Assembly (NCBI RefSeq): GCF_900499075.1
Contig: NZ_UIHC01000006.1
Coordinates: 62,001 to 126,000, forward strand
Direction: 5' to 3'
From: Roseinatronobacter ekhonensis
GTDB lineage: Bacteria; Pseudomonadota; Alphaproteobacteria; Rhodobacterales; Rhodobacteraceae
DNA length: 64,000 nucleotides
Position numbers and translations under genes: made by a program. Shown here piece by piece: positions 1-64,000 of the stretch (within the stretch, counting starts at the first letter, position 1; every line of letters begins with the position of its first letter). The notes below the pieces were generated by a model. That model was not told the origin of the DNA. It did not search any database and saw only the letters and a list, made by a program, of their open reading frames with translations.

Positions 1-461
1 ACACGCATGTGTCGCACCATCGCTGCTGGCCGTGGGATCTGGACCCTTGGGTCGAGTTGAACAATGGCCGCACGCTGACGCTATATGATCTGGGCCGCAT
101 TCCGATGGCCATGCGCACAGGGCTGGGCGTGGTGCTGCGCAGCAAGGGATGGGGGATCACCGTGGCGGGCAATTCCAATCGCTACCGCAAGCGCATTCGC
201 GCGTTCGAGCGGTTCGAGATGCGCAGCCGCTGCATTGGCTGGGATGCACGGTTTCTGTATACCGAGCAATCCATGTGGAAGGGCGCGGAATGTGCCAATC
301 ACATCCTGATCCGCTCTGCCGTGACAAGTTCCAAGGGAATCGTGCCCACAGCAGATGTGCTGGATGCCCTTGGGCATAGCGGCGAAAGCCCTTCACTGCC
401 CGATTGGGTGCAAGCCTGGATCGCTGCCGAGGCCACGCGCCCCTGGCCGCCAGTGATGTGA
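1..461 (+). CDS. Acyl-CoA thioesterase family protein (5' truncated by window edge)
   Basis: The reading frame is open from the first bases and ends at TGA 459-461, so the true start lies before the window. An in-frame ATG or GTG near base 9 would cut off conserved sequence and is unlikely to be the start. The visible part (about 150 residues) has the pattern of the hotdog-fold thioesterase family related to THEM6/4-hydroxybenzoyl-CoA thioesterase. It opens with the family's HVSHHRCWPWDLDPW stretch, followed by ELNNGRTLTLYDLGR, a conserved MRSRCIGWDARFLYTEQSMW core, and a WVQAWIAAEATRPWPP tail. Members probably hydrolyse acyl-CoA thioesters in the cytoplasm, but the substrate cannot be read from sequence. 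The next gene begins about 160 bases downstream behind its own regulatory site, so the two are probably not co-transcribed. Confidence 0.8.
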   Translation, partial: THVSHHRCWPWDLDPWVELNNGRTLTLYDLGRIPMAMRTGLGVVLRSKGWGITVAGNSNRYRKRIRAFERFEMRSRCIGWDARFLYTEQSMWKGAECANHILIRSAVTSSKGIVPTADVLDALGHSGESPSLPDWVQAWIAAEATRPWPPVM

Positions 462-505
462 TAAAACATCTATCACCATTACTGAATTTATAATCATTCT
501 AATGT

Positions 506-519
506 TTGATCTAGGTCAA
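506..519. promoter_or_regulatory. FNR/Crp-family (FnrL-type) binding box
   Basis: TTGAT-CTAG-GTCAA has the spacing of the FNR/FnrL/DNR consensus TTGAT-N4-ATCAA, with one mismatch in the right half. It lies about 100 bases before the ATG at 621 of the di-haem cytochrome c peroxidase gene. Bacterial ccp genes are commonly under oxygen-dependent FNR control, so location and target agree. The surrounding 460-515 region is clearly richer in A+T than its neighbours. Confidence 0.6.
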
Positions 520-620
520 AGCCGCCGCCGAATCCTCACGGTAAGGTGATCTCAGACGCGCGAAAGTTTTGCGGCACGTGTCGCAGGACCGTCAGGAGAT
601 GACCGAACATGGAGGCCAAT

Positions 621-1606
621 ATGACCCCCGCTTTCTTCCCCGGCTAGGTGCCACGGCGCTTGCCCTTGTGCTTGGCGCAACCGCTGTTCATGCCGAGGAT
701 ATCGCCGAATACATGGATTTCTTCGAGCCGCTGCCCTATCTGCCGCCGATTCCGGCCGATAACAGCATGGACAAAGCCAAGATCGAGCTTGGCCAGATGC
801 TGTTCTTTGAACCGCGTATTTCAGCGTCGGGCGTGATTAGCTGCGCGACATGTCACAACCCTGCGCTTGGTTGGACCGACCGGATCGACCGCGCCGTGGG
901 GCATGGTGGCTAGGTTGGCAACCGCAACACGCCGACCGTGCTGAACTCGGGTTTCCTTGGCGCGCAATTCTGGGACGGGCGCGAGCCTGACCTTGAAGGC
1001 CAGTCGCTTGGCCCCATTCAGGCCGATGTGGAAATGAACATGACGCTTGAAGAAGCGATCCAGCGCCTGAAAGAGTTCGAGGTGTATCAAGACCACTTCG
1101 CAACCGCCTTCCCGGAGGATGCCGACCCGATCCGCGCCGAAAACGTGGCCCTGTCGATTGCCGCATTCGAGCGCACGCTGAACACGCCCAATTCGCCACT
1201 GGACCGTTTCCTGCGCGGTGATGTGCAGGCGATGACCGATCAGCAGGTGGACGGCATGAAACTGTTTGTCGATGCAGGTTGCGTGGCGTGCCACAACGGC
1301 CCCGCCCTGACCGACAGCAACTATTACCGGTTCGAGCTGCCCAGCTCGAAGGATGAAGGCCGCTTTCTTGTTACGGGCGATGAGGCCGACAAATTCGCCT
1401 TCCGCACGCCGACGCTGCGCAACGTGGCTGTGACCTATCCGTATTTTAACAACGGGTCGGTGGACAACCTGCACGACGCGGTGAACCTGATGGGCGAACA
1501 GATGCTGGGGCAGGAATTCTCTGAAGATGAGAATGACGCGATCGTTGCCTTCCTGCACGCGCTGACGGGTGAAATGCCCGCAGTGGAAATTCCCGCGCTG
1601 CCATAA
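621..1606 (+). pseudogene. Di-haem cytochrome c peroxidase, interrupted by an amber codon and probably a frameshift
   Basis: Periplasmic di-haem peroxidase of the CcpA/MauG superfamily, which reduces H2O2 with electrons from cytochrome c. One frame (569 to 1606) encodes both haem sites, CATCH near base 842 and CVACH near base 1282, but is broken by TAG at 911-913. That codon sits between the GHGG motif and NRNTPTVLN, where relatives carry Gln or Lys. A second lesion is likely at the 5' end. The only good ribosome site, GGAGG at 611-615, precedes ATG 621, but that ATG is out of frame with the signal peptide (hydrophobic core and cleavage motif VHA, about 641-700). One base added in the C run at 637-641 would restore the frame. 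In-frame starts at 569, 578 and 599 lack a usable Shine-Dalgarno. FNR box and terminator are intact, so decay looks recent, or these are base errors. Confidence 0.75.
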
Positions 1607-1631
1607 GGCGCGGGGTTTATCCCAACACTTT

Positions 1632-1668
1632 GCCGTCCCTGCGTCCTCCCACGCCGGGGCGGCTTTTT
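1632..1668 (+). terminator. Rho-independent terminator after the cytochrome peroxidase
   Basis: GCCGTCCC (1632-1639) pairs with GGGGCGGC (1656-1663) with one G-U pair. An inner GCGT/ACGC stem closes on CCTCCC. TTTTT follows at 1664-1668. It sits 26 bases past the peroxidase stop and overlaps the last bases of the convergent cardiolipin synthase gene. Confidence 0.75.
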
Positions 1669-3095
1669 CACAAAAGTGGGCTGGCCAGCGCAATGATGTT
1701 ATTGCGCAACCGGCGCCAGAATGGCCATGCGGCGACTGTGGCGCGGTCCAACTCTGTGGCGCGGTCGATATAGCTGTGCTGGCGGGCATCCAGTTCTGCG
1801 GTGAAGTCGGGACATTCCAGTAGCAGCGAATTCTCGTAGTTCAGGTCGAAACTGCGGTGGTCCAGATTGGCGGTGCCCAGCATGGCGAATTGCCCGTCCA
1901 CCGTGACTATCTTGGAATGGATCAGCCCCGGCGCGAACAGATGCACGCGCACGCCCGCGTTCAGCAATTCCGGCACAAGGCTCTCGCTTGCCGCGCCCAC
2001 GATGGCGCTGTCGTTGCGGGCGGGCAGGACCAGATCCACCGTCACGCCGCGTTCGGCTGCCGAGCATATGGCCACGTGCAATGCGTGGTCGGGGACGTAA
2101 TAGGGCGTTGTCATAACCAGCCGGTCGGTGGCGGCATAGATCATGGCGCATAGCGCGTCCGAGGGCGTGGTCTGCACGTCATCGGGGCCAGAGGAAATGA
2201 CCTGTGCGACCACATGTCCCGGCGCGTCATTGGCAAGGGGTTCGGCCAAAAGCGCCCCAAGGTCTTCTGCGTGGTGGGTCATCCAGTCATGCACGAACAC
2301 GGCCTGCTGTTGGCGCACGACAGGCCCTTCCAGCCGCACCAGAATATCCACCCAAGGCGCAAAGCGCGGTTTGATCGCAAAGGCTGCGTCCGCGCAATTG
2401 CGGCTACCTACCCATGACAGGCTGTTATCGACCACCACGATCTTGCGGTGGTTGCGCAGGTCGATCCGCCCGAATAGCAGGCTGACTAGCGGGTTGCCCA
2501 AGGGGGCCGCGCGTTCCAGCGCCACGCCCGCCGCCTGCATCTGCCGCCACAGGGGCGAGCGGATGAGCCGTCTTGCACCATGATCATCGACCAGCACGCG
2601 GCAGGCGACACCGCGCCGCGCCGCCGCCGTCAGGGCTTGGGCCATGCGCGTGCCGGTCCGGTCGGGCAGCCATATGTAGAACAGCACATGCACGTGATCG
2701 CGCGCGGCGTCGATGGCGGTGATGATATCGTCCATCATCGCATCGCCCTCGGGCAGCAAGGTCATCTGGTTGCACGGCACGGGCGGAAACTGGCTGGTGG
2801 CCTGCCCCGCCGCAAAGGCCGGCCGCGCCTGCCGCGTGACATCCGCCTGCGGCCCGACCCGTCCGATCTGCGCTGCGCTCAGGTGATTGCGAATCTCGCG
2901 GATGCGTTCGCGCTGCGCCCGTGCCATGCGGATTTCGCCGAACAGGAAATATGCCACCAGACCGACACCCGGCAGGGCAAGGATGATCGTGACCCAAGCC
3001 AGCCGCGCAGAAGGGGTCAGACCGGGGCGCAGCAATGCGCGGACCACGAAAGCGGCCTGCGCCATGAACACCAATGTGACCGAGAACGATGCCAT
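1668..3095 (-). CDS. cls: Cardiolipin synthase (phospholipase D superfamily)
   Basis: A 475-residue membrane enzyme that condenses two phosphatidyl groups to make cardiolipin. Two N-terminal hydrophobic segments (about residues 5-50) are followed by the tandem PLD fold. Both HKD motifs are intact: HRKIVVVD, with the downstream GSRN, and HSKIVTVD, with GTANLDHRSF. The length is normal for bacterial Cls. The start is supported by a strong GGAGGGGG run just upstream of the ATG. The gene is divergent from the CPBP protease gene with about 110 bases between starts, and convergent with the damaged peroxidase. It is one of several lipid and envelope genes in the window (plsC, dgkA, accD). Confidence 0.9.
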   Translation of the reverse strand: MASFSVTLVFMAQAAFVVRALLRPGLTPSARLAWVTIILALPGVGLVAYFLFGEIRMARAQRERIREIRNHLSAAQIGRVGPQADVTRQARPAFAAGQATSQFPPVPCNQMTLLPEGDAMMDDIITAIDAARDHVHVLFYIWLPDRTGTRMAQALTAAARRGVACRVLVDDHGARRLIRSPLWRQMQAAGVALERAAPLGNPLVSLLFGRIDLRNHRKIVVVDNSLSWVGSRNCADAAFAIKPRFAPWVDILVRLEGPVVRQQQAVFVHDWMTHHAEDLGALLAEPLANDAPGHVVAQVISSGPDDVQTTPSDALCAMIYAATDRLVMTTPYYVPDHALHVAICSAAERGVTVDLVLPARNDSAIVGAASESLVPELLNAGVRVHLFAPGLIHSKIVTVDGQFAMLGTANLDHRSFDLNYENSLLLECPDFTAELDARQHSYIDRATELDRATVAAWPFWRRLRNNIIALASPLL

Positions 3096-3205
3096 CCCCC
3101 CTCCGAGGTCGATTGCGCTTGGCCCCCGTATTTGCTTGAAGCACAGGAGCCGGTTCTATCTTGTCGCATCATATAAGAATTTTCTGCCAGAAATGGACAG
3201 CGCCC

Positions 3206-4096
3206 ATGCCGTTTTCACAAGCTCAAGACAGATTTATCGCCCCCGCGCGGTTGCGCCCGCAGCTATGGCGGCTGGGTCTTGGCGTCGGGTTGATCCTTTT
3301 AATCTACCTTGCATGGATGGCCGTGATCGGGCTTGCGGTGGCGTTCGCGGTCGGGCTGGACGGCGCAGACCGGGCGATGGGGCAGGTCGGTATCGGATCG
3401 TCACCACTCTCTATTCTGGTGCTTCTGGCCACGTTCGGCGGCTTGGTATTGGGCACATTCGCAGCGGTTCGTTGGGTTCACAAACGCGCTGTTGCCAGCC
3501 TGTTCGGCCCGCGCGACGTGTTGCTGCGCGATTTCGGGGTGGCGTTTGGCGTGTTCATGGCCGTGTCGCTGCCGGGCATCGTGTGGGTGGTGGCCTCTGG
3601 CAACCTGACGCCGGGGGTGCCCTTGTCGACATGGGCCATCTTTGTTGTGCCGGTTCTGTTGGGGCTGATCCTGCAAACCGGCGCCGAAGAGATCGTCTTT
3701 CGCGGCTACCTGCAACAGCAGCTTGCCGCGCGGTTCGTGGCGCGCTGGGTCTCTTTCGTGATCCCCTCCATCCTGTTCGGCCTGCTGCATTATGCGCCCG
3801 CAGAAATGGGGCAGGGGGCGTGGTTGCTGGTCGGCTTGACCGGATTTTTCGGCCTGCTCATGGCAGATCTGACCGCGCGCAGTGGCTCACTTGGGCTGGC
3901 GTGGGGTATGCATTTCGGCAACAATATTCTTGCAATCCTTGTCTTCACCACCGGAGAGGCGCTGGACGGGGTCGCCCTGTTCCGTCTGCCGTATTCGCTG
4001 TCTGATCCGTCCAGCGTTCTCGGGCTGCTTGTGGCCGATCTGCTTGCTTTGGTGCTGGTCTGGGCTGTGCTGCGGCGCTGGCTGCGGGGTCGCTGA
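3206..4096 (+). CDS. CPBP family intramembrane metalloprotease
   Basis: About 296 residues with several transmembrane segments, belonging to the CAAX protease/bacteriocin-processing (ABI) family of membrane glutamic/metallo-proteases. The three signature elements are present in order: [13 protein letters not shown] (EExxxR), the FGLLHYAP helix with its His, and GMHFGNN (HxxxN). In-frame starts exist as far back as 3161 (TTG), but the ATG at 3206 gives the usual short N-terminus before the first membrane helix, so I chose it; no strong ribosome site decides between them. The substrate is unknown. Bacterial members process prenylated or small secreted peptides or regulate membrane stress, but nothing nearby names a partner. 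Confidence 0.8.
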
Positions 4097-4152
4097 TTGC
4101 ATTTGTCGCGCGGTTTGCTTATCTCAGCCCAAAGCCTGCGCAGGGATGCCCG

Positions 4153-5061
4153 ATGAACTGGATCACCAATTACGTTCGCCCCACAATCGACTCGTTCTTT
4201 ACCAAGCGCGAGATGCCGGAAAACCTGTGGGAAAAATGCCCCGCCTGCGGGACCATGCTGTTTCATCGCGAATTGACCGACAACAGCCAGGTCTGCACCA
4301 GTTGCGGGCATCATATGCCGCTGACTCCGCGCGAACGCTTCGCCGGTTTCTTCGATGGCGGGCTGTTTCAGGAAATTCAGGTGCCTGCGCCCCTGCCTGA
4401 CCCGCTGCAATTTCGCGACCAGAAGAAATATCCTGACCGGATGAAAACTGCCCAGAAAACCACGGGCGAAAAAGAAGCGATGCTGGTGGCCGAGGGTGAA
4501 GTGCTGCGCACACGGATCGTTGCCGTGGCGCAGGATTTCAGCTTCATGGCCGGGTCGATGGGCATGTATGTGGGCAATGCGATCATTGCCGCCTGCCAGC
4601 ACGCCGTGGACCGCAAATTGCCTTTGGTGCTGTTTTCCGCCGCCGGCGGCGCGCGGATGCAGGAAGGCATTTTGTCGCTGATGCAAATGCCGCGCACCAC
4701 CGTCGCGGTCGACATGCTGCGCGAGGCGGGGCTGCCGTATATCGTGGTGCTGACCGATCCCACCACCGGCGGCGTAACCGCAAGCTATGCCATGCTGGGC
4801 GATGTGCAGATTGCAGAGCCCGGCGCTCTGATCTGCTTTGCCGGGCCGCGTGTGATCGAACAGACGATACGCGAAACCTTGCCTGAGGGGTTCCAGCGCG
4901 CCGAGTATTTGTTGGAACACGGGATGCTGGACCGCGTGACGCCCCGCAAGGAACAGCGCGCGGAAATCGCCACGATCCTGCGCATGCTGACGGGCCAAAG
5001 CGCCGTGGTGCATGGCGATCTGCCAGCGCCGCCCCCGCCTGCCCCCGCACAGGCAGAGTAA
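4153..5061 (+). CDS. accD: Acetyl-CoA carboxylase carboxyltransferase subunit beta
   Basis: 302-residue cytoplasmic subunit that, with AccA, transfers carboxyl from biotin to acetyl-CoA to make malonyl-CoA for fatty acid synthesis. The N-terminus carries the four-cysteine zinc ribbon CPAC...CTSC (about residues 29-51). It is followed by the crotonase-like carboxyltransferase core with [11 protein letters not shown] and [17 protein letters not shown]. Length and start match the family. The final residues are a Pro/Ala-rich tail. folC begins one base after the stop codon. The accD-folC pair is conserved in many proteobacteria and is almost certainly one transcription unit. Confidence 0.97.
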
Positions 5062-5062
5062 C

Positions 5063-6331
5063 ATGATGCCGGAGTCTGACGCGCTGCTGGCGCGGATGAT
5101 GGAATTCCATCCCAAGATCATTGACCTCACGCTGGACCGTGTCTGGCGTCTGCTGGCGGCGCTGGACCATCCAGAGCGGCGTTTGCCCCCCGTCATTCAT
5201 CTTGCCGGAACCAATGGCAAGGGCAGCACGCAGGCCATGATTCGCGCGGGGCTGGAAGGGGTCGGGCTGTCGGCCCATGCCTATACAAGCCCCCATCTGG
5301 CGCGGTTTCATGAACGGATACGCCTGTCCGGCGATCTGATTGCAGAAAATGCCCTGAGCGCGATTCTGGACGAATGCCTGCACGCCAATGGCGCGGGTGC
5401 GATTACCTATTTCGAGATTACCACCTGTGCCGCGTTGCTGGCCTTTGCCCGAACGCCCGCCGACTACACGTTGCTGGAAGTGGGGCTTGGCGGGCGTCTG
5501 GACGCAACCAATGTGGTGGACGCGCCTGCGCTGACAATCATCACGCCCGTCAGCATGGACCATGAGCAATATCTAGGCGACACGCTGGCCAAGATTGCCG
5601 GCGAAAAGGCCGGGATCATGAAACGCGGTGTGCCCTGTGTGGTCGCCGCGCAAGACGACGCGGCGCTGGACGCGATCGAAGCGCGCGCGGCGCGGCTGGG
5701 CGCGCCCCTGATGGTGCAGGGCCAGCATTGGCATGTCACAAGCGAAGGCGGGCGGCTGATCTATCAGGACGAGACCGGATTGCTGGACCTGCCGATGCCG
5801 CGTCTGGCGGGGCCGCATCAGGTGCAAAACGCCGGAACTGCGATCGCGGCGCTGCGCGCATTGGGGCACGGTGAGGGCGCCGAAGCGGCCGTCACGCGTG
5901 CAGAGTGGCCCGCCCGCATGCAGCGTCTGCGTCACGGTCCGCTGGCCGAAACGTTGCCTGAAGGAACGCTTTGGCTGGATGGCGGGCATAACCCCGCCGC
6001 CGGGCAAGCGATTGCCGCCACGCTGAAAGCGCAGGGCGACCGACCGCGATGGCTGATCTGCGGGATGCTCAACACCAAGGATGTGACAGGCTTCATGCAG
6101 CCCTTGGCCCCGCATGCGCGACAGCTTTATGCGGTATCCATTCCCGGCGAGGCGGCGACCCTGAGCGCAGAGGCCACGGCACAGGCCGCGCGCGCGGCGG
6201 GACTTGCGGCGGTCGAAGCCGAAAGCGTGGTCGGCGCCTTGCGCAGCATTGCTGAAACCGACCCGACCGCGCAGGTTCTGATTTGCGGATCGCTCTATTT
6301 GGCGGGGCATATCCTGCGCGAGAACGGCTAG
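5063..6331 (+). CDS. folC: Bifunctional folylpolyglutamate synthase / dihydrofolate synthase
   Basis: 422-residue cytoplasmic Mur-ligase-fold enzyme. It adds glutamate to dihydropteroate and extends the glutamate tail of folates, using ATP. The P-loop GTNGKGST lies near residue 50. The downstream YFEITTCAALLAF, LEVGLGGRLDATN and WLDGGHNPAAG motifs are all typical. The ATG at 5063 (followed by a second ATG) falls one base after the accD stop, and the frame upstream of it lies inside accD, so this start is preferred. The gene ends in TAG 6329-6331, evidence that TAG is a real stop codon here. Confidence 0.95.
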   Translation: MMPESDALLARMMEFHPKIIDLTLDRVWRLLAALDHPERRLPPVIHLAGTNGKGSTQAMIRAGLEGVGLSAHAYTSPHLARFHERIRLSGDLIAENALSAILDECLHANGAGAITYFEITTCAALLAFARTPADYTLLEVGLGGRLDATNVVDAPALTIITPVSMDHEQYLGDTLAKIAGEKAGIMKRGVPCVVAAQDDAALDAIEARAARLGAPLMVQGQHWHVTSEGGRLIYQDETGLLDLPMPRLAGPHQVQNAGTAIAALRALGHGEGAEAAVTRAEWPARMQRLRHGPLAETLPEGTLWLDGGHNPAAGQAIAATLKAQGDRPRWLICGMLNTKDVTGFMQPLAPHARQLYAVSIPGEAATLSAEATAQAARAAGLAAVEAESVVGALRSIAETDPTAQVLICGSLYLAGHILRENG

Positions 6332-6344
6332 ATCAATGCGCATG

Positions 6345-6372
6345 AAAAAAGGGGCCTTAGGGCCCCTTTTGG
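6345..6372. terminator. Bidirectional terminator between folC and cytochrome c gene
   Basis: Perfect 10-bp stem AAAAGGGGCC (6347-6356) / GGCCCCTTTT (6361-6370) with loop TTAG, flanked by A-run and T-run on opposite sides. It lies between two convergent genes and should work in both directions. Confidence 0.85.
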
Positions 6373-6388
6373 TGTCGCTATGCCCGGA

Positions 6389-6814
6389 TTATTCCGCGCC
6401 GAACTGCGCCAGATAAGCGTAGATGTCCTCGGCGGAGCCGCGCAGGCGGTGGTTCATATTCGAGCGTGCCCGTGCATCGCCGGTCACTTCGCGCAGGTAG
6501 CCGGTTGGGTCATTCACATAAGCGACGAAGTTCTCTTCGGTCCAAGTGATCCCGGCTTCGCCCGCTGCCTGAATGGCGCTGGAATACCGGCTGTAGCCGT
6601 CGAACGAGCCGGCAACGCGGTCCGCAACGCCCCACAGGTTCGGCCCCGTGGGCGCGACGCGGTGAATGACCTCACCATCGGGCGATGCAATACCGTGGCA
6701 GCTGGTGCATTGGCGGAAATTACTTTCGCCTTCGGCGGCATCACCGCTGGCTTGAGCGTGCGCACCCATCGGCAGGGCGCACAGGGTAAAAATCATGGCG
6801 GCTTTAAGCTTCAT
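6389..6814 (-). CDS. Small periplasmic c-type cytochrome
   Basis: 141 residues with a Sec signal peptide (hydrophobic core then AHAQA, cleavage near residue 21) and one haem site, CTSCH, at about residues 36-40. The rest looks like a class I cytochrome c of the c551/c552 or soluble c2 type: PTGPNLWGV after the haem, SSAIQAAG, WTEENFVAYVNDPTGYL, and a C-terminal IYAYLAQF helix. It should carry electrons in the periplasm; the partner is unclear. It is a possible donor to the cytochrome c peroxidase upstream, but it is not in an operon with it. It ends 16 bases from a shared bidirectional terminator. Confidence 0.85.
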   Translation of the reverse strand: MKLKAAMIFTLCALPMGAHAQASGDAAEGESNFRQCTSCHGIASPDGEVIHRVAPTGPNLWGVADRVAGSFDGYSRYSSAIQAAGEAGITWTEENFVAYVNDPTGYLREVTGDARARSNMNHRLRGSAEDIYAYLAQFGAE

Positions 6815-7036
6815 CGGGTCCTCTTCCTCGTTGGCTTACAGTCGTCAGAATACGGTGGGATACCGGACAACGCTCTCACCATACCCGACAAATCCCCTTT
6901 CGCAACGCACTAAATATAAAATCATGAATATACCTTTTGTCGCAGAGGGCATTGCCGCGAAAACTGCGCGCTGGAAACTCTTGCGCGCTACGGGTATCGG
7001 TTCACATGTGCAGCGAACAGATGGAAGGGGCGATGC

Positions 7037-7915
7037 ATGGAAATCCGCGCGCTGTTGATGGGGCTGGCCTTTGCCTTTATGTGGTCGTCGGCCTTTGCGT
7101 CTGCACGAATTATCGTGCTGGCGGCGCCCCCTTTGATGTCGCTGTCGCTGCGCTTTCTGATTTCCGGCCTGATCGGGATCGCGATTGCGCGGGCCTTGGG
7201 GCAGAACTGGAACCTGACACGTGCGCAATGGCGCGCGATTCTGGTCTTTGGCCTGTCACAGAACGCACTCTATCTCGGCCTGAACTTTGTCGCCATACAG
7301 ACGGTAGAGGCCTCTCTCGCCGCGATCATCGCCTCGTCCATGCCTTTGCTGGTCGCTTTCGCGGGATGGGCTTTTGCGGGCGAACGCTTGCGTCCGCTGG
7401 CGATTTTCGGACTTGCCGCCGGATTTGGCGGTGTAGCCATCATCATGGGCGCGCGCATGGGCAGCGGGGTTGATCTGTATGGCGTGGCGCTGTGCGTCGC
7501 AGGTGCAATCGCCTTGACCGTCGCAACCCTGTCGGTGCGCGGCGCATCCGCCGGGGGCGGTAACCTGCTGATGATCGTGGGCCTTCAGATGTTGGTTGGG
7601 TCCGCGATTCTGGCTGGACCGGCGCTTGCGTTTGAGACGTTTACGGTCACATGGTCATGGCAGCTTGCCGCAGCGTTCAGCTACACGGTGCTGGTTCCGG
7701 GTTTGGCCGCGACCTGGGTCTGGTTCCTGTTGGTGGGCCGGATCGGGGCGGTCCGCGCCGCCACCTTCCATTTCCTGAACCCGTTTTTCGGGGTGGCGGT
7801 TGCTGCTGTGCTGCTGGGCGAGAGCCTTGGCATTTATGATGTGATCGGGGTCGCGATCATCATGGCGGGCATTCTGGCGGTTCAACGTTCGCGTGTCGTT
7901 GCCAAACTCGGTTAG
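7037..7915 (+). CDS. DMT superfamily transporter (EamA family)
   Basis: 292 residues, almost all hydrophobic, in the two-repeat ten-helix layout of EamA drug/metabolite exporters. WSSAFASAR in helix 1 and the FLNPFFGVAVAAVLLGE motif of the second repeat are characteristic. Such proteins export amino acids or other small metabolites; no substrate can be assigned here. The start follows a GAAGGGG ribosome site (7023-7029) and gives a normal short cytoplasmic N-terminus. The stop overlaps by four bases the stop of the convergent carboxypeptidase gene. Confidence 0.88.
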   Translation: MEIRALLMGLAFAFMWSSAFASARIIVLAAPPLMSLSLRFLISGLIGIAIARALGQNWNLTRAQWRAILVFGLSQNALYLGLNFVAIQTVEASLAAIIASSMPLLVAFAGWAFAGERLRPLAIFGLAAGFGGVAIIMGARMGSGVDLYGVALCVAGAIALTVATLSVRGASAGGGNLLMIVGLQMLVGSAILAGPALAFETFTVTWSWQLAAAFSYTVLVPGLAATWVWFLLVGRIGAVRAATFHFLNPFFGVAVAAVLLGESLGIYDVIGVAIIMAGILAVQRSRVVAKLG

Positions 7916-9846
7916 GGCCGCGCCACGTTGCAATCCATCCCGCGCGCGGACAAGCGGGCGCAGGCGCGGTCGGCCTCGCCCTCGGTCAGCCCGGCGAAGC
8001 TGGCCTCAAACCGTCCGCTGGTCTGGCGAATGCGGCTGATCCCACTGGAAAGCGCCTGCGCTTCAGCCATCCGAACGGTGATAAGACTACGCTCTGCATC
8101 ATGGCGGGTGTTGAACGCCCCCAATGATATGCCCCAAAGACGCGCCGCATCCGAGGTCGAAACGCGGCTGATCACCTCTGGTGGACCAGAGTCGAAGCTT
8201 TCTGCAACCATAGCCGTCACAAGATCAGAGTCCGAAGGCTCTGACCGGGTCAGGATGATCCCGTTTTCCGCGGGTTCTGTGGGCTGGACAGTTACATCCA
8301 GATCGGCGTTCAGGCTTAGCGCGCTATCGACAGGCTCTGGCAGGAACGACTCTGGCGCTCCGGTCCAGAGCATCTCCGGTGGCGGACCATCATCCTGAGC
8401 GATTGCCTCAGGGGGTTGCACAGGATTGGGCGCTTCCTCAGCAGCTGCCGCAAGGCGGGCCGCATCCTCTTCCGGTGCAGCGGGGTCGATTTGGGCCATG
8501 GCACCCACGGCCTCGCTTGGGCGTGTATTCGGGGTTTGCGGCTGTGCAACAAGCTCTGCGGCGGTTTCCTCAACAGCATCCGCGGCCAAACTGTCCGTCG
8601 CGTCCGGCGGTTCCAGCGCGGCCAGATCTTCCGGGTCTGCAATCGAAAAGCCGGCCGCTTCTGCCACCGCAAGATCGACAGCGTCGTCCGTGCCCTCCGT
8701 GGTTTGCTCATTGGCGGCGATAGCTTCGTCGTCCGGGCGGGGCGGCGGGCTAATCTGAAGCGCTTCGGGCGCCAGTTCCGCAAGGCTCAACTCTGCCGCG
8801 GTTTCCGTAACGGACAGGTCGACACCTTCGGCGACGGCGACCAGCAATTCTTCAGGCAGTTGTGGCGCAGGGCGCGCGCGGGGGCGCGGGCTTTTGCGCA
8901 CGGCTGTCACCAGCCGGATTGTCTTGGCCCCGGCATTGGGATCATCATCGCCGTTCTTGGGTTTCGCAGCTACCAGATTGCCGCGCCCCTGATAGGCAGG
9001 TGTGCCCGGTTTGCGCACTGCCACCCGCGATTTCGCGCGGCTGAATCCCATGTCCAGCAATTCGGCCACCCGTGCGTTGCGCGCTGCGGTGGAGCTGCCG
9101 CCGAACATGGTTGCGATAATATGCTCTGACCCGCGCTGCGCCGACGCCGTCAGGTTAAACCCGGCAGCGCGCGTATACCCTGTCTTGATGCCGTTGGCGC
9201 CGCGATACGCATCCAGAAAGCGGCGGTTCGTATTGGGAACATTTGCCACGCCTGCGAAATCGGACCGGCGCGAAAAGATATTGAAATATTGCGGATAGTC
9301 GAAAAACAGTTGGCGTCCCAGCGTGGTCATATCCCGCGCCGTCGATACATGCCCCGACTGGGTCAGCCCGTGGGGGTTTTTGAAGGTCGTGTTGCGCATG
9401 CCCATGGCGCGCGCCGTCAGGGTCATGCGTTTTGCAAACGCCTCGACACTGCCGGAAATCCCTTCGGCAATCACCACGGCGGCATCATTGGCAGAGCGTA
9501 GTGCGGCTGCGCGGATCAGGTAGCGCAACGAGATGGTCTGGCCTTGTTTCAGGCCCAAGCACACGCATTCGGCGCGGGTTGCGCGGCGGCTGACCTTGAA
9601 TTTCGTATCAAGCCCGACTTCGCCATGTTTGACCGCTTCGAACGCCAGATACAGCGTCATCATCTTGGTAAGCGAGGCAGGGTGCAGCTTGGTGTCATGG
9701 TTGCGCGCATGCAGCACTTCACCATTCCGGGCATCCACAACCATCGCGGCATACGGTGCCGCAACCAGTGGCGCGGCGGCCATCACCACCAACCACCCGA
9801 GCACGACTATGCCCAGCCCTACGCGTCGCATGACATGCGCCTGCAT
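7912..9846 (-). CDS. D-alanyl-D-alanine carboxypeptidase with SPOR domain
   Basis: 644-residue periplasmic penicillin-binding protein of the S11/DacC class. The order is: signal segment (about 8-30), serine peptidase domain with SLTK (58-61), SAN and KTGYT, a very long Ala/Glu/Pro-rich acidic linker (roughly residues 310-555), and a C-terminal SPOR domain (about 560-644). The enzyme removes the terminal D-Ala from peptidoglycan stem peptides. The SPOR domain should direct it to denuded glycan at the division site. The linker replaces the usual amphipathic membrane anchor, and the protein is far longer than the ~390 residues typical of DacA/DacC. I took the ATG at 9846, with an AGAGG ribosome site; a second in-frame ATG lies five codons later. 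Confidence 0.9.
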   Translation of the reverse strand: MQAHVMRRVGLGIVVLGWLVVMAAAPLVAAPYAAMVVDARNGEVLHARNHDTKLHPASLTKMMTLYLAFEAVKHGEVGLDTKFKVSRRATRAECVCLGLKQGQTISLRYLIRAAALRSANDAAVVIAEGISGSVEAFAKRMTLTARAMGMRNTTFKNPHGLTQSGHVSTARDMTTLGRQLFFDYPQYFNIFSRRSDFAGVANVPNTNRRFLDAYRGANGIKTGYTRAAGFNLTASAQRGSEHIIATMFGGSSTAARNARVAELLDMGFSRAKSRVAVRKPGTPAYQGRGNLVAAKPKNGDDDPNAGAKTIRLVTAVRKSPRPRARPAPQLPEELLVAVAEGVDLSVTETAAELSLAELAPEALQISPPPRPDDEAIAANEQTTEGTDDAVDLAVAEAAGFSIADPEDLAALEPPDATDSLAADAVEETAAELVAQPQTPNTRPSEAVGAMAQIDPAAPEEDAARLAAAAEEAPNPVQPPEAIAQDDGPPPEMLWTGAPESFLPEPVDSALSLNADLDVTVQPTEPAENGIILTRSEPSDSDLVTAMVAESFDSGPPEVISRVSTSDAARLWGISLGAFNTRHDAERSLITVRMAEAQALSSGISRIRQTSGRFEASFAGLTEGEADRACARLSARGMDCNVARP

Positions 9847-10019
9847 AATGTTTGCCTCTGATCTGGTTCCGCTTTTTGACGCGGTTTAACTGCTGTAACA
9901 ACGATAGCACGAAGCGAAAGCCCGGAAAAGCATGTTTATTCAATATGTTTTAGGTGTTTCTTAATGTCGGAAACGGGCAGGTATTGGGCTTTTGCCACGC
10001 GCGCCCCCCAGATGCTGCG

Positions 10020-10724
10020 TCAGCATCCGTCAATCCAGCCGACCAAATCGGGCAGTTCGCCCAAATGCCGCAGGGCCCGGAAGCGCGCGTGATCGAACGG
10101 CGTGTCGGCCTGTTCGATTTCCCACTCCAGCCCGTGGGGGATATGTACGCCCCAAGCGCCCGCCATAATCGGGGCCACCACGTCAGAGCGCATGGAGTTG
10201 CCAGCCATCAAGGCGCGCTCTGCGCCCTCGCCATGGCGCGCGAAAATACGGGCATAGGTGTCCGGCGTCTTTTCCGATACGATTTCAATTGCGTCGAACA
10301 AATCGCCCAAGCCCGATTGCGCCAGCTTGCGTTCCTGATCCAGCAAGTCGCCCTTGGTGATCAGCACCAGATGGTGGGATGGTGCCAGCGCGCGGATACT
10401 TTCCTGCGCATGGGGCAACAGTTCGATCGGGTGGCGCAACATCTCTTGCCCGGCGTGCAGAATTTCAGTGATCACGCTGGCGGGCACGCGTTGGTCTGTC
10501 ACCTCGATCGCGGTCTCTATCATCGACAGCATGAACCCCTTTATGCCGTAACCGTAGCGCGCAAGGTTGCGCTTCTCGGCCTCCAGCAGGCGCGAGAGCA
10601 AGCGGTCGCGTTCGGTATATTCGGCCAGCAGCCCCGCGAAATGCTCTTGCGTCATACGAAAGAAACGTTCGTTGTGCCAAAGGGTGTCATCCGCATCGAA
10701 CCCGATGGTGGTGATCCTGTCCAT
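10020..10724 (-). CDS. HAD family hydrolase
   Basis: 234 residues. Motif I is DADDTLWHNE, with the nucleophile Asp and acid/base Asp near residues 9-11. An alpha-helical cap follows, then a motif II threonine in LVLITKG, a motif III Lys region, and GNSMRSDVVAPIMAG as motif IV. This is a phosphatase/dehalogenase-type HAD enzyme acting on an unknown small phosphorylated substrate. The start has an AGGAG ribosome site six bases upstream. It is divergent from clpS and stands alone. Confidence 0.85.
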   Translation of the reverse strand: MDRITTIGFDADDTLWHNERFFRMTQEHFAGLLAEYTERDRLLSRLLEAEKRNLARYGYGIKGFMLSMIETAIEVTDQRVPASVITEILHAGQEMLRHPIELLPHAQESIRALAPSHHLVLITKGDLLDQERKLAQSGLGDLFDAIEIVSEKTPDTYARIFARHGEGAERALMAGNSMRSDVVAPIMAGAWGVHIPHGLEWEIEQADTPFDHARFRALRHLGELPDLVGWIDGC

Positions 10725-10805
10725 TGCGGCTCCTGATGTGTGGGGTTTTCTGAGGGGTGACTCGTCCTATATTCGACGTTATAGCAGCCAGCAGCAACCA
10801 AGCGG

Positions 10806-11150
10806 ATGAACCCGATGCAGATCGCACCGACCATGACAGATGGTGATGGACCGGACAATGATGACGCGGTCGTCACCAAGACCAAGACCCGCACACAGCG
10901 GCCACCGATGTACAAGGTGATGCTGCTGAATGACGATTATACGCCCATGGAATTCGTGGTGCATGTATTGGAACGGTTTTTCGGCATGTCGCACGCGATG
11001 GCCTTCGACATCATGCTGACGGTGCATAAGAAGGGTGTTGCCGTGGTCGGTGTCTTCTCTCACGAGGTGGCGGAAACCAAGGTCGCGCAGGTGATGGATT
11101 TCGCGCGCCGTCACCAACACCCGCTGCAATGCACGCTAGAGAAAGAATAA
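10806..11150 (+). CDS. clpS: ATP-dependent Clp protease adaptor ClpS
   Basis: 114-residue adaptor that binds N-degron substrates (N-terminal Phe, Leu, Trp, Tyr) and delivers them to ClpAP. After a disordered acidic N-terminus come the conserved [17 protein letters not shown] segment, the helix with HKKGVAVVG, and [14 protein letters not shown]. Two closely spaced in-frame ATGs (10806, 10815) make the exact start uncertain. The rsmC-like gene starts 9 bases downstream, so they are probably co-transcribed. clpA is not in the window. Confidence 0.95.
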
Positions 11151-11159
11151 CCCTCTTTC

Positions 11160-12182
11160 ATGCCCCACAGCCCTGTGACTCTTGCGGCCCCGGCGCCGCG
11201 CGCCGAGCGTTTGGCCCACGCCATGTCCGAAGGCGTTGTTGTGCCCGACGGGCGCGTGACCGTGTTGCGGCCCCATGCCGGTGAACGGTTTGACCCGATA
11301 GACCTAGGGCGGCTGAACATGGTGCAGGGGTTCCGTCCCGACCACGACGGGTTGCAACAGGCGGGGTACAAGGTGAGCGTAGACGCAACGCCTGCGCCCA
11401 CGGTTCTGGTCTGCCTGCCGCGCGCCAAGGATCATGCTTATATGCTGATCGCCCAAGCCGCTGCCCTGGCCAGCGATCTGGTGATCGTGGACGGGCAAAA
11501 AACCGACGGAATCGATTCGGTGTTGAAGGCACTGCGCGGACGTGTGGCCGTCGAAAGCCTGTCAAAAGCCCATGGCAGAGTGCTGTGGTTCAACCCGCAG
11601 GGCGTGGATTTTGCCGACTGGGCAGGCGCCGAGCAGACCGTGCAAACGGAATTTGGCCCGATGTCCACCGCGCCGGGCCTGTTTTCGGCGGATGCGGTCG
11701 ATCCCGCGTCGCATATGCTGGCCAATGCGCTCCCGCCGGAATTGCCCGCCCGCATGGCCGATTTCGGTGCAGGTTGGGGCTATCTGTCTGCGGCCGTGCT
11801 GGCGCGACGCGGCGTCGAAACCCTGCATGTCGTCGAAGCAGAGCATGACGCACTGCACGCGGCGCGCCGCAATATAGCCGACCCGCGCGCGCAATTTCAC
11901 TGGGCCGACGCGACCAGCTTCGCGCTGCCCGAATCCTTGGGTGGCATTGTCATGAACCCGCCCTTCCATGTTGGGCGCGAAGCGCGACCGGAACTTGGCA
12001 TGGCGTTCATTTCATCCGCCGCCCGCGCGCTGGGCACACGCGGGCAGTTATGGGTGGTCGCCAACCGCCACTTACCCTATGCACAGGCGTTGGAAGACCG
12101 GTTTGTGCATGTGTCCGTTGTGGCAGAGGACAACCGTTTCCGCGTCTGGCATGCCAAGCAACCGCGCAAGGTGAAACGATGA
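11160..12182 (+). CDS. Class I SAM methyltransferase, RsmC-like (16S rRNA guanine-N2 type)
   Basis: 340 residues. The layout matches RsmC/RlmG: a degenerate N-terminal methyltransferase-like half followed by a catalytic half with DFGAGWGYLSAAVL (SAM-binding glycine loop), VEAEHDAL (acidic residue after strand 2) and the MNPPFH catalytic motif typical of N-methylation of guanine. Likely target is the small-subunit rRNA (G1207 in E. coli), but family resemblance alone does not fix the nucleotide. It lies between clpS and an SDR gene whose ATG overlaps this gene's stop (ATGA at 12179-12182). Confidence 0.8.
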   Translation: MPHSPVTLAAPAPRAERLAHAMSEGVVVPDGRVTVLRPHAGERFDPIDLGRLNMVQGFRPDHDGLQQAGYKVSVDATPAPTVLVCLPRAKDHAYMLIAQAAALASDLVIVDGQKTDGIDSVLKALRGRVAVESLSKAHGRVLWFNPQGVDFADWAGAEQTVQTEFGPMSTAPGLFSADAVDPASHMLANALPPELPARMADFGAGWGYLSAAVLARRGVETLHVVEAEHDALHAARRNIADPRAQFHWADATSFALPESLGGIVMNPPFHVGREARPELGMAFISSAARALGTRGQLWVVANRHLPYAQALEDRFVHVSVVAEDNRFRVWHAKQPRKVKR

Positions 12183-12988
12183 GCTTTTCAATCGCCGGCA
12201 AGACCGCCATTATCACCGGCTCTGCCAACGGGGTCGGGCTGGCCATTGCCCGCCATTTCACCGATCAGGGCGCCAATGTCGTCATGGCCGACCGTGATGA
12301 AAGCAGGCTGAAATCCGAAGTCGCCAAGATTTCGGGGGCCGATGAACAGGTCATTTTCTTTGCAGGCGACCTGCGCGAGCGGTTGACCATCGCCAACCTG
12401 CTATCGGCCACCGTGGATGCGTTCGACCGCGTGGATATCTTGGTCAACGCCACGCGCCAGTGCTTTTCGTTCGACCCGCTGGATGACCAGAGCGATACGG
12501 TGGAAGAGGCCTTGCAGCAGAACCTGCTGGCCAGTCTGAAACTCAGCCAGCTTGTCGCCAAGCGCATGATTTCGCAGGCAGAGGGCGAAGATGACAAGGT
12601 CAAGACCGCCGGGTCCATCGTGAACCTGTCCTCGATTGCCGCGCGCCGCACTCAGCCGGAACTGATGGCCTATTCCATTGCCTCTGCCGCGCTGGACCAG
12701 ATGACACGCTCTATGGCCGTGGCGCTGGCGTCGTCGCGGGTGCGGGTGAACGGGGTCGCGCTTGGGTCTGTCATGAGTGCGAATCTGAAAGACCAGATGC
12801 AGTCGAATGACGCTTACCGCGACCGCATCCTTCACCACACGCCCATGGGCCGGATCGGTGCCGCGTCCGAAGCGGCTGAAGCGGTGCAATTCCTGTCCTC
12901 TGACGCTGCCGCCTTCATGACCGGGCAGATCGTGACTATCGACGGCGGGCGCACGCTACTGGACCCGGTATCGGTGCCCGCGCATTAG
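12179..12988 (+). CDS. SDR family protein with altered catalytic motifs
   Basis: 269 residues with a Rossmann fold: TGSANGVGLA (residues 13-22) is a good TGxxxGxG nucleotide site, with an acidic ADRD at the end of strand 2 (NAD preference likely). The C-terminal GQIVTIDGGRTLLDP is also typical. However, the catalytic YxxxK reads Y165-S-I-A-S169, so the general-base lysine is a serine, and the NNAG motif reads VNATRQ. Ser151-Ser152 remain. From memory, relatives in Rhodobacteraceae also lack the lysine (Tyr-x-x-x-Thr/Ser), so the protein may be a non-canonical dehydrogenase or a binding protein. Translation is coupled to the rsmC-like gene by a 4-base overlap. Confidence 0.85.
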   Translation: MSFSIAGKTAIITGSANGVGLAIARHFTDQGANVVMADRDESRLKSEVAKISGADEQVIFFAGDLRERLTIANLLSATVDAFDRVDILVNATRQCFSFDPLDDQSDTVEEALQQNLLASLKLSQLVAKRMISQAEGEDDKVKTAGSIVNLSSIAARRTQPELMAYSIASAALDQMTRSMAVALASSRVRVNGVALGSVMSANLKDQMQSNDAYRDRILHHTPMGRIGAASEAAEAVQFLSSDAAAFMTGQIVTIDGGRTLLDPVSVPAH

Positions 12989-13398
12989 GGTGTGACGGTT
13001 CCGCTACGGTCGGCCTGCGCAAACTGGATCAGATCCCAGCGGTTGCCCCAAGGGTCTTGCCAGACCGCGACGCGACCATAAGGCTAGTCCCGCGGCGTGC
13101 CCTCGAAAGCCACGCCTTGGTCCAGCATGTTGCGGTAGTCGCGCTCGAACTTGTCGGTTTCCAGAAACAGCCAGACGCGCCCGCCACCCTGTTCGCCGAT
13201 GGCGGCTTGCTGCCGGTCGCCCACGGCGCGGGCAAGCAGGATTTCCGTCTGCGCGCCCGGCGGGGCAATCCGAACCCAACGTTTGCCGCCGCCAAGGTCG
13301 GTATCCTCGCGACATTCGAAGCCGATGCCGGTGAAGAACGCCAAGGCCGCGTCATAGTCGGGCACGAGCAAGGAAAAGAGCGCGATACGGCTGGGCAT
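12985..13398 (-). pseudogene. VOC (glyoxalase/bleomycin-resistance) family gene with in-frame amber codon
   Basis: Reading back from ATG 13398, the frame encodes a typical VOC beta-alpha-beta-beta-beta module (opening IALFSLLVPDYDAALAFF), then hits TAG at 13084-13086 (codon 105). Past it the same frame continues with PYGRVAVWQDPWGNRWDLIQ, the highly conserved end of the second VOC repeat, and stops at TAA 12985-12987. The uninterrupted product would be 137 residues, normal for the family. Relatives usually have Glu at the interrupted position, so one GAG-to-TAG change explains it. The truncated 104-residue product would lose the metal-site glutamate/DPxGN strand. The gene starts 3 bases after the panB stop, as the third gene of a panC-panB-VOC unit. 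Confidence 0.75.
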
Positions 13399-13401
13399 GG
13401 G

Positions 13402-14217
13402 CTATTTGTAGACGTTGTCAGAGGTCGGGAAGCTGCGGTCCTGCACCTCTTCCGCATAGGCCGACACCGCGCGTTCGATCGCCGGGCCAAGGTCGCCGTA
13501 GATTTTCACGAATTTCGGCACGCGGGGGTTCAGACCCAGCATGTCTTCCAGCACCAATATTTGCCCGTCGCAATTCTTTGACGCGCCGATGCCGATGGTG
13601 GGAATATCCACCGCCGCCGTGACGCGGTCGGCCAGTTCCTCGACCACGCCTTCGACGACCAGCGCAAAGGCGCCCGCCTCGGCCACGGCAACAGCATCGT
13701 CAATATGGGTCTGCCACGCGGCCTCATCCCGGCCCTGCACCTTGAAGCCGCCCATCGTGTTCACCGATTGCGGGGTCAGGCCGATATGCGCCATGACCGG
13801 AATGCCACGTTCTGACAGGAAGCGAATGGTCTCGGCCATGCGCGCGCCGCCTTCCAGCTTGACTGCGCCACAAGCGGTTTCCTTCATGATCTTGGCGGCA
13901 TGGCGAAAAGCCATTTGCGGGCTTTCCTCGTAGGTGCCAAAGGGCATATCCACCACGATCAGCGCGCGCTCTGTGCCGCGCACCACGGCCTTGCCATGCA
14001 TGATCATAAGGTCCAGAGGCACGCCGATGGTGCTGTCCATGCCGTGCATGACCATGCCCAGGCTGTCGCCCACCAAGATGAAATCGGCGTATTTGTCGAC
14101 AATGGCGGCCGTATGCGCGTGGTAGCTGGTCAGCGACACAATCGGCTCGCCGCCTTTGCGGGCGCGGATTTTGGGCGCGGTGATGCGGCGGATGGGGGCT
14201 TGGGCGCTCATGTTCAC
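13402..14217 (-). CDS. panB: 3-methyl-2-oxobutanoate hydroxymethyltransferase
   Basis: 271-residue cytoplasmic enzyme that converts alpha-ketoisovalerate to ketopantoate with methylene-tetrahydrofolate, the first step of pantothenate synthesis. Conserved blocks include [11 protein letters not shown] (metal and substrate site), [16 protein letters not shown] and [11 protein letters not shown]. The start overlaps the end of panC by four bases, so the pair is translationally coupled. An alternative ATG two codons later is possible. The gene ends in TAG. Confidence 0.96.
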
Positions 14218-15053
14218 TCCTTCGGGGTCACAACGCGGTTGTCGATCAGGAACACCTGACCGAACTTGACCGCAAGCAAGATAACGGCGGGACGGGTCAG
14301 TGGCCCGGATATGGTTTCAAGTGTTTCGGCATCGCGGATATCGACCGATTGTACCTGCGCGCGGGGCTCCGCTTCCAGTGTGGCGCGGACATGGCTGCGC
14401 AAACGCGACGCGGTGACGCCGGTGGGGGCCATGACGGCGGCCTCATCCAAGGCCCGCGCCAGAATGGGGGCGCTTGCGCGATCCTCTGGCGTCAGCCGCA
14501 CATTGCGCGAGGACATGGCCAGCCCATCCGCCTCACGCTCGATAGGCGCGCCGATGATCGTCACATCCATATCCAGATCGCGCACCATGGTGCGGATAAC
14601 GGCCACTTGCTGGTAGTCCTTTTCCCCGAACACGGCGGCATCGGGGCGGATAATGTTGAACAGCTTGGTCACAACCGTCGCCACGCCGCGAAAATGGCCG
14701 GGGCGCAGCTTGCCGATCAGCACTTTGGCCAATTCGGTGGTTTCCACGATGGTCTGGGCGGCAGGGTCATAAACCTCTGCCACATCGGGGATGAACACGG
14801 CATCCACCCCCTCAGTCCGCAGCAGGTCCAGATCACGGGCCTCGTCTCGGGGGTAGGTGGCCAGATCCTCTGTCGGGCCGAATTGCGTGGGATTCACGAA
14901 GATCGATACGGCGACCTTGCCGCCCTCGGCCCGCGCGCGGCGCACAAGCGACAGATGACCTGCATGTAAAAAGCCCATGGTGGGCACAAGGGTGACATGC
15001 TCTGCCGTTGCGCGCCAAGCGCGGATCGCATCCTTTGTGCGGCAGATTTCCAT
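14214..15053 (-). CDS. panC: Pantothenate synthetase (pantoate--beta-alanine ligase)
   Basis: 279 residues, cytoplasmic. Joins pantoate and beta-alanine with ATP to make pantothenate. It belongs to the nucleotidyltransferase superfamily: [13 protein letters not shown] carries the HIGH-like HAGH motif, and [21 protein letters not shown] and SSRNVRL (KMSKS-equivalent region) are intact. First gene of the panC-panB unit on the minus strand. It is divergent from the EF-hand gene, with about 130 bases between the two starts. Confidence 0.96.
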
Positions 15054-15181
15054 CTGGTCCCCCCGTTTCGTGCCCGTCTTTTACGGCCCTGTCGGGCCAA
15101 TGCCAAGCTGCGACAAACTGTCCAGACGGAAACGGGCCACACATGCGTTTGTATGAATGTCAAACGCAAGGAAACCAAGAC

Positions 15182-15631
15182 ATGAAAATCACCCTCCTCG
15201 CCGCCGCGCTGCTTATGCCCCTGCCGGTTCTGGCCCAAGGCAATGGCACACCCGGCGCCGGCTTTATCGCCGAGTGGGATATGTCCGGCAGCGGGACTGT
15301 CACACCAGAGGACATCCGCGAGCGCCGTGCCAGCCTGTTCGAGATGTTTGATCTGGATGGCAGCGGTGTGCTGGAAACCGCGGAACTGGACAATATGACC
15401 GCCACGATCACCGACCGCGAGGCGCTGGAGATGGAGCAAGGCAAAGGCGGCGGACATGGGAGCAATGGACCGGGCAAAGTTATTCATGACGCGATGGGTC
15501 TGGCGTTCAACGATGCCGATGGCGATAGCACGATTACCAAAGCCGAGTTCACCGCCGCAAGTGACCGCCTGTTTCCGCTGATCGACCGCAATGGCGACGG
15601 GGTCGTGACCACGGCCGATTTCGGGCGCTAA
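15182..15631 (+). CDS. Secreted EF-hand calcium-binding protein
   Basis: 149 residues. A Sec signal peptide (residues 1-19, ending VLAQG) is followed by four EF-hand loops: DMSGSGTVTPED, DLDGSGVLETAE, DADGDSTITKAE and DRNGDGVVTTAD, each with the expected acidic/Gly pattern. A short glycine/histidine linker separates the two pairs. It should bind Ca2+ in the periplasm or outside the cell; its partner is unknown. The ATG at 15182 is chosen because it begins the signal peptide and follows AAGGAAACC. A terminator follows directly. Confidence 0.85.
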   Translation: MKITLLAAALLMPLPVLAQGNGTPGAGFIAEWDMSGSGTVTPEDIRERRASLFEMFDLDGSGVLETAELDNMTATITDREALEMEQGKGGGHGSNGPGKVIHDAMGLAFNDADGDSTITKAEFTAASDRLFPLIDRNGDGVVTTADFGR

Positions 15632-15639
15632 ATGCCCCC

Positions 15640-15672
15640 AAACGGCGCGCCTGCGATGGGTGCGTCGTTTTT
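15640..15672 (+). terminator. Rho-independent terminator after EF-hand gene
   Basis: AAACGGCGCGCC (15640-15651) pairs with GGTGCGTCGTTT (15659-15670), including two G-U pairs, around loop TGCGATG, followed by further T residues. Confidence 0.6.
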
Positions 15673-15760
15673 CCGCTGCATCTGGTCGCCAAGGCATGGC
15701 CCACAGCCGCGCTGATTTGCGATTGAGGGCGCAAGTTTCACCTTGCCGGAGTCCGCGCCC

Positions 15761-18259
15761 ATGCAAACCCATGTCAAAGCTCTTGTCGTCGGCGGCGGGG
15801 CCATCGGGGCCTCTGTAGCCTATCATCTTGCAAAAGCGGGCTGGAAAGACATCCTTTTGCTGGAACGCGACGAGCTGACCGCCGGATCGACCTGGCATTC
15901 CGCTGGCCTGTTGCCGCTGTTCAACATGAGCTATGCCGCCAGCCACATTCACGACTACTCGGTGAAATACTACAAGACGCTGGAAGAAGAGACCGGCTTG
16001 AACGCGGGCTTTTCCGTCGTCGGCAACCTGCGTATGGCGCAGACTGCAGAGCGGATGGATGAGTTCATGCTCTATGCCTCCACGGCGGAAACCGTGGGCA
16101 TCCCCTATGAGTGGATGACGCCGCAGCAGATCAAGGACAAGTATCCGTTGGTGCATACCGACGATCTGAAAGGCGCGATCTACCACCCGACCGATGGGTA
16201 TATAAACCCCGCCGATGTGACCATGGCCATGGCCAAGGGCGCGCGTCTGCGCGGTGTGACCATAGAGCGCAAGTGGCAGGTCGACGGGTATCGCTGGACA
16301 GGCCAGCACTGGGACGTGACCTGCACAAAGATGGTGGAAAAGGGTGGCAACCTGATCCCGTCGGATGAGCAGATTATCATTCACGCGGAACATGTTGTAA
16401 CCGCCACGGGCAACCATTCGCAGCGCACGGCCAAACTGCTGGGTATCAAGATCCCCGCGATCCCGGTCGAGCATCAGTATATCTGCACCGAACCTGACCC
16501 GGCCTTGCTGGAATGGCGCAAGCAAAATGGCGAGCATCCGGTCCTGCGCGATGCCGACGCCAAATGGTATGTCCGCGAAGAACGCGGTGGCTGGATGCTG
16601 GGGCCGTATGAGTACGGCGCGCCCGCGCGGTTCGAATACGGGGTGCCCGACAGCTTCCGCGCCGACCTTTTCCCGCTCGACCTGGAGCGGATCGAAGAAG
16701 AATACATGTCCATGATCCACCGGCTGCCCACCTCGGAAACCGCCGGGCTGAAGGCCGATTTCAACGGCCCGATCTGCTACACCCCCGACGGCAACCCGCT
16801 GGTCGGGCCGGTGCCGGGCCTGCGCAACATGTGGCTGGCCGAAGGGTTCAGCTTCGGGATCACCGCCGCCGGTGGCACCGGGTATTATCTGGCGCAGATG
16901 ATGGTCGAAGGCGAGGCCGAGATCGACATGGCCAGCCTTGACCCGCGCCGCTTCGGCGACTGGACCACCACGGAATACGCTGCGCGCAAGAACGAGGAAG
17001 CCTATTCGCACATCTATATCCTGCACCACCCGGATGAAGAACGCGAAGCCTGCCGCCCGCTGCGTACCGCGCCGTGCTACGACCGTGTGAAAGCGCGCGG
17101 CGCGCAATTCGGCTGCGTGAACGGCTGGGAACGGCCCAACTATTTCGGCCCGAAGGATGCGCCCGAAGGGTTCGACCATGACAGCCGCAGCTTCCGCCGG
17201 GGCGGCTGGTGGCAATACGCGGTCGAAGAGGCGAAAGCCATCCGGACCGGCGTGGGCATGATCGACGCGACGGCCTTTACCAAGCACCTTGTGCGCGGGC
17301 CGGGCGCAACGCAGTTCCTCGACTGGTTCACCTGCAACAAGCTGCCCAAGGTGGGCCGCATCAACCTGACCTATGCGCTGACCGAAGCGGGCACCACGCG
17401 CACCGAATACACCATCGTGCGGCTGGCAGAACATGAGTACTACCTGATCTCATCCGGGGCGTGGACCGCGTATGACAGCGATTTCATGCGCAGGGCGGCA
17501 GAGGACAAGATGGCCGAATTCGGCTGGATCGACATTCACGATGTCACCACGCAATGGGGTGTATTCGCGGTTGCCGGTCCGAAATCGCGCGATCTGCTGG
17601 GCAAGCTGGGCAAGGATGCCGACCCCGCCACAGCGCTGTCGAACAAGCGCTTCCCGTGGCTGTCCATGCGTAACATCGAGCTAGGCATGTGCCCCGTGCG
17701 TGCCGTGCGCGTGGCCTACACCGGCGAGCTGGGTTGGGAGCTGCACCATCCGATAGAGATGCAGACCTACCTGTTCGATCAGTTGATGAGCGCGGGTGAG
17801 GATGTCGGTCTGAAACTTGTCGGCGCGCGGGCGCAGAACTGGCTGCGGCAGGAAAAATCCTACCGTGCCTTCGGCAACGAACTGGGCCGCGACGCGACGC
17901 CGATGGAAGCGGATCTGCCGCGCTTCATCGACATGTCGAAAGACTTTCACGGCAAGGCCGCGATGGAAGCGACCGGCGTGCGGTCCAAATGCTGCACGCT
18001 GCTGATTGACGGGCCAGAGGGTGCCGACCCGTGGGGCCGCGAGGCGCTGTATGAGGGCGACACCAAGGTGGGCCGTCTGACCTCTGGCGGGTATTCGGTG
18101 GCGTTCGGCAAATCCATCGGCATGGGCTACGTCCGCCCCGACCTTGCGGTCGAGGGGACCAAGCTGAAAGTGCGCATGTTCAATGAGTTGTGGGACGCGA
18201 CCGTCACTTGTGACAGCCCCTATGACCCGACGAACGCGACCATCCGCAAGGACGGCTAA
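15761..18259 (+). CDS. FAD-dependent oxidoreductase with GcvT domain (dimethylglycine/sarcosine dehydrogenase-like)
   Basis: 832 residues. The N-terminal DAO-type FAD domain (VGGGAIGASVAYHL, then RDELTAGSTWHSAGLLP) occupies roughly residues 1-400. The C-terminal half is a GcvT-like aminomethyltransferase domain that binds tetrahydrofolate (region with AVRVAYTGELGWELH and the final GYVRPDL barrel). This fusion is typical of dimethylglycine or sarcosine dehydrogenases, which demethylate N-methyl amines from glycine betaine breakdown and pass the formaldehyde unit to folate. The precise substrate is not readable from sequence. ATG 15761 follows a CCGGAG ribosome site; a TTG 18 bases earlier is less likely. 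It is followed convergently by an epimerase gene. Confidence 0.88.
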   Translation: MQTHVKALVVGGGAIGASVAYHLAKAGWKDILLLERDELTAGSTWHSAGLLPLFNMSYAASHIHDYSVKYYKTLEEETGLNAGFSVVGNLRMAQTAERMDEFMLYASTAETVGIPYEWMTPQQIKDKYPLVHTDDLKGAIYHPTDGYINPADVTMAMAKGARLRGVTIERKWQVDGYRWTGQHWDVTCTKMVEKGGNLIPSDEQIIIHAEHVVTATGNHSQRTAKLLGIKIPAIPVEHQYICTEPDPALLEWRKQNGEHPVLRDADAKWYVREERGGWMLGPYEYGAPARFEYGVPDSFRADLFPLDLERIEEEYMSMIHRLPTSETAGLKADFNGPICYTPDGNPLVGPVPGLRNMWLAEGFSFGITAAGGTGYYLAQMMVEGEAEIDMASLDPRRFGDWTTTEYAARKNEEAYSHIYILHHPDEEREACRPLRTAPCYDRVKARGAQFGCVNGWERPNYFGPKDAPEGFDHDSRSFRRGGWWQYAVEEAKAIRTGVGMIDATAFTKHLVRGPGATQFLDWFTCNKLPKVGRINLTYALTEAGTTRTEYTIVRLAEHEYYLISSGAWTAYDSDFMRRAAEDKMAEFGWIDIHDVTTQWGVFAVAGPKSRDLLGKLGKDADPATALSNKRFPWLSMRNIELGMCPVRAVRVAYTGELGWELHHPIEMQTYLFDQLMSAGEDVGLKLVGARAQNWLRQEKSYRAFGNELGRDATPMEADLPRFIDMSKDFHGKAAMEATGVRSKCCTLLIDGPEGADPWGREALYEGDTKVGRLTSGGYSVAFGKSIGMGYVRPDLAVEGTKLKVRMFNELWDATVTCDSPYDPTNATIRKDG

Positions 18260-18262
18260 TCG

Positions 18263-19156
18263 CTAGCCCGCCAAAAGGCTGCGCCAATCATTATGCTGGG
18301 GTGAAAACCCCAGCATTTTCTTTGCCTTGGCGTTGGAATAGAAGCTTTCCTCCGGCCCGAGCGCGCGTGTGACCGGCACGCCCGCATAAAACTCTGCAAG
18401 CAGGTCGTCGGTCTTCATACCCACCGAATGCGTGTCATTGGCGACGTTGAACACCTGATACCCCAGCCTGTCCACGCGCAAGCAACAGTCCACCATATGC
18501 CCCAGATCGCGCGCGTCGATATAGGCGAAGATATTGCGTCGACGGCTGGCCGGATTGGCAACATAGCCCGGAAAGTCACGCGCGTATTCGTGCGGCTCGA
18601 CCACGTTGTTGATACGCAGCCCGTAGATATCCGCGCCTGTACGGCGCTGGAAGGACCGCGCGGTGGCCTCGTTCACGACCTTGGACATGGCGTAGCTGTC
18701 TTCGGGAATGGTCGGGTGCTCTTCGTCTATGGGCAGGTAGTCGGGCTTGCGCTCTCCATCGGCAAAGCAGATACCGTAAGTCGTTTCCGATGACGCGAAG
18801 ATCACCTTGCGCACGCCCATTTTCAGCGCGGCATCCAGCACGTTATAGGTGCCCAGCGTGTTTACGCGAAAGCACTCATTGTCGGTTTTCAGCAGAATGC
18901 GTGGGACAGCGGCGAAATGCACCACGGCATCGAAACGCGGAACACCTGTGCCGGGGTCCAGCTCGTCGAACCCCGCATAGCTGGCCATGACGTCGAACAT
19001 CTGCCCGGCATCGGCAATATCAGCCATGCGGTTGTCGACGCCATCCATGTCCAGCGGCGTCAGATCGACATTCAGCACCCGGTGCCCCTGTGCGAGCAGA
19101 TAGGCGATGGCGTGGCGTCCCGCCTTGCCAGAGCCGCCAGTAAACAGAATGCGCAT
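18263..19156 (-). CDS. NAD-dependent epimerase/dehydratase family protein
   Basis: 297 residues, extended SDR fold. TGGSGKAG (residues 6-13) fits GxxGxxG, and YAMSK is the intact YxxxK catalytic motif with the upstream ASSETTYG serine/threonine. Related to UDP-glucose 4-epimerase-type sugar-nucleotide enzymes, but short and without further specificity markers. It ends three bases from the convergent oxidoreductase, a placement that suggests no functional link. The substrate is unknown. Confidence 0.82.
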   Translation of the reverse strand: MRILFTGGSGKAGRHAIAYLLAQGHRVLNVDLTPLDMDGVDNRMADIADAGQMFDVMASYAGFDELDPGTGVPRFDAVVHFAAVPRILLKTDNECFRVNTLGTYNVLDAALKMGVRKVIFASSETTYGICFADGERKPDYLPIDEEHPTIPEDSYAMSKVVNEATARSFQRRTGADIYGLRINNVVEPHEYARDFPGYVANPASRRRNIFAYIDARDLGHMVDCCLRVDRLGYQVFNVANDTHSVGMKTDDLLAEFYAGVPVTRALGPEESFYSNAKAKKMLGFSPQHNDWRSLLAG

Positions 19157-19228
19157 GGTTTTCCCCTTGGGTCAGTGCTGTTTGCCCCGACATAGCCTGT
19201 TGACCCCTTGGGCAACAAGCACTGCCGG

Positions 19229-19708
19229 TCACGCGGCCACGGGCCAGCGCGCGACACGCAGCGCGCGGCCCATCAGGCTGCCCGACAGAACGCCCGCAAG
19301 CAGACCGAAGCCAAGCGCAAAGGTTGCGCCTTCGGCCAGTGCGGGGGCCATGCCCTGAACGATACCCGTCGCAAAGTTCAGAATGAACAGCGACAGGATC
19401 GTGACCATCGTCACCCATTCGCCGCGCAGATGCACGCGGCGCGCGTCGCGCCGGATGACCCATGCGGCCTGCGCCCGGTAGCCCCACAGCGCGCCCGCGA
19501 TATAGGCCACCGCCATCGCGGTCAGCGCCGTTTCCGCCTGCGCCAGCCCCTGCGCAGCAGTCAGCGACAACAGACCCAGCATGGGCAACGCATATACCAG
19601 CCATGACGAAACGGCGCGCGATTTGCTGGCGCGTGACCCCAGCCAGACAAGGCCAAAGAGCAATGGAAATACCCAGAGGGGAATCGCGGACAGAATGGTC
19701 GTGAACAT
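19229..19708 (-). CDS. Integral membrane protein of unknown function
   Basis: 159 residues with about four or five hydrophobic helices (approximately 5-25, 36-55, 60-78, 100-120, 130-150) and basic loops (RRDARRVHLRGEW). I do not recognise an enzymatic motif. The opening TILSAIPLWVFPLLFGLVWLG resembles small uncharacterised inner-membrane proteins. It lies on the same strand as the PKS/methyltransferase pair, about 135 bases downstream of it, and could belong to that unit. Confidence 0.65.
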   Translation of the reverse strand: MFTTILSAIPLWVFPLLFGLVWLGSRASKSRAVSSWLVYALPMLGLLSLTAAQGLAQAETALTAMAVAYIAGALWGYRAQAAWVIRRDARRVHLRGEWVTMVTILSLFILNFATGIVQGMAPALAEGATFALGFGLLAGVLSGSLMGRALRVARWPVAA

Positions 19709-19844
19709 GGAAACGGGCTCCGGTTTTGAGGACTATGCCCAGATCCTTGCTCTGTGTTCGTTGATCGAACCAGCGGCTATGCGTGAGCGACGTGCGGCAT
19801 GCGCCGCCAACGGTCCTCACCATTCACGATGCGCGAATGACGGG

Positions 19845-20333
19845 CTAGCGCAGGGGCGCCAGCGCGCGGTCCTCGGCCCGGATGCGCACCCAGAGCATTG
19901 CCGCGTTCAGCACCGTCCAGAGGACGGCGACCCAGACCAGCCCGAGCACCATTGGGGCGACAATGATCTCTGTCACCACCAGCGCATAGTTCGGGTGGCG
20001 CATAAATCGAAACGGTCCGCGCGCCACCAAGGGTTTGGGCAGCACGATGATGCGCGTGGTCCAGCGCGGCCCCAGTGTGGCCAGTATCCAGACGCGGAAC
20101 ACCTGCAACAGCACGAACACCGCCAGCCATGGCCAAGACACCGGATTATCCCAGCCGAACACCACCAGCGCCGCGATCCAGCCCGTGTGCATGGCGACCA
20201 TTACCGGGTAATGCCCCGCACCATGCTCGGCCGCGCCTTGCGCCAGCAGCCGCGCGGTGTTGCGTTTGGCGATCACCAGTTCGGACAGGCGTTGCACGAT
20301 GATGAACGCAAGAAACAGGATGGCAGGGGTCAT
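19845..20333 (-). CDS. Isoprenylcysteine carboxyl methyltransferase (ICMT) family membrane methyltransferase
   Basis: 162 residues, membrane-embedded, with the ICMT/phospholipid methyltransferase signature in the C-terminal half: GPRWTTRIIVLP, then GPFRFMRHPNYALVV (the RHPxY SAM-binding motif) and the RIRAEDRAL tail. Its ATG overlaps the stop of the type III polyketide synthase by four bases. In Bacillus the equivalent pair (BpsA/BpsB) makes alkylpyrones and O-methylates them. By analogy this enzyme may methylate the neighbouring synthase's product. That role is inferred from gene order, not shown by sequence. Confidence 0.82.
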   Translation of the reverse strand: MTPAILFLAFIIVQRLSELVIAKRNTARLLAQGAAEHGAGHYPVMVAMHTGWIAALVVFGWDNPVSWPWLAVFVLLQVFRVWILATLGPRWTTRIIVLPKPLVARGPFRFMRHPNYALVVTEIIVAPMVLGLVWVAVLWTVLNAAMLWVRIRAEDRALAPLR

Positions 20334-21370
20334 GGCACGCTCACAGGCAGGAAGGATGCGGTAAAGCCGGGGCCAAGCGCGGCGAGCATGAACTGCCCCT
20401 GTGCGCGCTCTGACAACAGCCGATCCAGAACGAACAAAACCGTGGGCGCGGACATGTTGCCAAACTGGCGAAGTATCTCGCGTTCGTGGTCCAGAACGCC
20501 ATTGGGTAAACCCAGAGCGGTTTCAAGCGCTGTGACGACCTTTGCGCCACCCGGATGGCAGACGAAACGGTCAATCTGATCCGCTTGCAGACCGGCGCGA
20601 TCCATCGCCTGATGGGCGGCGCGGTGTATATGCTGCGTGACGAAACCGGGGATGGAGCGGTCAAACACCACGCCCAGCCCCACATCATCCACGTCCCAAC
20701 CCATGATATCCAGGGTATCGGGCCAAAGCACCTGTTGGCCCGCCCCGATCTGCGGCCCCGCCCCGTCCGTGGACAAAACCGCCGCCGCCGCCCCGTCGCC
20801 AAACAGCACGGTGGCGATGATATCGGCCTTTTGCATCCTGTCCGTGCGGAATGAGAGCGAGCAGGTTTCCACCGCGACCACCAGCACATTCGACCCCGGC
20901 GCGGCAAGCGCAAGACGTTGCGCCAGCGCCAACCCGCTGACACCGCCGGCACACCCCAACCCGAATACGGGAACGCGCTGTATATCGGGCCGAAACCCCA
21001 TATCGGCATGGGCGCGCGCATCCAGACTGGGGGTGGCGATGCCGGTGGTCGACACGGTCACAACCGTATCAATCTGGTCCGCGCGCAGCCCGGAACTGTC
21101 CAGCGCCGCGCGGGCCGCGCGGATGAATAGTTCGGTCGCGCCGTCCAGATAGGCGGCGTTGCGCGCGCTCCAGCGTTTGTCATGCGAAAACCAGTCAATC
21201 GGGACCACGCAATAGCGCGTGTCCACGCCTGATGCGGCAAAACTGGGGGCGATTCGTTCAAATTCAGGGTAGCGTGGTCCAAGCAAGGCCCGCGCGGTCT
21301 CTTCGGCCACGGTCTGGGGCAATTCGTGCTGCGGCACAACGCAGCCAAGCCCGAGAAGTGAGACCGTCAT
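20330..21370 (-). CDS. Type III polyketide synthase (chalcone/stilbene synthase family)
   Basis: 346-residue homodimeric ketosynthase that extends an acyl-CoA starter with malonyl-CoA, without an acyl carrier protein, to give pyrones or phenolic lipids. The catalytic triad is complete: Cys140 in GLGCAGGV, His272 in FVCHPGGAKV, Asn305 in FGNMSAPTV. The frame is open further upstream, but ATG 21370 is preferred because AGAGGAG lies eight bases before it and the protein then begins at the family's usual point. It is the first gene of a unit with the ICMT-type methyltransferase, and divergent from an MFS transporter across about 205 bases holding a palindrome. Confidence 0.92.
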   Translation of the reverse strand: MTVSLLGLGCVVPQHELPQTVAEETARALLGPRYPEFERIAPSFAASGVDTRYCVVPIDWFSHDKRWSARNAAYLDGATELFIRAARAALDSSGLRADQIDTVVTVSTTGIATPSLDARAHADMGFRPDIQRVPVFGLGCAGGVSGLALAQRLALAAPGSNVLVVAVETCSLSFRTDRMQKADIIATVLFGDGAAAAVLSTDGAGPQIGAGQQVLWPDTLDIMGWDVDDVGLGVVFDRSIPGFVTQHIHRAAHQAMDRAGLQADQIDRFVCHPGGAKVVTALETALGLPNGVLDHEREILRQFGNMSAPTVLFVLDRLLSERAQGQFMLAALGPGFTASFLPVSVP

Positions 21371-21498
21371 ATCCTGTGCTCCTCTGCGCGCATAAGGCTT
21401 AGTTAGCGCGGTCAAGAGACCTTGCCATGCGCTGCGAACGCGGCACTGTCCAGAGAAGTTTCGCGGCATATGTCGGTCTCGGACCATTATGCGGCGTT

Positions 21499-21516
21499 GC
21501 AGCAAAAATATGCTGC
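21499..21516. promoter_or_regulatory. Inverted repeat between PKS and MFS genes (possible operator)
   Basis: GCAGCA-AAAATA-TGCTGC, a perfect 6-bp inverted repeat with an A/T spacer, lies between the divergent type III PKS (start 21370) and MFS (start 21576) genes. GCGTTGC also occurs twice around it. No regulator gene lies next to it, so the binding protein is unknown. Confidence 0.35.
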
Positions 21517-21575
21517 GTTGCGACATGCGATAAGATGCGCGAGCATTCTCCGCAGGCATGTCGAAAGGGAGCACC

Positions 21576-22874
21576 ATGTTTCAGGTCTTTTCCGGCGTCT
21601 GGGCCCTGTTGCTGGGCATCGTGCTGATCATGCTGGGCAATGGCATGCATTTCACGCTGATCGGCCTGCGCGGCGGGGTCGAGGGGTTCTCGGCGCTTGA
21701 ATTGTCAATCGTTACATCCGGCTATTTCGTGGGCTTCCTGTCGGGTGCGCGCTACACGCCCGTGCTGATCCGCCGTGTCGGGCATGTGCGGGTTTTTGCG
21801 GCGCTGGGCAGCTTCATGTCGGCGGGGCTGATCGCATTCCCGCTGCTGGCAGAGCCTTGGGCCTGGACAATTCTGCGCATCCTGATCGGGTTTTGCATGT
21901 CCGGTATCTATGTGGCGGCGGAAAGCTGGCTGAACAACGCCGCCACAAACGAGACACGTGGCAAGATCCTGTCGGCCTACATGATCGCGCAGACCTTGGG
22001 GATTATCGGCGCGCAGGGGCTGCTATCTTTTGGCGACGCCGCCAGTTCCGCACTGTTTATAGGTGCGTCCATTCTGGTGTCAGTGTCCTTTGCCCCGATT
22101 CTGCTATCGGCCACACCTGTTCCCGCAGCCGAAGTGTTGCGACCGATGTCGCTTAGGCAGTTGTTCACCGGCTCCCCGTTGGGAACGGTTGGGATATTCC
22201 TGCTCGGGGCTGTCTATGCAACGCAATCGGGCATGGGCGCGGTCTTTGGCAGCGAGCTTGGCTTGGGCGCCGGACAGATTGCGCTATTCGTGGCCATGCT
22301 TTTCGCGGGGGCGCTGCTGCTGCAATACCCAATAGGCTGGCTGTCGGACCGGATGGACCGGCGCAAGTTGATCGTGGGCGCATCGCTGATTGGTGCAGGG
22401 TTCTGCGCCGTCGGTTGGGTCACGGATGGCGGATTTTGGTTCCTGATGCTGTCGGCATTTTTCGCGGGGGGTGTCACAACCCCGCTGTATGCGCTGTTCT
22501 TGGCCTATACCAATGACACGCTGGCGCCAGAGGATATGGCAGCGGCCTCTGGTGGATTGGTGTTCACCTTCGGATCGGGCGCGATCGTCGGGCCGCTTGT
22601 GGCAGGTGCTGCCATGGAGCAACTGGGGCCGATGGCGTTCTGGCTGGTGATGGGCGTGACCTTTGCGTCAATCGCGCTCTATGCGCTGTATCGCATGACC
22701 CAGCGCGCGGCGGTTCCGGCGACAGAAACCGACAGTTATCTGGGCGTCCTGCCCACCGCATCCGCCGTGGCGGTAGAGGCGGCGGCAGTCTGGTCTGCCG
22801 AGAATGCCGAAGCAGAGGCAGCGGAGATGGAAGCTGCCGAGAATGAGACTGCCGAGGACGGCGCGCGCCCGTAG
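21576..22874 (+). CDS. MFS transporter (YcaD-like)
   Basis: 432 residues with twelve predicted helices. The loop between helices 8 and 9 region carries GWLSDRMDRRKLIVG, the MFS motif A equivalent, and helix 4 has the LRILIGFCMSGIYVAAESWLNN segment of the YcaD/MfsA-like branch. The end is an unusual Ala/Glu-rich acidic tail of about 45 residues, probably unstructured in the cytoplasm. ATG 21576 is chosen because AAGGGAG lies five bases upstream; an ATG at 21558 lacks this. Divergent from the PKS operon, so it may export its product, but this is inference. Ends in TAG. Confidence 0.85.
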   Translation: MFQVFSGVWALLLGIVLIMLGNGMHFTLIGLRGGVEGFSALELSIVTSGYFVGFLSGARYTPVLIRRVGHVRVFAALGSFMSAGLIAFPLLAEPWAWTILRILIGFCMSGIYVAAESWLNNAATNETRGKILSAYMIAQTLGIIGAQGLLSFGDAASSALFIGASILVSVSFAPILLSATPVPAAEVLRPMSLRQLFTGSPLGTVGIFLLGAVYATQSGMGAVFGSELGLGAGQIALFVAMLFAGALLLQYPIGWLSDRMDRRKLIVGASLIGAGFCAVGWVTDGGFWFLMLSAFFAGGVTTPLYALFLAYTNDTLAPEDMAAASGGLVFTFGSGAIVGPLVAGAAMEQLGPMAFWLVMGVTFASIALYALYRMTQRAAVPATETDSYLGVLPTASAVAVEAAAVWSAENAEAEAAEMEAAENETAEDGARP

Positions 22875-22952
22875 CAAACCGCAAGTTGCGCGTTGAACCC
22901 GTGACGCATCGGCCCTAGCTTGCCAGACAACCTAGCATGCAAAGGGCCGATC

Positions 22953-24959
22953 ATGACCAACCCGCTTCTGGCCGACTGGCAGAGTGACTTTCAACTGCCG
23001 CCATTCGCAGAAATCACCGATGCCGATTTCGCCCCCGCGTTCGACGCCGCGATGGCCGAGGGTCGTGCCGCCTATGCCGCGATTGCCCAGATGGCGGACG
23101 CCCCCAGCTACGCCAACACCATAGAGGCGATGGAGCAGGCGGATGCGCTTTTAGACCGCGTGGCGGGTGTGTTCTTCAACCTGGCGGGCGCAGACAGCAC
23201 GCCCGCACGCGAAGACTTGCAGCGCGATCTTTCGCCCAAACTGTCGGCCTATTCGTCCGAGATCGTGAATAACCGCGCCCTGTTCGACCGGGTCGAGACG
23301 TTGTGGCACGCCCGTGACAGCCTTGGGCTGGATGCGGAACAAGCGCGGGTGCTGATGCTGTATCGACGGATGTTCGTGCGCGCAGGCGCAGCGCTGGAGG
23401 GCGCGGACGCAACCCGCCTGACAGAGGTCAAATCCCGCCTTGCCAGCCTTGGCACGCAATTCACCCAGAACCTGCTTGGGGATGAGCGCGGCTGGCATAT
23501 GCCGCTTGATGACCTGTCGGGCTTGCCGGATTTCGTGATCTCCAGCGCCCGGGCAGCGGCAGAGGAACGCGGGCTGGATGGTCATGTCATCACCCTGTCA
23601 CGGTCGCTGATCGTGCCGTTCCTGCAATTTTCAAACCGCCGTGACCTGCGCGAACGCGCCTATAGCGCGTGGACAGCACGCGGCGCGAATGGGGGTGACA
23701 CGGACAACCGCGCCATTGCCGCAGAGGTGCTGGCCCTTCGGTCCGAACGCGCCAAGCTGCTGGGCTATGAAACCTTTGCCGATTACAAGCTGGAAACCGA
23801 AATGGCCGGCACACCGGACGCGGTGCGCAATCTGCTGACGCAGGTCTGGCAACCCGCACGCGCGACCGCGATGGAAGACGCCGCCAAGCTGGAGGCGATG
23901 CTGCAAGCCGACGGCCAGACCGGCCCATTGCAGCCTTGGGACTGGCGCTATTATGCGGAAAAACTGCGCCGCGCAGAGCATGACTTGGACGAGGCCACGC
24001 TGAAGCCTTACCTGAGTCTGGACAACATGATCGCGGCAGCCTTCGACTGTGCGCACCGCCTGCTCGGGCTGGAATTCCGCCCGCTGGATGTGCCGCTGTA
24101 TCACCCCGACGCCCGCGCGTGGGAGGTGACACGAAACGGTCGCCACATGGCCGTGTTCATCGGCGACTATTTTGCACGCGGGTCTAAACGGTCGGGCGCG
24201 TGGTGTTCCACCATGCGCAGCCAGCGCAAGCTGGGCGGCGAGGTCCGCCCTGTCGTGGTCAATATCTGCAACTTCGCCAAGGGCGACCCGGCGCTTCTGT
24301 CCTATGACGATGCGCGCACGTTGTTTCACGAATTCGGTCACGCGCTGCACCAGATGCTGTCGGATGTAACGCATGGCTTCATTTCCGGCACCTCTGTTGC
24401 GCGTGATTTTGTTGAACTGCCCAGCCAGCTATTCGAGCATTGGCTGGAGGTGCCCGGCGTGCTGGCCGAACATGCCCGTCATGTCACGACAGGCGAACCG
24501 ATGCCGCAGGATCTGCTTGACCGCCTTCTGGGCGCGCAGAATTTCGATCTGGGGTTTGCGACGGTTGAGTATATCGCCTCTGCCTTGGTGGATCTGGAGT
24601 TTCACGCAGGTCCGCCGCCATCCGACCCGATGCAGAAACAGGCCGAGGTGCTTGATGCGCTGGGGATGCCGCAGGCCATTCGCATGCGTCATGCCACGCC
24701 ACAATTCGCGCATGTGTTTTCCGGCGATGGGTATTCCAGCGGCTATTACAGCTACATGTGGTCCGAAGTGATGGATGCCGACGCCTTTGACGCATTTCGC
24801 GAAGCGGGGGATGCTTTCGACCCCGATACTGCGGAAAAGCTGGAGCGCTTTATTCTGTCGGCTGGGGGCAGCGCAGAGGCAGAGACGCTCTATACCGCGT
24901 TTCGCGGGCGTATGCCGGGGGTGGATGCGCTGTTGCGTGGTCGGGGATTGGCGGCCTGA
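22953..24959 (+). CDS. M3 family metallopeptidase (oligopeptidase A / peptidyl-dipeptidase Dcp type)
   Basis: 668-residue cytoplasmic zinc peptidase. The HEFGH zinc motif is in TLFHEFGHALHQML, with the distal GTSVARDFVELPSQ glutamate. The C-terminal GYSSGYYSYMWSEVMDADAF is the substrate-binding end typical of Dcp/OpdA. It degrades short peptides from protein turnover or from the envelope. Frame upstream of 22953 is open, but ATG 22953 starts the conserved NPLLADW region and follows AAAGGG. It is followed at about 165 bases by dnaK, which has its own promoter. Confidence 0.92.
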   Translation: MTNPLLADWQSDFQLPPFAEITDADFAPAFDAAMAEGRAAYAAIAQMADAPSYANTIEAMEQADALLDRVAGVFFNLAGADSTPAREDLQRDLSPKLSAYSSEIVNNRALFDRVETLWHARDSLGLDAEQARVLMLYRRMFVRAGAALEGADATRLTEVKSRLASLGTQFTQNLLGDERGWHMPLDDLSGLPDFVISSARAAAEERGLDGHVITLSRSLIVPFLQFSNRRDLRERAYSAWTARGANGGDTDNRAIAAEVLALRSERAKLLGYETFADYKLETEMAGTPDAVRNLLTQVWQPARATAMEDAAKLEAMLQADGQTGPLQPWDWRYYAEKLRRAEHDLDEATLKPYLSLDNMIAAAFDCAHRLLGLEFRPLDVPLYHPDARAWEVTRNGRHMAVFIGDYFARGSKRSGAWCSTMRSQRKLGGEVRPVVVNICNFAKGDPALLSYDDARTLFHEFGHALHQMLSDVTHGFISGTSVARDFVELPSQLFEHWLEVPGVLAEHARHVTTGEPMPQDLLDRLLGAQNFDLGFATVEYIASALVDLEFHAGPPPSDPMQKQAEVLDALGMPQAIRMRHATPQFAHVFSGDGYSSGYYSYMWSEVMDADAFDAFREAGDAFDPDTAEKLERFILSAGGSAEAETLYTAFRGRMPGVDALLRGRGLAA

Positions 24960-25006
24960 TTGCGCAGTTTTTAGGGGGTTTCTTGTATTTGACAAAGCCG
25001 TGACGG

Positions 25007-25036
25007 TTGCAGCCCCCAAAACCCCTACCTATATAG
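25007..25036 (+). promoter_or_regulatory. Predicted dnaK promoter, possibly heat-shock (RpoH) type
   Basis: TTGCAG (25007-25012) and TATATA (25030-25035) are 17 bases apart. The -10 region CCTATATAG also fits the CTATAT core of alphaproteobacterial RpoH promoters. Two C-runs lie between the elements. It is about 90 bases before the dnaK ATG. Assignment to RpoH rather than the housekeeping sigma factor is inference from gene function. Confidence 0.4.
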
Positions 25037-25126
25037 CGATCAAGCGCCCGACAGGGCCGAAATTCGGGCAGGCAGGGGCCTTTGCGGACCTCTCTGCCCC
25101 ATCGCTTGAAGAAGAGGATGAAGCAC

Positions 25127-27043
25127 ATGGCCAAAGTCATCGGTATCGACCTTGGGACAACCAACTCTTGCGTTGCCATCATGGATGGTAGCCAAGCCCG
25201 CGTTATTGAAAATGCCGAGGGCGCGCGCACGACGCCGTCCATCGTGGCATTCACGGAAGACGAGCGCCTTGTCGGCCAGCCCGCCAAGCGTCAGGCCGTG
25301 ACCAACCCGACCAACACGGTCTATGCCGTCAAGCGCCTGATCGGGCGCCGCCTGACCGATGCAGAGGTCGAGAAGGACAAGAACCTTGTGCCCTATTCCA
25401 TCGTGAATGGCGGCAATGGCGACGCATGGGTCGAAGCACGCGGCGAGACATACAGCCCCAGCCAGGTCTCGGCCTTCATTCTGCAAAAGATGAAGGAAAC
25501 CGCTGAAAGCTATCTTGGCGAAAAGGTCACGCAAGCGGTTATTACTGTGCCCGCCTATTTCAACGACGCACAGCGCCAAGCCACGAAGGACGCGGGCAAG
25601 ATTGCCGGTCTGGAAGTGCTGCGTATCATTAACGAGCCGACTGCGGCGGCGCTGGCCTATGGTCTGGACAAGAAGGAGAGCAGGACCATCGCCGTCTATG
25701 ACCTTGGTGGCGGCACGTTCGACATTACCATCCTGGAAATCGACGATGGCCTGTTCGAGGTGAAATCGACTAACGGGGATACGTTCCTTGGTGGTGAAGA
25801 TTTCGACATGCGGATCGTCAACTACCTTGCGTCCGAGTTCAAGAAAGAGAACGGGGTCGATCTGACCGCCGACAAGATGGCGCTGCAACGCCTGAAAGAA
25901 GCGGCGGAAAAGGCCAAGATCGAGCTGTCATCTTCGCAGCAGACAGAGATCAACCAGCCGTTCATCAGCATGGATAAAAACACCGGCCAGCCCCTGCACA
26001 TGGTCATGAAGCTGACGCGGGCAAAGCTGGAATCGCTGGTGGGCGACCTGATCAAGAACTCGTTGAAGCCATGCGCCGCGGCGCTGAAAGATGCTGGCCT
26101 GTCCAAAGGCGACATCGACGAGGTCATCCTTGTCGGCGGCATGACCCGCATGCCCAAGGTGAGCGAAGAAGTTACCAACTTCTTTGGCAAAGACGCCCAT
26201 AAAGGTGTGAACCCCGACGAAGTGGTGGCCATGGGTGCCGCTATTCAGGCCGGTGTGTTGCAAGGCGACGTGAAAGACGTGGTCCTGCTGGACGTGACTC
26301 CGCTGAGCTTGGGGATTGAAACCTTGGGTGGCGTGTTTACCCGCCTGATCGACCGCAACACGACGATCCCGACCAAGAAAAGCCAGGTGTTCAGCACCGC
26401 AGAAGACCACCAGAACGCCGTGACCATTCGCGTGTTCCAAGGCGAGCGCGAAATGGCGGCAGATAACAAGATGCTGGGCCAGTTCAATCTGGAAGAGATT
26501 CCACCCGCACCGCGCGGTATGCCACAGATTGAAGTGGCGTTCGATATTGACGCGAACGGCATTGTGAACGTGTCCGCAAAGGACAAGGGCACGGGCCGCG
26601 AGCAGAAGATCACCATTCAGGCATCGGGCGGTCTGTCGGATGCTGACATCGAGAAAATGGTGCAGGATGCCGAGGCGAATGCCGAGGCTGACAAGGAACG
26701 CCGCGAACTGGTCGAAGCCAAGAACCAGGCCGAAAGCCTGATCCATTCGACCGAGAAATCGCTCGAAGACTACAAGGACAAGGTTGACCCGACCACGGTC
26801 GAGGCGATTGAACTGGCCATTGTCGCGCTGAAGGACTCGCTCGAAGGTGAGGATGCAGGCAAGATCAAATCCGGCATCCAGAACGTGACCGAAGCGTCCA
26901 TGAAACTGGGCGAGGCGATCTACAAGGCGCAGGCGGAAAAGGCCGAAGGTGAAGAGACTCCGGAAGATGACGGCCCGCGCGATGTCGACCAAGACATCGT
27001 CGATGCCGATTTCGAAGATCTCGAAGACGGCAAGCGTAAATAA
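25127..27043 (+). CDS. dnaK: Chaperone protein DnaK (Hsp70)
   Basis: 638-residue ATP-dependent chaperone. It begins with [15 protein letters not shown], carries the YDLGGGTFD phosphate-2 motif and [12 protein letters not shown] adenosine motif, followed by the substrate-binding domain ([12 protein letters not shown]) and helical lid ending in an Asp/Glu-rich tail. Length is standard. The ATG at 25127 is preceded by GAAGAGG. It works with DnaJ, encoded immediately downstream, and GrpE (not in the window). Confidence 0.99.
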
Positions 27044-27063
27044 GCCTGCCTGATCACCAAACA

Positions 27064-27093
27064 GGACCGGTCTGACCAAGGTCGGGCCGGTTC
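27064..27093 (+). terminator. dnaK-dnaJ intergenic hairpin (attenuator-like)
   Basis: GGACCGGTCTGAC (27064-27076) pairs with GTCGGGCCGGTTC (27081-27093) around loop CAAG, with three G-U pairs. Only a weak T stretch follows, so it may act as partial terminator or as an mRNA processing/stability element that lowers dnaJ relative to dnaK. Confidence 0.4.
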
Positions 27094-27115
27094 CCCTTGT
27101 TCGGAGTCCACAGCC

Positions 27116-28273
27116 ATGGCCAAGCCAGATTTCTACGACCTGCTGGGCGTCAGCCGGTCCGCATCGGCGGATGAGATCAAAAAAGCCTATCGCAAAAAGG
27201 CGAAAGAACTGCACCCGGATCGCAATGCGGATAACCCCAATGCCGAAGCGCAGTTCAAGGAAGTCAACGAAGCCTATGACGCACTGAAAGACCCCGAGCG
27301 TAAGGCCGCCTATGATCGGTACGGGCATGCTGCGTTTGACGGGGGCATGGGGGCCGGTCAGCGCGGTGGCGGCCATCCCGGTTTCGGAGGCGGCAACGGT
27401 GATTTCGCCAGCGCTTTTTCTGATGTGTTCGAAGACCTGTTCGGCGATTTCGTCGGCGGGCGTGGCGGCGGTGGCCGGTCGCGTGCCAGCCGCGGGTCCG
27501 ACCTGCGCTACAATATGCGCGTCACGCTGGAAGAGGCATATTCGGGCACTCGCAAGACCATTCGCGTGCCGCGCTTGTCGGAATGCGAATCCTGCGAAGG
27601 CACCGGTGCCGAAGGCGGCGCTGAACCCGTCACTTGCCCGACTTGCTCTGGCATGGGCAAAGTGCGCGCCCAACAGGGCTTTTTCACCGTGGAACGCACC
27701 TGCCCGACATGTGGCGGCGCAGGTCAGATTGTAAAGAACCCGTGCAAGGCGTGTGGCGGTGCTGGCCGCAAGGAAAAAGAGGCGAACCTGTCGGTCAACA
27801 TCCCCGCCGGGGTTGAAACCGGGACCCGCATCCGCCTGTCGGGCGAAGGCGAAGCGGGCTTGCGCGGCGGACCAGCGGGCGACTTGTATATCTTCGTCAA
27901 TGTCGCTGAACATGCGCTGTTCAAGCGCGACGCCATGGACCTGTTTTGCCGCGTGCCCGTCAGCGTCGCGCGTGCAGCCCTTGGCGGCGAGGTCGAGGTG
28001 CCGACCATCGAAGGCGGGCGCTCGCGGGTCAAGGTGCCAGCGGGTAGCCAGTCGGGCCGCCAGATGCGGCTGCGTGGCAAGGGCATGCCTGCGCTGCGCG
28101 GGTCGGGAAATGGCGATATGCTGATCGAACTGGCGGTGGAAACCCCCGTCAACCTGACAGCCCGCCAGAAAGAGCTGCTGGAAGAATTCGAGAAGCTGAG
28201 CGCCGAGAATAACCCCGAAAGCAGTAGCTTCTTTGACAAGGTCAAAGGGTTCTGGGACGGGATGAAGGGTTAA
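27116..28273 (+). CDS. dnaJ: Chaperone protein DnaJ (Hsp40)
   Basis: 385 residues with all class I parts in order: J domain with HPD (about residue 33) and [16 protein letters not shown], Gly/Phe-rich linker (about 75-125), four CxxCxGxG zinc repeats ([32 protein letters not shown]), and the C-terminal substrate domain. It stimulates DnaK ATPase and delivers unfolded proteins. Its TAA overlaps by four bases the stop of the convergent HD-hydrolase gene. Confidence 0.98.
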
Positions 28274-28866
28274 AGCTGCTTCAGCAATTCGGCGTGGCGC
28301 GCCAGAAAGCGCGCGCGCGCATCCGCGGGCGGGGTCAGGTTCAACGCCAATCCTTGCAGCATGTCAGGGTCCGGACGGCCGAAAAATCGGTTTGCTTCCG
28401 GCTCGGAGAACCCGGCGATCTGTGTCGCTTCCAGCCAAGCAGAGACTTTATCCGCGGCCTTTATCTTGCGTTTAATCGCCACGGGCAGCACGGCGGGCAA
28501 TCCGAAACGAATATGGATTGCCGCGCTCAGCCGCGCATCCAACGTGCCATAGCCCGGCCCGACCGCCGCCTTGACCGGCGAAATCATGTCACCGATCACA
28601 TATTCCGGGGCGTCGTGCAGCAGAGCTGCCAGTTGCCAGCGCGGGTCCGGTTGCTTTGTGCTTTGGGAAAAAATCCGCTCCACCAGCAATGAATGCTCGG
28701 CCACAGAATAGGGCCAGTCCCCCATGGTCTGCCCGTTCCAACGCGCGACAAAGGCAAGGCCGTGGGCGATGTCCTCAATCTCTATGTCAACAGGCGTCGG
28801 GTCCAGCAGGTCCAGCCTGCGGCCAGAAAGCATACGTTGCCAAGCGCGGGGTGGGGCAGGGGGCAT
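28270..28866 (-). CDS. HD domain-containing metal-dependent phosphohydrolase
   Basis: About 198 residues. It belongs to the YfbR/5'-nucleotidase-like HD family: the first metal His lies in [13 protein letters not shown], the paired HD is in [14 protein letters not shown], and a distal Asp is in [13 protein letters not shown]. Probable nucleoside monophosphate phosphatase or related activity. The ATG at 28866 is preferred because GAGG sits six bases upstream; an ATG at 28872 directly abuts the GAGG. It follows the nucleoside-type ABC operon on the same strand, but a terminator separates them. A role in nucleotide salvage is suggestive only. Confidence 0.8.
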
Positions 28867-28916
28867 TTTCATCCTCGGACGGTTCTGCGCCACCCTTAGC
28901 GCCAATTGCGCATATG

Positions 28917-28946
28917 CAAAAGCCCCCGACCTGGCGTCGGGGGCTT
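28917..28946 (-). terminator. Rho-independent terminator of the BMP transporter operon
   Basis: AAGCCCCCGAC / GTCGGGGGCTT, an 11-bp perfect stem with loop CTGGC. On the minus strand it is followed by TTTT. It lies just downstream of the substrate-binding protein stop. Confidence 0.8.
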
Positions 28947-28963
28947 CGCTGGATGATATAGGA

Positions 28964-30040
28964 TCAGTTCGGGATTTCCGAGGTGATCCCTTCGACATAG
29001 AAATCCATGCCCAGCAATGTGCCGTCATCGGCCACTTCGCCTTCGGCCAGCCAAGGCGTGCCGTCCTGACGGTTGATCGGGCCGGTGAACGGGTGGTAGC
29101 TGCCATCGGCAATCGCGGCGATCATGCCTTCAGCCTCGGCGACCAGCTCTGCCGGGATCTTGTCGTTGAAGGGGGCAAAGCCGACCATGCCTTCGTCGAT
29201 GCCGTGCCAGACATTGACTGGCTCCCAGGTGCCATCCATCACGGCCTGAACCCGCTCAATGTAATAGGGCGCCCAGACGTCGACGATACCGGTCAGGTGT
29301 GCCTCTGGCGCAAACCCCGACATGTCAGACGCTTGGCCAAAACCCATCACGCCCGCATCCTGCGCAACCGTCAACGGAGCGGTGGAATCGGTGTGCTGCA
29401 TGATGATGTCCGCGCCCTGTTCGATCAGCGCTTCGGCGGCAGCGGCTTCCTGCGCGGGATCATACCAGGAATAGGCCCAGATGATCGAGAATTCGACATC
29501 GGGGTTCACGGCTTTCGCAGCAAGATAGGCTGCGTTGATGCCCATGATCACCTCGGGGATCGGGAAGGACGCGATGTAGCCGACCTTGTTGCTTTCGTTC
29601 ATCTTGCCCGCGATGTGGCCGATCACGGCGCGGCCCTCGTAGAAGCGCGCGTTATATAGCGCGACATTCGGCTGTTCCTGAATGTAGCCGGTCGCGTGCT
29701 CGAACTTGATGTCGGGGAAGCGTTCCGCGACATTGTTCATTTCCGGGCCGTAGCCAAAGGACGTGGCGAAAATGATGTCGGCACCGCCAAGCGCCATCTG
29801 CGTCATCACACGCTCTGCGTCCGGGCCTTCGGCCACGGTTTCGACATAGGTGGTTTCCACCGCGTCGCCGAATTCGGCTTCGACTGCCAGACGGCCCTGG
29901 TCATGGGTATAGCTCCAGCCGTGGTCGCCGATGGGCCCGACATAGATAAAGCCGACCTTGGTCTGGTCTTGGGCAAAAGCGGGGGCGGCAAGCGCCAAGC
30001 CGAGCGCGGTGGCCGCGCCGAGGATGGTCTTAAGGGTCAT
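28964..30040 (-). CDS. BMP family ABC transporter substrate-binding protein
   Basis: 358 residues. A signal peptide (residues 1-24, LALAAPAFAQD) precedes a mature domain of the PnrA/BmpA basic membrane protein family. Characteristic parts are KVGFIYVGPIGDHGWSYTHDQG, the ATSFGYGPEMNNVAERFPDIKF region, and a SIIWAYSWYDPAQEAAAAEALIEQGADII loop. Family members bind purine nucleosides or related compounds in the periplasm. Start chosen at the ATG opening the signal peptide, with GGGAG ten bases upstream. Last gene of a four-gene minus-strand operon (ATPase, permease, permease, binding protein). Confidence 0.92.
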   Translation of the reverse strand: MTLKTILGAATALGLALAAPAFAQDQTKVGFIYVGPIGDHGWSYTHDQGRLAVEAEFGDAVETTYVETVAEGPDAERVMTQMALGGADIIFATSFGYGPEMNNVAERFPDIKFEHATGYIQEQPNVALYNARFYEGRAVIGHIAGKMNESNKVGYIASFPIPEVIMGINAAYLAAKAVNPDVEFSIIWAYSWYDPAQEAAAAEALIEQGADIIMQHTDSTAPLTVAQDAGVMGFGQASDMSGFAPEAHLTGIVDVWAPYYIERVQAVMDGTWEPVNVWHGIDEGMVGFAPFNDKIPAELVAEAEGMIAAIADGSYHPFTGPINRQDGTPWLAEGEVADDGTLLGMDFYVEGITSEIPN

Positions 30041-30075
30041 TTGGGTGGTTCTCCCTGTTGTGGCAGCAAAATGCC

Positions 30076-31008
30076 TCAGCCCGAGGCGTGGAAAGGCCGG
30101 TTCAGCGATCCGGGTGCATTCAGCGACCCGCGCGCTTTGCCCGACGATATGAACACAAGCACAATGATGGTTATCAGGTAAGGCGACATTGACAAGTATT
30201 CGACGGGTATCTTGACGCCTGCCGCTTGCAGATTCAGTTGCAATACGACGATTCCGCCGAACAGATAGGCACCGGCCAGCGCGCGAAAGGGCCGCCAGCT
30301 TGCGAACACAACCAGCGCGAGTGCGATCCAGCCCGCGCCTGCGGTCATGCCTTCGGTCCATTGCGGCACGCGGATCAGCGACAGGTAGGCCCCGCCCAAA
30401 CCCGCGCAGGCACCGCCGAACATGATGGCCAGCGCGCGCACGCGTTTGACATGGTAGCCCAGACCGTGCGCCGCGTCATGGTTTTCGCCCACCGCGCGCA
30501 GGATCAGCCCGGCGCGGCTGTATTTCAGGAACCACAAGACGCCGATCACGATGGCGATGGCCACATAGACCAGCGCGTCATGGCTGAAAAACGCGCGGCC
30601 CAGAAACGGAATATCCGAGAGCGGCCCAAGGTCTAGTTTGGGCGTGCGCGGGGGCGATATGCCGACATAGGATTGCCCCAGCAGCGCCGACAATCCCAGC
30701 CCGAACAGGGTCAGCGCAAGGCCGGATGCGACCTGATTGGCCATAAGCACCTGCGTAAGCAGTGCGAATAACAACGCCAGAACGCCACCCGCGACGGCGG
30801 CTCCGATAAAGCCCAGCGTCGGGTTGCCGGTCTGCACCGCCACGATAAAGCCCGCGACCGCTCCAAGGATCATCATGCCCTCGACGCCAAGGTTCAGCAC
30901 GCCTGCCTTTTCGACAACCAATTCGCCAATTGCCGCCAGCAGAATGGGCGTGGCCGCTACCATCAAAGCTGCGATCAGCACGGCCGGTTGAATGGACCCA
31001 AGGATCAT
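30076..31008 (-). CDS. ABC transporter permease (nucleoside/BMP type), second subunit
   Basis: 310 residues, about eight to ten transmembrane helices, BPD_transp_2 family (YufQ/NupQ-like). The conserved EKAGVLNLGVEGMMILGA motif contacts the ATPase. The frame is open much further upstream but that part lies within the other permease gene; ATG 31008 overlaps that gene's TGA by four bases, the expected coupled arrangement. With the neighbouring permease it forms the heterodimeric channel for the BMP-bound solute. Confidence 0.92.
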   Translation of the reverse strand: MILGSIQPAVLIAALMVAATPILLAAIGELVVEKAGVLNLGVEGMMILGAVAGFIVAVQTGNPTLGFIGAAVAGGVLALLFALLTQVLMANQVASGLALTLFGLGLSALLGQSYVGISPPRTPKLDLGPLSDIPFLGRAFFSHDALVYVAIAIVIGVLWFLKYSRAGLILRAVGENHDAAHGLGYHVKRVRALAIMFGGACAGLGGAYLSLIRVPQWTEGMTAGAGWIALALVVFASWRPFRALAGAYLFGGIVVLQLNLQAAGVKIPVEYLSMSPYLITIIVLVFISSGKARGSLNAPGSLNRPFHASG

Positions 31009-32090
31009 GCGCGCGCCCCTTTCGTCAGTTTCAGCCGATAATTTGTCTGGAAATCCAGCGCCAGCAGGAAGAACAGAAGCATCCCCTGAAACACCTGAAT
31101 GGCCGCGCCGGGCAGTTGCAGCATCATCTGGCTCAGTTCGCCGCCGATATAGGTCAAGCCCAGCAAAAGCCCCGCCAACACAATGCCGATGGGGTTCAAG
31201 CGGCCAAGAAACGCCACGATGATGGCAGTAAAGCCGTAGCCGCTGGCGAAGTCGATGCGAACTTGACCGGATGGTCCGCTGACCTCGAACATGCCTGCCA
31301 GCCCCGCAAGCACACCGGCAATTCCGAAACAGACGACAACCAGCCGCGTGGGCGAGACACCGGCAAACCGCGCCGCGCGTGGGGCTTGCCCCGCCAGCCG
31401 CACCTGGTAGCCAAGGCTGTGCCGTGTCATCATGACGTAGGCGAGGATCACAGCGATCATGGCGGCAACCACACCCCAATGCATTCCGGTATTGGCGATC
31501 AGATCGGCATTATGCGCGCTCTCATAGCGCCGCAAATCGCGCGATCCGGGAAAGCCCGCCACGTCGGGGTTGCGCAATAAACCCAGCGCCATGCCTGCCA
31601 GCAGCTTTTCGGCCACATAGACCAACAAGAGCGACACAAGGATTTCGTTGGTGTTGAAACGGGTCTTCAGAATGGCCGGGATCATGGCCCATAAAAACCC
31701 ACCCAGCGCCCCGGCGACGACCATCAGTGGAAAGATGAACCAGCCTTCCATGGGGTAGAACGCGAGCGCCACGCCCGCGCCGCACAATGCGCCTATGATG
31801 TATTGCCCTTCCGCCCCGATATTCCAGATACCGGCGCGGAAGCCTATGGCCAGCCCCACGGCGATCAGGATCAGCGGCGCGGATTTGATCAACAGTTGCG
31901 GGCGCGAGTAGCTGCCGAACTGTTCCGAGAAGATGGGATCGAAAAAGATCAGCCGGATCGCGGCCAGCGGGTCTTTGCCAAGGACCGCGAACATCAGCCC
32001 GCCCGCGACCATTGTCAGGGCGACGGCCAGAAACGGGTTCAGGTATTGCGCGCGTTTCGACGGCGCCAGCCGTTTTTCCAGCTGGATCAT
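31005..32090 (-). CDS. ABC transporter permease (nucleoside/BMP type), first subunit
   Basis: 361 residues, inner membrane, BPD_transp_2 family (YufP/NupP-like). It has an N-terminal helix, then the FRAGIWNIGAEGQYIIGAL coupling motif typical of this permease class. Its ATG overlaps the stop of the ATPase gene by four bases and its TGA overlaps the start of the second permease. Confidence 0.92.
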   Translation of the reverse strand: MIQLEKRLAPSKRAQYLNPFLAVALTMVAGGLMFAVLGKDPLAAIRLIFFDPIFSEQFGSYSRPQLLIKSAPLILIAVGLAIGFRAGIWNIGAEGQYIIGALCGAGVALAFYPMEGWFIFPLMVVAGALGGFLWAMIPAILKTRFNTNEILVSLLLVYVAEKLLAGMALGLLRNPDVAGFPGSRDLRRYESAHNADLIANTGMHWGVVAAMIAVILAYVMMTRHSLGYQVRLAGQAPRAARFAGVSPTRLVVVCFGIAGVLAGLAGMFEVSGPSGQVRIDFASGYGFTAIIVAFLGRLNPIGIVLAGLLLGLTYIGGELSQMMLQLPGAAIQVFQGMLLFFLLALDFQTNYRLKLTKGARA

Positions 32091-33619
32091 GCGTCCGCTC
32101 CTTCTGGCGCGTGCAGGTCATGCGCACCACCCATCATCAGCCCGATCTGGTCCACCGTCAGCCCGCGCGCCGGACGGGGCGCGCTAAGGCGGCCCTCGTT
32201 CAGGGCGGCGAAACTGTCGGCGACTTCCAGCAACTCGTCGAGGTCTTGAGAGATGACCACCACACCCGCACCTTGCGCCGCAAGGTCCAGCAGCGCCTGA
32301 CGAATGGTCGCGGCGGCGCTGGCATCCACGCCCCAAGTGGGTTGGTTCACGATAATCACGGCAGGGGCCTGTTCGATTTCGCGCCCGATGACGAATTTCT
32401 GCAAATTCCCGCCCGACAGCGCCCGCGCCACCACGTGCGGCCCCGGCGTGCGCACGTCGAACCGTGCGATAACGCTTTCGGCAAAGTCGCGCGACTTGCC
32501 CCAGTCGATAAAGCCGTTTTTCACCAGTTCTTTCCGGCCCGCGCCTGACAGGTAAGCATTTTCCGTCAGGCTCATATCCGGGGCGGCGGCGTGGCCCAGC
32601 CGTTCTTCGGGCGCTGCGACAAGGCCCAAGCCACGCCGACCGTTCGGGCCCAGATGCCCCACGGGCTGGCCCAGCAGGCGCACGCGGTCGGATGGGCTGG
32701 CCAGTTCGCCAGAGAGCACCAACAACAGTTCATCCTGACCGTTGCCCGCGACCCCGGCAATGCCCAGAACCTCACCCGCGCGCAGGGCGAAATTGATATC
32801 TTTCAACGATGTGCCGAACGGGTTGTTCGACTTCAGCGACAGCCCGTCCACCTGCAAAACCACATCGCCGGTCGCCCGGGCGGCGCGTTCGGGCGGTGTC
32901 AGTAACTGGCCAACCATCAGTTCGGCCAACGCGCGCGCAGATTTCTCACGCGGGTCGCAGGTTGCGACCTTCTGCCCACCGCGCAGAATGGTCGCTTCGG
33001 AACACAGGCTGCGGATTTCTTCCAGCTTGTGGCTGATATACAGGATCGCCGTGCCCTCTTCCGACAGCTTGCGCAAGGTGCGAAACAGGATGTCCACCTC
33101 TTGCGGGGTCAGCACGCTGGTAGGTTCATCCATGATCAGCAGCTTCGGGTCTTGTAGCAGGCAGCGGATAATCTCGACCCGCTGCCGTTCGCCCGCCGAC
33201 AGTTCGCCGACCAGGCGCGACGGGTCCAGCGGCAGTCCGTAAGCCTCTGACACGTCGCGAATGCGGGTTGCCAGATCGCGCAGCGGTGGCGGGTTTTCCA
33301 TGCCAAGCGCCACGTTCTCGGCCACATCCAGCGCATCGAACAGGCTGAAATGCTGGAACACCATGGCAATGCCGCTTTTGCGTGCGTCGGATGGCTGGAC
33401 GGGCGCATAGGCGTTCCCACGCAGCCGCATATCACCCCGGTCGGGTTTGACCAGCCCGTAGATCATCTTGACCAGCGTAGATTTGCCCGCACCATTCTCG
33501 CCCAGCAGCGCATGGATCTGGCCTGCGCCGATATCAAAGGACACGTCATCATTGGCCACAACGCCGGGATAGGCCTTTGTCAGGCCAGAAATCTGCAATA
33601 GTGGCGTGGTTGTAGACAT
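32087..33619 (-). CDS. ABC transporter ATP-binding protein (duplicated ATPase, nucleoside/BMP type)
   Basis: 510 residues with two fused ABC modules, as in YufO/NupO and sugar importers. Module one has Walker A GENGAGKST, signature LSAGERQR and Walker B LLIMDEPTS. Module two has the divergent GVAGNGQDE in place of Walker A and an LSGGN signature with VIIVNQPTWG in place of canonical Walker B, so it is probably hydrolytically weak, as usual in this class. First gene of the operon. Divergent from dnaE across about 160 bases, which must hold both promoters. The ATG at 33619 starts the first ABC domain directly. Confidence 0.93.
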   Translation of the reverse strand: MSTTTPLLQISGLTKAYPGVVANDDVSFDIGAGQIHALLGENGAGKSTLVKMIYGLVKPDRGDMRLRGNAYAPVQPSDARKSGIAMVFQHFSLFDALDVAENVALGMENPPPLRDLATRIRDVSEAYGLPLDPSRLVGELSAGERQRVEIIRCLLQDPKLLIMDEPTSVLTPQEVDILFRTLRKLSEEGTAILYISHKLEEIRSLCSEATILRGGQKVATCDPREKSARALAELMVGQLLTPPERAARATGDVVLQVDGLSLKSNNPFGTSLKDINFALRAGEVLGIAGVAGNGQDELLLVLSGELASPSDRVRLLGQPVGHLGPNGRRGLGLVAAPEERLGHAAAPDMSLTENAYLSGAGRKELVKNGFIDWGKSRDFAESVIARFDVRTPGPHVVARALSGGNLQKFVIGREIEQAPAVIIVNQPTWGVDASAAATIRQALLDLAAQGAGVVVISQDLDELLEVADSFAALNEGRLSAPRPARGLTVDQIGLMMGGAHDLHAPEGADA

Positions 33620-33781
33620 GATGGTGAGAAACCCCTGCTTTGCCGGAACCGTCACACAACAAACCGCGCCGCCGCGCGAGAGGCAAGCGAAAGCTGCGAA
33701 TTTGTCCCCCGTGGCAAAGAACTGCCCGCAAGATCGCCATTCCGTCTTTCGCGTTCTGAACTGCCGGACTAGAGTGTGGGG

Positions 33782-36700
33782 ATGACCAACACCCCCCGTT
33801 TCATACATCTGCGCACCCATACCGAGTATTCGTTGCTAGAGGGCGCGGTGCCGCTGAAAAAACTGGTGAAAACCTGCGCCGAGAAGGGGTTTCCGGCAAT
33901 TGCGGTGACGGATACTGACAATATGTTCGCGGCGCTGGAGTTTTCGGTTCTGGCGTCGGGGCTAGGTGTGCAGCCGATTCTGGGATGTCAGGTGTCGCTG
34001 GCCTATGACCCGCCCGCGCCGGGCGAAAAGCTGCGTATGCCCGCGCCATTGGTGCTGCTGGCGCAGTCGGAAGCGGGATATGCGAACCTCATGGCGCTCA
34101 ATTCCTGCCTGTATCTACCCACAGACCGCCCCGTCCCGCAGGTCACGCTGGAAGAGCTGGAGGCGCATTCAGACGGTGTGATCTGCCTGACCGGCGGTGC
34201 CGATGGTGCGCTGGGCCGGCTGGTGCAGACCAACCAGATGCCCAAAGCGCGCGCGCTGTTGGAGCGGCTGGCGCGCGCCTTCCCGGACCGTCTGTATATC
34301 GAATTGCAACGCCACGCGGGTGAGGACGGCCAGATGATGGAGGCCGAGCGCGTCACCGAGCGCCCCTTTGTCGAGATGGCCTACGAAATGGGCCTGCCTT
34401 TGGTCGCGACCAATGATGTCTATTTCCCCAAGGCCGACATGTATCAGGCGCATGACGCGCTGTTGTGCATAAAAGAAGGTGCCTATGTCGATCAGGCCGC
34501 GCCTCGCCGGCGCCTGACGCCGCAGCACTACCTGAAATCGCCAGAGGAAATGGCGGCGCTGTTCGCCGATCTGCCCGAAGCGTTGGACAACACCGTCGAG
34601 ATTGCGCGCCGTTGCGCCTATAAGGCAGAGAAGCGCGCGCCCATCCTGCCGCGCTTTGCCGAGGACGAGGTCGAGGAATTGCGCCGTCAGGCCCGCGAGG
34701 GGCTGGCCGCGCGACTGTCTGTCATCCCCCATGCCGCCCCGGTCGAGGATTACGAGAAGCGGCTGGAGTTTGAGCTGGGCATCATCGAAGGCATGGGCTT
34801 TCCCGGCTATTTCCTGATCGTGGCCGATTTCATCAAATGGGCCAAGGAACAGGATATCCCCGTCGGTCCCGGTCGTGGGTCCGGCGCGGGCAGCCTTGTG
34901 GCCTATGCGCTGACCATCACCGATCTGGACCCGTTGCGCTACGCGCTGTTGTTCGAGCGGTTCCTGAACCCCGAACGTGTATCCATGCCCGATTTCGACA
35001 TCGACTTTTGCATGGACCGCCGTGAAGAGGTGATCCGCTACACCCAAGACAGATACGGCCATGACAAGGTGGGCCAGATCATCACCTTCGGCGCTTTGCT
35101 GTCCAAGGCCGCCGTGCGCGATGTGGGCCGCGTGCTGCAATTGCCGTTCGGGCAGGTCGACAAGCTGTCCAAGATGATCCCGGTCGAAGGGGTCAAACCC
35201 GTCAGCATTGAAAAAGCCTTGGCCGATGAGCCGCGGCTGCGCGAGATGGCGAAGTCGGAAGAGGTGGTCGACCGCTTGCTGACCCATGCGCAAAAGGTCG
35301 AAGGGCTGCTGCGCAACGCCTCTACCCACGCCGCCGGTGTCGTCATCGGCGACCGTCCGCTGGACCAGTTGGTGCCGCTGTATCGCGATCCCCGGTCCGA
35401 TATGCCCGCCACGCAGTTCAACATGAAATGGGTCGAACAGGCCGGGCTTGTGAAGTTCGACTTTCTGGGCTTGAAGACCCTGACCGTGATCCAGAACGCG
35501 CTGGACCTGCTGAAACGGCGCGGGGTGGATCTGGATATCTCTCACATTCCGCTGGATGACGAGGCGACCTACAAGCTATATGCCAGCGCCCGCACCGTGG
35601 CCGTGTTTCAGGTGGAAAGCACGGGCATGATGGACGCGCTGCGCCGCATGAAACCCACCTGCATCGAAGACATCGTGGCGCTTGTGGCGCTGTATCGCCC
35701 CGGCCCGATGGAGAATATTCCGACCTATTGCGAGGTGAAGAACGGGCAGAAGGCGCTCGAATCCATCCACCCCTCGATTGACCATATCCTTGAAGAAACC
35801 CAAGGCATCATCGTTTACCAAGAACAAGTGATGCAAATCGCGCAGGTCATGGCGGGCTATTCGCTTGGCGGCGCGGACCTGTTGCGCCGTGCCATGGGTA
35901 AGAAGATCGCCGAGGAAATGGCCAAGGAGCGCCCGAAATTCGTGAAGGGCGCGATTGAAAACGGAGTGGATGAGAAAAAGGCGGGCGAGGTTTTCGACCT
36001 GCTGGAGAAATTCGCCAATTACGGGTTCAACAAATCGCACGCCGCCGCTTATGCCGTGGTCAGCTACCAGACCGCCTATCTGAAGGCGAATTACCCGGTC
36101 GAGTTCATGGCAGGTGTGATGAATTGCGATATTCATCTGACCGAAAAGCTGGCGGTCTATAAGCGCGAGGTGGACCGCCTGAACATTGCCGTCATCCCGC
36201 CTTGTGTGAACCGGTCGCGCGCGCGGTTCGATGTGAAGGACGGGGCGCTGGTCTACGGCTTGGGCGCATTGAAGAACGTCGGTGTTGATGCCATGCGCCT
36301 GCTGGTGGAGGGGCGCGGCGACAAACCCTTTGCCACGCTGTTCGACATGGCCCGCCGGGTGGACCTGAAACGCGTCGGCAAACGCGCGCTGGAAATGCTG
36401 GCGCGCGCGGGGGCGTTCGACCAGTTGGACCGCAACCGCCGCCGCGTGTTCGACAGTCTGGACGGGCTTGTCACCTATTCCGCGGCGGTGTTCGAGGCGC
36501 GCGCGTCCAATCAGGTCTCGCTCTTTGGCGAGGCGGGGACCGACATTCCAGAGCCGCGCATGGCGCAGGTGGATGACTGGTTGCCGATAGAGCGGCTTGC
36601 GGGTGAGCATCAGGCCATCGGGTTCTACCTGTCGGGCCACCCGCTGGATGATTACGCGGGCGCGCTGAAGCGCAAGAAGGTCATGACGCTGGCCGAGATC

Positions 36701-37219
36701 GAGAAGAAAGCCGTCGGCGGCGGTATCGTGGCCAAGATCGCAGGGGCCGTGTCGTCCCGACAAGAGCGCAAATCGGCACGCGGCAACCGCTTTGCCTTTG
36801 TGCAGCTATCCGATCAGACAGGTTTGTATGAGGTAACGGTATTTTCCGAGGCCCTTGAAGCCGGGCGCGACTATCTGGAGCCGGGGCAGAACGTTGTCCT
36901 TTCGGTCGAGGCAACGATGGAAGCCGACACGCTGAAACTGCTGGCACGCGGCATTCAGCCGATTGACGCTGTCGTGGCGGATGCCGGCGCTGCGGGCTTG
37001 CGTGTGCATGTGGCCGACCCGTCAGCTATTGGGGCCGTTGCCAAACTGCTGGGGCGCTACGGCACCGGGCGCACGCGCGGTCCGCTGTGGTTTTGCGTGA
37101 CCGATCCCGAGCGCGGGCAGGAATACGATATCGACACGGGCCAGCTATATGCCATCACGCCCGAAGTGAAAGGGGCGGTAAAGTCGCTCGACGGTGTGGT
37201 TCTGGTCGAGGAAATGTAA
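33782..37219 (+). CDS. dnaE: DNA polymerase III subunit alpha
   Basis: 1145-residue replicative polymerase. The PHP domain starts at once with [16 protein letters not shown]. The catalytic palm has [16 protein letters not shown] and [12 protein letters not shown], which holds two of the three catalytic aspartates. The tail includes the helix-hairpin-helix region ([25 protein letters not shown]), an OB fold and a C-terminal tau-binding end. ATG 33782 is chosen over a GTG two codons upstream. It is the replicative DnaE1 type, not the error-prone DnaE2 (no imuA/imuB nearby). Confidence 0.98.
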   Translation: [1145 protein letters not shown]

Positions 37220-37360
37220 TGATTCGGCCGAGTCGTCGATGCGATGCTCACGTCTGCGGCTCTATCCACGTATAAAACTGGCCCGTTATTTTGTTTCACA
37301 AGGGCGATCTAGAAATCAGCGATTGGCCTAACTGTTTCGAATTCAAAGATAACGCTCAGA

Positions 37361-37376
37361 AAAATTTGCGAATTTT
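37361..37376. promoter_or_regulatory. AT-rich palindrome upstream of GSR-repeat gene
   Basis: AAAATT-TGCG-AATTTT is a perfect 6-bp inverted repeat with a 4-base centre, inside a locally A+T-rich stretch between dnaE and the repeat-protein gene, 106 bases before its ATG. Operator-like, but no binding protein can be named; it could equally be a weak hairpin. Confidence 0.35.
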
Positions 37377-37421
37377 GGCCAGAGTTGGGCCATGAGCGAG
37401 CCAGAATGCCGCAATTTGCCC

Positions 37422-37437
37422 TTAAGCATTTCTTAAC
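37422..37437 (+). promoter_or_regulatory. CtrA-binding box
   Basis: TTAAGCATTTCTTAAC is an exact match to the full CtrA consensus TTAA-N7-TTAAC known from Caulobacter and Rhodobacterales. It lies 45 bases before the ATG of the repeat-protein gene, an expected position for activation near the -35 region. I found no other perfect full site in the intergenic DNA of this window. Confidence 0.6.
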
Positions 37438-37481
37438 GCCGCAGTGCGTGGTTGTGACGGAAATGTGAAAGGAACGCGACG

Positions 37482-38489
37482 ATGTCTTTTAAATTTTTCA
37501 ACTGGGGCGGTAACTGGAAAAACGCCTGGAACAGCAAGAATGATGACGAGCGCGGGGCGGGAACGTCTGGCGATAAAGGATCGGGCTCGCGGGGCAGCAA
37601 AGGCTCGCGTGGCAGCCGTGGTTCGCGCGGTCACAAGGGATCTGGCTCGCGTGGCAGCCGTGGTTCGCGCGGTCACAAGGGATCTGGCTCGCGTGGTAGC
37701 CGTGGATCGCGCGGTCACAAGGGATCGGGTTCGCGTGGTAGCCGTGGTTCGCGTGGCAGCAAAGGCTCGCGTGGCAGCCGGGGATCACGCGGCAGCCGTG
37801 GTTCGCGCGGTCACAAGGGATCAGGCTCGCGTGGTAGCCGTGGATCGCGTGGCAGCAAAGGCTCGCGTGGCAGCAAAGGCTCGCGTGGCAGCCGGGGATC
37901 GCGCGGTAGCCGTGGTTCGCGCGGTCATAAGGGATCAGGCTCGCGTGGTAGCCGTGGATCGCGTGGTAGCAAAGGCTCGCGTGGCAGCCGGGGATCACGT
38001 GGTAGCAAAGGCTCATGCGGTAGCCGGGGCTCGCGTGGTAGCCGTGGTTCCGGCGGCGGTCATAACAATGACGGCACCGATGTGTCCAAGGTCAAGTTCT
38101 TCTACAGCACGGTCAACGATGACGGTACGACCAGTGAACTGACGCCTGAAGGCTGGGCGCAGGTGGTCGAAGTACAGATGCCGGAAGGCACCGCCTTTGA
38201 CGAAATCCCGCTGGAAGAGGCCGAAGAGACGGTTCTGGCCGATCTGGAAGAAAAGGGCATCGAGATTGGCGAGGTCACGCAGGTCACGGTGGTTGGCACC
38301 GATGCCGATGGCAACGAGGCATACTACGACTATAACCTGGTCGAGGATGACAAGGGCAACCTGTCGCTGGAACCAAAGTCGGAGGATGATGATTACGCCG
38401 CGCTGCTTGGCGGGGACGATCCCGACGAGGACGATCATCCCGACAAGGACGACGAGGATGACGACGACGACCACGGCTGGTGGTGCTGA
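37482..38489 (+). CDS. Gly-Ser-Arg repeat protein with acidic C-terminal domain (unrecognised family)
   Basis: 335 residues in three blocks. Residues 1-29 form an aromatic, Asn/Trp-rich head ([13 protein letters not shown]) without a signal peptide. Residues about 30-190 are a strongly basic repeat built of GSR/GSK triplets, interrupted by GHK-GS steps with HKG at 51, 65, 79, 111 and 146. Residues about 191-335 form an acidic domain, the only part that looks folded ([13 protein letters not shown] to [13 protein letters not shown]), then an Asp-rich tail ending HGWWC. The triplets are collagen-like but lack proline, and the GS steps break the register. They also resemble RS/RGG low-complexity domains. 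Only two cysteines are present, one in the repeat and one at the end. AGGAACG precedes the ATG and a CtrA box lies upstream. Function unknown. Confidence 0.85.
37621..38049 (+). repeat. Coding tandem repeat, 42-bp and 9/18-bp units
   Basis: Three nearly identical 42-bp units run head to tail at 37621-37662, 37663-37704 and 37705-37746. Further copies of the same unit occur at 37801-37842 and 37915-37956, separated by shorter 18-bp [12 protein letters not shown] units. Differences are mostly third-position changes (ggc/ggt, tct/tca/tcg), so the amino-acid pattern is kept by selection while units expand and contract in multiples of three bases. Confidence 0.95.
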
Positions 38490-38510
38490 ACGATCCTGAC
38501 TGACACGTTA

Positions 38511-38540
38511 CCGCCCGGCCATGCGCCGGGCGGTTTCATT
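38511..38540 (+). terminator. Rho-independent terminator after GSR-repeat gene
   Basis: Perfect 9-bp stem CCGCCCGGC (38511-38519) / GCCGGGCGG (38525-38533), loop CATGC, followed by TTTCATTTT. It separates the repeat gene from the phosphotransferase gene. Confidence 0.85.
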
Positions 38541-38624
38541 TTGTCCGGTCCCTGCCACGTCGCGGTCCTTCTTTCGCCACGATCTTTTGGCCTCTTGGCA
38601 GTATAGGCCCAGCAGAGGTGCGAT

Positions 38625-39671
38625 ATGGATATTGAACACACCATCAAGCGAATGGACATGGACAAGGAAGACGCGACGCGGTTCCGGCGCGTACACAGCG
38701 CGGCGCAGTCCTTGTTCGGAGATCGGCTGACAAGCATCAGCACGCCGGGTGGCAGCTACCGCGCCAGCTACCGTGTTCACTTGGGTGACACGACTGCCAT
38801 CGCCAGTTGCCGCGACGATTTCCGTCGCACGCGGATCGAAGCATTTGCATTGCGGAAAATGGGTGCGACTTGTGACTCCATGCCGCGCTGTCTGGGCCTG
38901 ACCGACGATGTGCTATTCCAGTCTGATGCCGGACAACGACGCCTTAACGTGGCCATGTTCGAAGGCGACAAGACCGCACGTGAAGCAACCGCTGCCAAGG
39001 CGGTTGAGGGGTTGTTTACCCTGCACCGCGCCGCGCGCGCCGCCGAGATGCACAAGTATATGCCGCCGCTCGGGGCCTCGCGGCCCTGGGTGACACGGTT
39101 CGTGAATGCCGTGCGCAAACTGGAAAAGCAGGGCGCACGGATGGGCAAGGGCTTTAACCGCTTCAAGGTAATAGAAGCCCTGACAGTCGAGCCGACGCAA
39201 TTTGTGAAATGGGATTGCCGGTCGGGCAATGCGGCGCTGGATGCGACGGGCAAATTACGCTGGTTCGATTTCGAATATTGCGGATTGCGCCATGGGGCAG
39301 AGGATTTCGCATGGCTGATCGCCGATGAAAGTTGGCCCATGGACCCACAAACCATGTTCGAGATGGTGCGCGATGCCTACGACCCCGACACGCCGCACCA
39401 GCGCGACGAATGGCTGGACCAGCTATCGCTGTATACGGTGTTCCATGCGTTGCAACGCCTGCAACTTATGCAGTCAGAGGTGGCCAAGCGCGGCTGGAAA
39501 TCCAAGCGCAAGGTGGTCGCCCGCGACGATGTGGGCCTGCACCCGGATTTCGCGATCCAGCTATGCCATGTCGCGATGTATTTTGCAGAGCGCAGTCGGC
39601 TGACGGCGCCACTTCTGCCCATGTTCGAAGAGGTCGCGGGCGAATTGGCGCCGCTGGCCGAGTGCGCCTGA
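38625..39671 (+). CDS. Kinase-fold phosphotransferase (APH/choline kinase-like)
   Basis: 348 residues. The second half has the aminoglycoside-phosphotransferase/choline-kinase catalytic loop in variant form, KWDCRSGN (Asp197, Asn202) in place of HGDLHPGN, followed by WFDFEY (metal Asp215) and GAEDFAWL. The N-terminal lobe is degenerate: GGSYRASYRV looks like a glycine-rich strand and Glu72 may be the helix-C glutamate, but I see no clear ATP-binding lysine. Substrates of this fold include aminoglycosides, choline, sugars and proteins; none can be assigned. The start has AGAGGTG upstream. It is preceded by the GSR-repeat gene (with a terminator between) and followed at 21 bases by an unknown Cys-motif gene, probably its operon partner. 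Confidence 0.7.
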   Translation: MDIEHTIKRMDMDKEDATRFRRVHSAAQSLFGDRLTSISTPGGSYRASYRVHLGDTTAIASCRDDFRRTRIEAFALRKMGATCDSMPRCLGLTDDVLFQSDAGQRRLNVAMFEGDKTAREATAAKAVEGLFTLHRAARAAEMHKYMPPLGASRPWVTRFVNAVRKLEKQGARMGKGFNRFKVIEALTVEPTQFVKWDCRSGNAALDATGKLRWFDFEYCGLRHGAEDFAWLIADESWPMDPQTMFEMVRDAYDPDTPHQRDEWLDQLSLYTVFHALQRLQLMQSEVAKRGWKSKRKVVARDDVGLHPDFAIQLCHVAMYFAERSRLTAPLLPMFEEVAGELAPLAECA

Positions 39672-39692
39672 GAAAACACAAGGAACGCCCGC

Positions 39693-40301
39693 ATGACCAC
39701 TTTGCAACTCACCCGCACCGCCAATAAAATCGGCTGGACGGACACCTATTACAACGGCGGCGTCGAAGGGCGTCCGCTTGCCGAATGGTTTACAGCCGAA
39801 TTCGCGGCCCATTTCGATGCGATGGATTTCAGCGCCGACCTGTCAGAGCCAGACATTGCGGCCAGCGCGGATCCGGCACCCGCCGCCCAGACCACTGCGC
39901 CGGATGTTTGTGCAAATTGCGGGCTGTGCGTGGACGGCTCCATCTTTCCGACAGAGCCGGAGGATGGCGCGAAAACACCCCGTATCGCGGGACAGACCTA
40001 TGAATGCCGCCTTCTGCGGCGCGCCCGGTCAGGCGATGTCGACCCCGCCTTCGCCGTGCAAGCGGTGCAGGATGCGCATGCCATGCAGGCCCGTGCGATT
40101 GATGGCTTTGTTGCGGCTATGCCCGAGCATTTCGGCAATTTGCGCCCGGCCACCGCGTTGGACGCCGAAGAACACTATGTTCAGGGCCGCGCATTGGGCA
40201 TCGACGTGAACAAGCTGGTGCGCGATACCGCCTGGTTCCACCATGAGACATTTCGCGGCTTCATCCGGTTGAATTTCGAAAGCAGCTTTCTGGAACGCTG
40301 A
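39693..40301 (+). CDS. Hypothetical protein with CxxCxxC motif
   Basis: 202 residues, no signal peptide or membrane segment, and no family I recognise. CANCGLC (Cys73, 76, 79) plus Cys105 could bind zinc or an iron-sulphur cluster. An Ala/Pro-rich acidic linker precedes it. The C-terminal half is helical and aromatic (AWFHHETFRGFIRLNFESSF). It starts 21 bases after the phosphotransferase stop with AAGGAACG upstream, so it is likely co-transcribed. Nothing after it suggests a longer unit; kdsA follows after about 75 bases. Confidence 0.7.
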   Translation: MTTLQLTRTANKIGWTDTYYNGGVEGRPLAEWFTAEFAAHFDAMDFSADLSEPDIAASADPAPAAQTTAPDVCANCGLCVDGSIFPTEPEDGAKTPRIAGQTYECRLLRRARSGDVDPAFAVQAVQDAHAMQARAIDGFVAAMPEHFGNLRPATALDAEEHYVQGRALGIDVNKLVRDTAWFHHETFRGFIRLNFESSFLER

Positions 40302-40375
40302 CCTGGGCACCACTCCGGGCTGGACAAGTCCTGTCATGCGCCACAAAACGGGGCAACTGACAAAGGACGCGCCCC

Positions 40376-41212
40376 ATGAGCACTGCACACACCGTTTCCG
40401 TCGGCGATTTCCAGATCGGGGGCAAGGCCCCGATTGCCCTGATCACCGGCCCGTGCCAGCTTGAGAGTCTGGACCATGCCCGCATGATGGCAGAGCGGAT
40501 CGCCGCCGCCTGCGCGCCCACTGGCACGCAGTTTATTTTCAAGGCGAGCTATGACAAGGCGAACCGGTCCTCTCTGAGCACTGCGCGCGGGCTTGGGATG
40601 GAAGAGGGGCTTTCGATCTTGTCGAAAATTCGCGACGAATTCGGCTGCCCCGTTCTGACAGATGTGCATGACGCCCGCCAATGCGCGCCCGCGGCCGAAG
40701 CTTGCGACGTGTTGCAGATACCGGCCTTTCTGTGCCGCCAGACCGATCTGTTGTTGGCGGCGGGCGAAACGGGTGCGGCGATTAATGTCAAAAAAGGGCA
40801 GTTTCTGGCGCCTTGGGACATGGCTAACGTCGCGGCCAAGATTACCTCGACCGGCAACACGCGCGTCATGCTGTGCGAGCGGGGCACGTCCTTTGGCTAC
40901 AACACGCTGGTCAGCGACTTTCGCGGGTTGCCGATCATGGCGCAGACGGGCTTTCCGGTGGTGTTTGACGCTACCCATTCGGTGCAGCAACCCGGCGGGC
41001 AGGGAACCACGTCTGGCGGACAGCGCGAATTTGCGCCGGTGCTGGCGCGGGCGGCCTGTGCCGTGGGCGTATCAGCGCTGTTCATTGAAACGCATGAAGA
41101 CCCGGACAGCGCCCCCTCTGACGGCCCCAACATGATACCGGTGGACCAGATGGAAGCTCTGATCGCGCAGTTGCGCGCGTTCGATGCGCTTGCCAAGGGG
41201 CTTGCCGCATGA
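40376..41212 (+). CDS. kdsA: 3-deoxy-8-phosphooctulonate synthase
   Basis: 278-residue cytoplasmic TIM-barrel enzyme that joins phosphoenolpyruvate and arabinose 5-phosphate to make Kdo 8-phosphate for lipopolysaccharide. Signature parts are [22 protein letters not shown], the [11 protein letters not shown] region and [12 protein letters not shown]. Its stop overlaps the kdsB ATG by four bases, so the Kdo genes are translationally coupled. Confidence 0.97.
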
Positions 41213-42024
41213 ATGACATCGCCATCATCATCCCGGCGCGCTATGCCTCTACCCGGTTTCCGGCCAAACCGCTGGCCCCGCTGCTGGGCGCGTCGGGGCA
41301 GGTGAAAACCCTGCTGGAACGCTCGGTCGAGGCAGGGCGCGCGGCGATGCGCGACATGGGACTGGCCGCGACGCTGCATGTGGCGACCGATGACAGCCGG
41401 ATCGCCGACGAGGCCGCGCGCATTGGCGCCGACGTTATCATGACATCCGAGGGCTGCCGCAACGGTACCGAACGGGTGGCCGAGGCGGTGCAGAGCGCTG
41501 GCATCGACGCAGAGATCATTGTCAATCTGCAAGGCGACGCGCCGCTGACACCGCCGCATTTCGTGACTGCGCTGGTGCAGGCGATGCAGGCTGACCCGGC
41601 CTGCGGAATCGCCACGCCCGTTTTGCGCTGCGACGCCGATGCGGTGGCGAATTTCATCGCCGACCGCGCGGCGGGTCGTGTCGGCGCGACGACGGTGGTG
41701 GCGGACCAACTGGGGCAGGCGCTTTACTTCTCGAAAGAGGTCATCCCCTTTACCAATGGTCGGGGCGTGGTCGATGGTGTCGTCCCCGTGTTTCATCATG
41801 TCGGCCTATATGCCTATCGCCGCACCGCGCTGGACGCGTATATGGGCTGGGATACCGGCCCGCTGGAAACGCTTGAAGGGTTGGAGCAGTTGCGCTTTTT
41901 GGAAAACGGCCACCCGGTGCGCGTGGTCGAAGTAACCGCCCCCGGTGCTGTGTTCTGGGAGTTGAACAACCCGTCCGACACGGCATTGATCGAAGGGTAT
42001 CTGGCCAAGATGGGCTGGCCTTGA
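41209..42024 (+). CDS. kdsB: 3-deoxy-manno-octulosonate cytidylyltransferase
   Basis: 271 residues. Activates Kdo with CTP for transfer to lipid A. It begins with the nucleotide-binding [29 protein letters not shown] (metal Asp) and the HVGLYAYRR segment are also present. Slightly longer than E. coli KdsB. Overlaps kdsA by four bases. Confidence 0.95.
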
Positions 42025-42093
42025 GCTGGGTGCAGGCAGATCATCTGTGCGTAGACACTTGAAAGCCGGACCACTATGACGGGAGCCTTGCCC

Positions 42094-43233
42094 ATGACAG
42101 CGTTTTCCTTTGCCACCGCAACAGACATCAGGTTCGGGCGCGGCGTGGGGCCGCGCGCGTTGGACCAGTTGGCAGCGATGGGCCCGCGCCTGTTGCTTGT
42201 GCACGGGGCCAACGCCGCGCGGTCTGCGTGGTTGCGTGACGGGTTGGCGGAACGCGGCTGTACCGTGACCGGCTTTGCGGTGTTGGGGGAACCGGACTTG
42301 CCAATGATCGACGCGGGTCTGGTACTGGCGCGCGTGACAGACGTTCAGGCTGTTGTCGCGATCGGCGGCGGCGCGGTCATAGACGCCGGAAAGGCGCTGG
42401 CGGCCCTTGCCCCTGCGACGCGCCCCGTCTTGGACCATCTGGAGGTTGTCGGACAGGGCCTGCCGTTGGATCACGCGCCGTTGCCGTTTGCCGCACTGCC
42501 CACGACCTCTGGAACAGGGGCCGAAGTGACACGCAATGCGGTTATTTCCGTGCCCGACGCGCGGCGCAAGGTCAGCCTGCGCGATGCACGGATGCTGCCG
42601 CGTTTGGCGGTCATCGACCCTGCGCTGACCGATCTGTGCCCGCGCTCGGTCACTCTGGCCTCTGGTCTGGATGCAATAACGCAGGTGATCGAACCCTATA
42701 TCAGCACTCGTGCCAACCCGCTGACCGATGCGCTGACCCTGCCGCGCATTGTGCCTGCACTGCGCGCGCTGGGGCGACTTATGCAGTCCGAGGGCGCCGC
42801 CGCGCGGGACGAGATGGCTTTGACCAGCCTCTGTGGCGGGCTGGCGCTGGCGAATGCCGGTCTTGGCGTTGTGCACGGGTTGGCCGGGCCGCTGGGCGGC
42901 TTGTCCAATGCGCCGCATGGAGCGTTATGCGGGGTGATGTTGCCCCACGGCTTGACCGCAAACGCGGCGCGCGCCACGGGCGACGCGGCAGACCGCATCG
43001 CCTGCGTTCAGGCGAAGATCGGGCAGGCGCTGGATGTGCCCGCCGCGCAAGCATTCGATGCGCTGGCCGAGTGGTCGGCGCAAGCTGGCCTGCCGGGGCT
43101 GGACGCGCTGGGCGTCGAACCCGACCACCGTGCAGAGGCCGCGCGTATGGCGGCCAGTTCATCATCCATGAAGGCCAATCCCGTCGCGCTGGACGAAGCC
43201 GCGCTGGCCCATATTATGGACGCCGCGCGCTGA
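42094..43233 (+). CDS. Iron-containing alcohol dehydrogenase family protein
   Basis: 379 residues, group III dehydrogenase fold: Rossmann domain with AIGGGAVIDAGKA, then LPTTSGTGAEVTRNAVI, then the helical metal domain with GLDAITQVIEPYIS, VHGLAGPLGG and NAPHGALCGVMLPH. In FucO-type enzymes DALTH supplies an Asp and a His ligand; here the His position is Gln, as in one subgroup of the family. Converts alcohols and aldehydes with NAD(P); the substrate is unknown. ATG 42094 follows GGGAG at 42081-42085; an ATG at 42076 is less well placed. Confidence 0.88.
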   Translation: MTAFSFATATDIRFGRGVGPRALDQLAAMGPRLLLVHGANAARSAWLRDGLAERGCTVTGFAVLGEPDLPMIDAGLVLARVTDVQAVVAIGGGAVIDAGKALAALAPATRPVLDHLEVVGQGLPLDHAPLPFAALPTTSGTGAEVTRNAVISVPDARRKVSLRDARMLPRLAVIDPALTDLCPRSVTLASGLDAITQVIEPYISTRANPLTDALTLPRIVPALRALGRLMQSEGAAARDEMALTSLCGGLALANAGLGVVHGLAGPLGGLSNAPHGALCGVMLPHGLTANAARATGDAADRIACVQAKIGQALDVPAAQAFDALAEWSAQAGLPGLDALGVEPDHRAEAARMAASSSSMKANPVALDEAALAHIMDAAR

Positions 43234-43293
43234 CAGTTTGAAACCCGCGCCCCGCGCGGTATACCCGTGCCAAACCCAACCGCAGGAGCGCCC

Positions 43294-44025
43294 ATGCCCA
43301 ACCCAACCGCTGCCATGCTTGTCATCGGCGATGAAATCCTGTCCGGCCGCACACGCGATGCGAATATGCACTATCTGGCGGGCGAATTGGCACGCGTGGG
43401 CATAGACCTTGAAGAGGTGCGGGTCGTGTCGGACAAGTCCGCGCGCATCATTGATGCGCTGACCGCACTGCGCGGTGCCTATGACCATGTGTTCACCTCT
43501 GGGGGGATCGGACCCACGCATGACGATATCACTGCCGATGCCGTCGCGGCGGCCTTCGATGTGGGAATCGACGTGCGCGAAGATGCCCGTGCGATCCTTG
43601 CCGCGCATTACCAGCGCACGGGGTTAGAACTGAATGCAGCCCGCCTGCGCATGGCGCGCATTCCTGATGGCGCTACATTGATCGACAACCCGGTGTCGTC
43701 CGCCCCCGGTTTCACGCTGGGCAATGTGCATGTCATGGCCGGGGTGCCTGCGGTGTTTCAGGCCATGGTGGCATCTGTCCTGCCGGGGTTGCAAGGTGGT
43801 GCGGCGCTCTACAGCCAGACATTATGTGTCCAGCGCGGCGAGGGCGAGATTGCAGGCGTTCTGTCGGATTTGGCCAAGGCCCACCCCGATGTCGGCATCG
43901 GCAGCTATCCCTTCCAGCGTGACGGCGCGTTCGCCGTGAATGTGGTCGTGCGCGCGGCCGATAAGTCTGCGGTCGATGCCGTGATGGTCGCGCTTTGCGC
44001 CAGTTTCCCGGATGCGGTTGCATGA
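43294..44025 (+). CDS. CinA-like / molybdopterin-binding domain protein
   Basis: 243 residues of the MoCF-biosynthesis (MoaB/Mog) fold: MLVIGDEILSGRTRDAN, then FTSGGIGPTHDDIT, then MAGVPAVFQAM, matching the N-terminal half of competence/damage-inducible protein CinA without its C-terminal nicotinamide-nucleotide amidase domain. The molecular role of such standalone proteins is not settled. ATG 43294 is preferred (AGGAG upstream). The bases just before repeat the gene's first codons, which creates an apparent extension. The stop overlaps the GNAT gene's ATG by four bases. Confidence 0.85.
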   Translation: MPNPTAAMLVIGDEILSGRTRDANMHYLAGELARVGIDLEEVRVVSDKSARIIDALTALRGAYDHVFTSGGIGPTHDDITADAVAAAFDVGIDVREDARAILAAHYQRTGLELNAARLRMARIPDGATLIDNPVSSAPGFTLGNVHVMAGVPAVFQAMVASVLPGLQGGAALYSQTLCVQRGEGEIAGVLSDLAKAHPDVGIGSYPFQRDGAFAVNVVVRAADKSAVDAVMVALCASFPDAVA

Positions 44026-44726
44026 TCGGCGCAGATGCCTGCATGGCGGCGCTTGCCGCCACATGGCCCCCTGCGCGCAGTTGGGACCAAGACGGCTGGA
44101 CGCTGCGCGACGGTGCCGGAGGGGGCAAGCGCGTCGCTGCGGCCAGCGCGAGAAACGGGGCCCGCGCCGCCGATCTGGCACGGCTGATGCCGGACGGTCC
44201 GCTTGCCATGCTGCGCCCCGATCAGGACGTGCTGGATGCCGAGCTGGCAGCCCTTGGCTATGGCATGGTTGACCCAACGCTGGTCTATGCCGCGCCCGTC
44301 GCTGATCTGGCGCAAAAGCCGCCGCATGTCAGCCTGTTCGACATTTGGAAACCTCTGGCGATCATGCGCGAAATCTGGGCCGAAGGCGGCATTGGTCCTG
44401 CGCGCTTGGCGGTGATGGACCGCGCGGCTGGCCCGAAAACCGCCTTCATCGCGCGGCTTTCCGACCGCGCTGTGGGGTGCGGTTTTTGTGCGATACATGA
44501 CGGCGTTGCGATGCTGCACGCAGTCGAAATTGCGCCCGCCTTTCGCCGCCAGGGGGCCGCGCGCACCATGCTGCACGGGGCTGCGCATTGGGCGCAAGGG
44601 CAGGGCGCGGACTGGCTGGCCTTGGCGGTGACAGAGGCGAACGCGCCCGCGCGCGCCTTGTATGATGCGGCGGGGATGCAGCAGATGACTCGCTACCATT
44701 ACCGGCAGGGCGCTACCCGAGTTTGA
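44022..44726 (+). CDS. GNAT family N-acetyltransferase
   Basis: 234 residues. The C-terminal half carries the acetyl-CoA loop in HAVEIAPAFRRQGAARTML (R/QxxGxA type), preceded by a beta strand with GCGFCAIHDG, and ends with ANAPARALYDAAGM, the typical GNAT motif B. The N-terminal half is divergent and may be a degenerate second GNAT module. The acceptor is unknown. Coupled to the CinA-like gene through ATGA. Confidence 0.82.
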   Translation: MIGADACMAALAATWPPARSWDQDGWTLRDGAGGGKRVAAASARNGARAADLARLMPDGPLAMLRPDQDVLDAELAALGYGMVDPTLVYAAPVADLAQKPPHVSLFDIWKPLAIMREIWAEGGIGPARLAVMDRAAGPKTAFIARLSDRAVGCGFCAIHDGVAMLHAVEIAPAFRRQGAARTMLHGAAHWAQGQGADWLALAVTEANAPARALYDAAGMQQMTRYHYRQGATRV

Positions 44727-44847
44727 ACGCGGGTGCGCGTGGCGGCACCTTTGTCGGCATGCAGCAGCGGCAAGGGGCAATTGTCAGCTTGCTGTCAGGT
44801 AACGAGCGTTATAGCGCCGGTATAAAACTGCCAAGAAAGCCTTTCAC

Positions 44848-46491
44848 ATGACTTCCGACCATTCGCCCCGGATGATGCTCTGGCGGCCAACCCTTTCGCA
44901 TCTTTGGTTGAACATGGTCGTTGCCGGATACATGCTGGCTGTCCTGAACGCCGGGTTCTGGGAACGGCTGCTTGGCATATTCAGCGGCAAACCTTTGCAG
45001 GTAGCTGCCTTTGGCCTTGCAAGTTTTGCCCTGACCGTGCTGATGCTTGAGTTCTTCGGCCTGTCGCGCTTACAAAAACCGGTGGCCGCCCTGTTGATTG
45101 TGATCGCCGCTGCCTCCAGCTACTTCGAGCAGGTGTTCGGAGTGCTGATCGACCGCGAAATGATCCGCAATGTCATGGAAACGACCCCGACCGAAGCGGG
45201 CCATCTTGTCACCCTGTCCGCAGTGCTGAACATTGGGCTGCTGGGTGTGCTGCCCGCAGCGCTTGTGTTCTGGCCCCATGTCCGGCGGGTTTCTGGGGTG
45301 CACCATCTGTGGCGTTGGCCCCTAGGGGTGGCTACTTGCTTCGGCTTGGTGGCGGGTGGATTGATGATGGACTTCAAGGCGTTCTCTGCGGTCTTGCGCG
45401 AGCGTCACGACCTGATGGGCAGCTATCAGCCCGGCGCCACCGTGACCGCCATTTTCAAGTTCGGCAAAGAACAATTCGCAAGTGCAATGCCAGAAGCGCA
45501 GCCCATCGCGACCGACGCGCGCCGCGGCGCCTATCTCGCGTCAGCGGACAAGCCAGTGCTGCTGGTTTTCTTTGCCGGCGAAACCGCCCGAGCACAAAAC
45601 TTCGGTTTGAACGGGTATGCCCGCGATACGACGCCGGGACTGCGCGATCGCGGTGTGATCAACTACCCTGATGTGTCGTCTTGCGGCACGTCAACAGCCG
45701 TGTCGTTGCCTTGTATGTTTTCTGCCCTGCCGAAGGCCGAGTATTCGCGCGAAAAGTTCCTGTCCCAATTTACGTTGCTAGACGTGATAGAGAGGGTCGG
45801 TTTTGATGCGCAATGGTTCGAGAACAACGCCGGTGAATACGATATCGCAGCGCGCACGGGCGTGTCGCGCGTGGATGCCACATTGGACCCCGCTGCTTGC
45901 GAGATCGAATGCACGGATGAGATATTTCTGCCGATTATCGAAAACACGCTGGCAACGATCACATCCGACACTGTTCTGGTGCTTCATATGATCGGAAATC
46001 ACGGCCCTGCGTATTACCTGCGCTATCCGCCAGAGCGCGCGCCCTTTCAGCCGGATTGCCCGACCGCGGAATTCGCGAAATGCGCGGTTGAGCAGGTGGT
46101 CAATTCCTATGACAATGCAATTTATGAAACGGACTATGTTCTGTCGCGCAGCATCGATATGCTGCAAGCCTCTGACCGTGCCTATTCCGCAGTGATATTC
46201 CTGTCGGATCATGGCGAGTCTCTGGGCGAGAACGGGTTGTATCTGCATGCAGCCCCCATGTTCATGGCCCCCGAAATGCAAACCAAGGTGCCCATGGTGA
46301 TGTGGCTAAGTGACAGCTATAGTCGTGTCATGGGAATTGACACGGCATGTCCGATGGAAACTGCACAGCGCCCGGCAAGTCAGGACAACGTATTCCATAC
46401 AGTTCTTGGGCTTCTGGATATTCAGACCGACACGCGCCAACCTGCATTGGACCTGACAGAGGGCTGTCGCATGGCAGCGGCCCAGCTATGA
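44848..46491 (+). CDS. eptA: Phosphoethanolamine transferase (EptA/MCR family)
   Basis: 547 residues. Five N-terminal transmembrane helices (residues about 20-180) are followed by a periplasmic alkaline-phosphatase-type domain. The nucleophile threonine is Thr281 in SSCGTSTAVSLPCMF, with Glu245 in FFAGETAR and the later HMIGNHGPAY and LSDHGESLGENG metal motifs. It moves phosphoethanolamine from phosphatidylethanolamine to lipid A or core sugars, releasing diacylglycerol, and lowers the negative charge that cationic peptides target. Its stop overlaps the dgkA start by four bases. Confidence 0.9.
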   Translation: MTSDHSPRMMLWRPTLSHLWLNMVVAGYMLAVLNAGFWERLLGIFSGKPLQVAAFGLASFALTVLMLEFFGLSRLQKPVAALLIVIAAASSYFEQVFGVLIDREMIRNVMETTPTEAGHLVTLSAVLNIGLLGVLPAALVFWPHVRRVSGVHHLWRWPLGVATCFGLVAGGLMMDFKAFSAVLRERHDLMGSYQPGATVTAIFKFGKEQFASAMPEAQPIATDARRGAYLASADKPVLLVFFAGETARAQNFGLNGYARDTTPGLRDRGVINYPDVSSCGTSTAVSLPCMFSALPKAEYSREKFLSQFTLLDVIERVGFDAQWFENNAGEYDIAARTGVSRVDATLDPAACEIECTDEIFLPIIENTLATITSDTVLVLHMIGNHGPAYYLRYPPERAPFQPDCPTAEFAKCAVEQVVNSYDNAIYETDYVLSRSIDMLQASDRAYSAVIFLSDHGESLGENGLYLHAAPMFMAPEMQTKVPMVMWLSDSYSRVMGIDTACPMETAQRPASQDNVFHTVLGLLDIQTDTRQPALDLTEGCRMAAAQL

Positions 46492-46883
46492 CGGAACCGC
46501 GCAAAAACAGCGCCCGGCGCGTGGTGATGCCGCGCGGCGGGCTTTTGCATATCGTGGACGCGGCGGGCTATTCGCTCGCGGGCTTGCGTCGGTTGTGGCG
46601 CGAGACTGCCGCGCGGCTGGAAATGCTGGGTGCGGCCTTGGTTGTGGTTCTCTTCGGTTTAGGGGGTGCGGCGCCGTGGCACTGGTTGGTCGCCGCGTTC
46701 CTGTTCGCGCTGGTTCTGGCGGTGGAGGCTATCAATACCGCGCTCGAAGACCTTGCCGACCATCTGTCGCCCGAATGGTCGCAAATGGCGAAGAATGTCA
46801 AAGACCTCGGGTCGCTTGCTGTCGGGCTTATGCTGCTGGCCACCGGTGGTTTTGTGGCAGCGGTTTTGCTGGGCCTAGTGTAA
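46488..46883 (+). CDS. dgkA: Diacylglycerol kinase
   Basis: 131 residues, three transmembrane helices, prokaryotic DgkA family: EAINTALEDLADHL and AKNVKDLGSLAVGLML carry the catalytic Glu/Asn/Asp residues. Phosphorylates diacylglycerol to phosphatidate in the inner membrane. ATG 46488 lies in the ATGA overlap with eptA. The coupling is meaningful: EptA produces diacylglycerol, which DgkA recycles, and the same pairing is known next to mcr-3 genes. Confidence 0.93.
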   Translation: MTEPRKNSARRVVMPRGGLLHIVDAAGYSLAGLRRLWRETAARLEMLGAALVVVLFGLGGAAPWHWLVAAFLFALVLAVEAINTALEDLADHLSPEWSQMAKNVKDLGSLAVGLMLLATGGFVAAVLLGLV

Positions 46884-46945
46884 TTAAGATTCCCATAAGG
46901 CACGGTATCCGTTAACCTTTGGTCAAATTCAGCTATGGAGCAGAT

Positions 46946-48121
46946 ATGCGCTTTTTCAAGACACTTGCGATTGTCGCAACACTGGTGGCCGGTCAGGCCC
47001 AGTCGCAAAGCTGCGGCGGCGATTTCGGCGGCTTTGTTGGCGGTTTGAAGAGCGAGGCCGTCAGCATGGGGTATGACCGTGCGCTGGTAGAGAGATTTTT
47101 TGCCAATGTCCGGCGGGACCAATCGGTGATTAACGCCGACCGGCGGCAGGGCATTTTCCAGCGTCCGTTTCTGGATTTCTCGCGCGCGCTGATTTCGCAG
47201 AATCGCCTGAACAATGGCGCGCGCAATTACGAGCGCTACCGCTCGATCTTTGACGCCGCGCAACGCCAGTTCGGCGTGAACCCCGGCATTCTGCTGGCCT
47301 TCTGGGCGTTCGAGACAGATTTCGGCGCGGTGCAGGGCGATTTCAACACTGTCAACGCGCTGGTCACGCTGGCGCATGATTGCCGCCGTCCCGAATTGTT
47401 CCGCCCGCAGGTTTTCGCAGCGTTGGAAATGCACCGCCGGGGCGATCTGGACCCGCGCACCATGACGGGCGCTTGGGCGGGTGAAATCGGGATGGTGCAG
47501 AAACTGCCATCCGACATCATCAACCACGCTGTCGATGGCGATGGCGACGGTCAGATCACGCTGAAAACGTCGCAGGCGGATGCCATCATGTCGGGCGCAT
47601 CCATGTTGCAAGCCAAGGGCTGGCGCGCGAATGAGCCGTGGATGCACGAGGTCGCGTTGCCGCAGGGTCTCGATCTGACGCAGACCGGTCTGCGCACCCG
47701 AATGAGCGTGTCCGAGTGGCAGAATCTTGGCATTCGGCCCACGCATGGCAGCTTGCCCTCGGGCAGTCTGCAAGCCTCTATCATCGTGCCGCAAGGGCAT
47801 CGTGGCCCGGCCTTCATGGTGTTCGACAATTTCGTGACGCTGTTCGAATGGAACCAGAGCTTTATCTACGTCACCACGGCGGCGTATTTCGCCACACGGC
47901 TGACCGGCGCTCCGGTGTATCAGGCGGGCAATCCCGATACCGGCTTGAACCAAGACCAGATGCGCACCCTGCAAACCCGGCTTGTCGCGCGCGGCTTTGA
48001 TGTGGGGGATGTGGACGGTATTCTGGGCGCGAATACCCGCGCCGCTGTGCAGGATGTGCAAGCGCAGCTTGGGATGCCCGCAGACGGTTGGCCGACGCCT
48101 GCGCTGTTACGGGCACTCTAG
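46946..48121 (+). CDS. Lytic murein transglycosylase (MltB family) with peptidoglycan-binding domain
   Basis: 391 residues. The order is: signal peptide (1-22, VAGQAQSQS), transglycosylase domain with FWAFETDFGAVQGDFN (catalytic Glu) and GAWAGEIGMVQKLPSDI, then a C-terminal PG_binding_1 module with LQTRLVARGFDVGDVDGILG. It cleaves glycan strands to 1,6-anhydro products in the periplasm. No lipobox is seen, so it is soluble, unlike E. coli MltB. ATG 46946 follows GGAG and opens the signal peptide. Its TAG overlaps by four bases the stop of the convergent hybrid kinase. Confidence 0.92.
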   Translation: MRFFKTLAIVATLVAGQAQSQSCGGDFGGFVGGLKSEAVSMGYDRALVERFFANVRRDQSVINADRRQGIFQRPFLDFSRALISQNRLNNGARNYERYRSIFDAAQRQFGVNPGILLAFWAFETDFGAVQGDFNTVNALVTLAHDCRRPELFRPQVFAALEMHRRGDLDPRTMTGAWAGEIGMVQKLPSDIINHAVDGDGDGQITLKTSQADAIMSGASMLQAKGWRANEPWMHEVALPQGLDLTQTGLRTRMSVSEWQNLGIRPTHGSLPSGSLQASIIVPQGHRGPAFMVFDNFVTLFEWNQSFIYVTTAAYFATRLTGAPVYQAGNPDTGLNQDQMRTLQTRLVARGFDVGDVDGILGANTRAAVQDVQAQLGMPADGWPTPALLRAL

Positions 48122-50388
48122 TCTTCGGGGTGGAGCCAATAGCTGCTATCCCCGCTACGCGCGCCCGAGTCGAGGGCCCGCACCTGATCGGGCCGGTAAT
48201 AGGGTAGTTGTTGCAGAACCCGTTTCAGACGCCGCAATGCCAAGGGCTTGGTCATGACAAGTGTGCCTGCGCCGTCGGCCTGCTCGGCCAACTCAAGACC
48301 GTGATCCGCTGTCACCAGAATGGCGGGAATAGCGCCATGGGCCGCCCGCAGCGCGGCGATTGCCTGTAGCCCTGTAGCGCCATCATCCAGTTGGTGGTCG
48401 GCCAGTATCGCATCGGGGGCAATGCCCAGTTCGGCGATCTGCACCTGCGCGTCGGGCAGCGACGCGGCCTCGACCGGGCTTGCGCCCCAATCCTCCAGCA
48501 TGCCCATGAGGGCGCGGCGGCTGGTTGCATCATTCTCGATGACCAGAACAAGCATATCCGACAACAGTCCGGGTGGATGGTCGCTCTCGGCTTTGGGCGT
48601 GGGCGTTGCCGCCGCGCCCTGCGCGACTGGAACGGTGATTGCAAAGACGGTGCCCTTCCCAAGCTCAGAGCGCAGCGACAGCGGATGCTCTAGCAGCGCG
48701 CAAGCCTGTTCCACAATGGCCAGCCCCAGCCCCATGCCGCCGTCGCCGCTTGGGTTCAGACGGGTGAATTCCTTGAAGATATCCACCTGTTTGTCATGCG
48801 GGATGCCGGGCCCGGTATCCCACACCTCTACCCGAAGATGCGCGCCCTGCCGCCGCACACCCAGCACAACGCGCCCCGTTTCGGTGTATCGCAAAGCGTT
48901 GGATACAAGGTTTTGCAGAATACGTTTTAGATAGACGGCATCGCTGCGCACATGTGCCTGTGTGGGCATAACCGCCAGCCGCAACCCGCGCCGGTCTGCC
49001 ATTGGCTGAAATTCGTCGCGAAGGCGGGCGAAGAGCGGGGCAAGTGGTACGACATCCATGCGGGCGCGGGCGGCGCCGATGTCGAATTTCGACAGGTCCA
49101 AAAGTGCGCCAAGAATATCTTCGACACTTGTGAACGCGCTTTGCACGCGCCCGATCAATCGGGCTTGCGCGGCCGGATTATCCATCGCCGCCAGCGAGGA
49201 CAGGAACAGCTTGGCCGCATTCAACGGTTGCAGCAGGTCATGGCTTGCACTGGCCACGAAGCGCGATTTGCTCGCATTCGCGCGTTCGGCCGCATCGCGC
49301 GCGGCAACCAGTTCGCCCGTGCGCGCCTGCACTCGTGCCTCCAGTGTCTCGTTCAGGCGGTGCATTTCGGCAATCGCGCGCCGCTCTGTCGTCAGATCGG
49401 TGAAGGACATGACGAACCCGCGATCCGGCATGGCCTGCGCCGAAAGCAGCAATTCGGTTCCATCCTCTTGCACGATATCCAGGCCAAGCGGCGGGCGAAA
49501 AGCGGGGCCGTTGACCCAATCGGTCAAAACCTGCCGGATGTTGCCACGCCCCAGCAGGCGGCGGCGCATCAGGTCGTTCAGCACATGGGTGAAGGGCGTG
49601 CCACTGGCCAGCAGCGCGTTGGGCGGCGCAAAAATCTCGCGCAGGCGGCGGTTCCAGCCGGCAAGTCGCCCTTTCGCATCAAAGATCAGCACTGCCTGAT
49701 CAATGTGATCCAGCGTCGCGCGCACCATCTGGGCTTGTTCGTCCAGCAGCTTTTCCCGCTCCAGCCGCTCGGTGCGGACCATGGCGGTCACATCGGTCTG
49801 GATAATGGCGGTGCCGCCCGAAGCCATCCTCTGCTCGCTGACCTGCAACCAGTGGTCGCCCCGCAACGGCACGGTAAAATTGACGTTGCGGCGCATGTGG
49901 CTTTGCAAACGCTGCGCGACCCACGCGCGGCGCTCTGTTGCCGTGGTCAGGTCGATTGCATCACTTTGCGATACTGTCTGAACGTAATCCCGAAACGGTA
50001 GCCCGGCATCAAGCTGGTCACGGATATCGGGCAGCGCGGCGCAGAATTGCGAATTCCACAGCGTCAGCCGGTCGCGCGCGTCGAACATGGCGAACCCTTC
50101 GCCCATGGCCTCTAGCGCATCGACAAGGCTGTTGCGCGCGCCTACGGCATCGCGCTCTGCCTGCGACAGGCGCGCATTGGCCACGCGCAGCTTGTCCAGC
50201 GTTTCGGCCAGATCGCGCGTGCGGCTGCGCACCTGTTGCTCCAACGCGACCACATGCGTCAACTGCCCCATCGGACGGCTAGGCATGCGGCTGTGTTCGG
50301 ACCGGTCCATCAATGCCGCCAGAATGGCGCGCAGGCGGGCATTCTGTTCGGCCAGTGGCAGGGCAGGGTCGATCATGTCTTCCAACAT
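48118..50388 (-). CDS. PAS-domain hybrid sensor histidine kinase / response regulator
   Basis: 756 residues, without transmembrane helices, so cytoplasmic. Order: coiled coil (about 40-85), two PAS domains (about 85-205 and 220-335), a second coiled coil, HisKA with His383 in ASHDLLQPLNAA, HATPase with NALRYTETG, DTGPGI and GMGLGLAI, and a C-terminal receiver with phosphoacceptor Asp664 in ILADHQLDD. The layout resembles NahK-type kinases. The FIST gene lies directly upstream and its TGA shares one base with this ATG. The kinase-FIST pair is the arrangement of the nitric-oxide sensing NosP-NahK system of Pseudomonas, so NosP-like input is plausible but unproven. Confidence 0.9.
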   Translation of the reverse strand: MLEDMIDPALPLAEQNARLRAILAALMDRSEHSRMPSRPMGQLTHVVALEQQVRSRTRDLAETLDKLRVANARLSQAERDAVGARNSLVDALEAMGEGFAMFDARDRLTLWNSQFCAALPDIRDQLDAGLPFRDYVQTVSQSDAIDLTTATERRAWVAQRLQSHMRRNVNFTVPLRGDHWLQVSEQRMASGGTAIIQTDVTAMVRTERLEREKLLDEQAQMVRATLDHIDQAVLIFDAKGRLAGWNRRLREIFAPPNALLASGTPFTHVLNDLMRRRLLGRGNIRQVLTDWVNGPAFRPPLGLDIVQEDGTELLLSAQAMPDRGFVMSFTDLTTERRAIAEMHRLNETLEARVQARTGELVAARDAAERANASKSRFVASASHDLLQPLNAAKLFLSSLAAMDNPAAQARLIGRVQSAFTSVEDILGALLDLSKFDIGAARARMDVVPLAPLFARLRDEFQPMADRRGLRLAVMPTQAHVRSDAVYLKRILQNLVSNALRYTETGRVVLGVRRQGAHLRVEVWDTGPGIPHDKQVDIFKEFTRLNPSGDGGMGLGLAIVEQACALLEHPLSLRSELGKGTVFAITVPVAQGAAATPTPKAESDHPPGLLSDMLVLVIENDATSRRALMGMLEDWGASPVEAASLPDAQVQIAELGIAPDAILADHQLDDGATGLQAIAALRAAHGAIPAILVTADHGLELAEQADGAGTLVMTKPLALRRLKRVLQQLPYYRPDQVRALDSGARSGDSSYWLHPED

Positions 50389-51554
50389 CAGCCAACCCCG
50401 TAAGCGGCCAGATCATCGCCGGAATCGGGCGGGTAAAAGGCAAGCCCCGTGAAGGTCTGGTTCACATGCACCATGTTGAACTGTTCGCCATAGGTATTGA
50501 AGCCTGTCACGCCGTAGCGGTCCAGAACCTGCGACAGGTCGCGTGCGGTCTGGCTGTTTTCTGCCTCCAGCCGCCGCAAAATGCAGTCGCAGGCCAGAAT
50601 ATCGGGGATGGCACCGCCTGCGCGCAAGCCGCCGAGCGCGCGGTCCAGATGGGCCACAAGGTCGGTCCCCTGCGCCAGCCGCAACACCAGCCCGCGCTCT
50701 ACCGCGGAAAAGAACCGCAAGGTGCCGTCTGGTTCCACACGTTGAATGGCCAGCACATGATGCGTATCGCCGATCTTGGACACGACCGGGTTTGCGGCGA
50801 AAATGAATGGCGAAAGCTGGCCGGGGTCTTTGCCAAGGATACGGGCATATTCCGGCGCGGCGGGCATGCCGTTTATTTCCAGCACAAGGCGCTGCGCGGG
50901 GTCGGCCTCTGTCACGACCATGCGCGCCTCTGTCGGTTCCAGATGGTCGAAGCGAAAGGCCGTGACGGTGCAGGGCGTGCGCAGCACCGCCAGAACGGCG
51001 CTATCGGTCTGAAAGCGGCGGTCCACCAGCACGAAGGTTTGCGCAAAGCGCAGCCCGTCACCGGCCGACCCGCCCACCAGCGGGCTTTGCCCCAATGCCT
51101 CGGACAAGGCCCAGACAAGCTGGTCTTCCATCAGCGACAGCCCGTCCGACAGCAGAAACGCAACTTCGTTCGACCAGTCGGCGGTGGAAAAGGTCAGGTC
51201 GGCGCGCAGGTCGAACGCCATGGCGCGCGCGCGCTCTGGGTCAAAGTTGCGCAATGGGCTGACCGCCCCGACTGCCACGCGGAACAGATCGCGCGGCAGG
51301 CCAAGCGCGGTCAGACTGTGATCCAGATAGCCGCCTGTGCCGATCTCGCCTGCCGTTGTGCAACCCATGACCTGCACATCGGCGGGCAGGTCGGCCAGAG
51401 CGGCTTCGATCGTGGGCAGGTCATGCCCCTCGCCCACGAACAGCATGATCAGCGCAAGCCCGTCCGGAGAAAGATCTTCCAGAACATCGGCGATTGCCGC
51501 GCCGGAGCAGGGCTTGGTAGATTGCGCGCGCCGCATTATGCCCGATCCCGTCAT
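50388..51554 (-). CDS. FIST domain sensory protein
   Basis: 388 residues with FIST_N (QVMGCTTAGEIGTGGYLDHSL) and FIST_C (LVLEINGMPAAPEYARIL through the CILRRLEAE segment) domains, cytoplasmic. FIST proteins bind small ligands, or haem and nitric oxide in NosP, and control a partner kinase. Here the partner is the hybrid kinase directly downstream, whose ATG overlaps this stop. ATG 51554 is chosen because a G-rich run precedes it; in-frame starts upstream and at 51536 lack ribosome sites. Confidence 0.87.
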   Translation of the reverse strand: MTGSGIMRRAQSTKPCSGAAIADVLEDLSPDGLALIMLFVGEGHDLPTIEAALADLPADVQVMGCTTAGEIGTGGYLDHSLTALGLPRDLFRVAVGAVSPLRNFDPERARAMAFDLRADLTFSTADWSNEVAFLLSDGLSLMEDQLVWALSEALGQSPLVGGSAGDGLRFAQTFVLVDRRFQTDSAVLAVLRTPCTVTAFRFDHLEPTEARMVVTEADPAQRLVLEINGMPAAPEYARILGKDPGQLSPFIFAANPVVSKIGDTHHVLAIQRVEPDGTLRFFSAVERGLVLRLAQGTDLVAHLDRALGGLRAGGAIPDILACDCILRRLEAENSQTARDLSQVLDRYGVTGFNTYGEQFNMVHVNQTFTGLAFYPPDSGDDLAAYGVG

Positions 51555-51715
51555 CCGCCCCCCCCGGTCAATCGCTTGGTAAACCCTACGGGTTCGGTCG
51601 CTCAAGGCAAGCCTGGTGCGCGCCGCGCTCATTGGCATTCACGCGACACACCCTAACCTTCTGTGGTCGCATGGCGGTTTGCGCAAACCCGGTAACCACT
51701 TTTGCGCGACATTCT

Positions 51716-52369
51716 CTAGTGCGTCTTGCGAAGGATTTCGGCGAAGCTGGCGGAATTGGCAATGCGCACCGCTTGCGTGCGGCTTTGCGCGCCAAGCTTG
51801 CGCAGAATGGCGGTGACATGCGCCTTTACCGTGGTTTCGGTGATCGACAGTTCATAGGCAATCTGCTTGTTCAGATAGCCCTCGCAGACCAGCGACAGGA
51901 TTCGTGCCTGTTGCGGGGTCAGATCCGACAACCGATCAATGACACTGCGTTCCGCGCCCTCGGGTGCGGTCGCGCTTGGCGGGGTGTAGCCGTCGGGCGT
52001 ATAGTGCCCTCCCTGAAGCGCGGTGCTGATCGCGGTAACAAACGCCTCGCGCGGGCTGTGCTTGGGAACGAACCCCGCAGCCCCCGCATGCATGACCGCG
52101 GCGATGATCCGGTCATCCGACATGGATGACACGACAACCACCGGCACCCCCGGCGCCATGTTGCGCAGCCGCGTCAGCCCTTCCAGCCCGGCCACGTCCG
52201 GCAGGTTCAGGTCCAGAACAATGACATCGGCCATCGGGCCTTGGCGCAGCACGGTCAACCCAGCCGCCAGAGAGGGCGCGGTTGCCACTTTCGGCAGGCC
52301 CAGTGTTTCCGACAGGGTCATCTGCAACGCTTCGCAAAAAAGCGGGTGATCGTCTATGACCAGGATCAT
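51716..52369 (-). CDS. NarL/LuxR-type response regulator
   Basis: 217 residues from ATG 52369: receiver domain beginning MILVIDDHPLFCEAL with phosphoacceptor in VLDLNLPD and the conserved Lys in VPKHSPREAF, followed by a LuxR helix-turn-helix (LTPQQARILSLVCEGYLNKQIAYELSITE, shown by its core pattern). ATG 52420 is also in frame, but 52369 has AGGGA upstream and gives the family's usual N-terminus. Encoded upstream of the FIST-kinase pair on the same strand with a gap of about 160 bases. It is the likely output of that phosphorelay. Confidence 0.9.
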   Translation of the reverse strand: MILVIDDHPLFCEALQMTLSETLGLPKVATAPSLAAGLTVLRQGPMADVIVLDLNLPDVAGLEGLTRLRNMAPGVPVVVVSSMSDDRIIAAVMHAGAAGFVPKHSPREAFVTAISTALQGGHYTPDGYTPPSATAPEGAERSVIDRLSDLTPQQARILSLVCEGYLNKQIAYELSITETTVKAHVTAILRKLGAQSRTQAVRIANSASFAEILRKTH

Positions 52370-52690
52370 TCCGCTTCCCTGCTGCGCCGCATGTCCAACA
52401 GTGATCATATCGGTGCGCATGGTCTCATCGCAAGCTTTGACATTCCCAAGCTTACGCGAAAATGCTTGCCCATGCGCCCCCTTCTATCGTCTTAGACCCG
52501 AGCGTGCGGCACCAGGACGGACTCTGTCTGCAACGCATTTGTTGCGGGTCGCGCGTTGCTTGCAAGAGCGGTTGACCACGGGGTGGGAGCGGGTATTGTG
52601 GCCAGCGATGCGAGTGTCGGTCGCGCCCTTTGGGGATTGGGGGTGGTCGATTGCGCTGCCCGTAGACGTTCAAAGCACGGCAGGACCATA
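52370..52690. other. Intergenic region between response regulator and polysaccharide export gene
   Basis: About 320 bases separating divergent genes. I see two AAGCTT palindromes (52432-52437 and 52448-52453) and no convincing small gene, RNA hairpin or clear -10/-35 pair. It must contain both promoters. Confidence 0.5.
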
Positions 52691-53815
52691 ATGACGACTA
52701 TTTCGCGCCGGGCGCTCGTTTTCGCGGGCACCGCCTATGCACTGTCAGGCTGTGCAATCGCGCGCGACGCGGCGCGCAAATCTGAAATCGTTGCAGGGGC
52801 AGATGCCGACGGCAATGCGGGAGACAGCACCTTCAGCCTGATAGAGGTGTCGTCGGACAGCCTTGCCAAGATTGCGCATTGGCCGGTGAACGACCCACGC
52901 CCCGCGCCACGCTGGCCCGGCCGCGGGGGCGGGCTGACCACCCAGAAAATCGCATCCGGCGACAAGCTGTCCTTGCGTGTCTGGACTGCCGAGGAAACCT
53001 CGCTGATCACCCGCGTAGGGGAACGCTACGCCGATATTCCGAATCTCGAAGTGCTGCCCTCGGGCCATATCTCGCTTCCCTATGTCGAACAGGTGCATGT
53101 CGCCGGCCTGTCGCCGGATAGCGCCCGTGCACGGATAGAGGACCGATTCAGCAGTATTATTCCCTCGGCGCAGGTGCAGCTCACCTCGTCAACCGGGCGC
53201 CGGAATTCGGTCGATATGTTGGGGGGCGTGCGCGCGCCGGGTACCTTACCCTTGACGGAACGCAACCTGACTGTGTTGAATCTGGTCAGTGAGGCCGGAG
53301 GGTTGGGCGGAAACATGGCCAACCCCCAGATCATGATCACGCGGGGCGGCTCGGTCTACCGCATGCCATTCGAGGATGTTCTGGAAACGCCTGCGCTTGA
53401 CGTTGCTATGCGGGGCGGCGACCGGGTGGTGATCCGCCCCGATGAGCGCAGTTTCATCTCGCTTGGGGCGACAGGGGGGCAACGGGTTTTCCCGTTTCCG
53501 ACAGAGAAACTGAGTGCCTTGCGGGCGGTTTCTGTGATGGGTGGGATCGCCGACAACCGTGCCGACCCGCGCGGTTTGCTGGTGTTGCGTCGTTATCCGT
53601 CCGGCACGGCCCGGCGCACCGAAGGGTTGGCGCATGACCAAGTTGTCTTCAGCTTTGATCTGACGCGGGCCGAACGGCTGTTCGCCGCTGACCAGTTCCT
53701 GTTGCAAGATGGCGATGTCGTTCTGGCCACGCTGGCACCGGCAACGACCACGCAACGCGTGCTGAACCTGTTCGGTGGGTTCATAAATGCGGGACGGTCG
53801 CTGACGCGCGACTGA
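52691..53815 (+). CDS. Polysaccharide biosynthesis/export lipoprotein (Wza/OPX family)
   Basis: 374 residues. The N-terminus is a lipoprotein signal with lipobox LSGC near residue 20. A Poly_export domain (LTTQKIASGDKLSLRVW to the region ending VQLTSS) is followed by SLBB-type repeats (RRNSVDMLGGVRAPGTLPL and LNLVSEAGGLGG). Such proteins form the outer-membrane pore of capsule or exopolysaccharide exporters. No co-polymerase (Wzc/BexC), glycosyltransferase or flippase is next to it, so it is an orphan here. The ATG follows CAGGACC. Convergent with plsC. Confidence 0.85.
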   Translation: MTTISRRALVFAGTAYALSGCAIARDAARKSEIVAGADADGNAGDSTFSLIEVSSDSLAKIAHWPVNDPRPAPRWPGRGGGLTTQKIASGDKLSLRVWTAEETSLITRVGERYADIPNLEVLPSGHISLPYVEQVHVAGLSPDSARARIEDRFSSIIPSAQVQLTSSTGRRNSVDMLGGVRAPGTLPLTERNLTVLNLVSEAGGLGGNMANPQIMITRGGSVYRMPFEDVLETPALDVAMRGGDRVVIRPDERSFISLGATGGQRVFPFPTEKLSALRAVSVMGGIADNRADPRGLLVLRRYPSGTARRTEGLAHDQVVFSFDLTRAERLFAADQFLLQDGDVVLATLAPATTTQRVLNLFGGFINAGRSLTRD

Positions 53816-53838
53816 TGTTCCGGTTGGGTGCCGGGCCT

Positions 53839-54573
53839 TCAGCCCAACGGTGCAAACCCCGCATCGGCCATCAGCGCGTTAGAGCGGTCTTCGACAACAC
53901 GTTCCAGCGTGGCAAGGAACTGGCGCTGGTCCACGCCCGCCGCAATCGGCGGCAGAAACTCCACCACTGCCATGCCCGGTTTGCGCAACATGCTGCGCTT
54001 GGGCCAGAACAGGCCGACATTGGTGGCCACTGGCACGCAGGGCTGGCCCAACTGGCCATACAGCAATGCAGAGCCGACCTTGTAAGGCTTGTTGTCGCCC
54101 GGCGCGACGCGGGTGCCTTGCGGATAGATGATGATCTGGCCTGCCGCCTCGCGCCCCTGTTCGACGCGGGCCAGCATGTCGCGAATGGCCACGCCGCCCT
54201 TGCCCCGATCAACGGGAATGCAGCCAAGCCGCATCGCGTACCACCCCAGAAAGGGCGCGTATTTCAGTTGTTTCTTCATAATGAAGCGCGGGTTTGGAAG
54301 CGCCCCGAAGATCAGGATGATGTCGAAAAAGCTTTGATGTTTGGCCGCAACAAGCGCGCCGCCTTGCGGGATCTCTCCACGAATATCGGCGCGCAGCCCG
54401 ACCATCCAGCCTGCGGACCAGCGCACATAGCGGCAATAGGTATGGCAGGCCTTCAGCGCCATTTCCCGCCGCACCAAGGCAAATGGCGCAAACGCCAGCG
54501 CCATGATGGCCATGGCCAGATACATTTGCACGATAAACAGGAATGACCGGATATATTGCACCACAAGCCGCAT
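53839..54573 (-). CDS. plsC: 1-acyl-sn-glycerol-3-phosphate acyltransferase
   Basis: 244 residues, membrane-anchored. Two N-terminal hydrophobic stretches (about 8-40) precede the acyltransferase domain with AAKHQSFFD (HxxxxD, motif I) and IIYPQGTRVAPG (motif III, PEGT-like with Q in place of E). It makes phosphatidic acid. It begins one base after the ftsX stop and is the last gene of an ftsE-ftsX-plsC unit. Confidence 0.9.
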   Translation of the reverse strand: MRLVVQYIRSFLFIVQMYLAMAIMALAFAPFALVRREMALKACHTYCRYVRWSAGWMVGLRADIRGEIPQGGALVAAKHQSFFDIILIFGALPNPRFIMKKQLKYAPFLGWYAMRLGCIPVDRGKGGVAIRDMLARVEQGREAAGQIIIYPQGTRVAPGDNKPYKVGSALLYGQLGQPCVPVATNVGLFWPKRSMLRKPGMAVVEFLPPIAAGVDQRQFLATLERVVEDRSNALMADAGFAPLG

Positions 54574-54574
54574 G

Positions 54575-55435
54575 TCAGGTCACTCCGCGCAGAACGGTAA
54601 AGGCGGTCGCCATCGCCGCTGCCCAAGCGACGACGGCAATCAGCACAGGCACCAGAAGAGGCGCCAGCCATCCCGCGCCCTGAAACCCCAATCCGCTTGT
54701 GGCGTCCGGCCCCAAGCTGGGCAAGCCTATCATGGACGCCATGCCAAGCGCCGTTCCGATGACGCCGCCCAGCGCGGCACGCCGGGTCATGCGCCGCACA
54801 AAGGCACGGGCAATGAACCGGTCACGCGCGCCAACAAGCCGCAAAACACGGATGACCTGCGCGTTCGATGCCAAAGCGGCGCTGGCCGCAAGCGCGATGA
54901 TTGCGCCGGTCACGGCACCGATCAACGCCAGTGCCAGACCCGAAACCGCGCGCAGGCGGCTTGCCGCGTCAATCAGCGGTCGGCGCCATTGGGTGTGGTC
55001 GTCATAAATCGCTCCGGGGGCCTCGGCGCTCAGGCGCAGGCGCAGGCCTTGCCGATCCGGCCCGTCTGCGGTTTCCCAGACTTCGACCATTCGGGGCAGG
55101 GGCAGGGCATCCAGCGGCAGGTCCGGGCCAAGCCAGACGGACAACAGATCACCCTGCTCTTCGGGGGTCATGACGCGCGCGTCCTCTATCCCCGGCGTGG
55201 TGCGCAGAACTTCCAGAACCGCCTCTGTCTGCGCGTCCAACTCTGCCGGCGGGGCGGAAACGCGCACGGTCGCGCTTTGCGCCAGCGCGGCGGTCCAGCT
55301 ATCGGCCAAACGCGCTGCCGACATGGACAGCGCCAGTGCGAAAACGGCCAGAAAGGCCATCGCCGCCGCCCCCAGCCAGACCAGCCACGCGCCGTGGCCG
55401 CTGCGCGGCACGATCTGGTCGGAAATCGCGCTCAC
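54575..55435 (-). CDS. ftsX: Cell division protein FtsX
   Basis: 286 residues with one N-terminal helix (about 17-45), a periplasmic loop (about 50-160), then three helices (about 163-190, 210-240, 255-280), the FtsX topology. With FtsE it forms an ABC-like complex that activates peptidoglycan hydrolases at the septum. Sequence conservation is low, as usual for FtsX, so the call rests mainly on topology and on the 4-base overlap with ftsE. Confidence 0.9.
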   Translation of the reverse strand: MSAISDQIVPRSGHGAWLVWLGAAAMAFLAVFALALSMSAARLADSWTAALAQSATVRVSAPPAELDAQTEAVLEVLRTTPGIEDARVMTPEEQGDLLSVWLGPDLPLDALPLPRMVEVWETADGPDRQGLRLRLSAEAPGAIYDDHTQWRRPLIDAASRLRAVSGLALALIGAVTGAIIALAASAALASNAQVIRVLRLVGARDRFIARAFVRRMTRRAALGGVIGTALGMASMIGLPSLGPDATSGLGFQGAGWLAPLLVPVLIAVVAWAAAMATAFTVLRGVT

Positions 55436-56103
55436 AACTCGGACCCCGCACTTTGCAGCTTGCGTCCGGCAATCCGCAAAACCCGCGCCGAAACATGCGA
55501 CTTGGCGGTTCGGATCAGGTTCATGTCATGTGTGGCGATCAGTACGGCGGTGCCCATGCGGTTCAGTTCCATCATCAGCGACAGCAGCCGTTGCGACATA
55601 TCCCAATCAAGATTGCCCGTCGGCTCATCTGCCAGCAAAACGCGGGGCGCGGCGATCACGGCACGGGCCAGCGCGGCGCGCTGCCGCTCGCCGCCCGACA
55701 GGGTTGGCGGCAGGGCTTCTGCCTGTGCGCGCAGCCCGACCCAGTTCAGCAGGTCATCGACATCGCGCTCCGACACGGGTCGTCCCGTTGCGCTCAGGGG
55801 CAGCGCGACATTGCTGCGAATATCCAGATGGTCCAGAAACTGGCAATCTTGGTGCACAACCCCGATGGAATTGCGCATTTCGGCCAAGGCATCGCGCGAC
55901 ATGCTGCGCAGGCTGGTATCGTTCAACAAGACCGTGCCGCGGCTGGGCAGCAATTCGCCGTAACACAGCTTGAGAAAGGTGCTTTTGCCCGCCCCGGATG
56001 GCCCGGTCAGAAAGTGGAAGCTACCCGCATCCAGGGCGACGGTAACGCCTTCGAACAAGGCGCCGCCACCGTAATCATGCGCGACGTCCTCAAATTGTAT
56101 CAT
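55432..56103 (-). CDS. ftsE: Cell division ATP-binding protein FtsE
   Basis: 223-residue ABC ATPase: Walker A GPSGAGKST, Q-loop VVHQDCQFL, signature LSGGERQRAALARA, Walker B VLLADEPTGNLD, H-loop ATHD. The protein begins IQFEDVAHDYG as in other FtsE. First gene of the ftsE-ftsX-plsC unit. Divergent from a zinc-ribbon membrane protein gene with about 145 bases between starts. Confidence 0.95.
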   Translation of the reverse strand: MIQFEDVAHDYGGGALFEGVTVALDAGSFHFLTGPSGAGKSTFLKLCYGELLPSRGTVLLNDTSLRSMSRDALAEMRNSIGVVHQDCQFLDHLDIRSNVALPLSATGRPVSERDVDDLLNWVGLRAQAEALPPTLSGGERQRAALARAVIAAPRVLLADEPTGNLDWDMSQRLLSLMMELNRMGTAVLIATHDMNLIRTAKSHVSARVLRIAGRKLQSAGSEL

Positions 56104-56249
56104 GGGCTAAGCAAAGGCGTATGGCCCGAACAGGGGAAAAGCGGCTTGTCGGCAAAAAACGTTAATCCTTGTTGGAACGCGACAACTTGCTTGCTACAAC
56201 ATCTAAAGTAGCGCGCCAATGGCCGATATGGTGCGGAGTTGGAGTGATA

Positions 56250-57005
56250 ATGCGTCTGGTTTGCCCGAATTGTGCCGCTCAGTATGAGGTAGATGCAAGC
56301 CTGCTTCCGGCGGAGGGGACAGAGGTTCAATGCGCTGCGTGCAGCACTGTGTGGTTCCAGCCCGGACCAGACACCCCGAAACCGGCCCCCGAGACGCCGC
56401 GCCCAACGCCTGCGCGGGCAGAGCGGCCCCGACCGCGCGGCGATGCACGCCCGCCCGCGTCAGAGGGGCCTGCACCCGCGCGCCCCCCAGCGCCGCCCCC
56501 CCGGTCACAGCCGGAACCCGCAGAGGACACAGTCCCTGCTGCAGCAGACCCGCCCGCCCGTCCGCTTGACCCGTCGGTGGCCGAGGTGCTGCGCGAAGAG
56601 GCCGCGTTCGAGGCACAGCAGCGCGCCCGCGAAGACTCCCCGCTGGAAACGCAGCAGGAACTGGGCCTGTTTGGTCCGATTGGAACGAACGAGGTCGCTC
56701 CGCACAAGGCGAGCGGCGCCTCTAGCCTGCCGGATATTGACGATATCAGCTCGACCCTCGAACCTATCGACAGCGGGCGGTCAGGGCAGTCTGGCCTGCC
56801 GCAGACAGAAGCGGCGCGCAAGCGCAGCTTTCTGACGGGCATGGGGATACCTTTGGGAGTTGCGGCACTGCTCGTCGGGATTTACATGCTTGCGCCGACG
56901 CTTGCCGCCGCCGTGCCCGCGCTGGAAGGACCGCTAAGCAGCTTTGTCAGCTTGGTCGACCAAGCCCGTCTGGCGGTCGCGGCGCTTTTGGGTGGCGTGC
57001 TCTAG
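56250..57005 (+). CDS. MJ0042-type zinc-ribbon membrane protein
   Basis: 251 residues. N-terminal zinc ribbon CPNC (5-8) and CAAC (about 29-32) of the MJ0042 type, then a long Pro/Ala-rich disordered region (about 40-130), an acidic stretch, and one transmembrane helix (about 198-220) close to the C-terminus. The domain order suggests a cytoplasmic zinc module tethered to the inner membrane. The molecular function is unknown. Its place opposite ftsE suggests a role at the septum. Start at ATG 56250 gives the MRLVCPNC opening typical of the family. Ends in TAG. Confidence 0.75.
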   Translation: MRLVCPNCAAQYEVDASLLPAEGTEVQCAACSTVWFQPGPDTPKPAPETPRPTPARAERPRPRGDARPPASEGPAPARPPAPPPRSQPEPAEDTVPAAADPPARPLDPSVAEVLREEAAFEAQQRAREDSPLETQQELGLFGPIGTNEVAPHKASGASSLPDIDDISSTLEPIDSGRSGQSGLPQTEAARKRSFLTGMGIPLGVAALLVGIYMLAPTLAAAVPALEGPLSSFVSLVDQARLAVAALLGGVL

Positions 57006-57024
57006 CCCAGCGATGCGGGTTGGC

Positions 57025-58803
57025 CTAAAGCGGCCAGACGACCAGCAACAAGGGCAGGCTTAGTCCTACGATCAGCGCCTCTAGGGGCAGGCCAAGCCGC
57101 CAGTAATCGCCAAAGCCGAACCCGCCCGGTCCAAGGATAAGCGTGTTGTTCTGGTGCCCGATCGGGGTCAGGAACGCGCAGGATGCACCGATTGCAACCG
57201 CCATCAGAAAACTGTCGGGGCTGACACCAAGCGCGCTGGCAATGCCAAGCGCGATGGGGCACATCACCGCCGCTGTGGCCGCGTTGTTCATCACATCCGA
57301 CAGGAACATGGTTGTGACCAGCACAAGCACCAGCGCCACAACCGCGTTGCCCTGCGCGACCGTGCCGATCAGGAAATTGGCCAGCAATGCCGCCGCACCG
57401 GTGCTTTCCATGGCCCCCGCAACCGGGATCAGGGCCGCCAATAGCACAACCACGGGCCAGTCGATGGCGGTATAGACCTCGCGCATCGGCACGGTGCGCA
57501 GCACCATGGACGCCAGCACACCCAGCGCAAAGGCGATGGCGGCGGGCAACAGCCCCAAGGTCACAAGCGCAATGCTGCCCAGCATGATTGTGCCTGCAAA
57601 GATCGCTTTCCTGGGGTTTGGCAGGCGCAGATCACGCGGCCCAAGCGGCAGGCATCCCATATCGGCGGCGAATTGTGATATCGCCTCGGGTGGCCCTTGG
57701 ACCAGCAGCAGATCGCCGGGCTTGAGCGTGATTTCCCGCAGGCGACGGTGCGGCCTGCGACCCTCGCGGGACAAGGCCAGCAGGTTCAGCCCGAACCGGG
57801 TGCGCATGCCGATATCCACCGCAGAGCGGTCCAACAGCGCGGCGCCGGATTGAACGACCAGTTCGCGCAGGACGATCTCGTCTTCCTGCGATGCATCTGT
57901 CTCTGACTCGGATGGTTTGGCCAGATCAAGTGTCACGTCAAACACTGACAAAGCCTTGGAAATCGCGTCGGTTTCCCCTTCCAGAACCAGCAGGTCGCCC
58001 GCCTTTATGCGTCGCCCGCCATGCGGGGCATTGACCCGCGTTTTCGCGCGGATCATGGCCACGATTTGCGCGCCACTTACGTCGATCTCGCGCTCGAACC
58101 CGCGAATGGTCAGGCCCACGGCTTTGCTGCCCTCTGGCACGCGCAGCTCTGCCATGTAGGCCCCGGTCTCGTAATCATCGCCCGCTGCTGCCTTGCGCTT
58201 GGGCACCAAGCGCCAGCCTATCAGCACAATGGCAGCCACGCCCGCCACCGCGACGCTGGCCCCGATGGGCGCGAAGTCGAAAAAGCCGAAGGCGCCCAAG
58301 CCCGCTTCGGCCCGAAAGCCAGAGACAATCATATTGGGCGGGGTTCCGACCAGCGTGGTCATACCGCCAAGGATGGTGCCGAATGCCAGCGGCATCAGCA
58401 CTTGACCGGGCCGCAGCGACAGGCGTCCGGCCATCTGGATCGCGACCGGCATCAGAAGCGCCATCGCGCCCACGTTGTTCATAAAGCCGGACAGGAACGC
58501 GCCCAGCCCCAGCAGCGCGGCCATGCTGACCATCGGCCCTGCATCGGCGGGCAGCATTCGACGGGTTACGGCATCTATCGCGCCGGTGCGTTGCAGCCCG
58601 TGGCTCAGCACCAGAATGCAGGCCACAGTGATCACTGCAGGGTGCCCGAAACCTGCAAAGGCCAGTTCGGGCGCGATCAGACCGGCCACCGTGCTGGCAA
58701 GCAGTGCAGCCAACGCGACAACGTCATGCCGGAACCGACCCCACAAAAACAGGCCCATGGTCACGGCCAGAATGGCAAAGATCAGGCCTTGGTCCTGTGT
58801 CAT
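57025..58803 (-). CDS. SLC13 family permease with two TrkA-C domains
   Basis: 592 residues. Two groups of membrane helices (about 1-200 and 395-592) enclose two RCK_C/TrkA_C modules (about 215-290 and 310-390, e.g. IKAGDLLVLEGE and LKPGDLLLVQGP). The helix motifs GTPPNMIVSG and SDVMNNAATAAVMCPIALGIA are typical of DASS/SLC13 carriers for dicarboxylates, sulphate or other anions. The substrate cannot be read. The gene stands between the zinc-ribbon gene (convergent) and the PBP1A gene (same strand, 33 bases upstream). Confidence 0.88.
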   Translation of the reverse strand: MTQDQGLIFAILAVTMGLFLWGRFRHDVVALAALLASTVAGLIAPELAFAGFGHPAVITVACILVLSHGLQRTGAIDAVTRRMLPADAGPMVSMAALLGLGAFLSGFMNNVGAMALLMPVAIQMAGRLSLRPGQVLMPLAFGTILGGMTTLVGTPPNMIVSGFRAEAGLGAFGFFDFAPIGASVAVAGVAAIVLIGWRLVPKRKAAAGDDYETGAYMAELRVPEGSKAVGLTIRGFEREIDVSGAQIVAMIRAKTRVNAPHGGRRIKAGDLLVLEGETDAISKALSVFDVTLDLAKPSESETDASQEDEIVLRELVVQSGAALLDRSAVDIGMRTRFGLNLLALSREGRRPHRRLREITLKPGDLLLVQGPPEAISQFAADMGCLPLGPRDLRLPNPRKAIFAGTIMLGSIALVTLGLLPAAIAFALGVLASMVLRTVPMREVYTAIDWPVVVLLAALIPVAGAMESTGAAALLANFLIGTVAQGNAVVALVLVLVTTMFLSDVMNNAATAAVMCPIALGIASALGVSPDSFLMAVAIGASCAFLTPIGHQNNTLILGPGGFGFGDYWRLGLPLEALIVGLSLPLLLVVWPL

Positions 58804-58836
58804 CGCATCCTTACCAATCCTGCGTGCTTTGGGCGG

Positions 58837-60981
58837 TCAGTTGCCACCAAAGAGTGTGCCCAGAATACCGCGAATGGCATCATCCAGCGGCGCGGTGCGG
58901 GGTTGTTGCGGTGCAGGCGCGCGCGGTTCCTCGACCTGCCTTGGGCGCTCGGGTGCGGTCATCGGCAAGGGCCGTATGGGCAGGTTTTCATGCACCCGAA
59001 GCATCGTTTCGTGCCATATCTCTGCGGGTAGCCCGCCGCCGGTTACGCCGGTCAGTGGTGTGTTGTCGTCATTGCCCATCCAGACACCTGCCACATAGTC
59101 GGCGGTAAAGCCGATGAACCAAGCATCGCGGGCGGCCTGCGTGGTGCCTGTTTTCCCGGCGGCCTGCCGTTCTGGCAGACGCGCACGCCGTCCAGTGCCG
59201 TCTTCAAGCACGCGGCTCATCATCCATGTCAACATCTGCGCGGAGGTCTCGGATATGACCCGTTCGCCGATCCCGCTCGAAACCCCGAACAACGGTGTGC
59301 TGTCACCCAGCAATTTTAGCTCTTCTATGCCATAGGCACGCACGGCGCTGCCACCGTTCAGAATGCCCGCATAAGCGGCTGTCATGTCCAGCAGGTTGGA
59401 TTCCGATGCGCCAAGCGCCAGCGCCGGTCCTTCGGCAAGATCGCTGCGCAGGCCAAAGGCGTTGGCCACCTCGCGCACGCGGTCGCGGCCCATCGCCTCT
59501 GAAATGCGCACAGCTGGGGTGTTGAGCGATTCCGCCAGCGCCTCTGACATGGTCACAAAGCCCCGAAACTCGCCATCGTAATTGCGCGGAGACCAAGGCC
59601 CGGATCCGGGCGTGTTGATGGTCAGGGGCGCGTCCTCGACGATATCGAAGGGCTGGAACCCGTTTTCCAAAGCGGCTGCGAACAAAAACGGTTTGAACGC
59701 AGAGCCGGTCTGCCGCACCGCTTGCACCGCACGGTTAAAGCCGCCCACCTGTGCTTCACGACCGCCGACCATGGCGCGCACGGCGCCATCGGCGGACATG
59801 ACCACGACCGCAACCTCTGCTTCTGAACCATCGCGCACCTTGTTGGCAAAGACTTCGCTGACCGCCGTTTCGGTCGCGGCCTGTAGGCGCGGGTCGAAGG
59901 TGGTGCGCATGATGACATCTTCAGTGGTTTCGCGCGCCAGATAGGCGGGGCTTTCCAGCATCAGCCAGTCGGCAAAAGCGATGCCTTGTTGCTCTTCTGC
60001 GCGCTCCGACAGGGTTGCGGGGTGGTCGCGTGCCTCTGCGTATTCATGCGCATCAAGATACCCTTGATCGTGCATCAGCTCGACCACCACGGCGGCACGT
60101 TGCTGCGCGCGTTCCAGATTGCGCGTCGGCGCGTAATAGGACGGTGCGACCAGCAGGCCCGCCAGCATCGCGCCCTCGGCCGGACCGACTTCGTTGGCTG
60201 AGCGGCTGAAGTAGCGCTGCGCGGCGGCCTCGAACCCGCGCGCGCCCGCGCCCAGAAAAGCGCGGTTCATATAGATCGTCAGGATGTCATTCTTGGAGAA
60301 CTTCGCTTCCAGCGCGAAGGCGTAGGGCAATTCCTTGATTTTCCGCCAGAGCGTGCCGCGACGGCAATCCGATTCGTAGTCGGCCTCAGACTCCCATGTC
60401 TCTGGGTCATATGGCACGCCAAGGCACAGCAGTTTCGCCACCTGCTGCGTGATCGTGGAACCGCCCGCGCCCGAAAACGCTCCGCGCCCTTCGGACAGGT
60501 TGGCCCGGATGGCGCCAGCAATCCCGCGCGGAGACACCCCGAAATGGCGGTAGAAGCGCCGGTCCTCGGTGGCCACGATGGCGTTTTTCAAATGCGGGCT
60601 GACAGTGCTGGCCGTGATGACGCCGCCGAAGGTCTCGCCGCGCCACGCGAACACTTCGCCATGACGGTCCATCATGGTCACAGACCCTTGCGCGCGGTCG
60701 TCAAGCATGTCGGCCAAGGGTGGCAGGGTCGAATAGAAATAGAAGGTTGCAAGCGCAAGGATCAGGCCCACCATCGCGGCCCCACGCCATGCCACGCCCC
60801 AGATGATACGCCAAAGAAACGACAGCGCCGCGCGGAAGAACCGCGTGACGGGGTTCCCCCTACGCGGCGCGCGCGCCGGTTTGCGTTTGCGCGCGGGAGC
60901 TTTGCGCGTTGCCGGTTTTTGCTTGGTCTGCGCGCGTTGCGGGGCAACCAGCTTTTTGCGAGGGGGCTTGGCGCTACTCAT
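58837..60981 (-). CDS. Bifunctional penicillin-binding protein 1A (transglycosylase/transpeptidase)
   Basis: 714 residues. A very basic Lys/Arg/Pro-rich cytoplasmic head (1-45), one membrane helix (about 65-90), then the GT51 transglycosylase domain (ATEDRRFYRHFGVS with catalytic Glu, GGSTITQQVAK) and transpeptidase domain (SAFK serine motif in RQTGSAFKPF, KTGTT). Polymerises and cross-links peptidoglycan. Closer to the PbpC/PBP1A types of alphaproteobacteria; I give no symbol because mrcA versus pbp1 naming is uncertain. Confidence 0.93.
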   Translation of the reverse strand: MSSAKPPRKKLVAPQRAQTKQKPATRKAPARKRKPARAPRRGNPVTRFFRAALSFLWRIIWGVAWRGAAMVGLILALATFYFYSTLPPLADMLDDRAQGSVTMMDRHGEVFAWRGETFGGVITASTVSPHLKNAIVATEDRRFYRHFGVSPRGIAGAIRANLSEGRGAFSGAGGSTITQQVAKLLCLGVPYDPETWESEADYESDCRRGTLWRKIKELPYAFALEAKFSKNDILTIYMNRAFLGAGARGFEAAAQRYFSRSANEVGPAEGAMLAGLLVAPSYYAPTRNLERAQQRAAVVVELMHDQGYLDAHEYAEARDHPATLSERAEEQQGIAFADWLMLESPAYLARETTEDVIMRTTFDPRLQAATETAVSEVFANKVRDGSEAEVAVVVMSADGAVRAMVGGREAQVGGFNRAVQAVRQTGSAFKPFLFAAALENGFQPFDIVEDAPLTINTPGSGPWSPRNYDGEFRGFVTMSEALAESLNTPAVRISEAMGRDRVREVANAFGLRSDLAEGPALALGASESNLLDMTAAYAGILNGGSAVRAYGIEELKLLGDSTPLFGVSSGIGERVISETSAQMLTWMMSRVLEDGTGRRARLPERQAAGKTGTTQAARDAWFIGFTADYVAGVWMGNDDNTPLTGVTGGGLPAEIWHETMLRVHENLPIRPLPMTAPERPRQVEEPRAPAPQQPRTAPLDDAIRGILGTLFGGN

Positions 60982-61335
60982 GATTCACTATGCCTGATTG
61001 CCGATTGCTGGCGCAAATACATTTGTTTTCGCCTTCTTGCCATGCAGCGCGCCGGTTTTCCACCTTCTTTGCCCCCACATCGCGCAACTGTGCCCGGTCC
61101 GAGTCACCAGTGGAATCGGTAGGCATCCGGCCGGTTCCACACCGGGACAGGGTTTGGAGTGTCCAATAAAAGCCTAAAAAATAGGCAGTGGCGTTATTTT
61201 GTGCACGGTTTTTCGGATTCTGCCGCATTGCAGCGCCTGAAAGCCCGCAGAAAGTTGAGCAACCCCGCCCTTCACCTTCTGTTTACGGTGTGCGGCCGCG
61301 ACTGGCCAACAAAGTGGATGAAAGGGGATGACACC
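60982..61335. other. Intergenic region between PBP1A and glnK
   Basis: About 350 bases between divergent genes. It contains GCCTA-AAAAA-TAGGC (61172-61186), a small inverted repeat of operator or hairpin type. I found no match to a sigma-54 promoter or to the enteric NtrC box that I would defend, and no small gene with a ribosome site. Confidence 0.5.
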
Positions 61336-61674
61336 GTGAAATATATCATTGCGGCGATAAAACCGTTCAAGCTGGAAGAGGTCCGCGAAGCGCTGACCTC
61401 TATCGGCGTGCGCGGCATGATGGTGACCGAAATCAAGGGGTTCGGCGCGCAATCCGGCCATACCGAGATCTATCGCGGTGCGGAATATGCCGTCAATTTC
61501 GTGCCCAAGCTGAAGTTGGAAATCGGCGTCAGCGACGCGATGGCCGACCAGGTGGTCGAGACGCTCCAAAAAACCGCGAAGACCGACAAGATCGGCGATG
61601 GCAAGATCTTTGTGCTTGATCTGGCCGCAGCCACGCGCGTGCGCACCGGTGAATCCGGCGACGACGCCCTGTGA
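61336..61674 (+). CDS. glnK: P-II nitrogen regulatory protein
   Basis: 112-residue trimeric sensor of 2-oxoglutarate, ATP/ADP and, through uridylylation, nitrogen status. A GTG start at 61336 places the uridylylated tyrosine of EIYRGAEY exactly at residue 51 and gives the standard length, so it is preferred over ATG 61318. The C-terminal GDGKIFVLDLAAATRVRTGE is the B/C-loop region. It lies 34 bases upstream of amtB, and the pairing identifies it as GlnK, which blocks AmtB when nitrogen is plentiful. Confidence 0.96.
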   Translation: MKYIIAAIKPFKLEEVREALTSIGVRGMMVTEIKGFGAQSGHTEIYRGAEYAVNFVPKLKLEIGVSDAMADQVVETLQKTAKTDKIGDGKIFVLDLAAATRVRTGESGDDAL

Positions 61675-61708
61675 TCTCGTGGACTCAGTTCAAAAAGGAC
61701 AAAAGCTG

Positions 61709-63043
61709 ATGCAACTCAAAAAACTCCTTCCGATTGTGGCCGCGGCGGCGCTCTTGCCCAGCCTCGGTCTTGCGCAGGACGCGGCTGTCACCGCAGACCG
61801 CGTAAACTCTGAAATGGTGTTCATCATGAACACCCTGCTGTTCCTGATGGGCGGCTTTCTTGTGTTTTTCATGGCGGCAGGCTTTGCCATGCTGGAAACC
61901 GGCCTTGTCCGGTCCAAGAACGCGACCATGCAGTTGGTCAAGAACGTCGCGCTATTCTCGCTCGCGTCGGTCGCTTACTTCGTCGTCGGCTTCAACCTGA
62001 TGTATCCGGGCGATGGCTGGATCATCCAGGGCTGGATGGGCGGCTTCTCGATGACCGAACTGGAACCCGTCGGCGTCGGCTATGACGACCTTGTCGACGT
62101 GTCCTATGCGTCGGTCGGCTCTGACTTCATCTTCCAGCTGATGTTCTGTGCGGCAACCGCGTCTATCGTGTCCGGTGCTGTTGCAGAGCGCATCAAGCTG
62201 TGGCCCTTCCTTGCGTTCGTGGTCATCCTGACCGGCATCATCTACCCGATCCAGGCAAGCTGGAGCTGGGGTGGCGGCTTCCTGTCCGAGGCTGGCTTCT
62301 CTGACTTTGCAGGTTCTTCGATTGTGCATGGTGCAGGCGGTTGGGCTGCACTGGCCGGTGTTCTGATCCTCGGCTCGCGGACCGGCAAATACGGCAAAGA
62401 CGGTCGTATCACGGTTATGCCCGGTTCGAACCTGCCGCTGGCGACGCTGGGCATGTTCATTCTGTGGCTGGGTTGGTTCGGCTTTAACGGCGGTTCGCAG
62501 CTTGCCATGGGCACTGTCAGCGACATCGCTGATGTCAGCCGCATTTTCGCCAACACCAATACGGCGGCTGCCGGTGGTGCGATCGCTGCGCTGATCCTGA
62601 CGCAAATCCTGTACAAAAAGGTCGATCTGACCATGGTGCTGAACGGCGCGCTGGCTGGTCTGGTGTCAATCACGGCAGAACCGCTTGCTCCGGGCCTTGG
62701 CTTGGCAACGTTGATCGGTGCTGTCGGCGGTGTGATCGTGGTCTTCACGGTCCCGATGCTGGACAAGATGAAGATCGATGACGTTGTCGGTGCCATCCCT
62801 GTCCACCTGTTTGCGGGTATCTGGGGCACATTGGCGGTCGTGCTGTCCAACGGCGATGCAAGCATCGGCGCGCAGATCTACGGTATCGTTGCAATCGGTG
62901 CCTTCATGTTTGTCGCTTCGGGCATCGTCTGGTTCATCCTGAAAGCCATCATGGGCATTCGTGTCAGCGACGAAGACCAGATCACCGGTCTGGATACGTC
63001 CGAACTGGGCATGGAAGCCTATCCGGAATTCAGCAACCGCTGA
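61709..63043 (+). CDS. amtB: Ammonium transporter
   Basis: 444 residues: cleavable signal sequence (1-22, PSLGLAQD), then eleven helices of the Amt/Rh family. FMAAGFAMLETGLVRSKN, the IVHGAGGWAAL twin-His region and the late GAIPVHLFAGIWGTLAV are conserved. Conducts ammonium into the cell and is gated by GlnK encoded just upstream. AAAGGAC lies 8 bases before ATG 61709. A strong terminator follows the stop. Confidence 0.97.
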   Translation: MQLKKLLPIVAAAALLPSLGLAQDAAVTADRVNSEMVFIMNTLLFLMGGFLVFFMAAGFAMLETGLVRSKNATMQLVKNVALFSLASVAYFVVGFNLMYPGDGWIIQGWMGGFSMTELEPVGVGYDDLVDVSYASVGSDFIFQLMFCAATASIVSGAVAERIKLWPFLAFVVILTGIIYPIQASWSWGGGFLSEAGFSDFAGSSIVHGAGGWAALAGVLILGSRTGKYGKDGRITVMPGSNLPLATLGMFILWLGWFGFNGGSQLAMGTVSDIADVSRIFANTNTAAAGGAIAALILTQILYKKVDLTMVLNGALAGLVSITAEPLAPGLGLATLIGAVGGVIVVFTVPMLDKMKIDDVVGAIPVHLFAGIWGTLAVVLSNGDASIGAQIYGIVAIGAFMFVASGIVWFILKAIMGIRVSDEDQITGLDTSELGMEAYPEFSNR

Positions 63044-63063
63044 TCCCGAACCCTGAAGACGAC

Positions 63064-63095
63064 AAAGGCCCGGTCGCAAGACCGGGCCTTTTTGT
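63064..63095 (+). terminator. Rho-independent terminator after amtB
   Basis: Perfect 12-bp stem AAAGGCCCGGTC (63064-63075) / GACCGGGCCTTT (63080-63091) closed by a GCAA tetraloop, followed by more T residues. Confidence 0.92.
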
Positions 63096-63193
63096 TGCGC
63101 GTCAGGTGGACCAGAGTGAATTATAGCGTTTCAGATGCCGCCAAACGAATGACGGTCGGAGCGCATGTCTGCTCCCCCTTGATTGCGCATCCT

Positions 63194-63643
63194 CTAGGCG
63201 GTCAGAGTGCCCAAAGCCTTGGGCGCGATCCGCCGTAGCAATGCGGATAGTTGTTCCAGTTCTTCAGTGCTGCACCTGTCATCAAACAGGTATTGCGCCC
63301 GTTTTTCGAACGTAGCGAACACCTCTGATAGCTTTTGTTTGCCCGTTTGTGTGATCACGACGAAGGACAGCCGCGCATCGCGCGCGTCCGATTCTTTCGC
63401 GAGCAGTCCGGTTTTCTCCATCGGCGCAGCCATGCGGGTGATGGTGGAGGCGCTGACATGCATCCGCTTTCCCAGATCAACCCTTGGCAGGCGGTTCGAT
63501 GCTGCGCGGTCCAGATGAAGCAGCATCAGGAACTCGTTTACCGAGATGCCGTGAACAGCAGAGAATTCACCCCCCAGACCGGCGCAGAATTCGTCAGCGG
63601 CTTGCAAAAGCCGCAGAGCATTTGTGGTCTCGATCGTGGTCAT
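63194..63643 (-). CDS. MarR family transcriptional regulator
   Basis: 149 residues with a winged helix-turn-helix (about 35-100): VNEFLMLLHLDRA, LGKRMHVSASTITRMAAPMEKTGLL (recognition helix) and SDARDARLSFVVIT (wing with DxR). It is a dimeric repressor; the ligand is unknown. A perfect palindrome lies between this gene and the next open frame, so autoregulation is likely. AAAGGAT precedes the ATG. Confidence 0.9.
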   Translation of the reverse strand: MTTIETTNALRLLQAADEFCAGLGGEFSAVHGISVNEFLMLLHLDRAASNRLPRVDLGKRMHVSASTITRMAAPMEKTGLLAKESDARDARLSFVVITQTGKQKLSEVFATFEKRAQYLFDDRCSTEELEQLSALLRRIAPKALGTLTA

Positions 63644-63665
63644 AGCTCAAATCCTTTGCAAAAAA

Positions 63666-63679
63666 CTTGCATACGCAAG
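63666..63679. promoter_or_regulatory. Probable MarR operator
   Basis: CTTGC-ATAC-GCAAG, a perfect 5-bp inverted repeat, lies about 25 bases upstream of the MarR ATG, where it would overlap the promoter. Size and TTGC/GCAA arms fit MarR-family sites. Confidence 0.6.
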
Positions 63680-63897
63680 CATTATGAAAGCTATTTAGGC
63701 GCGTAGCCCGCGGATTGCAAGGCTGTCTTTCAGAACCGCGAGTCCAAGAAAATTCCAAGCGGTACAAAGTCCCTTGGGAACGGCTTGTCCTAACAGCATC
63801 GACATCGGTGTTTCAAAAAGGGAATTGGAAATCCGTAGCGGATCTGAATCGTTGAGGGTAAAAATAAATCAATGACTTATGCTATTTTTGCAGCATT
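63680..63897. other. Intergenic region right of the MarR operator
   Basis: About 220 bases, A+T-rich towards its right end. I see no gene, stable hairpin or convincing promoter, though it should hold the promoter of whatever begins near 63900. Confidence 0.4.
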
Positions 63898-64000
63898 ATG
63901 ACGCCCCGAACAATGACCAAGACTATGCCAAATCAAGCTCAGGATCCGGCAAAGCAAACGGGCTCGGCGATCACGCTCAGACATAGCCCAGCCTGCAGCA
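63898..64000 (+). CDS. Possible start of a gene running off the window
   Basis: From ATG 63898 (also ATG 63913 and 63925) the frame stays open to the last base, reading MTPRTMTKTMPNQAQ. There is no strong ribosome site and no recognisable family in the 34 codons visible. Its position, divergent from a MarR regulator, makes it a candidate target gene. Confidence 0.3.
   Translation, partial: MTPRTMTKTMPNQAQDPAKQTGSAITLRHSPACS

Follow-up and report, generated by a model that had tools for sequence, protein, structure and literature searches.

The GSR gene and its three-gene island

The 64,000-nucleotide stretch of DNA that was analysed (hereafter, the window) carries an island of three genes between two genes that we read as dnaE and a kdsA-like gene, the latter matching Pfam DAHP_synth_1; both names are our own reading. 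The island encodes a repeat protein built of Gly-Ser-Arg/Lys triplets (the GSR protein), a kinase of the APH fold and a protein of 202 aa. Its features are as follows, in window positions:

37220 to 40375, no strand assigned: three-gene island, from dnaE to the kdsA-like gene, roughly 3.1 kb; absent in genomes G019 and G060
37482 to 38489, plus strand: GSR repeat protein gene, 335 aa, ATG start (open reading frame, charge, dN/dS and repeat analyses)
37482 to 37577, plus strand: N-terminal aromatic/basic segment of the GSR protein (by eye)
37578 to 38045, plus strand: Gly-Ser-Arg/Lys repeat, residues 33-188 (Tandem Repeats Finder and repeat split)
38073 to 38375, plus strand: core of the C-terminal domain of the GSR protein, predicted to be beta-beta-alpha-beta-beta-beta
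38376 to 38486, plus strand: acidic tail of the GSR protein, ending in HGWWC
38510 to 38534, plus strand: predicted terminator-like hairpin 3' of the GSR gene
38625 to 39671, plus strand: APH-fold kinase gene, 348 aa
39693 to 40301, plus strand: gene of the 202-aa protein, which carries the YNGGVEG motif and four Cys that three genomes keep
39747 to 39791, plus strand: the motif YYNGGVEGRPLAEWF within the 202-aa gene, common to kinase-adjacent repeat proteins in other genera

The original prediction, made from the letters alone, described a block polyampholyte of 335 aa in which a GSR/GSK/GHK repeat of about 160 residues, with GHK-GS steps that shift the register, precedes an acidic domain ending in Cys. 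This description is accurate: the strict repeat is 156 aa long, comprising 36 GSR, 6 GSK, 5 GHK, 1 GSC and 6 GS steps, and contains no Pro, while Tandem Repeats Finder scores the array at up to 464. The charge is +48 over residues 1-188 and -40 over the remainder, and none of 2000 composition-preserving shuffles attains the +48 maximum. The repeat is about as rich in Ser as in basic residues, and across four species its ratio of Ser to Arg/Lys is near parity (50:47, 41:37, 35:34 and 13:8). Cys occurs only at positions 179 and 335. For the suggested cross-linking through these two residues the outcome is divided: the terminal Cys is kept in all four GSR-type proteins, whereas the repeat Cys is missing in the G034 copy, so a cross-link that needs both residues is not a conserved feature.

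The Gly, Ser, Arg and Lys codons within the repeat vary synonymously, and dN/dS of the C-terminal domain is 0.11-0.18 across all six pairs of the four genomes, compared with 0.05-0.09 for the kinase and 0.05-0.09 for the end of dnaE (three pairs each). Together, the codon variation and the dN/dS of the domain show that the GSR protein is translated and under constraint; the +1-frame and antisense open reading frames overlying the repeat are taken as shadow frames. In keeping with the original prediction, the frame is therefore conserved, and its C-terminal domain matches no characterised family (see below).

Among the 37 genomes of the genus, the kinase gene is found in four, in G034 in partial form. 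These four also encode the full 202-aa protein, and they are the genomes with a GSR-type protein; three more matches to the 202-aa protein are weak and partial, and every one contains stops. The GSR gene follows dnaE in the window, G028 and G034, and the kinase gene follows the GSR gene in the window, G028 and G015. The 202-aa gene follows the kinase gene in all four, and after it the kdsA-like gene can be seen in the window, G028 and G015. The rest of the order is hidden by contig ends, and adjacency holds wherever the contigs show it. In G019 and G060 the site is empty: dnaE is followed by about 70 bp and then the kdsA-like gene (by hand). A dnaE tree of eight genomes groups the four carriers with G019 and G060 as six sisters (100/100). 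It leaves the monophyly of the carriers among the six undecided, since a single change suffices in 16% of the bootstrap trees and the best tree needs two. As the four GSR genomes fall within one clade of six, the co-occurrence of the three genes there may be a single event. PADLOC gave no matches for the three island proteins. In the 202-aa protein, Cys 73, 76, 79 and 105 (CxxCxxC) are kept in three aligned genomes and are possibly a metal site.

The C-terminal domain and its relatives

As had been predicted, the C-terminal domain belongs to no described family that we could find: none is named for it in Pfam, NCBIfam or PHROGs, and Foldseek against PDB and viral structures, using models of GSR-type and helical-type proteins (see below), returned nothing at E <= 0.001. 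Searches of viral and plasmid collections, with the domain among the queries, found no relatives. As a query, the domain matches 6 of the 37 genus genomes and, when genomes were drawn evenly across the family, 2 of 394, both from the window's genus. Within this one Rhodobacterales genus it is conserved, as the dN/dS values of four genomes given above show. The AlphaFold2 model predicts a beta-beta-alpha-beta-beta-beta order with a mean pLDDT of 66, the core being mostly at about 80.

The domain also occurs behind a different N-terminal block. A GSR-type protein is present in four genomes, with repeats that one measure puts at 162, 131, 121 and 40 aa. A helical-type relative is present in 12 of the 37 (one with an in-frame stop), and G034 holds both types. 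In these paralogues a long helical block precedes the C-terminal domain in place of the GSR repeat; for one of them, AlphaFold2 predicts two long helices (27-81 and 85-133) and then the same element order. The domains of L006 and L007 are 45-52% identical to that of the window, and those of the remaining helical-type proteins are further from it.

These comparisons bear on whether the GSR protein acts as a cytoplasmic basic-acidic polyampholyte, protecting or condensing macromolecules at high salt in the manner of a hydrophilin, or binding nucleic acid. The charge diblock is kept in all four GSR-type proteins, if weaker in the helical paralogues, and record names and listed papers give saline or soda habitats as the source of the relatives. 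The helical paralogues, however, carry only a small basic charge (+4 to +19), which means that conservation does not extend to a polycationic role, and such a function leaves the link to the kinase unexplained; we consider it very improbable.

Several proteins encountered in the searches are set apart here. The A5-type domain (L040, L041, L025, L028 and L030) was considered as a relative of the window domain. Profile comparison gave a probability of 0.8%, and homology is thus not claimed; the sole connection is the helical block common to paralogues. L038 was rejected as a relative, being only a match of an Asp-rich profile; it encodes (L038:1150-2238), in the genome of another genus, a protein rich in Gly and His (GHGHGHGGG) that has stretches resembling KGHGWWGRKDDDDD. 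L021, L022 and L025-L033 (alignment A2) form a family within the genus with a helical block and an acidic domain, which has no named family and only weak Apolipoprotein matches below the cut-off. At the three loci of the helical-block family that were checked (L014, L015 and L017), we read dnaG- and rpoD-like genes nearby. Finally, L040, L041 and L047-L059 encode proteins with GLSYTVTVYE ... MDVNAIYFGDDDFSG ... GPLNMNG, found in 15 of the 394 family genomes, whose ends are often acidic and then hydrophobic; L040 and L041 reach no Pfam or NCBIfam cut-off.

Recurrent pairing of an APH-fold kinase gene with Gly-Ser/Thr-rich genes

The catalytic motif of the kinase is intact. K195, D197, R199, N202, D215 and E217 are invariant in all 23 aligned kinases, every one of which has the D-x-x-x-x-N loop and the D-x-E of APH enzymes. 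Pfam APH matches 8 of the 23 (best 5.9e-9) and RIO1 one (E <= 0.01), while the CotH models of Pfam match none at that threshold. The window kinase itself scores 19.7 bits against Pfam APH (PF01636), for which the cut-off is 23.2, and no NCBIfam model matched the three members that were searched. Among solved structures, the kinase profile has its best match in corramycin phosphotransferase, an antibiotic phosphotransferase (PDB 8agy, E 4.2e-8).

Of 168 family genomes, 22 from other genera have a match to the kinase, with identities of 25-51%. For 20 of these 22 loci, 9.5-17 kb around the kinase was taken (about 308 kb in all) and scanned for 80-aa windows with at least 50% Gly/Ser/Thr and a minimum of Gly and of Ser+Thr, a criterion that in part counts RTX repeats and is passed marginally by L136 (0.51) and L138 (0.54). 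An adjacent Gly-Ser/Thr-rich gene was flagged at 15 of the 20, at a distance of at most 674 nt and, in 14 of the 15, 5' of the kinase, the same side as in the window. Elsewhere in the same 308 kb the criterion picked out two antisense shadows and nothing more, and on 209 kb of control sequence it returned the three GSR genes and a single further frame. Adding L141, whose TGSTNTGSKNT-rich RTX partner falls below the Gly threshold and was counted by eye, brings the total to 16 of 22 other-genus loci, the partners being not all basic. No repeat partner was seen at L129, L134, L135 and L142, and none was clear at the short loci L121 and L122. A short frame with MADGGWGDFKYKSSGSGSG (L122:1062-1335) lies beside the L122 kinase remnant, which bears an in-frame stop; it is perhaps a decayed partner. 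In the open-access literature that we searched, no paper was found with NGGVEG, and no title or opening of an abstract describes the kinase/repeat-protein pair.

The partners are diverse, their common feature being Gly with Ser/Thr. At the 12 loci with kinases at least 41% identical to that of the window, 10 partners have GGTKGS, GSGGTKGS or similar repeats together with the YNGGVEG motif. Partners of the more distant kinases are five RTX proteins (four with Hint_2), with GS/GST stretches, and L139, which has a GS-rich protein. As a pattern, the motif reads Y[HY]NGG[VI][ED]G..[FL]..W[YF]; it is present in the ten partners just named and in the 202-aa protein, and is lacking from the GSR protein itself, which has in common with the L131 partner a KFFNW start (by eye). 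A six-frame scan of 517 kb gave 16 occurrences, 13 in kinase-adjacent repeat proteins and three in 202-aa proteins (window, G028 and G015); this is a consistency check and no independent test, because the pattern was derived from the same proteins and kinase loci make up 308 of the 517 kb. In L126, L128 and L130 a second copy of the motif is followed by a second array, while L123, L127 and L131 have second arrays without the motif directly ahead. The L132 partner starts with TDTYYNGGVEG, like the 202-aa protein, and runs into a Gly-Ser/Thr stretch that the contig end cuts.

The surroundings of the kinase allow another reading, namely that its substrate is a sugar, a lipid or a precursor of a polysaccharide, and that the repeat proteins are unmodified structural components of the same matrix, so that the genes would lie together because both serve that matrix. 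Across 21 kinase loci, a sugar-transferase gene lies near seven, a Wzz-like gene near six and a flippase-like gene near six, and a GNAT gene adjoins the kinase at six (assignments from Pfam run on one representative each). At L129 and L134 such polysaccharide clusters hold the kinase and no repeat partner, and small molecules are the usual substrates of APH-fold enzymes. The pairing is also seen, however, where no such cluster was found (for instance in the window, at L125, L127 and L131-L133, and at the RTX loci), and the shared motif is located in the repeat proteins. We therefore regard this reading as rather unlikely.

Alternatively, the GSR block may be a collagen-like or other rod that distances the acidic domain from the cell, with the helical hairpin as another form of spacer and the kinase link incidental. 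Pfam Collagen matches the GSR protein at 70.2 bits (cut-off 27.2; E 1.3e-19), the helical block precedes the same C-terminal domain in paralogues, and the repeat ranges from 40 to 162 aa across species. Like the bacterial collagen-like proteins Scl1/Scl2 and Lcl, the GSR protein has a tandem repeat of Gly-X-Y type. Collagen-like triplets usually contain Pro, whereas this repeat has none, and 6 GS steps among 54 break its register; the cut-offs of the collagen-like equivalogs are far from reached (84 vs 325, 61.4 vs 500 and 61.3 vs 400 bits). A collagen fibre as the main reading was set aside for the lack of Pro and the register shifts. Furthermore, GSR-type genes are confined to the four kinase-bearing genomes, and in other genera several of the kinase partners depart from Gly-X-Y: among the eight with clear arrays, five have the 8-residue GSGGTKGS, which breaks it, and three have GGTKGS, which keeps it. 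The doubt about a collagen helix that was raised at the outset is thus reinforced, and we consider a spacer improbable.

It should be noted that the NCBIfam model for HxsA4 (NF038313) also passes on the GSR protein, by 1.7 bits (56.7 vs a cut-off of 55), and is a possible source of wrong annotation. This identity was rejected, there being no H-x-S in the protein; genes for Hxs maturation would presumably be expected near a true HxsA4.

A candidate kinase/repeat-substrate module and its known counterparts

We propose, at roughly even odds (about 0.5), that the GSR protein is the substrate of a dedicated kinase/repeat-substrate module that would work like CotH with CotB and CotG, using an unrelated kinase. 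The APH-fold kinase would place phosphate onto the hydroxyl groups of Ser in the Gly-Ser-Arg/Lys array, or onto a sugar there, and the 202-aa protein with its YNGGVEG motif would be an adaptor or a second substrate. Given the near parity of Ser and Arg/Lys in the four GSR repeats, phosphorylation of Ser could neutralise or invert the block, turning a strongly basic segment into a dense alternating polyampholyte, which may self-associate or bind divalent cations or polysaccharide. In this scheme the C-terminal domain, which is acidic, and the tail would serve as a partner block or as a signal for export or assembly. The original prediction is partly supported by these results: the polyampholyte stands, whereas the Ser richness of the repeat and the island with its kinase-like gene, a pairing that recurs elsewhere, had been overlooked.

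The RTX partners and the polysaccharide genes point to the cell surface, and the most likely place of the GSR product is the surface of the cell or its matrix. The acidic tails of several partners end in hydrophobic residues, a feature reminiscent of type I secretion signals. Points against the module are the likeness of the kinase to an antibiotic phosphotransferase, the six of 22 loci at which no repeat partner was seen, the absence of the YNGGVEG motif from the GSR protein and the terminator-like hairpin between the GSR gene and the kinase gene; a similar GC-rich hairpin is seen by eye in the other three GSR genomes, and the count of terminator-like sites in the region is no higher than in shuffles.

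A broader version of the proposal, which we offer tentatively and rate at somewhat below even chances, is that of an undescribed polyphosphorylation system in Rhodobacterales. Here, the APH-fold protein kinase would dock via the YNGGVEG module and phosphorylate the Gly-Ser/Thr arrays of exported proteins encoded next to it, giving a phospho-polyampholyte matrix or adhesive comparable in principle to phosphorylated silk or a spore coat. If so, a kinase family that Pfam sees only weakly as a phosphotransferase would modify a set of repetitive surface proteins that lack annotation, across a large bacterial family, and two or three genes would suffice to produce phosphorylated protein materials in ordinary laboratory bacteria. 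The motif provides a simple handle to find more members.

With the APH phosphotransferases (PF01636; 8agy) the kinase shares the D-x-x-x-x-N catalytic loop and the D-x-E, and it differs from them in its linkage to repeat-protein genes. SR proteins with their SRPK kinases, and the phosphoserine silk of caddisflies, have low-complexity Ser-rich blocks with many phosphorylated sites; they are eukaryotic, and the likeness is to the GSR system as proposed.

The closest working analogue is found in B. subtilis, where CotH polyphosphorylates the Ser/Lys/Arg repeats of CotB and CotG, whose genes adjoin its own (PMC7821199). In both cases a kinase gene is clustered with two protein genes and the substrate, established there and proposed here, is a low-complexity tandem repeat rich in Ser and Lys/Arg; in the window, the gene for a Ser-rich, basic repeat protein lies beside that of the kinase. 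The differences are that the kinase is APH-like, the repeats are Gly-based, the host is an alphaproteobacterium, phosphorylation is at present a proposal, and just one of the two neighbours of the kinase is repetitive, unlike CotB and CotG. As no CotH model matches, the comparison is one of working and not of membership, and the island, if the proposal holds, would be a second case of the CotH principle built on an unrelated kinase.
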